A stretch of DNA of 37,672 nucleotides from Opitutaceae bacterium. GTDB lineage: Bacteria > Verrucomicrobiota > Verrucomicrobiia > Opitutales > Opitutaceae. A program made the position numbers and the translations under genes. Below the pieces are notes generated by a model. That model saw only the letters and a list, made by a program, of their open reading frames with translations. It was not told the origin of the DNA and searched no databases. How positions within the stretch are numbered: the first letter of the stretch is position 1; each line of letters starts with the position of its first letter. Below are positions 1 through 37,672 of the stretch, piece by piece. The stretch lies in the NCBI GenBank assembly GCA_003164715.1, contig PLTZ01000049.1, positions 1 to 37,672 of the forward strand. The letters are read 5' to 3'.

Positions 1-70
1 AGCGGCCCAAACCAGAAAGCCCTAGCGCGGGGGGGCCGCCGTTCCGGCTTGCGCATCCCGGGCGCTGATC

Positions 71-3000
71 TTGGTTAACCCACGCGTGCCCTCCGCAGAC
101 AAGAACTTCGTCCACCTCCACGTCCACTCGGACTACAGCCTGCTGGATGGTGCCTGCCGGATCGACCAGCTGACCGAGAGGGCCGGCCAGCTCGGGATGA
201 GCGCCCTCGCGCTTACGGACCATGGCAACCTGTTTGGGGCCATTGACTTCTACACGGCCGCAAAGAGCCGGGGGATCAAGCCGCTGATCGGATGCGAGCT
301 CTACCTCGCCGAGGGCTCCCGGCTTGAGAAACAGGGCCGAAGCGACGAGGGGCGGAGCATCTTCCACCTGGGGCTCCTGGCCCGGAACCTCGAGGGCTAC
401 CAGAACCTTCTCAAGCTGGTGAGCGACGCCCACCTGAAGGGCTTTTACTACAAGCCCCGGACGGACCTGGACACGCTGGCGCGCCATGCGGGGGGCCTCA
501 TCGGCTTCACCGGGTGCCTGGCGGCCCTGGTGCCCCAGCACCTGCTCCACGACCGGTGGGAGGAGGCCCGCAAGGCCACGGCGAGGTTTGTCGACATCTT
601 CGGGCGCGAGAACTACTTCGTCGAGATCCAGGACCACGGGATCGCGGAGCAGCACAAGATCATCCCGGGTCTCCTGAGGCTCGCGCGGGAGTTCGGGCTC
701 AAGGTGATCTGCACGAATGACGTCCACTACGTGCACGCGTCGGACGCAGGCTCCCACGACGCGATGCTCTGCATCCAGACCGGCTCGAAGATAGAGGACG
801 AGAAGCGGATGCGGTTCGAGGGGCAGCAGTTCTACCTCAAGTCGCGCGCCGAGATGGAGCGCCTCTTTGCCGAGGTCCCGGAGTCGGTCGTCAACACGCA
901 AGCGGTCGCGGAGATGTGCGACGTCACAATCCCGTTTCCCAAGGGAAGCGAGCGCTACCCCAAGTACCCCCTGCCCGCGGAGGTAGGGACGGACCGGACC
1001 GGATTCCTGAGGCGCCTGTGCATCGGCGGCCTCTCGAGGCGCTACGCGGTCGACTACGGGGCGCCGGAGAAGGCGGCCGACCCCGCGCTGGCCCGCGTCC
1101 TCGTGGACCGGCTCGACTACGAGCTGGGCGTAATCGAGAAGACCGGCTTCCTTGACTACTTCCTCGTCGTCTGGGACTTCATCGACTGGGCCAAGAAGCA
1201 GGGGATCCCCGTCGGCCCGGGCCGCGGCTCGGGCGCGGGCTGCCTCGTCGCGTACCTGCTCGGGATCACCAACCTGGACCCCTTGAGGTTCAAGCTGCTC
1301 TTCGAGCGCTTCCTGAACCCCGAGCGCGTCTCGCCGCCCGACTTCGACATCGACTTCTGCATGCGCCGCAGGGGCGAGGTGATCGACTACGTGCGGCGCA
1401 AGTACGGCGACGCCTGCGTCGCCAACATCGTCACCTACGGCACCATGGGCGCGAAGATGGTGATCCGCGATGTCTCGCGCGTCCACAGCCTGCCGTACGC
1501 CGAGGCCGACCGGCTGGCGAAGATGATCCCCGACGAGCTCAACATCACGCTGGAGCAGGCGGTCGCCAAGTCGGCCGAGCTACGCGAGGAGGTGGAAAGG
1601 AACCCCGCGGCGAAGAAGATCTTCGAGCAGGCGAAGGTCCTCGAGGGCATGGTCCGGAACACGGGCAAGCACGCGGCGGGGATCATCATCACCGACCGGC
1701 CGCTCGAGGAGTTCGTGCCCCTCACGCTCCAGGAGGGCGACGTCACGGTGCAGTTCGACATGAACGCCGTCGGGAAGTTGGGGCTGCTGAAGATGGACTT
1801 CCTGGGCCTGAAGACCCTCACGGTGATCGCCGACGCCGTGGACAACATCCGGCGCACCGCGGATCCCGGCTTCGACATCGAGAGGATTCCGATCGACGAC
1901 GCGAGGACGTTCGCGCTCCTCAACACCGGAAGGACTACCGGGGTGTTCCAGCTGGAGTCCGGCGGCATGCAGAATCTCTGCCGCCAGCTCCAGGTGTCCT
2001 CGATCGACGAAATCATCGCGCTCATCGCGCTCTACAGGCCGGGCCCGATGGAGTGGATCCCCGACTACATCCGGGGCAAGAAGGACCCGAGCACCGTGCG
2101 CTATCCGCACAAGCTCCTCGAGCAGGTCTGCAGCGAGACCTACGGGGTGATGGTGTACCAGGAGCAGGTCATGGAGGCGGCGAAGATCGTCGCGGGCTAC
2201 TCCCTCGGGGGGGCCGACATGCTGCGGCGGGCCATGGGGAAGAAGGACCCCGTCGCCATGGCCGAGGAGCGCGGGAAGTTCGTCGAGGGGGCAAAGCGTC
2301 TCCACGGCATCGACGAGAAGACCTCCGATGCGATCTTCGACATCCTCAACAAGTTCGCGGGCTATGGGTTCAACAAGTCCCACTCGGCCGCGTACGCGCT
2401 CCTCAGCTACCAGACGGCCTTCCTGAAGGCCAACTACCCCGTGCAGTTCATGGCGGCCATGCTCAGCTCGGAGCTCGGCAACTCCGACAAGGTCGCGCAC
2501 TTCGTCGCCGAGTGCGAGGCGATGGGCCTCGGGGTGCTCGGCCCGGACGTCAACGAGTCGCGGGAGATGTTCACGCCGGTCGGCGGCAAGATCCGGTTCG
2601 GGCTCGCCGGGATCAAGGGCGTGGGCGAACTCGCGGCGCAGCGGATCATCGCGGAGCGCGAGGCGAACGGCCCGTTCGCCGACTTTGACGACTTCGTGGC
2701 CCGGGTCGACGGCAGGGCGGTCAACAAGCGCGTCCTCGAGCACCTGGTGAAGACGGGCGCGTTCGAGTTCAGCCGGGTGGGAAGGCGCCGGCTCTTCGAG
2801 TGCATCGACGCCGCGATCGCGGCGAGCTCCGCCCAGGCGAGGGACCGGGCGGCGGGCCAGGACAACTTCCTCGGAACACTCGCGGGGCCGGCGCGCCCCA
2901 ACGGCTCCGTCCATGCGAACGGCGACTCGGCGCCGGACTTCAGCGCGCACGAGCGCCTCTCCTTCGAGAAGGAGCTGCTCGGGTTCTACGTGTCGGGGCA

Positions 3001-3628
3001 CCCGATGAACACCTACCACGGGCTTTGGGAGGCGATCGACACCGCCCCCGCCGAGGAGCTTCCGGGCCTTCCCGACCGCGGGGAGTTCCGCCTCTGCGGG
3101 ATCGCCGGCAACCTGGTCAAGAAGTACGCCAAGAAGGACAACCGCCCTTGGGTCGCGTTCACACTGGCGACCCGCGGGTCGACCGTCGCGCTCAACATGT
3201 TCGCCGACGCGTTCGCGAGCTTCGGGTCCGTCTTGGCCGAGAACGCGCCGGTGCTCGTCCAGGGCAACATCATACGCGGGGCGGACGGCCCGCGCGTCAA
3301 CGTGAAGGAGTGCTACCCCCTCGACCTTGCGGTGGCGCGCGCCATCCGGAAGGTGACCTGGCTCGTGAGGCCCGGAGCCCCGGAACTCGAGGGTTTCCTG
3401 CGCAGGCTCCGGGAGACGGTCGTCCGGGAGCCGGGCGACACGAGGATGGAGTTCGCCGTCGTGCTGGACGGGGGCGTGGCGCCGGTGGCCGAGGCCAGCG
3501 CGGCGCTCTCGTGGCGCCTTTCGGCGCCTGCGTTCCAGGAGCTTCGCTCGCACCCGGCGGTCGCCGGGATCCGGATCGAGACGCGGCCGCTCGAGCTGAA
3601 GCCGGACACGCGATGGGCGAGACGCTAG
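71..3628 (+). CDS. dnaE: DNA polymerase III alpha subunit (replicative polymerase)
   Basis: This is the catalytic subunit of the replicative DNA polymerase (family C), which extends the nascent strand within the holoenzyme. At 1185 aa it matches the usual DnaE length (about 1160). The N-terminal PHP domain starts with H-L-H-V-H-S at residues 15-20. The polymerase active-site motif P-D-F-D-I-D lies at about residues 423-428. The finger/thumb region follows, then a helix-hairpin-helix region near residue 850 and an OB-fold (about 1000-1090). The annotated start is TTG at 71; GTG at 86 is an equally possible start, because homology begins just after it (K-N-F-V-H-L-H). The 3' end overlaps the next gene by 16 bp. 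The DnaE1 type rather than PolC is clear, since no exonuclease insertion is seen in the PHP domain. The large antisense reading frame beneath it is a GC-rich shadow. Confidence 0.97.
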   Translation: MVNPRVPSADKNFVHLHVHSDYSLLDGACRIDQLTERAGQLGMSALALTDHGNLFGAIDFYTAAKSRGIKPLIGCELYLAEGSRLEKQGRSDEGRSIFHLGLLARNLEGYQNLLKLVSDAHLKGFYYKPRTDLDTLARHAGGLIGFTGCLAALVPQHLLHDRWEEARKATARFVDIFGRENYFVEIQDHGIAEQHKIIPGLLRLAREFGLKVICTNDVHYVHASDAGSHDAMLCIQTGSKIEDEKRMRFEGQQFYLKSRAEMERLFAEVPESVVNTQAVAEMCDVTIPFPKGSERYPKYPLPAEVGTDRTGFLRRLCIGGLSRRYAVDYGAPEKAADPALARVLVDRLDYELGVIEKTGFLDYFLVVWDFIDWAKKQGIPVGPGRGSGAGCLVAYLLGITNLDPLRFKLLFERFLNPERVSPPDFDIDFCMRRRGEVIDYVRRKYGDACVANIVTYGTMGAKMVIRDVSRVHSLPYAEADRLAKMIPDELNITLEQAVAKSAELREEVERNPAAKKIFEQAKVLEGMVRNTGKHAAGIIITDRPLEEFVPLTLQEGDVTVQFDMNAVGKLGLLKMDFLGLKTLTVIADAVDNIRRTADPGFDIERIPIDDARTFALLNTGRTTGVFQLESGGMQNLCRQLQVSSIDEIIALIALYRPGPMEWIPDYIRGKKDPSTVRYPHKLLEQVCSETYGVMVYQEQVMEAAKIVAGYSLGGADMLRRAMGKKDPVAMAEERGKFVEGAKRLHGIDEKTSDAIFDILNKFAGYGFNKSHSAAYALLSYQTAFLKANYPVQFMAAMLSSELGNSDKVAHFVAECEAMGLGVLGPDVNESREMFTPVGGKIRFGLAGIKGVGELAAQRIIAEREANGPFADFDDFVARVDGRAVNKRVLEHLVKTGAFEFSRVGRRRLFECIDAAIAASSAQARDRAAGQDNFLGTLAGPARPNGSVHANGDSAPDFSAHERLSFEKELLGFYVSGHPMNTYHGLWEAIDTAPAEELPGLPDRGEFRLCGIAGNLVKKYAKKDNRPWVAFTLATRGSTVALNMFADAFASFGSVLAENAPVLVQGNIIRGADGPRVNVKECYPLDLAVARAIRKVTWLVRPGAPELEGFLRRLRETVVREPGDTRMEFAVVLDGGVAPVAEASAALSWRLSAPAFQELRSHPAVAGIRIETRPLELKPDTRWARR

Positions 3629-4749
3629 AGAATCACGCGGCCCGGGTCCTGCAGTCGCTGCGCCCCGGGGTTGCGGCCGACGCGGCGCTGCGGGACTACC
3701 TCGCGGGCAACCGGAGCCTGGGCGCCGTGGGCCGGCGCTCCGTCAGCCGCGCCGTGTTCGCCTACTTCCGGTGGCTCAACTGGCTCGAGCCCGCGCAGTC
3801 CCTACAGAAGCAGGTGGTCGGCGCGCTCGGCCTTCAGGCGAGGTTCGACCGCGACCCGGCATGCATCAAGACGGCCGCCCTCGCCGCCCGCGCGGTCCCA
3901 AGCTGGCTCGCGGGGGAGATGGATGTCTGCGCGGCCTTCCTGCGCGTCCTCCAGCGGGAGCCCGCACTCTGGATCCGCGCCAAGGCCGGCGCGGCCCGCG
4001 ACCTGGCCGCGGCCCTCGGGTCATGCGAGGAGCCCGTCCTGCCGGACCTGGTGCAGGCCCCGTCCGGGCTCTCGGCCCTGCGCTACCGCGGGACCGCGGA
4101 CCTCCACAGGGCGCCCGGCTTCCAGTCGGGGCTCTTCGAGATCCAGGACCTCTCCTCGCAGCTTGTGGGCCACGCCTGCGCGCCCGAGCCCGGCGAGACC
4201 TGGTGGGACGCGTGCGCGGGCGAGGGCGGGAAGGCACTTCACCTTTCGGACCTGATGCTCAACAAGGGCCTCGTCTGGGCGACCGACAGGTCGGTGCGGC
4301 GGCTTTCGCTCCTAAGGAAGCGCGCCGCGCGCGCGGGCATGTTCAACTATCGGTCGGCGGTCTGGACGGGGGCGGCGTCGGCACCCTTCAGGGTGAAGTG
4401 CGACGGCGTCCTGGTCGACGCGCCGTGCAGCGGCGTCGGCACCTGGCAGCGCAATCCCCACGCCCGGTGGACCACCACGCAGGGCGACGTCGCCGAGCTG
4501 GCGGCCGTCCAGGCGGGGCTCCTCGGGCGCGCCGCCGCGTCCGTGAAGCCCGGCGGGAGGCTCGTCTATTCCGTGTGCACGCTGACCCGGAGCGAGACCG
4601 CGGCCGTGGCCGACGGCTTTGAGGCGGCCCACCGGGATTTTGAGCCCGCGGCGCTCCCGATCGCCGCCGGGCAGCCCAGGATCGCGCTCCTGCCACAGGA
4701 CCTCGACGCCAACGGGATGTTTATCGCCGCGTGGCGGCGGGCGCGCTAG
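3613..4749 (+). CDS. RsmB/NOP2-family RNA (cytosine-5) methyltransferase
   Basis: A SAM-dependent methyltransferase that makes 5-methylcytosine in RNA, probably 16S rRNA by analogy with RsmB. The 378-aa product has a helical N-terminal half with NusB-like character (residues 1-130). A Rossmann methyltransferase domain follows. The SAM-binding loop is D-A-C-A-G-E-G-G at 199-206. Motif IV is D-A-P-C-S-G at 269-274, and motif VI is S-V-C-T-L at 320-324. The two cysteines, C272 and C322, are the family's product-release and nucleophilic residues. The ATG at 3613 was chosen because the family N-terminus starts there; it lies inside the dnaE end and overlaps it by 16 bp, so the two are probably co-transcribed. 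Which RNA and which position it modifies cannot be read from sequence. Confidence 0.9.
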   Translation: MGETLENHAARVLQSLRPGVAADAALRDYLAGNRSLGAVGRRSVSRAVFAYFRWLNWLEPAQSLQKQVVGALGLQARFDRDPACIKTAALAARAVPSWLAGEMDVCAAFLRVLQREPALWIRAKAGAARDLAAALGSCEEPVLPDLVQAPSGLSALRYRGTADLHRAPGFQSGLFEIQDLSSQLVGHACAPEPGETWWDACAGEGGKALHLSDLMLNKGLVWATDRSVRRLSLLRKRAARAGMFNYRSAVWTGAASAPFRVKCDGVLVDAPCSGVGTWQRNPHARWTTTQGDVAELAAVQAGLLGRAAASVKPGGRLVYSVCTLTRSETAAVADGFEAAHRDFEPAALPIAAGQPRIALLPQDLDANGMFIAAWRRAR

Positions 4750-4828
4750 TGGCGTGCCGCCGCGGGCCCGACCCGCAAGAGGGATCTCGCTTGCAGCGGG
4801 GCCGTATCGGGGGATCTTCTGCCCCCGG

Positions 4829-5347
4829 ATGACCATGATACACGCGCACTTTCGCCCGCTCCTCGCGTTCGCGGCGCTCGCGGCCCTGCAGTCGGCGGGG
4901 CTGCGCGCCGCCCCCGAATACCCCGCGCAGGGCCCAGATATCTACGACACGCATGCGGACGCAGAGGCGCAGATCGCCGCGGCGGTGCGAAGGGCGGCCG
5001 CGGAGCACAAGCGCGTGCTGCTTGATTTCGGCGCAAACTGGTGCATCTGGTGCCGGCGGCTCCATGCCACGTTTGAATCCGACCCGTCGGTGTCCGCGGC
5101 CCTCGGCAAGGGGTTCGTAGTCGTCATGATCGACGTCAACACCCGTAACGGCGTGAAGCGCAACGCAGGCGTCAATGAGAGGTACGGAAACCCGATCCAC
5201 CACGGTATTCCCGTGCTCGTCGTGCTGGATTCCGACGGCAAGCAGTTGACGACGAAGGACTCTGGGGAATTGGAGGAGGGCGAGGGGCACAGCCCGGCGA
5301 AGATAACGGCCTTCCTTGCGCAGTGGGCTCCGCCGGGGCGCCCGTAG
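4829..5347 (+). CDS. Exported thioredoxin-fold protein (C-I-W-C)
   Basis: A 172-aa thioredoxin-like protein. A hydrophobic N-terminal segment (about residues 8-27, ending L-R-A-A-P) looks like a signal peptide, so it probably acts in the periplasm. The redox motif is N-W-C-I-W-C at about residues 68-73, and the cis-proline region reads G-I-P-V-L-V-V-L-D. The ATG at 4829 was chosen because it precedes the signal peptide; a second in-frame ATG lies two codons later. It sits just upstream of a cytochrome c assembly-like membrane protein, so a role as thiol reductant for extracytoplasmic cysteines is plausible. That role is inference from context. The family also includes general disulfide reductases and DUF255-like proteins. 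Confidence 0.85.
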   Translation: MTMIHAHFRPLLAFAALAALQSAGLRAAPEYPAQGPDIYDTHADAEAQIAAAVRRAAAEHKRVLLDFGANWCIWCRRLHATFESDPSVSAALGKGFVVVMIDVNTRNGVKRNAGVNERYGNPIHHGIPVLVVLDSDGKQLTTKDSGELEEGEGHSPAKITAFLAQWAPPGRP

Positions 5348-5388
5348 GCTTGCCCGGACGCTCCGCATCGGGCACCGTCCTTTCCGCC

Positions 5389-6237
5389 ATGCTCCCAGAC
5401 CTTTCCGACCGGCAATGGCTTTGGTGCGCCGCGGGATTGTACGCCGTGGGGCTGCTCCTCGGCACGATCTCGCTCGTGCGGGGTCAAAGAACCTCCGGGG
5501 TCCTCATCTATTGCGCGATTTTCGTCGGCTATGTCCTCCAATTCATTGGCCTGGGTGTGCGCGGGCGCGCCACGGGCGGCTGCCCGCTCGGCAACCAGTT
5601 TGAGATCTTCCAGTTCACCGCCTGGTCCGCGATCACGCTCTATCTCGTCGTCGGCGTCACGTTCCGCTCGAGCGTGCTCGGCTTCTTCACCTCCTGCCTC
5701 GGGGCGGCGCTGACGGCGGTGTCGCTCTCGATCCCGGCCTGGGACGCCGTGAGGCGCACCCACATCTTCGGGGGCAACCCCTGGATCGAGCTCCATGCGG
5801 CGCTCGCGATCTTCAGCTACGGGGTCTTCGGGCTTCTCGCCCTGACGTCGGGGCTGTTCCTGCTGCGCCACTTCTCGCTCAAGTCGAAGCGCCTCGGGGG
5901 CTGGTTCTCGTTCCTGCCCTCGATCCTCGACCTCGACCACATCGAGATGCGCCTCCTGACGGCCGGATTCGGCCTGCTGACCCTGGCGCTCGCGTTCGGC
6001 TCGGTCTACTGGACGAGGGACTTGGCCTCCGTCGACCATGCGAAACTGGCCGCGACGGCGGCGGTCTGGGCCGGGGCCGCCGCGGCGCTCCTGCTCAGGT
6101 CCTTCGGCCGCCTCCTTGCGAGGCGGTTCGCCTGGGCATGCCTCGCGCTCTTTGCGGCGGCGCTCCTGTCGCTGGCGGCGGTCGACGAAAGCCGGCACCC
6201 GGTGGTGTCCCCGCCCCAGGAGCGGGCCTTGCGATGA
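5389..6237 (+). CDS. hemX: HemX/CcsA-like polytopic membrane protein
   Basis: A 282-aa membrane protein of the cytochrome c assembly (CcsA/ResC/HemX) superfamily with about eight hydrophobic segments. The conserved His-containing helix is E-L-H-A-A-L-A-I-F-S-Y at residues 135-145. Where heme-handling CcsA proteins carry the tryptophan-rich W-G-x-x-W-x-W-D loop, this protein has only V-Y-W-T-R-D near 207-211, so the motif is degenerate. That and the position directly before hemA (ATGA overlap at 6234) favour HemX, which in Bacillus subtilis influences the amount of HemA, over a cytochrome c heme lyase. No CcsB/Ccs1 partner is visible. A GTG at 5323 is an alternative start overlapping the previous gene; the ATG at 5389 places the first membrane helix near the N-terminus. 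Confidence 0.85.
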   Translation: MLPDLSDRQWLWCAAGLYAVGLLLGTISLVRGQRTSGVLIYCAIFVGYVLQFIGLGVRGRATGGCPLGNQFEIFQFTAWSAITLYLVVGVTFRSSVLGFFTSCLGAALTAVSLSIPAWDAVRRTHIFGGNPWIELHAALAIFSYGVFGLLALTSGLFLLRHFSLKSKRLGGWFSFLPSILDLDHIEMRLLTAGFGLLTLALAFGSVYWTRDLASVDHAKLAATAAVWAGAAAALLLRSFGRLLARRFAWACLALFAAALLSLAAVDESRHPVVSPPQERALR

Positions 6238-7328
6238 GCGGGCCCTGCCTCTTCGTCATCGGGGCCACCCACCAGAACGCCCCGCTCGAGGTCCGCGAGC
6301 GCCTGGCCCTTGCCTCGGAGGGCGCGATCCGGGACGAGCTGGTCATGGTGGCGGGAATTAGGGAGCTCGCGGTCCTGAGCACCTGCAACCGCGTCGAGTT
6401 CTACGGGGTCGGGTCCGACGAAACCGCCGCGGACTCGGTGCAGGCGGCGTACTGCGCGATGCAGGGGTTTGACCCGGCCGAGTTCGAGCGGATCAGGATC
6501 CGGCTGACGGGAAGGGAGGCCGCGCTGCACCTCTTCGAGGTTGCGAGCGGGCTCGATTCCCAGCTCGTGGGCGAGAACGAGATCTTCGGGCAGGTGAAGG
6601 AGGCCTATGCGGCCGCCCACGCCTGCGGCTCCACGGGAGCGGTCCTGAACCGCCTCTTCCAGAAGGCGTTCCAGGCGGCGAAGCACGTGCGCACGAGCAC
6701 CGGCATCTCCTCAGGCCGCGTGAGCGTGGCAAACGTCGCCGTCGACCTCGCGGCCAGCATCTTCGGCAGCCTTGCCGAGTCCAAGGTGCTCGTGCTGGGA
6801 ACGGGCGAGATCGGCGAGGGGACCGCCCGGGCGTTCAGGAGCCGGGGCGCGGAGGACCTCGCGGTGTCCGGGCGCCGGCCGGAGCGGGCCGCGCAGGTCG
6901 CCTCCTCCCTCGGCGCCGGGACGGTGCCTTTCGAGGAGCGCGACGCAAGCCTCGCCCGCTATGACATCGTCGTGTGCTCGACCGCGGCGCCCTCGGCCGT
7001 GCTGAGCGCCGCCGCCATCGCGGCGGCCATGAAGAGGCGCCCCGCCCGCCCGCTCCTCCTGATAGACCTCGCGCTGCCGCGGGACGTCGAGTCTGCCGCG
7101 GCCGACCTCCAGAACGTCTTCCTCTACAACCTGGACGACCTCGCGCGGATCGCGGAGAAGAACCGCCTGGCCCGCGAGGCCGAGATCGTCCGCTGCCGGT
7201 CGATCCTGTCCCAGCGCGCCGACGGGCTCTGGGGCCACGTCCAGCAGTACCTCGATTTGGCCCGCGGTCCGGCTCCGGGCTCGCCCGCGAGGAACCCCGG
7301 CGCGGCGGGCCAGGCCGCCGCGCCCTGA
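6234..7328 (+). CDS. hemA: Glutamyl-tRNA reductase
   Basis: Reduces glutamyl-tRNA to glutamate-1-semialdehyde, the first step of C5-pathway tetrapyrrole synthesis. The catalytic S-T-C-N-R motif is at residues 49-53 (C51). The substrate-binding signature G-E-N-E-I-F-G-Q-V-K follows, then an NADPH-binding G-T-G-E-I-G. At 364 aa it is shorter than the typical 410-430. The sequence after Y-N-L-D-D-L runs only about 50 residues and ends in a Pro/Ala/Gly tail, so the C-terminal dimerisation helices are mostly missing. The start overlaps the hemX stop as ATGA, which suggests translational coupling. The product feeds heme needed by the caa3 oxidase encoded later in the window. Confidence 0.95.
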   Translation: MSGPCLFVIGATHQNAPLEVRERLALASEGAIRDELVMVAGIRELAVLSTCNRVEFYGVGSDETAADSVQAAYCAMQGFDPAEFERIRIRLTGREAALHLFEVASGLDSQLVGENEIFGQVKEAYAAAHACGSTGAVLNRLFQKAFQAAKHVRTSTGISSGRVSVANVAVDLAASIFGSLAESKVLVLGTGEIGEGTARAFRSRGAEDLAVSGRRPERAAQVASSLGAGTVPFEERDASLARYDIVVCSTAAPSAVLSAAAIAAAMKRRPARPLLLIDLALPRDVESAAADLQNVFLYNLDDLARIAEKNRLAREAEIVRCRSILSQRADGLWGHVQQYLDLARGPAPGSPARNPGAAGQAAAP

Positions 7329-7336
7329 GCGGGCGC
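7320..7336. terminator. Short hairpin at convergent hemA/lpxB ends
   Basis: A 6-bp perfect stem (GCGCCC at 7320-7325 and GGGCGC at 7331-7336) with a 5-nt loop spans the hemA stop and touches the lpxB stop on the opposite strand. No U-tract follows on either strand, so this is at best a weak or Rho-assisted bidirectional termination element. It may equally be chance in such GC-rich DNA. Confidence 0.25.
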
Positions 7337-8490
7337 TAAGGCAGCATCCGGGCGAGCCAGTCCGCGGCGCTGGCGCCCGACGGGTTCGCGAGCATCGCCC
7401 GGAGCTCGGCGGACTGCGCGCCGGTGCGGGCCCGGCGGAGCGGGTCCTCGGTGCAGGCGGCGAGCTCGCCGGCGAGCGCCAGGGGCGACGAGGCCCCCTG
7501 GATGAATTCCGGGTACATCGGCTCGCCGAGCAGGATGTTCGCGATCCCCAGGTAGGGAACCCGCACGAGCCAGCGGCCGGCCAGGTAGGTGAGGAGATCC
7601 GTGCGGTAGACGATGGCTCCGGGGATCCCCGCGAGGGCGCAGTGCATCGACATGGTCCCGCTGCTCGTGAGGACGGCCCTGGCCGAGACCGCCGTCCCCG
7701 TCTCGAGGAGCCGGATCGCGGGCGGGAGCCCCGAGGCCTCGAGCTGCGCGCGGAGGGCGGCGCTCGGATAAAGGATCACCGCGGAGGCCTCCCGGCCCGC
7801 GCGCGCGAACTCAAGGAAGCCCCCGACGAGGGCGGGAAGGATGAGGCCGACGGCCCTGGGGCGGCTGCCCGGCAGCAATAGCACCGGGCCCGCGGGGTCG
7901 TGGCGCACCGGCGGGGCGTAGTCCGGGGCCATGAAGGGGTGCCCCACGAATTCCACGGGCAGGCCCGTGTCGGCGTAGCAGCCGACCTCGAACGGGAAGA
8001 TCACGGCGAGCGCGTCCAGGTTGCGGGCCATCTCGAAACGGCGGCCAGCCCTCGAGGCCCAGATCTGCGGGCTGATGTAGTAGAGGGTTCGCACCGAGCC
8101 GCCTCCCTTTGCGCTCACGCCGCGCAGCCGGAGCGCCTCCGCGATCCGCAGGTTGATGCCGGAGTTGTCCACGAAGCAGACCGCCGCGGGGCGGTGGCGG
8201 GCGATCCACCCGACGGTCCCGTCGATGAGCGCCCTGAAGAAGGCGAGGTTCGAGAGCGCCTCCGCGAAGCCGACCACCGAGACCGTGGTGCGGTCGTAGA
8301 GGAGCTCGGCCCCGGCCGCGGCGAGGCGGGGCCCCCCGAGGGCCGAGACGCGCAGCCCGGGCCTGCGCTTGAGGAGCCCGGCGACCATGCGGGCCGCGTG
8401 CTCGTCGCCCGAGTGCTCGCCGGCCACGACGAGCAGGTCGGGCGCGCCGCCCTGCGGCGGGGGCAGCAGAAGCGAGGGGGAGCCCGTCAT
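7336..8490 (-). CDS. lpxB: Lipid-A-disaccharide synthase
   Basis: A membrane-associated GT19 glycosyltransferase that joins UDP-diacylglucosamine to lipid X to form the lipid A disaccharide. The 384-aa product shows the family N-terminus V-V-A-G-E-H-S-G-D (usually A-G-E-x-S-G-D). It also has the C-F-V-D-N-S-G-I-N segment, the Y-Y-I-S-P-Q-I-W-A motif, L-L-L-P-G-S-R-P, and the nucleotide-binding L-T-S-S-G-T region. The start codon overlaps the stop of the upstream oxidoreductase (ATGA at 8490-8487), so the two are probably translated together. The gene shows that the organism makes a Gram-negative-type outer membrane with lipid A. It is the last gene of a minus-strand run starting at lysS. Confidence 0.93.
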   Translation of the reverse strand: MTGSPSLLLPPPQGGAPDLLVVAGEHSGDEHAARMVAGLLKRRPGLRVSALGGPRLAAAGAELLYDRTTVSVVGFAEALSNLAFFRALIDGTVGWIARHRPAAVCFVDNSGINLRIAEALRLRGVSAKGGGSVRTLYYISPQIWASRAGRRFEMARNLDALAVIFPFEVGCYADTGLPVEFVGHPFMAPDYAPPVRHDPAGPVLLLPGSRPRAVGLILPALVGGFLEFARAGREASAVILYPSAALRAQLEASGLPPAIRLLETGTAVSARAVLTSSGTMSMHCALAGIPGAIVYRTDLLTYLAGRWLVRVPYLGIANILLGEPMYPEFIQGASSPLALAGELAACTEDPLRRARTGAQSAELRAMLANPSGASAADWLARMLP

Positions 8491-9464
8491 TTCCTTCGGA
8501 TCTGGTCGGTGACGGCGATCGCCACCTCGAGCGCGCTCTTGCCGAAGGCGGCCCCGACCTTCGGCTGCCTCGAGCGCGCCACGCTGTCGACGAAGTGGGC
8601 CAGCTCGAGCGCGAGCGGCTCGCCCTTCTCGATCGGGATCTGGTGGACGGGGATCGAGCTGGTGTCGCCGGCCTTCACGAGGCCCACCTTCATCTTCAGC
8701 CCGAACGCCACGATGTCGCTCTTGCGCACCAGGTGCCCCGACTGGTTCATGAAGTCGAGGGAGAGGTAGGCGTTCTCCTGGAAGATGCGGATCTCCCGGG
8801 CCTTCTTCAGGCTCATCCGGCTCGCGCTCAGGTTCGCGACGCACCCGTTCTCGAACTCGATGCGGGCGTTCGCGATGTCCTCGGTCTTGGAGAGGATGCT
8901 GATCCCGGCGCTGTCGATTTTGGCGATCGGCGACTTGACCAGCGCCAGGATGATCCCGATGTCGTGGATCATCAGGTCGAGCACGACGCCGACCTCGGTC
9001 CCGCGGACCTGGTACGGGGCGAGCCTCTCGGCGGTGATGTACCTCGGCCGGTTCGCCTCCTTCTCGAGGAAGGCCATGACCGGATTGAAGTGCTCGACAT
9101 GGCCGACCTGCACGAGGCAGTTTCCGGCCTGGGCCGCGGCAAGGACGCGCTCGGCCTCGTCAAGCGAGGCGCAGAGCGGCTTCTCGATCAGGAGGTGGCA
9201 GCCCCGGGCGAGGAGCGGGAGGGCCACCTTCTCGTGCTGGTCGGTCGGCACGACGACCGAGACGGCGTCGCACGACGACGCGAGCTCCTCGATCGAACCG
9301 AACCTCCTGCAGCCGAACTTGGCGCTGATCTCGGCAGCGCGCGCCCCCGACGTGTCGTAGACGCCCGCAAGCTCGGCCCCCGGGAGGGAGGCGTAGATCC
9401 TGGCGTGGTGCTGGCCGAGCGAGCCCACTCCAGCGACGCCGCATCGAATTCTTGGGGCGGGCAT
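8487..9464 (-). CDS. Gfo/Idh/MocA-family oxidoreductase coupled to lpxB
   Basis: A 325-aa NAD(P)-dependent sugar oxidoreductase. The Rossmann fingerprint G-V-G-S-L-G is at residues 12-17. The conserved E-K-P is at 94-96, and V-G-H-V-E-H-F-N-P and D-L-M-I-H-D follow in the C-terminal domain. The ATG at 9464 was chosen over a start 14 codons upstream because the nucleotide-binding strand begins right after it. The gene overlaps lpxB by ATGA. Genes of this family beside lpxA/lpxB are known in other diderms. One characterised member, GnnA, oxidises UDP-GlcNAc at C3 so that GnnB can aminate it for amide-linked lipid A. A GnnA-like role here is inference; no GnnB is in the window. Confidence 0.85.
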   Translation of the reverse strand: MPAPRIRCGVAGVGSLGQHHARIYASLPGAELAGVYDTSGARAAEISAKFGCRRFGSIEELASSCDAVSVVVPTDQHEKVALPLLARGCHLLIEKPLCASLDEAERVLAAAQAGNCLVQVGHVEHFNPVMAFLEKEANRPRYITAERLAPYQVRGTEVGVVLDLMIHDIGIILALVKSPIAKIDSAGISILSKTEDIANARIEFENGCVANLSASRMSLKKAREIRIFQENAYLSLDFMNQSGHLVRKSDIVAFGLKMKVGLVKAGDTSSIPVHQIPIEKGEPLALELAHFVDSVARSRQPKVGAAFGKSALEVAIAVTDQIRRK

Positions 9465-9519
9465 GTCCCAGACGCTAGCGGGCGAGGGTTCCGGGGCGAG
9501 CCACAAACCCCGGGGCGCC

Positions 9520-10182
9520 CTAGCCTGCCCCGAGGAGTCCCGCTTGGAGGAAAAGGCTGCGCCGGGCCTTCGCGGCGTGGGCCGCGTTGTGCGTGACGAG
9601 GACGAGGGCCGTGTTCGCCGAGGCGCAGAGGCCGAGGAGGAGCTCGACGACCCCGTTGCCCGTGCGCTCGTCCAGGTTCCCGGTGGGCTCGTCGGCGACG
9701 ATGAGCCTCGGGCCGTTCATGAGCGCGCGGGCGAGCGCGACCCTCTGGCGCTCGCCCCCCGACAGCTGCGACGGCAGGTGGTGGGCGCGGTCGCCGAGGC
9801 CGACCTGACCGAGGAGCTCCCTGGCGCGGGCGCGGGCGGCCCGGTCCAGGCCCCCGAGGATGCGGCGCGCGAGGAGCACGTTTGCTTCGGCGTCCAGTTC
9901 GGGCACAAGGTAGAAGGACTGGAAGACCATGCCGAGGTAGGCGGCCCGCCGCCCGGCCCCGGTGTCCGTGGAGCCCTCCCAGGCGACCGTGCCCGAGTCC
10001 GGGGCGTCGAGGCCCGCCAGCAGGTTCAGGAGCGTCGACTTGCCCGACCCCGACTCCCCGCGGATGCTCACGCTCTCGCCGGCGGCGACGTCGAGGTCGA
10101 CGCCGCGCAGCACCTCGAGGACCGAGTCCCCGCTCGGGAAGCTCTTCTTCAGGCCGCGGGCGCTTAAGACCGGCTCACTCAC
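9520..10182 (-). CDS. lolD: Lipoprotein-releasing ABC transporter ATPase LolD
   Basis: The cytoplasmic ATPase of the Lol exporter, which extracts lipoproteins from the inner membrane for transfer to the outer membrane. The 220-aa product has the Walker A motif G-E-S-G-S-G-K-S-T at residues 42-50. It also has a Q-loop F-Q-S-F-Y, the signature L-S-G-G-E-R-Q-R-V, the Walker B I-V-A-D-E-P-T-G-N-L, and the H-loop L-V-T-H-N. It belongs to the MacB/LolD/FtsE type. The start is GTG at 10182, which overlaps the lolC stop by 8 bp. Pairing with the upstream LolC permease supports LolD over other members of this ATPase class. Confidence 0.92.
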   Translation of the reverse strand: MSEPVLSARGLKKSFPSGDSVLEVLRGVDLDVAAGESVSIRGESGSGKSTLLNLLAGLDAPDSGTVAWEGSTDTGAGRRAAYLGMVFQSFYLVPELDAEANVLLARRILGGLDRAARARARELLGQVGLGDRAHHLPSQLSGGERQRVALARALMNGPRLIVADEPTGNLDERTGNGVVELLLGLCASANTALVLVTHNAAHAAKARRSLFLQAGLLGAG

Positions 10183-11404
10183 TGCGAAGCGCCTCCACGG
10201 GCTTCATGCGGGCGGCCTTCCACGCGGGAAGGAGCCCGGCCAGGGTCGAGATCACGATCGCCGTGGCCGCGATCAGCGCGACCGTGGCCCCGGAGAGGTG
10301 GGACGGCAGCTCGCTGAACTGGTAGTAGCGCCTCATGACCTCCTCGCGCTGGGTGACCCGGGTGACCCAGAGGACGAGGTTGTTGCGGAACGCGAGCCCC
10401 GTGAATCCCAGGGCGAGCCCGGCCGCGGTCCCCAGGACCCCGATGAAGAGCCCCTGCGCGCAGAAGCACGCCGCGACGTGGGCCGGCCGGCCGCCAAGGG
10501 CCCCCAAAAGCCCGATCTCGCGCGTCTTGCGGACGACCGAGATGAGGAGCGAGCTCATGACCGAGAAGGCGGCGACGATCACGATGAAGAGGAGGAGAAA
10601 GAAGATCATGTTGCGCTCGAGGTTCAGCACCCAGAGGAAGTCGGAGAAGCTGTCCTGCCAGGAGAACGCGCGGACGTCCGCCGGCAGGACGGCGTTGATC
10701 CGGGCGGCCGCGTCGTCCTCGTTGACCCCGGGCTCCAGGCGGACGTTGAGCCCGTGGACGGTGGTCCCGAGGCCGTAGAGGTCCTGGGCGAGCCGCAGGG
10801 TCCCGTAGACCGTGCTGCTGTCGAGCTGCTGGTGGCCGATCTCGAGGATCCCGACCACGCGGACCTGCCTCGGCAGGAACACCGCGTCGGCGCCCAATTT
10901 CTCGATGATGAGGGGCGAGTAGACCTCGATCGTGTCGCCCACGCGGGCGCCGAGGCCGGCGGCAAGCTGCTGGCTGAGGATGATCGAGTCGTCGTCTAGG
11001 TCGGAGAGCGAGCCGACCCGCACGTACTTGTCGAGCGGGGTGACGCGCTCGACGCTGTCCAGGTCGATGCCGCGGAGCATCGGGTACTCGGCCTTGTCGC
11101 CGAACTTGATCATCACGTGGTCGACCGCATAGGGGGTCGCCGCCGCGACCCCGGCGACCGACTCCACGCGCTTCACCACCTCCGGGTAGCCTGCGATCCA
11201 GCCTCGCGCCTTGACCTGCACCTCACCCTCCGTGTCCGTGATCATGTGCCGGATCTCGTAGGCGAAGCCCCCCATGACGCCCATGACGATGACGAGCAGC
11301 GTGACCCCGAGCGCCACGCCGAGCGCCGAGATGACCGTGAAGAAAGGGAACCAACGCCCCGTCGGGAAGAGCTGCCTCAGCGCGAGGTGGAGGTACCAGG
11401 GCAC
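10175..11404 (-). CDS. lolC: Lipoprotein-releasing system permease LolC/E
   Basis: A 409-aa inner-membrane permease with the LolC/LolE topology. There is one N-terminal transmembrane helix (about residues 18-46), a large periplasmic MacB-like domain (about 50-265), then three C-terminal helices. The cytoplasmic R-K-T-R-E-I-G-L-L-G-A-L-G motif and the terminal P-V-E-A-L-R-S-E are typical of the FtsX/LolC family. The start is GTG at 11404, 4 bp after the lysS stop. Only one permease gene is present, so the exporter may contain a permease homodimer rather than the LolC/LolE pair of E. coli. A second permease elsewhere in the genome cannot be excluded. Confidence 0.92.
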   Translation of the reverse strand: MPWYLHLALRQLFPTGRWFPFFTVISALGVALGVTLLVIVMGVMGGFAYEIRHMITDTEGEVQVKARGWIAGYPEVVKRVESVAGVAAATPYAVDHVMIKFGDKAEYPMLRGIDLDSVERVTPLDKYVRVGSLSDLDDDSIILSQQLAAGLGARVGDTIEVYSPLIIEKLGADAVFLPRQVRVVGILEIGHQQLDSSTVYGTLRLAQDLYGLGTTVHGLNVRLEPGVNEDDAAARINAVLPADVRAFSWQDSFSDFLWVLNLERNMIFFLLLFIVIVAAFSVMSSLLISVVRKTREIGLLGALGGRPAHVAACFCAQGLFIGVLGTAAGLALGFTGLAFRNNLVLWVTRVTQREEVMRRYYQFSELPSHLSGATVALIAATAIVISTLAGLLPAWKAARMKPVEALRSE

Positions 11405-11408
11405 GGGA

Positions 11409-12899
11409 TCAGGCGCCGTCCGCGGGCTTCGCGTCCGCCGGCCGAAGCTGCGGGAAGAGGATGACGTCCCGGATGCTCTCGGCGCCGGTCAGGAGCATGC
11501 AGAGCCGGTCGATCCCGACCCCCATGCCCCCCGCGGGCGGCATGCCGTGCTCGAGAGCGAAGAGGAAGTCCTGGTCGACGCTTTGGGGCTCCCCCCCGGC
11601 CTGCCTCTCGAACATTTCGCGCTGGACGTCGGGGTCGTTCTGCTCGGAGTACGCGGGCGCGATCTCCATGCCCCCGATGCACAGCTCGAACACGTCGAGC
11701 GTGTCGGGGTCCCCCCGGTTGATCTTCGCCAGCGGGCAGAGCTCCTTCGGCAGGTTCAGGACGAACGTCGGCTGGACGAGCGCGGGCTCGATCCGCTTCG
11801 AGAAGATCTCGTTCGTCACCTCGAAGTCCTCCCAGCCCTCCTCGACCTTCAGGCCCAGCTTCGCGGCCGCCGCCACATGCTCGGCGCGCCCCCGGCCGAA
11901 CCAGTCCGGGTCGCCCGTCTCGGCGCGGATCAGGTCCTTGTAGGTCGCCTCGCGCCACGGCCCGCCAAAGTCGATCGTCTGGCCGCTCGACGGGTGCGGG
12001 ACCTTGTCGGTGCCGAGCACCTCGCGGCAGACGGTGGTGAGCATGTCCCGGATGAGCGCCATCATCCCGCGGTGGTCGCTGTACGCCTCGTAGAGCTCGA
12101 GCATCGTGAACTCGGGGTTGTGCTTGCGGGAGATGCCCTCGTTGCGGAAGATCCGGCCGATCTCGAAGACCCGGTCGACGCCGCCGACCAGCATCCGCTT
12201 CAGGTAGAGCTCGAGCGATATCCTCAGGTAGAAGTCGAGCCCGAGCGCGTTGTGGTGGGTCGTGAAGGGCTTCGCGGCCGCGCCGCCCGCCACGGACTGC
12301 AGGACGGGGGTCTCCACCTCGATGTACTTGCGGTCCTCGAGGAACCTGCGGATGACGGAGACGATCCTCGCGCGCGTCAGGAGCCTCTTTCGCGACTCCC
12401 GGTTCACGACAAGGTCCAGGTAGCGCTGGCGGTACACCTGCTCGGGGTCGGCGAGCCCGTGCCACTTCTCCGGCAGCGGCCGCAGCGCCTTGGCGAGGAG
12501 GCAGAAGGACTCCGCGCGCACGGTGACCTCGCCGGCCTTGGTCCTGAAGAGGGTGCCGCGGGCCCCGATGATGTCGCCCAGGTCGAGCTTCTTGAACGCG
12601 GCGTAGGCCGCTTCGCCGAGGACGTCCTTCTTCAGGTAGAGCTGGAGCTCGCCCTGCTGGTCCAGGATCTTCACGAACTGGCTCTTGCCCATGTCCCGGA
12701 TCGTCACGAGGCGGCCGGCGACCGCCACGGCAACCGTGTTGTCCTGCCCGTCGACGTGGGCCCTGACCGCCTCGCCCGAGAAATGCGTCGGCCTGAACTC
12801 GGCCCTGAAGGGGTCCGTCCCGCCCGCCCGGAGCTCGGCGAGCTTCTGCCGGCGCACGGCGTGCTGGTCGTGGGTGATGTCGGCCGGGATGTCGCTCAT
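11409..12899 (-). CDS. lysS: Lysyl-tRNA synthetase, class II
   Basis: Charges tRNA-Lys with lysine in the cytoplasm. The 496-aa protein has an N-terminal OB-fold anticodon-binding domain (about residues 55-160). The class II catalytic core follows. Motif 2 appears as F-E-I-G-R-I-F-R-N-E-G, with H-N-P-E-F-T-M-L-E after it. Motif 3 is G-M-G-V-G-I-D-R-L. Length and order match bacterial LysS. The ATG at 12899 gives the expected short N-terminal extension. It is the first gene of the minus-strand lysS-lolC-lolD-oxidoreductase-lpxB run and is divergent from lipA across a 125-bp gap. An association of lysS with lol genes is seen in several proteobacterial groups. Confidence 0.97.
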   Translation of the reverse strand: MSDIPADITHDQHAVRRQKLAELRAGGTDPFRAEFRPTHFSGEAVRAHVDGQDNTVAVAVAGRLVTIRDMGKSQFVKILDQQGELQLYLKKDVLGEAAYAAFKKLDLGDIIGARGTLFRTKAGEVTVRAESFCLLAKALRPLPEKWHGLADPEQVYRQRYLDLVVNRESRKRLLTRARIVSVIRRFLEDRKYIEVETPVLQSVAGGAAAKPFTTHHNALGLDFYLRISLELYLKRMLVGGVDRVFEIGRIFRNEGISRKHNPEFTMLELYEAYSDHRGMMALIRDMLTTVCREVLGTDKVPHPSSGQTIDFGGPWREATYKDLIRAETGDPDWFGRGRAEHVAAAAKLGLKVEEGWEDFEVTNEIFSKRIEPALVQPTFVLNLPKELCPLAKINRGDPDTLDVFELCIGGMEIAPAYSEQNDPDVQREMFERQAGGEPQSVDQDFLFALEHGMPPAGGMGVGIDRLCMLLTGAESIRDVILFPQLRPADAKPADGA

Positions 12900-13024
12900 G
12901 TGAGCGGGTCACCCTGCCCCACGGCCGCCCTCGGGGCAAACGGAAACTTCCGCGGGTTCCTTGCTTGTGGTCCGCGGGCGTTCGCCTTCATCCTCGGGAC
13001 ATCAATCCTGAGACAAATCCAACC
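12900..13024. promoter_or_regulatory. Divergent lysS/lipA intergenic region
   Basis: These 125 bp separate two divergent starts and so should hold both promoters. I found no convincing -35/-10 pair on either strand and no clear Shine-Dalgarno sequence before lipA. The call rests on gene orientation only. Confidence 0.3.
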
Positions 13025-13921
13025 GTGGACACCGCGCGCAAGCCCGCATGGCTCCGGGCCAAGCTCCCCTCGGGGCCGGGCTTCTCGGCCGTACGCGGGC
13101 TGGTGGACGAGACGAGGCTCCACACCGTGTGCCAGAGCGCCCAGTGCCCGAACCTGGGGGAATGCTGGGCCCGCGGGACCGCGACCGTGATGATCCTCGG
13201 CAACATCTGCACCCGCTCGTGCGGCTTCTGCGCCGTGCAGACAGGCCGCCCCACCGAGCTCGACCTGGGCGAGCCGGCCCGCGTGGCCGAGGCGGTGGCC
13301 GTCATGGGCCTGAGGCACTGCGTCATCACGAGCGTCGCCCGCGACGAGCTTGCGGACGGCGGGGCGGGGGTCTGGGCGGCGACGATTCGCGCCGTGCGCC
13401 ACCGCAACCCCTCGACCGCGATCGAGGTCCTGGTGCCGGACTTCAAGGGCAGGACGGAGGACGTCGACACCGTGCTCGGCGCCCGGCCCGACATCTTCAA
13501 CCACAACGTGGAGACGGTCGAGCGCCTGCAGCGGCCGGTCAGGGTCCAGGCCCGCTACGACCGCTCGCGCTCGGTCCTTCGCCACGCGAGGGACCGGGGC
13601 TTCACGGTGAAGACCGGGATCATGCTGGGCCTGGGCGAGCGACGCGACGAGATCGAGCGGACGCTGCGCGACCTGGCCGGCGACGGGGTGCGGATCCTCA
13701 CGATCGGCCAGTACCTCCAGCCGACCCGCCAGCACCTGCCCGTGGACCGGTGGGTCACGCCGGAGGAGTTCCGGCACTGGAGGGAGTTCGGGCTGTCGGT
13801 GGGGTTCGGCGTCGTGGAGAGCGGGCCGCTCGTGCGCTCGAGCTACCACGCCGACCTGCAGTCGCTCAAGTACACGGGCGAGGAGCACCTGAACACCAAG
13901 AACGCGCTCGCCAGCGCCTGA
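13025..13921 (+). CDS. lipA: Lipoyl synthase
   Basis: A radical SAM enzyme that inserts two sulfur atoms into protein-bound octanoyl groups to make lipoyl cofactor. With the GTG start at 13025 it is 298 aa. The auxiliary cluster cysteines C36, C41 and C47 form C-x4-C-x5-C. The radical SAM motif C-T-R-S-C-G-F-C is at 62-69. The C-terminal R-S-S-Y-H-A motif supplies the serine that ligates the auxiliary cluster. An earlier in-frame TTG at 12965 would add 20 poorly conserved residues. The gene is followed 18 bp later by AMP nucleosidase. No lipB is adjacent. Confidence 0.93.
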   Translation: MDTARKPAWLRAKLPSGPGFSAVRGLVDETRLHTVCQSAQCPNLGECWARGTATVMILGNICTRSCGFCAVQTGRPTELDLGEPARVAEAVAVMGLRHCVITSVARDELADGGAGVWAATIRAVRHRNPSTAIEVLVPDFKGRTEDVDTVLGARPDIFNHNVETVERLQRPVRVQARYDRSRSVLRHARDRGFTVKTGIMLGLGERRDEIERTLRDLAGDGVRILTIGQYLQPTRQHLPVDRWVTPEEFRHWREFGLSVGFGVVESGPLVRSSYHADLQSLKYTGEEHLNTKNALASA

Positions 13922-13939
13922 GGAGCCCCCTTTTTCGCC

Positions 13940-14719
13940 ATGTGCGCCCTAACCACCCAGAGGGAAATCGTCGAGAACTGGCTCCCGCGCTACACGGGGG
14001 TCCCGCTGAAAAAGTTCGGCCAGTACATCCTGCTCACGAACTTCCAGCTCTACGTGGACAAGTTCGCCAAGGCGCACAACGTGCCGGTCCACGGGCGCGA
14101 CAAGCCGATGCCGACCGCCACCGCGGGCAAGATCACGATCATCAACTTCGGCATGGGAAGCGCGAACGCGGCCACCGTGATGGACCTGCTGAGCGCGATC
14201 CGGCCGCAGGCGGTCCTGTTCCTCGGCAAGTGCGGCGGGATCAAGCACCGCGCCGAGGTCGGGGACATGATCCTGCCGATCGCGGCGATCCGGGGCGAGG
14301 GCGCCAGCAACGACTACTTCCCCCCGGAGGTGCCGGCGCTGCCGGCCTTCGCGCTCCAGAAGGCGATCTCCACCACCGTGCGTGACCACGGGCAGGACTA
14401 CTGGACCGGCACGGTGTACACGACCAACCGGCGGATCTGGGAGCACCACGAGGAGTTCAAGAAGTACCTGAAGCGGATCCGCGTCATCGCAATCGACATG
14501 GAGACCGCGACCATCTTCATGGTGGGCTTCGCCAACTCGATCCCGACCGGGGCGCTGCTGCTTGTGTCGGACCAGCCGATGCTCCCGGAGGGCGTGAAGA
14601 CGCTTGTCAGCGACCGGAAGGTGGACGAGTCCTTCGTCGGCACGCACCTCCAGATCGGCATCGACTCGCTCAAGCAGCTGATCAACAAGGGCCTTACGGT
14701 CAAGCACCTCAAGTTTTGA
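13940..14719 (+). CDS. amn: AMP nucleosidase, short form
   Basis: Hydrolyses AMP to adenine and ribose 5-phosphate. The 259-aa protein is a single phosphorylase-fold (PNP/UDP family) domain. The glycine-rich I-N-F-G-M-G-S-A-N-A strand is followed by F-L-G-K-C-G-G-I and then I-D-M-E-T-A-T, which marks the nucleoside/ribose site. E. coli Amn is nearly twice as long because it has an extra N-terminal domain. This compact version is the form I recall from Bacteroidota and Verrucomicrobiota. Assignment to AMP rather than another nucleoside or nucleotide rests on family resemblance. It ends 6 bp before the end of a convergent gene. Confidence 0.85.
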   Translation: MCALTTQREIVENWLPRYTGVPLKKFGQYILLTNFQLYVDKFAKAHNVPVHGRDKPMPTATAGKITIINFGMGSANAATVMDLLSAIRPQAVLFLGKCGGIKHRAEVGDMILPIAAIRGEGASNDYFPPEVPALPAFALQKAISTTVRDHGQDYWTGTVYTTNRRIWEHHEEFKKYLKRIRVIAIDMETATIFMVGFANSIPTGALLLVSDQPMLPEGVKTLVSDRKVDESFVGTHLQIGIDSLKQLINKGLTVKHLKF

Positions 14720-14725
14720 TCGAGG

Positions 14726-15658
14726 TCAGGGGGAGACGTCGAACCAGAAGGGGGCGAAGGTCTCGCTTCCGCCCAGGTTCACCTCGCTCCAGATCACGTA
14801 GCGGCCCGGGCTCGGGATCGCCAGGCGGAAGGTGAACTGCGGGCGGGCGGGGTCGGGATGCCTCGTCACGGCCTCCCCGTTCGGGTGGATGTGGGCGAAG
14901 CCGCTGCGCCGGGCGTCGAAGGCCACGAGGTGGGCGAAGGCGCCCATGACGGGCGAGAGGGGCACGGGCCCGCCCGCGACCCTCCGGATGGCGAGCCTCA
15001 AGCTTGCGGGGACCCCCGCCCGGATGGGGAGCGACCCGGGCGAGAGCGTGAACACGTACCCGCCCTGCCTCGCCTCCCACGAGGCCGCCTGGGACCCGGC
15101 CGCGACGGGGCTTGGGGGGCCGTCGACCGCCATCTCGGCCTCGGCGTAGAGGCCGCGGTTCGTCGCGACGGGGGTGAAGTCGGCGAAGAACCGGTACATT
15201 CCCCCGAACCTCGGCCTGAACCGGAAGCGCCACTGGCCGGGCCTCGCGCCCGGATCCGGGTGCACGTGCTGGTAGTCCTCGAGCGAGGGGTCCGTGATGA
15301 GCAGATGAATCCGCCGGGTCTGGACCAAGAGGAGGTCCTGCGGGGCGATCGGCTTGCCGCTGAAGGTGGTGAGCGTGAGGGTCGCCGCCACGTCCGCCCC
15401 GGCGCGGGCGGGGCCGGCCGCCGCCACCGTGAGCGTCACCGGCGACTTGACCGCGACCACGGGCAGGAACTGGGGGTTCGCGGGGTCGCAGAACTCGATC
15501 ACGTTGGCGCCCTGGACCCGGAAGTCCATGTGGCTCAGGTTGGTGCCGGTCGGCAGCAGGCGCACGACGACAAAGAGCGCGGCGGCCGCGAGCGTGATGA
15601 CGGCGATCCGCCTCTTCTGCGAGGACCCGAGCCGCGGGCTGTCCGCCGGGTGGGTCAT
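14726..15658 (-). CDS. Membrane-anchored twin H-x-H-P domain protein, putative copper role
   Basis: A 310-aa protein with no assigned function. One hydrophobic helix (about residues 18-34) after a basic N-terminus predicts a signal anchor with a large extracytoplasmic part. Two beta-rich halves each carry the same spaced motif: H118 then H131-V-H133-P, and H243 then H256-I-H258-P. That is H-x12-H-x-H-P in both, about 125 residues apart, so the domain is duplicated. Each is followed by an aromatic-rich strand with a G-x-Y-R/V pattern. Similar H-x-H-P segments occur in secreted proteins linked to heavy metals. The start overlaps the stop of the CusF-Sco gene (ATGA at 15658-15655). Copper binding is therefore a reasonable inference but untested. 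Confidence 0.75.
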   Translation of the reverse strand: MTHPADSPRLGSSQKRRIAVITLAAAALFVVVRLLPTGTNLSHMDFRVQGANVIEFCDPANPQFLPVVAVKSPVTLTVAAAGPARAGADVAATLTLTTFSGKPIAPQDLLLVQTRRIHLLITDPSLEDYQHVHPDPGARPGQWRFRFRPRFGGMYRFFADFTPVATNRGLYAEAEMAVDGPPSPVAAGSQAASWEARQGGYVFTLSPGSLPIRAGVPASLRLAIRRVAGGPVPLSPVMGAFAHLVAFDARRSGFAHIHPNGEAVTRHPDPARPQFTFRLAIPSPGRYVIWSEVNLGGSETFAPFWFDVSP

Positions 15659-16563
15659 TTTCGCATCCGCTCGACGAACTCCTTCGGCTGCCACTGGCTG
15701 CCGTCGGCCCTCCACGCGACCCGGCCCTTCTCGTCGACGAGCAGCGTCGCGAGCGTGTGGTCGAGGAGCTCGCCCTTGAACTCGGCGATGACGCCGAACT
15801 GGGTCAATAGGTCGCGGATGGTCGGCTCGGGGCCCGTGAGGAAGGAGAAGTTCGTGGTGTCGATGCCCCGCTGGTCGGCGTAGTCGCGCAGGACGCCCGG
15901 CGTGTCGTGGGCCGGGTCCATGGTGACGGAGACAAACTCGATATTGGAGACGCCGGCCTCCCGCGCGAGCTTCTGCGTGGCCATCATCTTGGAGGTGGAG
16001 AGCGGGCACATGTTGGCGACGGGGCAGCGCGTGTAGATGAAGTTGAGCATGACCTGCTTGCCGCGGAACCGGGCGCTGTCGACCACGCGGCCGTTCTGGT
16101 CGTAGAGGACGAAGTCGGGCACGGCGTCGCCCACCTCCCGGTACGCCTGGCCGCCCTTGGCGAGCGTGTCCTGGCGCAGCATGCGGGCCCCGGCCTCGAC
16201 CGAGTCGCGCGCCGCCTTGTCGTCGGGCCACAGGTTCTCGAGGCGCAGGTCGTCGCCAGGCCCGACCACGAAGTCGGCGCGGATGGACTCGCCCGGCTTC
16301 GCGGTCGCCGCGTCGCCCGCCGAGACCGCGAACTCCATGGTCATCGCGGGCATGTAGCCCTTCACCTCGTCGTGCCGGACGACGAGCACCTTCTTGGCGG
16401 CGTCCACGGAGACGACGACCCCGGTGAGCGGGAAGCGCCGCTCGCCGCTCGGCGGCGAGGACGCCGCGGCCGATTGCGTGGCGGATCTGCCGCAGCCCGC
16501 CGCGGCGAGGACCGCGGCTAGAGCCGCGAGGGCGGCGATGCGGCGGACGGGATGGGTTCTCAC
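15655..16563 (-). CDS. CusF-like/Sco fusion lipoprotein (copper delivery to cytochrome oxidase)
   Basis: A 302-aa predicted lipoprotein (lipobox A-A-A-G-C, Cys24). Residues about 45-110 resemble CusF: G-Y-M-P-A-M-T-M-E-F at 69-78 carries the methionines that bind Cu(I). Residues about 145-302 form a Sco1/SenC thioredoxin-like domain with C180-P-V-A-N-M-C186 and the distal H269. The cysteines are spaced C-x5-C instead of the common C-x3-C; this spacing occurs in a known Sco subset. Sco proteins load the CuA site of cytochrome oxidase subunit II, and such a subunit (ctaC) lies 4 kb away. The start is GTG at 16563. It is divergent from ctaA and coupled to the downstream twin H-x-H-P gene. Confidence 0.9.
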   Translation of the reverse strand: MRTHPVRRIAALAALAAVLAAAGCGRSATQSAAASSPPSGERRFPLTGVVVSVDAAKKVLVVRHDEVKGYMPAMTMEFAVSAGDAATAKPGESIRADFVVGPGDDLRLENLWPDDKAARDSVEAGARMLRQDTLAKGGQAYREVGDAVPDFVLYDQNGRVVDSARFRGKQVMLNFIYTRCPVANMCPLSTSKMMATQKLAREAGVSNIEFVSVTMDPAHDTPGVLRDYADQRGIDTTNFSFLTGPEPTIRDLLTQFGVIAEFKGELLDHTLATLLVDEKGRVAWRADGSQWQPKEFVERMRK

Positions 16564-16650
16564 GGCATCACCAATCCGCCGGCGGAAAAAATTGTCAAAG
16601 CGTTTGGTGCGGACACCATGGTACCCTCTCCCACCCGCTCCCTTAAGCCC
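16564..16650. promoter_or_regulatory. Divergent sco/ctaA promoter region with palindrome
   Basis: This short region separates the sco gene (minus) from ctaA (plus). The minus strand has a consensus -35 hexamer TTGACA at 16598-16593. The plus strand has an overlapping TTGTCA at 16592-16597. Neither has a convincing -10 at 17 bp. A perfect 12-bp palindrome TCCGCCGGCGGA lies at 16575-16586, between the minus-strand -35 and the sco start, where a repressor could bind. The palindrome could be chance in GC-rich DNA. Confidence 0.35.
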
Positions 16651-17631
16651 ATGGCTCCTTCCTCACCTTCCGCCCGAACCGCCGGCCACAAGCCCGCGCT
16701 CGCCGCGTTTTCGGCGCTGGCGGCCGGCTGGGTGTTCGTCCTGGTGACGCTTGGCGCCTTCACGACAAGCATCGGCGCCGGAATGGCCTTCCCCGATTGG
16801 CCCCTCTCGAACGGCTCCCTGAACCCGGCCGGGTGGCTGACGAACGTCGCCATGTTCGCCGAGCACTCGCACCGCCTGAGCGCGGGCCTCATGACCCTCC
16901 TGACGGTCGCCCTCGCCGCCTGGATCTGGCGAAGCGAGTCCCGGCGGTGGCTGCGCCGGCTTTCGCTCTTCGCCGTGGGGCTCGTCGTGGCCCAGGCGGT
17001 CGTGGGGGGGCTGCGGGTCCGCCTCGACCCGGTGCAGGTCGCGGCGGTCGACACGAGCCTCGGCCGGCTCTTTGCGATGCTCCATGCCTGCCTCGCGCAG
17101 GCCTTCGCCTGCACGCTGATCGCGATCGCGGCGGGATGCTCCCGGGCCTGGGTCACGAGGCCCTCCGGCGTCGGCTGCGCGGTGCGCCGGGCGGGGACCG
17201 CCTGCTGCGCCCTCGTTTTCCTGCAGCTGGGGATCGCCGCCGTGATGCGCCACAGCTTCGCCGGTCTCGCGATCCCCTCCTTCCCGTGGTCGAGGCCGGA
17301 CGGCGGCCTTCTGCCCGCCGCCTGGGACTTCCGGGTGGGGATCGCCTTCGCGCACCGGGCCATGGCCTGCGTCGTCGCGGCCGCCGTGGCCGTGTTCGCG
17401 GCGGCCATCTGGCGCGACCGGGCCTCGACCCTCGCGATGCGCTGCGGCGCGGCGGGGCTCGTGGGCCTTCTCGCCCTTCAGATCCTCCTCGGGGCGCAGA
17501 TCATCCGCACGTCGCGGGACCCCGCGGCCACCACCGCGCACGTCCTCGTGGGGGCGCTGACGCTCGCGGCCGCCTTCTGGCTCGCGTGGCTCGCCCACCG
17601 CGACCAGGTCGAGGCCCCGTCCGGAACATGA
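16651..17631 (+). CDS. ctaA: Heme A synthase (COX15/CtaA)
   Basis: An integral membrane enzyme that oxidises the heme O methyl group to make heme A for aa3-type oxidases. The 326-aa protein has eight hydrophobic segments in two homologous halves. The conserved E-H-S-H-R is at residues 71-75, H145 follows in the first half, and H235 (F-A-H-R) and H297 (T-A-H-V-L) fall in the second half. These match the family's heme-ligating histidines. The ATG at 16651 was chosen because it leaves a short cytoplasmic N-terminus. An in-frame ATG at 16618 (11 codons earlier) is possible. The 3' end overlaps ctaB as ATGA. Confidence 0.93.
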   Translation: MAPSSPSARTAGHKPALAAFSALAAGWVFVLVTLGAFTTSIGAGMAFPDWPLSNGSLNPAGWLTNVAMFAEHSHRLSAGLMTLLTVALAAWIWRSESRRWLRRLSLFAVGLVVAQAVVGGLRVRLDPVQVAAVDTSLGRLFAMLHACLAQAFACTLIAIAAGCSRAWVTRPSGVGCAVRRAGTACCALVFLQLGIAAVMRHSFAGLAIPSFPWSRPDGGLLPAAWDFRVGIAFAHRAMACVVAAAVAVFAAAIWRDRASTLAMRCGAAGLVGLLALQILLGAQIIRTSRDPAATTAHVLVGALTLAAAFWLAWLAHRDQVEAPSGT

Positions 17632-18512
17632 GCGGCAATGCACCCGGCGGCGCCCGCCTCGCGGACTACCTCGAGCTCACGAAGCCGAGGCTGAGCCTCC
17701 TGTCCGTCGTGACGGCGCTCGTGGGGTATTTCTCAGCCCGCCCCACGCACGACCCCGCCCGCGTCGCCTTCCTGGCGCTCGGCGCCTCGCTTGCGGCCGG
17801 GGGCGTCGCGGCCTTGAACCAGTGGATCGAGTGCGACACGGACGCCCGGATGAACCGGACCGCGCAGCGGCCCATCCCGACCGGCAGGATCGCCACGGGC
17901 TCGGCCTTCGTCCTCGGCTGGGGGATGTGCTTCGCCGCCCTCATCATGCTCTTCACGCGGGTCGGCAAGCTCTCGGCGCTCTTCACGCTCCTGACCATCG
18001 CCTCCTATCTCGGCTGCTACACGCCGGCCAAGCGCCTGAGCCGCTGGAGCACCGAGATCGGCGCCGTCGCGGGGGCGTTGCCCCCGCTGATCGGCTGGTC
18101 CGCCGCCGAGGGCGGCGTCTCGGCCCTGGGCTGGATCCTGTTCGGCGTCCTCTTCTTCTGGCAGATCCCCCACTTCATGGCGATCGCGTGGATCTACCGC
18201 GGCGACTACCGCGCGGTGAACTTCCCGATGCTTCCCGTGCGCGACCCGTCGGGCGGGAGGGTGGCGCGCTGGTCGCTCGGGGCCACGCTCGCGCTCGTCG
18301 CCGTGAGCCTCCTGCCGTCCTTCCTCGGGCTCGCGAGCGCGTGGTACGCCGCGTGGGCGGGCGTCGTCGGGGCCTGCTTCCTCTGGCGGGCGGCGGCGTT
18401 CATCCGTGCCGCGGACCGCGACCGCGGGGCGCGCCGGCTCTTCCTTTTCTCCCTCGCCTACCTGCCGCTCCTCCTCGGCGCCCTCGTGGCGGACCGGCTC
18501 CTCCTGCGCTGA
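17628..18512 (+). CDS. ctaB: Protoheme IX farnesyltransferase (heme O synthase)
   Basis: A UbiA-family membrane prenyltransferase that attaches a farnesyl group to heme b to make heme O, the substrate of CtaA. The 294-aa protein has about eight or nine transmembrane helices. The first aspartate-rich motif region reads N-Q-W-I-E-C-D-T-D-A-R-M with R-T-A-Q-R-P-I-P after it. The second region contains I-P-H-F and Y-R-G-D-Y. The start overlaps the ctaA stop (ATGA), consistent with one transcript making heme A in two steps. Confidence 0.95.
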   Translation: MSGNAPGGARLADYLELTKPRLSLLSVVTALVGYFSARPTHDPARVAFLALGASLAAGGVAALNQWIECDTDARMNRTAQRPIPTGRIATGSAFVLGWGMCFAALIMLFTRVGKLSALFTLLTIASYLGCYTPAKRLSRWSTEIGAVAGALPPLIGWSAAEGGVSALGWILFGVLFFWQIPHFMAIAWIYRGDYRAVNFPMLPVRDPSGGRVARWSLGATLALVAVSLLPSFLGLASAWYAAWAGVVGACFLWRAAAFIRAADRDRGARRLFLFSLAYLPLLLGALVADRLLLR

Positions 18513-18514
18513 AT

Positions 18515-18949
18515 ATGAACGTCCACGACCTTCCCAAGATCGAGGCCGCGCTGAACGCGGTCGCCACCGGCCTCATCACGGCCGGATTCATCTACATCAG
18601 GCGGGAGCGGCGCGGCGCCCACAGGGCCTGCATGCTGTCGGCGGCCGCGGCGTCGGCGCTGTTCCTCGTGTTTTACCTGACGTACCACGCCCTGATGCGG
18701 GGGGCCCATACCCCCTTCGGGGGGACCGGCGCGATACGGGCGGCCTACCTCGTGATCCTCTGGACCCACATCCCGCTTGCGGCCCTGATCGCGTTCCTGG
18801 TCCCGCGCACCTTCATCTTCGCACTGCGGGGGGACTACGGCCGCCATGCCGCATGGGCCCGGGTCACGTTCCCGATCTGGTACTACGTCTCCGTGACCGG
18901 GGTCCTCGTCTATCTCTTCCTGTACGTATGGTGGCCGGCTTCGGCCTAG
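18515..18949 (+). CDS. ctaM: DUF420/CtaM-like oxidase maturation membrane protein
   Basis: A 144-aa protein with four predicted transmembrane helices and the DUF420 (YozB) pattern. It has an F-Y-L-T-Y-H-A helix, then W-T-H-I-P-L-A with conserved histidines, and P-I-W-Y-Y-V-S-V-T-G near the C-terminus. In Staphylococcus aureus and Bacillus this family (CtaM) is needed for function of heme A-containing oxidases. The position 2 bp after ctaB fits that role. Its TAG stop shares the sequence CTAG with the stop codon of the convergent lipoprotein gene. Confidence 0.85.
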   Translation: MNVHDLPKIEAALNAVATGLITAGFIYIRRERRGAHRACMLSAAAASALFLVFYLTYHALMRGAHTPFGGTGAIRAAYLVILWTHIPLAALIAFLVPRTFIFALRGDYGRHAAWARVTFPIWYYVSVTGVLVYLFLYVWWPASA

Positions 18950-19596
18950 CGGACCCGCTCGGGCGGCGCATCGGCCGGCGCCGCGTCAGACGCAGCCGGG
19001 GCCCGCGGGGCGTCGCCTTGGGGTTCGGCCTGCGCGGGGCCGAGCGGACCCCCCGCGGCGGCAAGGCGCTCGCGCGCGTGGTCGACCTGGCCGTTCGCGG
19101 CCCCCAGGCGGGCGGCCTGCCGGTCGGCGAGGTCGGCAAGGTACGCCGCCGAGGCCGTGTCGCCGGGGCGCGTGCGCATGAGCGCGTTCTGGCGCATCGA
19201 GTCCTCGAGCGCCGCCTTCTCGGCCGAGGCCCGTTCGAGCTCCCATGCGAGGCCCTGGCGGAGCACGTGGCGAACGCTCCGGCCGTCGATCATGCGAAGC
19301 GTCGCCTCCTCCACCGCAGCGCTGCCGCTGGCCGCGCCGCTCGCCATGACGTGGAACCGGATCTGCTGGACGGCCTCGTCCAGGTCGGCCTGCTGCGGCG
19401 GCGTGAGGCGCCCCGCGGCCCCAGAGCGCCACATGGAGAAGGTGACGTAGTCGCGGGCCTGCACCTTCGCCTCGAGGGGATCGCTCGGCCCGCAGGCGGT
19501 GACCGCAAGCCCCACAAGGAGCGCCGCAAAGGCCGCCCGGAGCGCCCCGGCGGGGCCCCGGCTACGAGGGGAGGTCGTGGTCACGGTGACGGGCAT
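18946..19596 (-). CDS. Predicted lipoprotein of unknown function, coiled-coil
   Basis: A 216-aa product that I do not recognise. The N-terminus has basic residues, a hydrophobic helix and a lipobox-like V-T-A-C-G-P, so it is probably a lipoprotein. The mature part is almost entirely helical and rich in Ala, Arg, Glu and Gln. It has long stretches without proline, suggesting coiled-coil, and ends in an Ala/Pro-rich low-complexity tail (last 35 residues). It lies downstream of the azurin gene on the same strand, 68 bp away, inside the oxidase assembly block. The ATG at 19596 was chosen because it precedes the signal sequence. A peripheral role in the respiratory block is possible, but only position suggests it. 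Confidence 0.7.
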   Translation of the reverse strand: MPVTVTTTSPRSRGPAGALRAAFAALLVGLAVTACGPSDPLEAKVQARDYVTFSMWRSGAAGRLTPPQQADLDEAVQQIRFHVMASGAASGSAAVEEATLRMIDGRSVRHVLRQGLAWELERASAEKAALEDSMRQNALMRTRPGDTASAAYLADLADRQAARLGAANGQVDHARERLAAAGGPLGPAQAEPQGDAPRAPAASDAAPADAPPERVR

Positions 19597-19664
19597 GAAA
19601 GTCGCGCTCCGACGGGGAAGCCAAGGGAGGACGGCCGGCAGGACGGTCGCCGGGCGCCGCCCGC

Positions 19665-20147
19665 CTACTTGACCGTCAGGAAGCCCCTCATCCCGGCCTG
19701 ATAGTGGGCCGGGAAGGTGCAGAGGTACGGATACACCCCGGGGGTCGCGGGCGCCTTGAAGTCGGCCTCGCCCGATTTGCGCGGCCCGAGGAGGTCGATG
19801 TGGGCGATGATCTCGTCGCTCTTCGCCGCGGGGATGTAGCCGGTGTCCTTGGCGCCAAGCGCGGCCGCGTCGAAGGCGGCGACGTCCGTGTCGGCCTTCA
19901 GGAGGACCCAGTTGTGCCCCATGACCTCCCTCGGCTGGGTGCCGTTGTTGGTGAGGATGACCTGCAGGTCCTCGCCGGGCTTGGCCTCGATGGCCGTGAC
20001 GTCGTACTTCATGGCGTCGCCTGCGGTGATCTCGATCACCCGGGGGCCCGCCGCGGCGGAGGTGGACTGCGTTGAGGTGTCCTTCTGGCCGCAGCCGCAG
20101 GTGACAAGGGCCGCGAGGGCGCTGACAACGAGGAAACGCGTGTTCAT
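19665..20147 (-). CDS. Azurin-like blue copper lipoprotein
   Basis: A 160-aa cupredoxin with a signal sequence ending in a Cys-rich lipobox region (V-T-C-G-C). The copper ligands are all visible. The first is the His of V-M-G-H-N-W. The others are in the C-terminal Y-L-C-T-F-P-A-H-Y-Q-A-G-M-R-G, which supplies Cys, His and Met. Azurins carry single electrons in the periplasm. This gene is divergent from ctaC across 246 bp, so it may donate electrons to the caa3 oxidase or its cytochrome c domain. That partnership is inferred. The ATG at 20147 was chosen because it begins the signal peptide. Confidence 0.92.
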   Translation of the reverse strand: MNTRFLVVSALAALVTCGCGQKDTSTQSTSAAAGPRVIEITAGDAMKYDVTAIEAKPGEDLQVILTNNGTQPREVMGHNWVLLKADTDVAAFDAAALGAKDTGYIPAAKSDEIIAHIDLLGPRKSGEADFKAPATPGVYPYLCTFPAHYQAGMRGFLTVK

Positions 20148-20312
20148 GGGCCGGAAAGTTCGCCGCGGTCCCTCTCCTTGGCAAATCGAAACACGCCTTT
20201 TGCGGCCGGGCGGGGGCCGGCTGCGCCCCGGCGGGCGGGTATTGTGCCCGGCCGGGGGGCGGCCCCCTTGGGACCGGGCTCCGCAGGGAATGAAAATGTG
20301 TCGCAATAGGGC

Positions 20313-20318
20313 TTGAAA
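20313..20318 (+). promoter_or_regulatory. Possible -35 element for the caa3 operon
   Basis: TTGAAA occurs 75 bp before the ctaC start in an unusually AT-rich patch of the 246-bp azurin/ctaC gap. The -10 position is not clear (nearest candidate around A-C-T-C-T-A at about 20336), so this is a weak call. Confidence 0.2.
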
Positions 20319-20356
20319 TGCTCGGACGTTCCCTGACTCTACCCGGGAGTTTGACG

Positions 20357-20378
20357 GCCGCCCCAGGGCGGCTTTCTT
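20357..20378 (+). terminator. Hairpin plus T-rich tail in ctaC leader (attenuator-like)
   Basis: GCCGCC (20357-20362) pairs with GGCGGC (20367-20372) around a 4-nt loop. T-T-T-C-T-T follows directly. The unit lies 15 bp before the ctaC ATG, has the form of a weak intrinsic terminator and would sit in the mRNA leader. It could attenuate the operon or simply terminate stray transcription. Confidence 0.35.
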
Positions 20379-20393
20379 GCCCGACTGCACGTA

Positions 20394-21653
20394 ATGCGTT
20401 TGTTCCACACTTTCACTCCACTCTCCCAAATCACCCGCTGCGCCGCCGTCCTGGCGGCGGTCTTGCCCCTCTCAGGCTGCTTTTGGTTCGACGGCCCGCA
20501 GTCCACGTTCGATCCCAACGGCCCGGTGGCGCGCCACCAGATGGACGTCTTCTACGTCACGTGCTGGGTGGCGCTGTTCATCTTCGTGGTGGTCGGCAGC
20601 GTGCTCGCGTACGCGATGGTGAAGTTCAGGGCCCGCGGGGAGGGCGACCTGCACGCCGAGCCCCCGGAGCAGGGGCACGGCAACCCGGTGGTCGAGATGA
20701 GCCTGATCGGGGCCTCCGTGCTCGCGCTGGTCGTGATCGCGGTCCCCACCCTGCGGGAAATCTGGTACACCTACGAGGTGCCGGTCGAGGAGAAGGCGAA
20801 CGCCTATGAGGTCACGGCGACGGGCTACCAGTGGTGGTTCAAGTTCGACTACCCCGCCGAGACCGCGCAGACCCTCGACGCGACCGCCAAGGCGGTCGGC
20901 GCCCCGTTCTCGACCGCCAACGAGCTGGTGATCCCGGCGGGGCGGCCCGTCCACATCAACCTGCGGACGGTCGACGTGATCCACAGCTTCTGGATCCCGA
21001 AGCTCGCGGGCAAGGTGGACATGATGCCCAACCGCGGGAACCACCTCTGGGTCCAGGCCGACAAGCCGGGGTACTTCTGGGGGCAGTGCGCCGAGTTCTG
21101 CGGCGAGTCCCACGCGGTCATGCGCTTCCGCGTGATCGCGCTCGGGCCCCGGGAGTTCAACGACTGGGTGAACGCCCAGATGGCCCCCGCCCACAGGGTG
21201 GCCGCGGCGGCGGCCGGCGCGGGAGCGCCCAAGGCGCAGTTCGCCGCCTACCGCACCTTCAGCCGCAACGAGGCCGGGTTCACGGAGAAGTTCGACCGGT
21301 CCCCGCTCGACTCGTGGCGGGCCCAGCAGCTGCCGGGAAAGGACGAGGACCCCGCGCTGATCGCCCGGGGCCGTGAGCTCTTCTCCTCGAAGACCTGCGC
21401 CAGTTGCCACACGATCCGCGGGGACGGCTACATCGGGGTCGTGGGGCCGGAGCTGACGCACGTCGGCGCGCGCTCGACGATCGCCGCCGGCCTCCTCGAG
21501 AACAACCGCGACGAGCTCCACCGCTGGATCCACGCCCCGAACGAGGTGAAGCCCGGCAACACGATGTGGGTCAAGGGGTACCTCGCCAACAACATCAAGC
21601 TCACCCTGGAGGACGAGGACGCCCTGGTGAACTACCTGGAGAGCCTCAAGTAA
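20394..21653 (+). CDS. ctaC: Cytochrome c oxidase subunit II with fused cytochrome c (caa3)
   Basis: A 419-aa membrane lipoprotein (lipobox P-L-S-G-C, Cys29) that receives electrons for the oxidase. Two transmembrane helices lie at about residues 52-76 and 104-122. The CuA cupredoxin domain has H197 (V-I-H-S-F-W) and C232-A-E-F-C236-G-E-S-H240-A-V-M243, the full binuclear copper ligand set. A linker leads to a C-terminal cytochrome c domain. Its heme attachment site is C335-A-S-C-H339, and the likely axial ligand is M391 (P-G-N-T-M-W). The fusion defines a caa3-type oxidase. It is the first gene of ctaCDEFG. Confidence 0.97.
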   Translation: MRLFHTFTPLSQITRCAAVLAAVLPLSGCFWFDGPQSTFDPNGPVARHQMDVFYVTCWVALFIFVVVGSVLAYAMVKFRARGEGDLHAEPPEQGHGNPVVEMSLIGASVLALVVIAVPTLREIWYTYEVPVEEKANAYEVTATGYQWWFKFDYPAETAQTLDATAKAVGAPFSTANELVIPAGRPVHINLRTVDVIHSFWIPKLAGKVDMMPNRGNHLWVQADKPGYFWGQCAEFCGESHAVMRFRVIALGPREFNDWVNAQMAPAHRVAAAAAGAGAPKAQFAAYRTFSRNEAGFTEKFDRSPLDSWRAQQLPGKDEDPALIARGRELFSSKTCASCHTIRGDGYIGVVGPELTHVGARSTIAAGLLENNRDELHRWIHAPNEVKPGNTMWVKGYLANNIKLTLEDEDALVNYLESLK

Positions 21654-21663
21654 CCTTAGACCC

Positions 21664-23649
21664 ATGGAAGCCCTGGCAAAAACCGATTTCCTCGCGAAGG
21701 ACGACCTGCCCGAGAAGCCGTTCGTCCTCTGGCGCCCGACGGCGAAGACCGGCCTCATGAGCTGGCTCACCACCGTCGACCACAAGCGGATCGGCTTCCT
21801 GTACGGGATCTCGGGGCTCTTCTTCTTCATCTTCGGAGGGATCGAGGCGCTGCTCATCCGCATCCAGCTCGCCGTCCCGAACAACACCTTCCTCACGTCC
21901 GCGCAGTACAGCGAGATGTTCACGATGCACGGAACGACCATGATCTTCCTGGTCGTCATGCCGATCGGCGCCGCGTTCTTTAACTTCATCATGCCGCTGC
22001 AGATCGGGGCGCGCGACGTGGCGTTCCCGAGATTGAACGCGTTCTCGTTCTGGACCTTCCTCGTGGGCGCGATCATCGTGAACCTCGGGTGGTTCATGAA
22101 GGGCGGCGCCCCCGACGCCGGCTGGTTCGGCTACGCCCCGCTGACGACGCGCACCTTCAGCCCGACCCACGCGATCGACATGTGGGTCATGGGCCTGCAG
22201 CTGCTCGGCGTCGCCTCCATCGCCGCGGCCCTCAACTTCATCGTCACCATCATCAACCTGCGCGCGCCGGGCATGACGATGATGCGCCTGCCCGTCTTCA
22301 CGTGGATGACGCTCTTTACCTCGTTCCTGATCATCCTCTCCTTCCCCGCGATCACGATCGCGCTGATCGAGATCATGATGGACCGCCTCTTCGGGACCAA
22401 CTTCTTCGAGGTGTCCAACGGGGGCCTGCCGATCCTCTGGCAGCACCTCTTCTGGATCTTCGGCCACCCGGAGGTCTACATCCTGATCCTGCCGGCGATG
22501 GGCATCATCTCGGAGATCTTGCCCACGTTTGCGAGGAAGCCGCTCTTCGGCTACCCGGTCGTGGTCTTCTCGGGGGCCTCCATCGGGTTCCTCGGGTTCG
22601 GCGTCTGGAGCCACCACATGTTCACGACGGGCATGGGCACGACGGCGACCGCGGCGTTCGCGCTGATGACGATGGCGATCGCCGTGCCGACGGGCGTCAA
22701 GATCTTCAACTGGATAGGGACCCTCTGGGGCGGCCACCTCTCGATGCGCACCCCGATGATGTTCGCGCTCGGCTTCCTGTGGATGTTCATGATCGGCGGG
22801 CTCTCGGGCGTCATGCACGCCGCCGCGCCCGCCGACGCCCAGCAGCACGGCAGCTACTTCATCGTCGCCCACTTCCACTACGTGCTCATCGGCGGGTCGC
22901 TCTTCGCGCTCTTCGCCGGCATCCACTACTGGTTCCCGCTGATGTTCGGCCGCAGGGTGAGCGAGTTCTGGGGGAAGCTCGCGTTCTGGCTGGTCTTCGT
23001 CGGGTTCAACGTGACGTTCTTCCCGATGCACTTCCTGGGCCTTGAGGGCATGCCCCGGCGCACGTTCACCTACGACGCCAACATGGGCTGGAACACGGGC
23101 AACTTCTGGTCGACCGTCGGCGCCTTCATCCTGGCGATCGGAGTCGCCGTGTACTTCCTGACGATGATCTACACGTACTTCAGGGGGGCGCGGACCACGA
23201 GGGACCCGTGGGACGCCCGCACGCTCGAGTGGAGCCTGCCGAACCCCCCGCCGGAGTATAACTTCCGGGTGCTGCCGACGGTGCACGCCCGCGACGACTG
23301 GTGGTACGAGAAGCGCCACACCCAGGAGATTGCGCGCGAAGCGGCGGAGCACGCGAGGGCCGAGGACGCCCACGGCGGCATCCACATGCCCTTCCAGTCG
23401 ATCTACCCGTTCTGCGCGAGCGTGGGCATCCTGATAGGCGCCATCGGCGTCGCGGTCGTGGACCCGGCCAATCCGGCCCAGTATCCCGGGTTCTGGGGCC
23501 CGAAGATCGCGGTCACGATCCTCGGCGGGGCGATCATGTTCGTGTCCGTGGTGCTCTGGTCCCTCGAGGGCAACGAAGGCTACCACATCCACCTGAACGA
23601 GGACGGCAGCATCAAGGACGACGCCGGGCACGCGCCCGCCGGCCACTGA
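21664..23649 (+). CDS. ctaD: Cytochrome c oxidase subunit I (caa3, type A1)
   Basis: The catalytic heme-copper subunit that reduces O2 and pumps protons. All active-site residues are visible in the 661-aa product. Heme a ligands are H89 and H405, and the heme a3 ligand is H403. CuB ligands are H268, H317 and H318, with Y272 for the His-Tyr cross-link. The D-channel residues D118 and E270 and the K-channel K346 indicate an A1-type pump. After helix 12, the tail (residues about 510-661) has two more hydrophobic helices. In Bacillus and Thermus caa3 oxidases the same arrangement represents the first two helices of subunit III. The gene starts 10 bp after ctaC. Confidence 0.97.
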   Translation: MEALAKTDFLAKDDLPEKPFVLWRPTAKTGLMSWLTTVDHKRIGFLYGISGLFFFIFGGIEALLIRIQLAVPNNTFLTSAQYSEMFTMHGTTMIFLVVMPIGAAFFNFIMPLQIGARDVAFPRLNAFSFWTFLVGAIIVNLGWFMKGGAPDAGWFGYAPLTTRTFSPTHAIDMWVMGLQLLGVASIAAALNFIVTIINLRAPGMTMMRLPVFTWMTLFTSFLIILSFPAITIALIEIMMDRLFGTNFFEVSNGGLPILWQHLFWIFGHPEVYILILPAMGIISEILPTFARKPLFGYPVVVFSGASIGFLGFGVWSHHMFTTGMGTTATAAFALMTMAIAVPTGVKIFNWIGTLWGGHLSMRTPMMFALGFLWMFMIGGLSGVMHAAAPADAQQHGSYFIVAHFHYVLIGGSLFALFAGIHYWFPLMFGRRVSEFWGKLAFWLVFVGFNVTFFPMHFLGLEGMPRRTFTYDANMGWNTGNFWSTVGAFILAIGVAVYFLTMIYTYFRGARTTRDPWDARTLEWSLPNPPPEYNFRVLPTVHARDDWWYEKRHTQEIAREAAEHARAEDAHGGIHMPFQSIYPFCASVGILIGAIGVAVVDPANPAQYPGFWGPKIAVTILGGAIMFVSVVLWSLEGNEGYHIHLNEDGSIKDDAGHAPAGH

Positions 23650-23673
23650 CCCTAGGACCCCCGAACCCCCTTC

Positions 23674-24291
23674 ATGAGCAGCACCGCGGCAGCCACCCTG
23701 AACCACCACCACGATCCGACCACCTCCACGGGCATTGCGAACAAGAAGCTCCTGATGTGGGCCTTCCTGGCGTCGGACTGCATGTTCTTCGGCTGCCTGA
23801 TCTCGACTCACCTGATCTACCGGCTGCACCCGCCCCCGGGCACCCCGCCGGCCCGGGAGGTGTTCAGCATCGAGCTGACGTCGTTCTCGACCTTCATCCT
23901 GCTCATGTCGTCGCTCATGATGGCGCTCGCCGTGAACGCGATCCAGAAGGGCAACCTGAAGAGCCTGCGCTGGTCGCTCCTGACCACCATCTTCTTCGGC
24001 TGCATCTTCCTCGGGTGCCAGGTCTACGAGTTCAGGAACTTCGTGTTCGAGAAGCACCTGACGATCACCAACAGCATCCTCGGGACGACCTTCTTCACGC
24101 TCACGGGGACCCATGGCCTGCACGTGCTGATCGGCGTCATCTGGCTTTCGGGGATGCTGCTCTACTCGTTCACCGGGCGGCTCACCGAGAAGGACTCGAT
24201 CGACGTCGAGTCGATGGGCCTCTACTGGCACTTTGTTGACATTGTCTGGATCGTGATCTTTACGGCCGTGTACCTCCTCGAGTACATCTGA
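23674..24291 (+). CDS. ctaE: Cytochrome c oxidase subunit III
   Basis: A 205-aa membrane protein with five hydrophobic helices. Key segments are G-T-H-G-L-H-V and the signature Y-W-H-F-V-D-I-V-W near the C-terminus. It is two helices shorter than seven-helix subunit III. The missing pair is accounted for by the extended C-terminus of ctaD, as in Bacillus caa3. Its role is structural support and protection of the D-channel in subunit I. It lies 24 bp after ctaD. Confidence 0.94.
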   Translation: MSSTAAATLNHHHDPTTSTGIANKKLLMWAFLASDCMFFGCLISTHLIYRLHPPPGTPPAREVFSIELTSFSTFILLMSSLMMALAVNAIQKGNLKSLRWSLLTTIFFGCIFLGCQVYEFRNFVFEKHLTITNSILGTTFFTLTGTHGLHVLIGVIWLSGMLLYSFTGRLTEKDSIDVESMGLYWHFVDIVWIVIFTAVYLLEYI

Positions 24292-24316
24292 AGCGACCTT
24301 CCCGCAAGAAACAGCC

Positions 24317-24691
24317 ATGAGCGCCATCGCACCCGCAGCCCCCGCCCACGCTCACCCGCTTGAGCAGAGCAAGTTCTGGATCTTCGTCCAGATCGCCATG
24401 CTGCTCGCCGTGATCACCGGGCTCGAACTGGTCACCGTCTACCTGCCGTTCATGAAGTGGCTCCTCGTCTCGGCGCTCGTGATCCTCTCCACGGTGAAGT
24501 TCATGTTCGTCATCTTCTACTTCATGCACCTGCGCTGGGACAAGGCGTTCTGCACGATCCTCTTCTTCATCGGGCTAATCCTCGCGGGCGGCACCATGTG
24601 GGCGCTCCTGAAGCTCTTCGGGGCCGAGGCGAGCAAGCCGCTCCCGGTGACGGCGCTCGAGCCGCCGGCGGCGGTCATGCGCGTCGCCTGA
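24317..24691 (+). CDS. ctaF: Cytochrome c oxidase subunit IV (prokaryotic)
   Basis: A 124-aa protein with three predicted transmembrane helices in the layout of prokaryotic subunit IV (COX4_pro family). The middle helix has the conserved K-F-M-F-V-I-F-Y-F-M-H-L segment. It is a small accessory subunit thought to stabilise the CuB region. It is 25 bp after ctaE and 37 bp before ctaG. Confidence 0.87.
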   Translation: MSAIAPAAPAHAHPLEQSKFWIFVQIAMLLAVITGLELVTVYLPFMKWLLVSALVILSTVKFMFVIFYFMHLRWDKAFCTILFFIGLILAGGTMWALLKLFGAEASKPLPVTALEPPAAVMRVA

Positions 24692-24728
24692 TGCGGGCCG
24701 CCGCCCGGGCGCCATCCGGGCCTCCAAC

Positions 24729-25517
24729 ATGATCGACTGGCGCCACTGGCACAACGAGCCGTTCCTGACCGGCGGCCTGATCCTCGCCGGATGGCTCTAC
24801 GCGCTCCTGGCCGGGCCGCTGCGGCCGCTGCTCGCGCCGGGCCGGCCCTACCCCAGAGCCAAGGCGCGCCTGTTCTACGCGGCCCTCGTCCTCTTCTACC
24901 TCGCGGTCGGCTCGCCGCTCGACCAGGTGGCCGAGCGCTTTCTGCTCTCGGCGCACATGGTGCAGCACCTGCTGATCATGTACCCGGTGCCGCTGCTCCT
25001 CCTCCTCGGGACGCCGTCCTGGATGGTGGACCCCGTGCTCTCGAGGCCGGCCCTAAGGCCTGCGCTTCGGCTCCTGCTTAGCCCCGTCGCGTGCGCCGTC
25101 CTCTCGACGGGCGTCATCAGCGCCTGGCACGCGCCGTTCCTCTATGAGTGGACCCTCCAGGACAAGCTGGTCCACGTGGCGGAGCACCTGATGTTCCTCG
25201 CCGTGTCGCTCCTCTACTGGTGGCCGCTCGCGAGCCCGTCGGAGGCCTTCCCGCCCCCCGGCTACGGCGCCCGGATGCTCTATGTCATCGCGACCGAGAT
25301 CGCCATGATCCCGGTCTCGGCCTACGTGGTCTTCTCGGGCGACATCCTGTATCCCACCTATGAGTACGCGCCACGGCTCCTCGCGGGGTTCAGCCCCGCG
25401 GACGACCAGCTGATCGCGGGGATCATCATGAAGGTCTCCGGCATGGCGGTGTCGCTCTGCGCACTCGGCGTCTGCTTTTTCAAATGGTCAAGGGCGTCTC
25501 AAGCGGCGGGGACCTGA
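24729..25517 (+). CDS. ctaG: Caa3 oxidase assembly factor CtaG
   Basis: A 262-aa polytopic membrane protein of the Caa3_CtaG family with about seven helices. Conserved histidine motifs include H-M-V-Q-H-L-L, A-W-H-A-P and H-V-A-E-H-L-M-F. In Bacillus, CtaG is required for active caa3 oxidase and is thought to help form the CuB centre; it is unrelated to the Cox11-type protein also called CtaG. The ATG at 24729 starts directly before the conserved N-terminus. The 3' end overlaps the next gene by 34 bp. Confidence 0.9.
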   Translation: MIDWRHWHNEPFLTGGLILAGWLYALLAGPLRPLLAPGRPYPRAKARLFYAALVLFYLAVGSPLDQVAERFLLSAHMVQHLLIMYPVPLLLLLGTPSWMVDPVLSRPALRPALRLLLSPVACAVLSTGVISAWHAPFLYEWTLQDKLVHVAEHLMFLAVSLLYWWPLASPSEAFPPPGYGARMLYVIATEIAMIPVSAYVVFSGDILYPTYEYAPRLLAGFSPADDQLIAGIIMKVSGMAVSLCALGVCFFKWSRASQAAGT

Positions 25518-26728
25518 CGGCGCGGCGCAGGCTCGCGCGCCTGGCGGCCGCCCCCCCGGGGGCCGCCGTCCTGCTCGCCTGCGCGGCCGTCCTCGCGCTG
25601 CGCCGGGCCCAGGCGGTCACGGTGCCGCAGTTCTGGGCCGAGGACGGGTATTTCTTCGAGCGGGCCTACGAGCTGGGCTGGCGCGCCTTCCTCGAGCCGT
25701 TCGCCGGCTACCTGCACACGATGATGAGGGTCATCGCCGGGTTCGCGGTGGCGGTCGACCCCGCGCGGGCCCCGGCGCTCTTTGTCGCCAGCTCGGCCGC
25801 GGTCACCCTCTACGTCGCCCTTAGGACGCTCTCCCCGCGCTGCCCGCTGCCGAAGCTCGGCGGGGCCTGCGCGCTGGCGGTCGTCCTTGTCCCCGACACC
25901 TACGAGGTGCTGCTCACGGTCGTGAACCTGCAGTGGGTGATGGGCGCGGGGATGGTGCTGCTCCTCATTTCCGGGGACCCGAGGGGCGCGCGGCAGTGGG
26001 CCCACGACCTTGCCGCGGCCGCGCTGACGGGCCTCACGGGCCCCTTCTCGATCGTGCTTGCGCCCCTCTTCGCCTGGCGGGCCTGGAGCCGGCGGACGCG
26101 GGGGAGCCTGGCGCTGGCGGCGGTCGTGGCCGCGTGCGCGCTCGTCCAGGGATGCCTCGTGCTCACGGGCCCCGCGATCGGCGCCGGCGCCCCGGGGGCA
26201 TCCGTGGCCTTCCGGCTCCTGCTTCCGGCCGTCGGGCGCCGCGTGGGCGCCTCGGTCCTCATGGGGTTTCTGGCCTCGCCGGCTACGGACCAGATCCTAG
26301 GCACCGTGGCGGGGATTGCGACCCTGGCCGGCGTGGGCTACCTCGCCCTGCGGCGCGGGCCGGACCGCCAGGCCCGCTCGCTCCTCGGGCTCTCGTTCTT
26401 CCTCCTCCTCGGCGGGGCGCTCTATCGGACGCGGTATTCGCTGGACGACTTCTTCCGTCCGCTCGCCCACGCGCGCTACGTCTTCATCCCGCAGCTCCTC
26501 GCGATGTGGCTCCTCCTCTTCTGCGTGGGGCGGAGGGGGATCGCCGGGAGGGTCGCCCTGGCCCTCTGCGCCCTCTCGCTCTTAACCAACCTGCCCCGCT
26601 ACCGGGAGCCCGCGTTTGCCAACATGCGCTGGGACCTCTACGAGGCGAGGATCCGCGCGGGCGAGCCGGTCGTGGTGCCGATCAACCCGCGGGGCTGGGT
26701 CGTGCCCCTGCCCCCCCGCGGGAAATGA
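25484..26728 (+). CDS. Polytopic membrane protein, possible GT-C-type glycosyltransferase
   Basis: A 414-aa protein with about nine or ten hydrophobic segments. The first predicted extracytoplasmic loop contains Q-F-W-A-E-D-G at residues 49-55, followed by E-P-F-A-G-Y-L. An acidic pair (E53-D54) in the first loop, ahead of many membrane helices, is the general pattern of GT-C enzymes that use polyprenyl-phosphate sugars. The C-terminus has a short soluble tail. I cannot assign a donor or acceptor. The ATG at 25484 lies within ctaG and overlaps it by 34 bp, implying co-expression with the oxidase genes. Alternative downstream starts would shorten the N-terminus without losing the motif. The function is uncertain. 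Confidence 0.7.
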   Translation: MVKGVSSGGDLTARRRLARLAAAPPGAAVLLACAAVLALRRAQAVTVPQFWAEDGYFFERAYELGWRAFLEPFAGYLHTMMRVIAGFAVAVDPARAPALFVASSAAVTLYVALRTLSPRCPLPKLGGACALAVVLVPDTYEVLLTVVNLQWVMGAGMVLLLISGDPRGARQWAHDLAAAALTGLTGPFSIVLAPLFAWRAWSRRTRGSLALAAVVAACALVQGCLVLTGPAIGAGAPGASVAFRLLLPAVGRRVGASVLMGFLASPATDQILGTVAGIATLAGVGYLALRRGPDRQARSLLGLSFFLLLGGALYRTRYSLDDFFRPLAHARYVFIPQLLAMWLLLFCVGRRGIAGRVALALCALSLLTNLPRYREPAFANMRWDLYEARIRAGEPVVVPINPRGWVVPLPPRGK

Positions 26729-26783
26729 GGGCGCCCCGCCCAGGACTCCCGTGGGCCCGGAGCGGGACGCTCGAGGGGGCGCC

Positions 26784-27767
26784 TCAGGCCTTGGCCGGGG
26801 GCAGGAGGTCGTCGATCGAGTCGCTCTCGACGCTCAGGTCGGCGAAGAGCCACGACGAGAGGTAGCGCTCCGCGGACGAGGGGATGATCACGACGATCTG
26901 CTTGCCCTTGTTCTCGGGCCGCTTCGCAACCTGGATCGCGGCCCAGACCGCCGCTCCCGAGGAGATCCCGATCGGGATGCCGTCGAGCTTTGCCACCTGC
27001 TTGCTCAGCGGCGCGGCGTCGTCCTCCTTAACAGTGATCACCTCGTCGTAGACCTTGGTGTTGAGGACCGCGGGCACGAAGCCGGCCCCGAGGCCCTGGA
27101 GCTTGTGCGGCCCGGGCTGCCCGCCGGAGAGGATCGGGGAGCCGGCCGGCTCGAGGGCGATCAGCCTGAAGGACGGCTTGCGGGGCTTGATCACCTCGCC
27201 GATGCCCGTGATGGTGCCGCCGGTGCCGATCCCGGAGATGACGATGTCGACCTTCCCGTCGGTGTCCCGCCAGATCTCCTCGGCCGTCGTCCGGCGGTGC
27301 ACCGCGGGGTTGGACGGGTTCGAGAACTGCTGGAGAATGACGCTGTTCGGGATCTTCGAGGCGAGCTCCTCCGCCTTGGCGATGGCGCCCTTCATCCCTT
27401 TCGCGCCCTCGGTGAGCACCAGGCGGGCGCCCAACACCTTGAGGATCTTCTTGCGCTCGTTCGTCATGGTCTCGGGCATCGTCAGGACGAGCTTGAGGCC
27501 CTTGGCCGCCGCCACGAACGCGAGCGCGATGCCCGTGTTGCCGCTCGTCGGCTCGATGAGGATCGTGTCCTTGTTGATGCGGCCGCTCTTCAGGGCGTCG
27601 TCGATCATCGCAAACCCGATCCTGTCCTTGACGCTCGAGAGCGGGTTGAAGAACTCAAGCTTGAGGAGTATCTCCGCCTGCGCCCCGTGGGCGGTCGCGG
27701 TCCGGTTGAGGCGGACGAGGGGGGTGTTCCCGATCGTCTCCGTGATGTCATTGTATATCTTGGCCAT
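26784..27767 (-). CDS. cysK: Cysteine synthase A (O-acetylserine sulfhydrylase)
   Basis: A PLP enzyme that makes cysteine from O-acetylserine and sulfide. The 327-aa product has the cofactor lysine in S-S-V-K-D-R (K47). It also has the substrate loop E-P-T-S-G-N-T-G and the phosphate-binding G-T-G-G-T-I-T-G. The C-terminal [10 protein letters not shown] segment is present too. It is the last gene of the minus-strand sulfate uptake run, 56 bp after cysA, which fits its use of sulfide from imported sulfate. No sulfate reduction genes (cysD, N, H, I) are in the window. It converges with the GT-C-like gene. Confidence 0.96.
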
Positions 27768-27823
27768 ATTGGGTTGTGGGTTGGTTTTTCGGTTTGGGAA
27801 AGAAAAGGGGGGGCGGCAGGGTG
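27768..27823 (-). promoter_or_regulatory. G-depleted cysK leader
   Basis: The 56-bp cysA/cysK gap has a strong strand bias. Read on the minus strand it is C/T/A-rich with very few G until the cysK start, and the plus strand holds several G-runs (including seven G). It contains no Shine-Dalgarno sequence for cysK. An unstructured leader is one possible meaning; no promoter was recognised. Confidence 0.25.
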
Positions 27824-28879
27824 CTAAATGGCGTAGTCCTCGTCAAACGAGTGGGACTGCCGCAGCCGCAGCCGCACAAGGTCGTTCACGCCGAGGTCCA
27901 GGTCGGCGAGCTCGGACCTCGAGATCTCGACCTCGACCTGCTCGCGCGTCTGCACCTGCTCGAGGAGAAGCCTCGCGTGGGGGCCCGCCGCGTGGATGTG
28001 GCGCACGATGGCGGAGAGGCCCGAGCCGCCCGCGTCGTGCGGCGACACCTCGATGTCGTGCGGGCGGACGTAGATCTGCCCCTCGGTGTTCGGGTCCTCC
28101 GCCGGCCCGCCCCGGCGGCGGGCCCCGGCGAGCGCGGGCGCGCGCAGCACGTTCACGTTGCCGAGGAACTGGTAGACGAACGGCGAGGCCGGCCTGTCGT
28201 AGACCTGCTGCGGCGTGCCGACCTGCTCCACGTGGGCCTTGTTCATGATCACCACCTCGTCGGCGATCTCGAGCGCCTCCTCCTGGTCGTGGGTCACGAA
28301 GATCGTCGTCAGCTGGATCTCGTCGTGGAAGCGCCTCAGCCAGCGCCGCAGGTCCTTGCGCACGCGCGCGTCCAGGGCCCCGAAGGGCTCGTCGAGGAGC
28401 AGCACCTTGGGCTCGACGGCAAGCGCGCGGGCCAGCGCCACGCGCTGGCGCTCGCCCCCCGACAGCTGCGAGGGGAAGCGCCCGGCGAGCCCGTCCAGCT
28501 GGACGAGCTCGAGCAGCCGGTGCGCGCGCTCGGCGATGGCCTCGCGCGACGGCCGGTCGCGGCGCCGGCGAACCCGCAGCCCGAACGCCACGTTCTCGAA
28601 GACCGACATGTGGCGGAAGAGGGCGTAGTGCTGGAAGACGAAGCCGACCCTGCGCTTGCCCGCCGGCAGGTCCGTCACGTCGTCGCCGTGGAAGAGGACG
28701 CGCCCGCTTCCCGGGTCGGCGAACTCGAGGCCCGCGATGATCCTTAGCAGCGTCGTCTTGCCGGAGCCGGACGGGCCGAGCACCGCCACCAGCTTCCCTT
28801 GCGGGACGTTCAGGTCGACGCCGTCGAGCGCCGTGTAGGCCCCGAACTTCTTGTAGAGGGAGTGGGCCTCGATGCTCAT
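27824..28879 (-). CDS. cysA: Sulfate/thiosulfate ABC transporter ATPase CysA
   Basis: The cytoplasmic ATPase that powers sulfate import. The 351-aa product has the Walker A motif G-P-S-G-S-G-K-T-T (35-43), Q-loop [10 protein letters not shown], signature L-S-G-G-E-R-Q-R-V and Walker [22 protein letters not shown] follows. A C-terminal TOBE-like regulatory domain contains the family's [10 protein letters not shown]. The ATG at 28879 overlaps the cysW stop (ATGA). Confidence 0.96.
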
Positions 28880-29748
28880 GCCGATCCCGTCTGGCGCCAC
28901 TCGACGGCCGACTTGACGACGAGCGTCGCCAGCGCGAGGAGCGCAAGGAGCGAGGCGACCGCGAACGCCCCCGCGATGTTGTACTCGTTGTAGAGGATCT
29001 CGACGTGCAGCGGCATCGTGTTGGTCTCGCCGCGAATGTGGCCGCTGACAACCGAGACCGCCCCGAATTCCCCCATCGCGCGCGCGTTGCACAGGATGAC
29101 CCCGTAGAAGAGGCCCCAGCGGATGTTCGGGAGCGTGACGCGCCAGAAGGTCTGCCATCCGCTGGCCCCGAGGGTCACGGCGGAGTACTCCTCGTCGGTG
29201 CCCTGGGCCTGCATGAGCGGGATGAGCTCGCGCGCGACGAAGGGGAACGTGACGAAGGTGGTGGCGAGCACGATGCCCGGGACGGCGAAGATGACCCGGA
29301 TGTTGTGGGCGATGAGCCACGGGCCGAACCAGCCCTGGGCTCCAAAGATGAGGACGTAGATGAGCCCCGCGATGACCGGGGACACCGCGAAGGGCAGGTC
29401 GATCAGCGTCGTCAGGAGGCTCTTGCCCGTGAACTTGAACTTCGAGATGGCCCACGCCGCCGCGACGCCGAACACGACGTTGGCGGGGACGACGATCGCC
29501 ACGGTCAGGAGCGTCAGCCGTATGGCGGCCAGGGCGTCGGGCTCGCGCACCGCCGCAAGGAAGTAGGCCCCGCCCTTCGCGAAAGCCTGGGCGAACACCA
29601 CCACGATCGGCAGCACCAGGAAGAAGGCGAGGAACGCGAGCGCCACGGCCGTGAGGAGCCAGCGGGCCCAGGCGGGGTCCCTGTTCGCGCGCGGCGTCGG
29701 CGCGTGGCCCGGGCGGGCCGGGAGGGCGGTTGCGATTGCGGAGGCCAA
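28876..29748 (-). CDS. cysW: Sulfate ABC transporter permease CysW
   Basis: One of the two membrane channel subunits of the sulfate importer. The 290-aa product has six transmembrane helices and the permease-ATPase contact motif [25 protein letters not shown] follows, which is typical of CysW. The only in-frame start before the first helix is TTG at 29748. The stop overlaps the cysA start. The 74-bp gap upstream contains a perfect 12-bp palindrome, GGGCCCGGGCCC at 29796-29807, of unknown meaning. Confidence 0.94.
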
Positions 29749-29822
29749 GGTGCGGGTGGGGGGGGTTGGGCGGGGCGGCGGATCCTGGGTGCGGCGGGCC
29801 CGGGCCCCAACAGGGAATCACG

Positions 29823-30713
29823 TCATATCGCGTGGTAGCGGCGGCTCCACTTCTGGAGCAGGTTGATCAGCAGCAATAGGACAAACGACGACACGAGCAT
29901 CACGACCGCGATCGCCGTTGCGCCGCGGTAGTCGTACTGCTCGAGCTTCGTGATGATCAGCAGCGGGACGATCTCCGTCCTCATCGGCATGTTGCCCGAG
30001 ATGAAGACGACCGAGCCGTACTCCCCAAGCGCCCGCGCGAACGCGAGCGCGAAGCCCGTGAGGAGGGACGGCATGAGCTGCGGGATCAGGATGCGCACGA
30101 TCGTCTGCAGGCGGTTCGCCCCCAGGGTCGAGGACGCCTCCTCGATGTCGGGCTCGAGCTCCTGGAGCACGGGCTGCACCGTCCTGACGACGAAGGGCAG
30201 CCCGATGAAGGTCAGGGCCACGAAGACGCCGGTCCAGGTGAACGCCACCCGGATGCCGAGCGGCGCAAGCCAGCGGCCCACCCAGCCGTTCGACGAGTAG
30301 AGCGACGTGAGCGCGATGCCCGCGACGGCCGTCGGCAGGGCGAACGGGAGGTCGACCAGGGCGTCGACGAGCTTCCTGCCGGGGAAGGGATAGCGCACGA
30401 GCACCCACGCCACCACGAGCCCGAAGACCATGTTCACGAACCCCGCCGCAAGCGACGCGCCGAAGCTCAGCTTGTAGGCCGCGACGACCCTCGGCGACGC
30501 GACGACGGCCGCGAACTCGTGAAGGCCCATCCCGGCCGTCTTCAGGAACGCGGCCGATAACGGCACGAGGACGATCAGCCCCAGATAGGCCAGCGTGAAC
30601 CCGAGCGAGAGCCCGAAGCCGGGCAGGATGGAGCGGGAGCTGCGCGCGCTCGACATCGTGCGGAACGAGGGGGGATAGGTGCCCCGGCGGGGCGGGAGGG
30701 CTGTCGGGCTCAT
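29823..30713 (-). CDS. cysT: Sulfate ABC transporter permease CysT (CysU)
   Basis: The partner permease to CysW. The 296-aa product has six transmembrane helices. [12 protein letters not shown] is followed by the cytoplasmic coupling region [25 protein letters not shown] comes after that, the CysT version of the family motif. A 30-residue hydrophilic N-terminal extension precedes the first helix; a later ATG (M20) is an alternative start. It lies 26 bp after the unknown gene at 30740 and 74 bp before cysW. Confidence 0.94.
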
Positions 30714-30739
30714 TGGGTCTCGCGCATCCGGAACGCCCT

Positions 30740-31540
30740 TTAGAGATGCTGGCCGTAGGCCTGGAAGGCGCGGTAGCGCAGCAGGAACCGCTCGAGGAGC
30801 GTCACCGCGGCATGCTGGTAGGCGTCATCCGACCAGGCCCCCGGAATGCGCAGCGTGAGCTCGAACGGCGCCAGCGGCAGGTCGCGCGCGACGGACAGCG
30901 GCCCTTCGCGGGCCGGCGCGCCGTCGGAGCGGGCCTCGAAACGCACCGGGAACGAGCGCGTCTCCTGCGAGGTGATGAGCTCCAGGTCCGGCGACGCCGC
31001 GTCCGAGTACACCCCGCGGACGCGCAGGACGATCAGATCGTCTCCGGCGGGCCCCGTCTCGACCCTGACAAACCCGTGGTAGCCGCGCTGACGCGCGTCC
31101 TTCTCAAGCAGCCCGATTTCCGGTGGTGCACCGCGGCTCCACGGCGCCGCCGCCAGGCCCCGGTCGCCCTCGCCGCGGACAAGGCCCAGGACGTCCACCA
31201 GGGGGAAGAAGGTCAGGTTCAGCGCGTGGCCGGCCTCGCTGCTGGTCGCCAGGCGCGTCGCGAGGGCCACGAGCGCCCTCGAGGCACGCAGATCCCTGCA
31301 GTCGAACCCCGCGAGGAACGCGATGCGCCACGACTCGTCGCATGCGTGGGGCCCGAAGAAGACGAACCGGGGGAGATAGGCCGGCTGGCCGCCGGCCGGC
31401 AGGGGTCCCAGGGGCGACGCGAAGACATACCTTGAATTCTGCGAAAGCGCGTAGAGCTCGCTCAGGTCAGCGCGAAGCATGGCGGCGGGAACACCGCGGT
31501 CGGCCGCGGACGGGGCGGCAACTGGGTAGGGGGTGCTCAT
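30740..31540 (-). CDS. Uncharacterised protein in sulfate operon, possible degenerate M14-like fold
   Basis: A 266-aa soluble protein with no signal peptide or membrane helix. Its layout resembles the M14/AstE zinc-carboxypeptidase core. A strand W-R-I-A-F-L-A-G-F ends at residue 79, where the family has A-G-x-H-G-D-E; here the residues are D80-C-R-D83. L-T-F-F-P-L-V-D-V-L-G stands where the family has a P-x-x-N-P-x-G segment. P-P-E-I-G-L-L-E and G-F-V-R-V-E then replace the usual E-P-E-x-x-L and x-x-L-H. If the alignment is right, all zinc ligands are lost, making it a pseudo-enzyme. It sits between sbp and cysT, so a role in sulfate uptake or its regulation is suggested only by position. 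ATG 31540 was chosen; ATG 31561 is possible. Confidence 0.65.
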   Translation of the reverse strand: MSTPYPVAAPSAADRGVPAAMLRADLSELYALSQNSRYVFASPLGPLPAGGQPAYLPRFVFFGPHACDESWRIAFLAGFDCRDLRASRALVALATRLATSSEAGHALNLTFFPLVDVLGLVRGEGDRGLAAAPWSRGAPPEIGLLEKDARQRGYHGFVRVETGPAGDDLIVLRVRGVYSDAASPDLELITSQETRSFPVRFEARSDGAPAREGPLSVARDLPLAPFELTLRIPGAWSDDAYQHAAVTLLERFLLRYRAFQAYGQHL

Positions 31541-31587
31541 GGGATCGAGGAGGCGGGGCATCGGGCGGGCGCGGCGGCTTCTGGGGC

Positions 31588-32610
31588 TTACTTCTGGTAG
31601 ATCTGGTCGAACACGCCGCCATCGGCGAAGTGGGTCTTCTGCGCCGCCGTCCATCCCCCGAATACGGCGTCTATCGTGAAGAGCTCCAGCTTGGGGAACA
31701 CGGAGGCGTACTTCGCTGCCGCCGCAGGGCTGCGCGGACGGTAGAAGTTGCGGCCGGCGATCTCCTGTCCCTCGTCGGAATAGAGGTAGCCGAGATAGGC
31801 CTTGGCGACCTCGGTCGTGCCCTTGCGGGCCGCCACCTTCTCGACCACGGCGACGGGGGGCTCGGCCAGGATGCTGGACGAGGGGACGACCGTCTCGAAC
31901 TTCCCGGGGCCGAATTCCTTGCTGGCCAGGAACGCCTCGTTCTCCCAAGCGAGCAGGACGTCCCCGATCTCCTTCTGGGCGAATGTGATCGTCGATCCGC
32001 GGGCGCCCGAGTCGAGCACCGGCACATTCTTGTAGAGGGCCGTGATGAATTCGCGGGCCTTCTCCTTGCTCCCGTACTTGCGCTCGGCGTAGCCCCAGGC
32101 CGCCAGGTAGGCCCAGCGCGCCCCGCCGGAGGTCTTGGGGTTCGCCGTGATGACCGAGACATCCGGGCGCACGACATCATCCCAGTCCCGGATGTGCTTC
32201 GGGTTACCGCGTCGCACGAGCAGCACGATCGTGCTGGTGTAGGGCGTCGAGTTGTCGGGGAACTTCGATTGCCAGTCCGCCGGGACAAGGTCTCCGTGCG
32301 TGTGCAGCTGGTTGATGTCGGCGGCGAGCGCGAGCGTCACGACGTCGGCCTCGAGGCCGTCGATCACGGAGCGCGCCTGCGCGCCGGATCCCCCGTGGGA
32401 CTGCTTCACCACGACGTTGTCGCCCGTCTTGGCCTTCCAATAGGCGGCGAACGCGGCGTTGTACTCGGTGTAAAGCTCCCGGGTCGGGTCATAGGAGACG
32501 TTAAGGAGTTCGAGGGTCTTCGCGCGAGCGGCCGATGCGGCGAGAAGCGCCGCGAGGGCGAGCGTGGCCGCGAGACCGGGGGCCCGGCGGGTTGATGGGA
32601 ATAGGTTCAT
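31588..32610 (-). CDS. sbp: Sulfate/thiosulfate-binding periplasmic protein
   Basis: Captures sulfate in the periplasm for the CysTWA transporter. The 340-aa product has a signal peptide (residues 1-30, ending A-S-A-A-R-A). The mature sequence starts [16 protein letters not shown], the family N-terminus with sulfate-contact residues. [13 protein letters not shown] follows, then [14 protein letters not shown] and the C-terminal F[10 protein letters not shown]. The ATG at 32610 precedes the signal peptide. A 113-bp gap separates it from yezD. Confidence 0.95.
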
Positions 32611-32723
32611 GGACGGGAGTGTGCCTGTTTCTGGGGAGGGGCTCCGTCGACGGGTTGGCCACGCGATCCGCGGTCTGTTTTCGTTGGCTCCGGGGTGTCC
32701 GGTCGGGCTGGGAAAGTCATGGG
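32611..32723 (-). other. sbp/yezD gap
   Basis: These 113 bp are the largest gap inside the sulfur run apart from the rrf2 promoter. A separate sbp promoter may lie here, but I see no convincing -35/-10 pair, hairpin or coding sequence. Confidence 0.2.
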
Positions 32724-32933
32724 TCAGGGGGATCCCGGGTGCAGGGGGGCCCGCTCCGGGGCCCCGGACCCGAGCCGCGTCTTCTCGGTGCGTTCGATCT
32801 GGGTCACCCGGCCGTCGTGGACGACGAGCTGCACAACTCCGTACCGGAGGTTCCGGACCTGGGCGCGCACGAGGGCGAGCCACTCGGGTTCGCCCGCGGG
32901 ATGCGCTGTCTCTGCGCTGGGTTCCGTGGACAT
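32724..32933 (-). CDS. yezD: YezD-family (DUF2292) small protein
   Basis: A 69-aa protein. The core matches the short YezD/DUF2292 pattern: [20 protein letters not shown], then a basic T-E-K-T-R-L tail. No function is known for the family. Members are often seen near sulfate uptake genes, as here, between rrf2 and sbp. The ATG at 32933 was chosen since it gives the normal family size; it is 19 bp after the rrf2 stop. No membrane segment or signal peptide is present. A possible role as a small effector of sulfur assimilation is inference. Confidence 0.8.
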
Positions 32934-32952
32934 GGGGGGCGGGTCTTGCGGG

Positions 32953-33564
32953 CTAGATCGAGTACTCGCCGAGGATATGGTGCAGGACCCCGTCGGTGGG
33001 CGAGTTCCGGCCCCGCCTGGGGGTGCGGCCCCTGCGGGAAAGCTGCGCACGCGCGATCCGCGCGGGAAGGCGCGACTGCACTTCCCCCGCGCCCCCCTGC
33101 GGGGAGAACGGCAGCGAGATGCTGTCGCGGCGCATCTTGCGAAGCGTGATCTCCACCACGTCGGCGAGGGAGTAGCGGTCGAGGATGTCGGCGATCGCGT
33201 TGCGGACGTCCAGCATGAGCATCCGCAGCCCGCAGTGCGCCTCGTCCGGGCAGGTGCAGGGCTCGTACGCCGTCTGGGAGACGCACCGGATCGGGGCCAG
33301 CGGGCCGTCGATCAGCCGCACGACCTCGCCGATGAGGATCTTGTTTGCGGGCCTGGCCAGCCGGTAGCCCCCGAACTTTCCCCGCTCGCTCTCGACGATG
33401 CCGGCCTCCTTCAGCGCCTGCAGGATCTGCTCCAGAAACTTGACCGGCAGCTGCTCGCTCTCCGCCAGCTCCGAGACCTGCACGAGCTTGCGCTTCATCT
33501 CCGCGGCGATCCCGAGGTTGATGAGGGAACGGAGCGCGTACTCGCCTTTCTTGGAAAGCTTCAT
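32953..33564 (-). CDS. Rrf2-family regulator, likely sulfur-responsive
   Basis: A 203-aa winged-helix transcription factor. The N-terminus M-K-L-S-K-K-G-E-Y-A-L-R-S-L is the Rrf2 signature. A helix-turn-helix and wing follow (about 28-72, with G-G-Y-R-L-A-R-P). C94, C103, C105 and C111 form a cluster at the place where IscR and NsrR bind an Fe-S cluster. The spacing is C-x8-C-x-C-x5-C. CymR, the sulfur regulator of Firmicutes, has no such cysteines. A 55-residue Arg-rich C-terminal tail extends beyond the usual 140-150 aa. Leading the sulfur operon, it probably autoregulates and controls it. There is no Shine-Dalgarno, so the mRNA may be leaderless or nearly so. Confidence 0.88.
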   Translation of the reverse strand: MKLSKKGEYALRSLINLGIAAEMKRKLVQVSELAESEQLPVKFLEQILQALKEAGIVESERGKFGGYRLARPANKILIGEVVRLIDGPLAPIRCVSQTAYEPCTCPDEAHCGLRMLMLDVRNAIADILDRYSLADVVEITLRKMRRDSISLPFSPQGGAGEVQSRLPARIARAQLSRRGRTPRRGRNSPTDGVLHHILGEYSI

Positions 33565-33568
33565 GGAG

Positions 33569-33579
33569 GTATGATTTAA
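33569..33579. promoter_or_regulatory. Putative operator, direct-repeat copy 1
   Basis: GTATGATTTAA lies five bases upstream of the rrf2 start codon in an AT-rich island. It matches copy 2 at 10 of 11 positions with 26 bp between starts. A 10-bp palindrome GATTTAAATC (33573-33582) overlaps it. Position and sequence suggest binding by the Rrf2 protein; no -10/-35 pair is certain here. Confidence 0.4.
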
Positions 33580-33594
33580 ATCTACATTAATTAA

Positions 33595-33605
33595 GTATGG
33601 TTTAA
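33595..33605. promoter_or_regulatory. Putative operator, direct-repeat copy 2
   Basis: GTATGGTTTAA is the second copy of the repeat, preceded by the palindrome TTAATTAA (33587-33594). On the minus strand a TTGTGT that could be a -35 lies just upstream, at about 33611-33606. The two copies would bracket the rrf2 promoter. Confidence 0.4.
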
Positions 33606-33685
33606 CACAAGCCCTTTCGCCCTTCGCGCGTCATAAATCCGCCCCGCCGCAAACGAGCCAAAATGGCAGTAACTCGTTGCTGAAA

Positions 33686-36319
33686 CTAGAACTTGTAAAC
33701 TTCTGCGAGCGCGGTGCCTGTCGTGGCGCCGGCGCCCGAAACCTCGGCGGTGTACGATCCGGGAGGAAGCGTCACCACCATCGCACAATCCGCGGAGCCG
33801 GCTGTGAGCGAAAACGCACCCTCGGCGCTCATGTCGGCGGCCGTGGCCCGGCGGACGCTCGCGCCCGCGGGCAAGGTGCCCGTCACGGGGGTATTGCTCC
33901 AGCCGGTGCTTGTCGCCACGACGCTGCCGTTGCTCAGGTTCTGCAACGAAAGGACGGGCGCGGCGAGGGTCCCGGTGAGGCCGAAGCCGGCGAGAGCCGG
34001 GCCAATTCCCCGGATGAGGAGCGTCGCGGGCTGCGCCCCGCCGATGACAAACCCGGAGATCGCCACCGCCGAGCCGGTCCCGACGAAGCACCGCGACGAG
34101 ATGTTCGCGAAAACCTCAGTATCCGTCGTGTCCATCTCGTAGACCTCGGTCAGGGCCACGCCGCTCGTGCCGCCGACGCCGGTGGTTTCCACCGTGTAGG
34201 CACCGGGCGGCAGCGTGAGCACGATCGCCGAGTCGCCCGATCCGCTGCCGAAGCCGAACGCCCCGACCGCCGCCATGTCCGCCGCGGTTGCCTGGCGGAA
34301 GTTGTTGGCGACCGTGGAGGCGCCCGCCACGGGTGGGTTTCCCCAGCCCGTGTCGCTGGCGATCAGCACCGAGCTTGAATCGTACACCGAAAGAACCGTG
34401 CCGGAGAGGGCCCCGGCCACACCGTAGCCGGTCAGGGCGGGACCCACGCCGCGGACAAGGATGTTCTTCGTGGTTCCGGCCGTCCCCTTGATAACGAAGC
34501 CCGCGATCGTGATGTTGGCGCCCGTCTCCACCTGGGAGCGGACGGAGATGTTCACGAGCCGGTGGGTCGGAGGCGGGTTCGCCATCGCGGCGAGCAGGTT
34601 GCCCAAGTTCGGGGTGCCCAGTCCCGTGCAGAGGTTGTAGCCGGGGCCGGCGGTGTAGGCCCCGTTGGTCCCGCTCGTGACGTCGTTGAACGCGCCGGTG
34701 CCCGCGAGCGGGTACAGGGCCGGATTGAGTAGGCCGATGGGTCCCTGCCCCCCCGCCGCCCGGGCCTGGTTGATCGTGGCCGTGATGGCGGCCCAGATCG
34801 GACAGGAGAGGCTGGTGCCGTTCACCGTCTTCAGCGCGCCGCCCATGTAGATGAGGGCGCCCACGTCGGTCCCTGTGAACGGCAGGAATTTCGGGCCCAG
34901 GTTCACACTCGTCAGGTTCGAATCCGAGACCGCCGCCACGTCGGGGACGCACCGCATCGTCTGCGAGGCGAGCACGGAGCCGCCCGTCTGCCACGACGGC
35001 TTCGCGAAGTAGCCGCTCACGCCCCCGGAGCTCGCGCTTGGCGTGGAGGTCGCCAGCTGGTTCCAGACGACCTCGCCGGTGAAGTTCCAGTTCCCGGTGA
35101 AGCCGGCGGTCGTGCCGCCGACGCCGGTGACGCTGGGATCGCTTGCGGGATACGAGACTGCGAGCGGCTGCGCGGCCGAGTAATTGCCCGGCCCGGTTCC
35201 GCCGTTCGGGTTCGAGCCCGCATCGCCGCTCGCCGCCAGGACCGAGACGCCGGCGGCCGCAAAGGACGCCATTGTCTGCGAGAACGAGCGCAGGAACGAC
35301 GGCGGGTCGCTGCTCTCGATCGTCCCGAAGCTCACCGAGACGACGGTCATGGCCGGGTAGCTGGGCAGCTCGTTCTGGATCTGGGTGAAGCAGTCGAAGA
35401 CGTTCTGCGAGAGGTAGAGCCGGATGGCCGCGCCCGGGGCCATCGCCCCGGCCCACTCGGTGTCGAGATCGGCTTCCGCCTCCAGGTTGCTTGCCGGGCT
35501 TCCCGACGGGCCGCCGTTCACGTTGATCGTCGTCACATTGCTCGTGCTCTGCGACGAGCCGATCGACGTCCAGAAGGACGCCAGGTCGGCGTTGCCGGCC
35601 GCCGCCTCCCCGACCACGGCGATCGTCTGCCCGGCCCCCGTCGCCCACGCGGGGATATTGTAGGCGGACGCCACGTTGTCCGGGGTGACGAAGACGTAGC
35701 CGTTGATGCCGTCGTCCGGCAGGGGCTGGGCCGCCACGCTGATGTGCCGCAGGCGCAACTGGGGCTGGAGCGAGTTCACGCTGAGCACCACGCCAGCCAG
35801 CTCGGCGGGCACCGAGGGCTCCGAGATCGCGGACGTGTATTCGCCGTCCGCGGCGACGACCCTTGCGAAGGCGATCCCGAAGGCCCGGGCGACCTGGGCG
35901 ACGCTTCCCCGGATGAATACGGTGGTGTGGCAGCGGTCCTGCAGAGTCTGCAGAAAACCCTGCGCGGCGAGCCATGCCTCGACTCGTTCATAATCGGCGC
36001 GAAGGGGCAGGTACCTCGCCTCCATCTCCGCGGCCGGCACGCGTCCCCCCGAGGCGACGCGCGCCTGGAGTCCGTCGAAGTCGCGCATCCGCAGCGTCAC
36101 GGAGAACAGGAACGGCGCGTTGAGCTCGGCCGGGGTCAACGCCGCGCGCACGATCCGCGCGCCCCCGAGCGTCCGGCCCCCCGCGTCCGGAAGCCGCACG
36201 GTCCCCTCGACGATGCGCGCATCCAGGTGCAAGGCGGCGGAACTCGCCGCCTTGCACGGAAGGATGATCAGCCCGGCCAGGGCGAGGCCTGCGAGCGTCA
36301 GTCTGGGGTCGTGGGGCAC
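33686..36319 (-). CDS. Secreted S53 (sedolisin/kumamolisin) peptidase with twin C-terminal repeats
   Basis: An 877-aa exported serine-carboxyl protease. Residues 1-25 form a signal peptide. About 45-190 is the activation propeptide. About 205-580 is the S53 catalytic domain with E282 and D286 (E-A-D-L-D), the oxyanion D366 (S-G-D-A-G) and the nucleophile S503 (N-G-T-S-L-S). At the calcium site, the usual G-x-G-x-D reads G-P-G-Y-N (N562), while D546 is kept. Residues 586-729 and 736-877 are two copies of a domain common in verrucomicrobial exported proteins. The family works at acidic pH on extracellular protein. The start is GTG at 36319, 15 bp after the metallo-hydrolase gene, so the two may share a transcript. 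Confidence 0.92.
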   Translation of the reverse strand: MPHDPRLTLAGLALAGLIILPCKAASSAALHLDARIVEGTVRLPDAGGRTLGGARIVRAALTPAELNAPFLFSVTLRMRDFDGLQARVASGGRVPAAEMEARYLPLRADYERVEAWLAAQGFLQTLQDRCHTTVFIRGSVAQVARAFGIAFARVVAADGEYTSAISEPSVPAELAGVVLSVNSLQPQLRLRHISVAAQPLPDDGINGYVFVTPDNVASAYNIPAWATGAGQTIAVVGEAAAGNADLASFWTSIGSSQSTSNVTTINVNGGPSGSPASNLEAEADLDTEWAGAMAPGAAIRLYLSQNVFDCFTQIQNELPSYPAMTVVSVSFGTIESSDPPSFLRSFSQTMASFAAAGVSVLAASGDAGSNPNGGTGPGNYSAAQPLAVSYPASDPSVTGVGGTTAGFTGNWNFTGEVVWNQLATSTPSASSGGVSGYFAKPSWQTGGSVLASQTMRCVPDVAAVSDSNLTSVNLGPKFLPFTGTDVGALIYMGGALKTVNGTSLSCPIWAAITATINQARAAGGQGPIGLLNPALYPLAGTGAFNDVTSGTNGAYTAGPGYNLCTGLGTPNLGNLLAAMANPPPTHRLVNISVRSQVETGANITIAGFVIKGTAGTTKNILVRGVGPALTGYGVAGALSGTVLSVYDSSSVLIASDTGWGNPPVAGASTVANNFRQATAADMAAVGAFGFGSGSGDSAIVLTLPPGAYTVETTGVGGTSGVALTEVYEMDTTDTEVFANISSRCFVGTGSAVAISGFVIGGAQPATLLIRGIGPALAGFGLTGTLAAPVLSLQNLSNGSVVATSTGWSNTPVTGTLPAGASVRRATAADMSAEGAFSLTAGSADCAMVVTLPPGSYTAEVSGAGATTGTALAEVYKF
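33689..34114 (-). repeat. C-terminal repeat domain, copy 2 of S53 peptidase
   Basis: This encodes residues 736-877. It matches copy 1 segment by segment: A-N-I-S-S-R-C, A-I-S-G-F-V-I-G-G, L-L-I-R-G-I-G-P-A-L, L-P-P-G-S-Y-T-A-E and A-L-A-E-V-Y at the C-terminus. The two copies are clearly related but diverged, so the duplication is not recent. Confidence 0.85.
34133..34564 (-). repeat. C-terminal repeat domain, copy 1 of S53 peptidase
   Basis: This encodes residues 586-729. Key shared segments with copy 2 are V-N-I-S-V-R-S, T-I-A-G-F-V-I-K-G, I-L-V-R-G-V-G-P-A-L and L-P-P-G-A-Y-T-V-E, ending V-A-L-T-E-V-Y-E. The domain is probably a beta-sandwich used for surface or carbohydrate contact; that function is inference. 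Confidence 0.85.
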
Positions 36320-36334
36320 AGGCGTCGGCGGGGT

Positions 36335-37114
36335 CTACACCGCAATCCTGAGGCCGTCGTAGGCCAGGGCGAACCCGTCCGGCAGCAGCGCCTCCGCGGA
36401 GGCGTGCTCGGTCAGGTGGGTCAGGTGGGTGAGCCAGACGCGTCCGGCGCCGAGCGTCCTGCCCGCCTCGACGGCCTCGTCGATGCTCATGTGCGACGGG
36501 TGCGGCTGCGGGCGCAGCCCGTCGAGCACCACGGCATCGGCGCCCCGGGCGAGCTCGATGGCCTCCCCCGGCAGGCGCTTGCAGTCGGTGTAGTAGGCGA
36601 ACCTGCGGCCGCTGCTGCGCTCCGTGAAGACCAGGCCGATCGTCTGGGCCCCTCCGTGGGGCAGCAGCGTCGACTGGATCGTCCCCTGCGCGAGCTCCAT
36701 GACGGCCGGCATCTCGGCCAGCTTGAACGCGGGATACCCGCGGACGACCGGCCGCTCCATGATCGCATACGGGTAGATCGAGAGCACCCGCGCCATCCCC
36801 TCCTCGGTCGTGAAGACCGTGAGGGCCCTGCCGCCGAGAAGGTCGCAGAAGCGGCGCAGGTCGTCCATTCCCGCGATGTGGTCCGAGTGGCCGTGGGTGA
36901 GGACGAAGAGGTCGATCTTGTCCACCCCCTCCTTCAGGCACTGGAGCCGGAACTCCGGGGCGGCGTCCACCTGGATGTGGAGCCCGTCCATGACCACGTG
37001 GACGGACGCCCGCGTCCGCCGGTTGCGCGGGTCCGGCGAGACGCAGACCGGGCAGGCGCACCCAATCATCGGCACGCCCTGGGAGGTGCCGCTTCCAAGA
37101 ACGATCACTTCCAT
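36335..37114 (-). CDS. MBL-fold metallo-hydrolase, PhnP-like
   Basis: A 259-aa metallo-beta-lactamase-fold enzyme. The N-terminus has G-S-G-T-S-Q-G-V-P-M-I-G-C19-A-C21-P-V-C24, a cysteine trio that in PhnP binds a structural zinc. The catalytic T-H-G-H-S-D-H motif is at residues 73-79. C-terminal histidines (P-H-P-S-H, L-T-H-L-T-H) complete the dinuclear metal site. PhnP hydrolyses phosphoribosyl cyclic phosphate. No other C-P lyase genes are present, so the substrate here is open and may be another cyclic phosphodiester. The ATG at 37114 was chosen over a start 15 codons upstream because homology begins M-E-V-I-V-L-G-S-G. It starts 44 bp after the groEL terminator. Confidence 0.85.
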   Translation of the reverse strand: MEVIVLGSGTSQGVPMIGCACPVCVSPDPRNRRTRASVHVVMDGLHIQVDAAPEFRLQCLKEGVDKIDLFVLTHGHSDHIAGMDDLRRFCDLLGGRALTVFTTEEGMARVLSIYPYAIMERPVVRGYPAFKLAEMPAVMELAQGTIQSTLLPHGGAQTIGLVFTERSSGRRFAYYTDCKRLPGEAIELARGADAVVLDGLRPQPHPSHMSIDEAVEAGRTLGAGRVWLTHLTHLTEHASAEALLPDGFALAYDGLRIAV

Positions 37115-37157
37115 GGTATGAGGGCACACGATTGGCCCACACGGGCCCCAAAGCACC

Positions 37158-37191
37158 AAAAAAAAGAGCCCCGGCCTGGTGGCCGGGGCTC
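37158..37191 (-). terminator. Intrinsic terminator of groEL
   Basis: A perfect 11-bp stem (37166-37176 with 37181-37191) and a 4-nt loop are followed on the minus strand by eight T (37165-37158). It lies 26 bp downstream of the groEL stop. It is the clearest regulatory structure in the window and separates groEL from the metallo-hydrolase gene. Confidence 0.96.
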
Positions 37192-37216
37192 ATTGAATCA
37201 ATGCTTCAGGGACCGA

Positions 37217-37672
37217 TTAATAGTCCATTCCGCCGCCCGGGGGATGGGCCGGGGCGGACTCCTTCTTCTCCGGGATCTCGGTGATCATGCACTCGGTCGT
37301 GAGCAGGAGCCCCGCGATCGAGGCCGCGTTCTGCAGCGCCGTGCGGGTTACCTTGGTCGGGTCGACGACACCGGCCTTCACGAGGTCCTCGTACTTCTCG
37401 GTCGCGACGTTGAAGCCGTAGTTGCCCTTGTTGGAGAAGACCTCGCCGACGACAACCGCGCCCTCAACACCAGCGTTCGCGCAGAGCGCCCGGATCGGGT
37501 GCTCGATGGCGCGCCGCACGATCTGCGAGCCGATCTTCTCGTCGCCCTCGAGGCCGAGGGCGTCGATCACCTTCGCCGTGCGCAGAAGCGCGACGCCGCC
37601 GCCGGCGACGATGCCCTCCTCGACCGCGGCACGCGTGGCGTGCAGCGCATCCTCGACGCGGGCCTTCTTCTC
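37217..37672 (-). CDS. groEL: Chaperonin GroEL, C-terminal part (partial at window edge)
   Basis: The 3' end of a 60-kDa chaperonin gene; the start lies beyond the window. The last 151 codons are present. They include the [16 protein letters not shown] segment, then G[11 protein letters not shown], [18 protein letters not shown] and [12 protein letters not shown]. The C-terminus ends H-P-P-G-G-G-M-D-Y instead of long G-G-M repeats. GroEL encloses unfolded proteins for ATP-driven folding. A groES gene would be expected upstream, outside the window. Confidence 0.96.

Follow-up and report, generated by a model that had tools for sequence, protein, structure and literature searches.

A predicted M14-fold pseudoenzyme clade encoded in the sulfate uptake operon of Opitutaceae and their relatives

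Within the sulfate uptake operon of the stretch of DNA analysed here (the window, 37,672 nucleotides at full length), we found a gene whose 266-aa product, on the evidence of its ORF, alignments, profiles and a structure model, is an M14-fold pseudoenzyme. As judged by sequence comparison it belongs to a pseudoenzyme clade which is derived from M14 and in which the catalytic positions were lost clade-wide. Hereafter, PSI denotes the window-type protein and ACT a second M14 paralogue in which HxxE...H is retained. Since related bacteria keep the dead copy at the same place, PSI probably has a non-catalytic role in sulfur uptake or cysteine synthesis.

The initial annotation had placed a 266-aa ORF between sbp and cysT, and this ORF is indeed present, opening with ATG at 30740..31540 on the minus strand, with neighbours that are identified by NCBIfam; the genes from cysK to the Rrf2-family regulator described next also lie on the minus strand. 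Directly upstream, across a gap of 47 bp, lies sbp, encoding the sulfate-binding protein (31588..32610; NF008022, E 1.3e-152), and directly downstream, after 26 bp, the sulfate permease gene cysT (29823..30713; TIGR02139, E 8.9e-124). The operon further comprises the second permease gene cysW (28876..29748; TIGR02140, E 8.9e-124), the sulfate transporter ATPase gene cysA (27824..28879; PRK10851, E 6.4e-114; its start at MSIEAH was taken from the ORF, the stretch scanned with PRK10851 being 27827-28843) and cysK for cysteine synthase A (26784..27767; TIGR01139, E 5.9e-135). On the other side, an Rrf2-family, CymR-like regulator is encoded at 32953..33564 (TIGR00738, E 4.2e-36), which reaches 85 bits with the CymR model NF047409 and as such remains below its cut-off of 195. 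A sedolisin-like protein with a Pro-kumamolisin activation domain (Pfam) is encoded at 33689-36319, flanked by the Rrf2 gene and a gene for an MBL-fold protein, and similar genes occupy the equivalent place in three relatives (G002, G006 and G008). Of 14 relatives tested that bear PSI or ACT, 13 have a phosphate-selective-porin-like gene upstream of sbp, which at the loci inspected is situated in the Rrf2-sbp interval (PF07396 in L027); the window, where this interval is 32611-32952, has none. For the window PSI protein, Pfam and NCBIfam at E up to 1 returned zero families, single-sequence phmmer against PDB zero matches, and Rfam and plasmid searches nothing for the protein or its locus. Judged by eye, it has no obvious signal peptide.

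A first search gave matches in 15 of 57 genomes, the window's own genome being among the 57, and several of these carry an adjacent second M14-like gene, ACT, the product of which is 24-30% identical to the window PSI. ACT retains HGDE, NPTG, DLNREFW and LHADD, and it matches PF24827 AstE_AspA_cat in Pfam (E 1.1e-7) and the Shewanella N-acetylornithine deacetylase model NF052223 (E 4.5e-11, although its 42.5 bits fall far below the cut-off of 400), which by their names are models of N-acyl-amino-acid hydrolases. The two paralogues are alike in whole-length homology, size and operon place, whereas HxxE, R, NR, H and E are kept in ACT and none of this set in PSI. A PSI-only profile aligned with the ACT profile nearly end to end (hhalign probability 99.8, E 1.5e-27). 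Searched against PDB at E up to 10, the same profile found four sequences, three of them Shewanella M14 proteins (2qvp, E 0.0015; 3ieh, 0.016; 3b2y, 0.12); the fourth, LolA (0.25), was discarded as an unrelated protein. Some PSI relatives also match NF052223 weakly, with a best E of 0.00029 for the copy of G028.

An AlphaFold2 model of PSI (pLDDT 86.9, pTM 0.88) was obtained from an alignment of 24 rows (13 PSI, 9 ACT and 2 from G056) and is not independent of the M14 homology, because this input included active paralogues; prediction from the single PSI sequence was poor (pLDDT 42.7) and was left unused. Queried with the model, Foldseek returned 2qvp as its top match (E 4e-9) and Shewanella M14 proteins as its best matches, and VIA gave a Z of 21.7 to 4b6z with an rmsd of 3.0 across 237 residues. 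The Shewanella structures 2qvp, 3b2y and 3ieh represent the fold and the nearest PDB sequences of PSI, at approximately 13-18% identity in structural alignments. The M14 fold, which the initial annotation had assigned from the family pattern, was in this way upheld by the profile match to ACT and by the Foldseek and VIA matches to M14 structures: according to profiles and the AlphaFold2 model PSI has the M14 fold, and its place in M14 by fold follows from the structure model together with independent profile matches.

With regard to catalysis, all zinc-ligand positions are changed in the window PSI, as the initial annotation had read from the letters alone. Alignment with the intact paralogue reproduced its three replacements exactly, D80-C-R-D83 standing in place of HGDE, V-D116-V-L-G in place of NPTG and V-E161 in place of L-H, which in M14 numbering corresponds to H69 becoming D80, E72 becoming D83 and H196 becoming E161. 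Additional losses came to light: the Arg127 segment is missing, N144-R145 is replaced by A130-A131 and E270 by R231, the residues of the window protein at the sites examined being D80, D83, D116, A130, A131, E161, R173 and R231. The comparison covered the window and 75 fetched loci with 121 ORFs in all, labelled PSI (60) or ACT (61) by the better profile score, one of the latter being a distant M14 on contig C19 of the window genome (G000). The H-E-H triad occurs in none of the 60 PSI ORFs versus 60 of the 61 ACT-labelled ones; in the ACT alignment it is found in 60 of 62 rows, the other two being pieces of the broken frame of G179. The column equivalent to Arg127 holds R in 60 of 62 ACT rows and is gapped in 54 of 60 PSI rows, E is present at the E270 position in 3 of 60 PSI rows, and the R231 position is itself variable in PSI (R in 22 of 47). 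Compared with active M14 members, PSI lacks the zinc ligands, Arg127 and N144-R145, E270, and a match to a Pfam or NCBIfam model.

The initial annotation had also asked whether any homologue retains H-x-x-E. None of the PSI proteins does, although transitional forms retain single ligands. The PSI copies of G028, G135 and G136 are transitional, with H69 replaced by N or S and E72 by D, the NP kept and H at H196, and those of G056 and G303 retain H69 with D at E72. Eukaryotic M14 pseudopeptidases (AEBP1, CPXM1, CPXM2, CPD domain III and Ecm14), which have lost catalytic residues and for which non-catalytic roles are proposed, are covered in the available part of a review (PMC11266112); those named there are from vertebrates and yeast, and in its table they are mostly extracellular and have fewer altered sites, with H69 and E72 kept in most. 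PSI shares with these proteins, as described in that part, an M14 fold with lost catalytic residues, and differs from them in being bacterial, in having all sites altered and in showing no obvious signal peptide. In open-licence PubMed Central text, no literature on an M14 protein or pseudoenzyme in a sulfate operon was found.

By its sequences, PSI forms a single clade. In a quick maximum-likelihood tree (77 of 141 rows, no bootstrap, several long branches, root not inferred), 39 PSI rows and 3 rows of PSIx, the short relatives that come from the order's other families, were separated from ACT and the class-level rows by a branch with an SH-aLRT of 99. In these other families the order sbp-PSIx-ACT-cysT was seen in four genomes (G288, G302, G379 and G056), and in G303 PSIx is present and ACT absent. 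Outside the order, a phylum sample of 387 genomes contained 13 from the class with a single ACT, which lies among sbp/cysT/cysW/cysA in 7 of them, only beside an Rrf2-type gene in 4 and at neither in 2, and all 13 retain the eight catalytic positions examined. Because class-level genomes carry a lone intact ACT, mostly at sulfate or Rrf2 genes, ACT looks, from these sequence comparisons, like the older, ancestral member and PSI like the derived duplicate; the ancestor of PSI was probably an N-acyl-amino-acid hydrolase, as suggested by the nearest named models. One of the class-level copies (G700, L233:7311-8753) is flanked by an Rrf2-type gene on one side and by a gene for a TauE/SafE sulfite exporter on the other. 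Of the 252 genomes of the family, at least 72 were matched by the PSI profile (E up to 1e-5), cross-matches to ACT included, and at least 183 by the ACT profile at the same threshold, these matches being mostly distant M14s. All 34 loci in the named collection, in which records close to the window's own genome may be left out, are titled Opitutaceae, Opitutae, Opitutia, Opitutus, Rariglobus or Verrucomicrobia(ota).

The link with sulfate genes extends to the relatives, in which the commonest order is sbp-PSI-ACT-cysT. In a neighbour tally with nine query genes, from which G056, G214 and the C19 gene of G000 were left out, the first of the searched genes going upstream from PSI is sbp in 47 of 58 loci, so that the adjacency to sulfate genes reported for the window by the initial annotation holds for the homologues as well. 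On the downstream side, the searched gene that follows PSI first in these 58 loci is most often ACT (33 loci), otherwise a second sbp (10) or cysT (8), and ACT is in turn followed by cysT in 52 of 59. Twenty related operons contain neither gene; all of them look intact or nearly so, sbp adjoins cysT in 19, and sbp was not found in the twentieth, that of G149. They were chosen with a CysT survey that served this end only, its count of at least 93 of 252 genomes being an undercount which missed CysT in G029 and G033. Since sbp still adjoins cysT in 19 of these 20 operons, the PSI/ACT pair is accessory, and since all twenty do without both genes, its function is dispensable; PSI, not being encoded in every such operon, is no core subunit of the CysTWA-Sbp transporter. 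Away from the transporter, PSI adjoins cysK in G021, ACT adjoins cysK in G131 and the pair lies near cysK in G135; G021 and G135 also have a gene for a Cys/Met PLP enzyme nearby. The initial annotation had proposed a catalytically dead hydrolase that would serve sulfate import as a regulator or adaptor; the dead M14-like hydrolase in the operon stands, and its supposed role, because PSI or ACT adjoins cysK off the transporter, is here moved toward sulfur assimilation and cysteine synthesis generally. Neither cysK nor a Cys/Met PLP enzyme lies beside the copies found away from the transporter in G009 and G018 or the ACT of G004, and the PSI copies of G018 and G009 are isolated.

Several loci are rearranged or extended in other ways. 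Besides its operon PSI and a further PSI copy on another contig, G168 carries two more PSI-like genes, which follow cysK (L149:4530-13275). The operon end of G011 (L025:7775-12729) reads partial cysA, short cysK piece, Rrf2, partial cysA, cysK. In five genomes (G017, G229, G237, G171 and G152; loci L035, L113, L138, L146 and L153), the main sulfate operon is followed immediately by another sbp-cysT-cysW cluster, more distant in sequence at 44-50% identity.

The close association of the two genes could mean that PSI and ACT form a heteromer in which PSI, as the non-catalytic subunit, stabilises or regulates the active M14 enzyme, an explanation that we consider rather unlikely. It agrees with 33 of 59 ACT loci having PSI as the closest upstream gene among those searched, with the pair staying together off the transporter in G009 and G135, and with the presence of both genes in 42 of 70 genomes, a tally of arrangement and not of frequency because genomes were picked for matching. 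A precedent is found in M16, where, according to the available part of PMC11266112, MPP (mitochondrial processing peptidase) and bacterial two-gene homologues combine one active and one inactive subunit; PSI and ACT resemble such pairs in being duplicates in one operon with one partner inactive, but have another fold, and PSI often occurs without an active partner. In the same 70 genomes, 12 carry PSI only and 16 ACT only, and in the 10 PSI loci mentioned above it is a second sbp, not ACT, that follows. When all first-look candidates were scored, an ACT orthologue was found in none of 13 PSI-only genomes, the window genome included, whereas the control G004 gave its ACT orthologue at E 2.5e-106. 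ACT matches in the window genome are confined to PSI itself and a distant M14 at C19:65460; the latter, the only other M14 there and common to many relatives, was rejected as an ACT encoded elsewhere. The assemblies are partly fragmentary, but those of G018 and G095 are 99-100% complete in 20-30 contigs. Plotted on the PSI tree, ACT presence changed at least 3 times by starred branches and 6 times by parsimony, in a count which scores G179 as without ACT since its ACT frame is broken, and which omits G102, G193 and G065, whose contigs end nearby and in whose assemblies no ACT orthologue was found. PSI may at first have served in a heteromer with ACT, but this cannot be its sole role, because PSI persists without ACT. 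As to the state of ACT itself, catalytic residues were lost from the ACT-type copies of G302 (L223:8071-9030) and G379 (L224:1821-2954), where both M14 genes may be dead.

The residues at the former metal site raise the question of a rebuilt catalyst, in which D80, D83 and E161 would hold another metal and confer a new hydrolytic or lyase activity. Among the 58 PSI rows with both ends aligned, the triad is exactly D-D-E in 31 and acidic at all three positions in 35, and new conserved arginines lie close in sequence, R159 (45 of 48 core rows) and R200 (46 of 47) being near-invariant and different from ACT. However, G, R, S, V and A also occur at the triad positions, PSI has lost N144, the Arg positions for oxyanion and carboxylate, and E270 as the general base, and a salt bridge replacing zinc accounts equally for the acids and the arginines, which makes a rebuilt catalyst improbable. 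The invariant residues of the 48 core PSI rows at which ACT has other residues are F40, S42, V199, P214 and W236, and in the conservation ranking of 250 core columns D116 comes 32nd, D83 63rd, D80 94th and E161 103rd; as the former metal positions rank lower, the strongest constraint lies elsewhere and the idea of an acidic site is only a lead.

In close pairs, PSI is under purifying selection. Its dN/dS in six such pairs was 0.049, 0.076, 0.063, 0.108, 0.161 and 0.120, close to the flanking-gene values where these were computable; 14 pairs were tried, of which 7 gave no PSI value, and the 0.285 of G000-G004 is unreliable, its stop-to-stop frames including upstream sequence. The matched PSI copies are open frames without stops. 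PSI evolves faster than its neighbours, the identity between G000 and G004 being 70% for PSI, 79% for Sbp, 83% for CysT, 84% for CysW, 87% for CysA and 91% for CysK. That PSI is a passive hitch-hiker, a degenerating duplicate heading for loss, would suit its loss in many relatives with operons that remain intact or nearly so (20 of 20) and the damage to ACT itself in G302, G379 and G179, but is very improbable given the open frames, a dN/dS of 0.05 to 0.16 in the six close pairs, the many PSI-specific invariant columns and the retention of PSI after repeated ACT loss.

What kind of protein PSI is, an M14-derived pseudoenzyme, is well supported, whereas its mechanism is putative. The explanation that we prefer, and to which we give about even chances on the sequence evidence, is that PSI is a neofunctionalised pseudoenzyme of sulfur assimilation, kept by selection and acting without catalysis in the cytosol. 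PSI would be a duplicate of a cytosolic M14 (AstE/AspA-like) amidohydrolase from the sulfate-assimilation gene set of the class, its zinc site and carboxylate anchors having presumably been lost once, in the ancestor of the sampled Opitutales-like families, after which it would have been retained by selection, first beside the active paralogue and later alone in several lineages including that of the window genome. It may bind a small acyl-amino-acid metabolite of cysteine synthesis, with O-acetylserine or N-acetylserine as putative ligands suggested by the pathway, or alternatively a protein partner, CysA or CysK, and sulfate uptake or cysteine synthesis would thereby be tuned to supply. The substrate of ACT would be an N-acyl amino acid from this pathway, which it would deacylate. 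The chemistry behind the N-acetylserine idea is O-to-N acetyl migration. The N-acetylcysteine deacetylases of Bacillus subtilis belong to M20, not M14, in the available part of PMC12757645, which for that reason lends no support to an M14 enzyme in that role. A more specific version, which we regard as doubtful, would make the former zinc pocket a sensor site and have D80, D83 and E161 together with R159 and R200 bind the cysteine-pathway metabolite (such as O-acetylserine or N-acetylserine), thereby gating CysTWA or an Rrf2/CysK regulatory complex, with ACT, in genomes that have it, removing the same ligand by deacylation.

Taken as a bacterial M14 pseudoenzyme clade with an active sister next door in many relatives, PSI offers transitional forms (G028, G135 and G136), several losses of ACT and close operons without both genes, so that how a pseudoenzyme arises and what it is for can be addressed directly by genetics. 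If the doubtful sensor version were true, PSI and ACT would be a signal-reading and signal-erasing pair that arose from one gene duplication. More broadly, the finding points to an active-type M14 hydrolase that, throughout a class of Verrucomicrobiota-type bacteria, is tied to sulfate assimilation.
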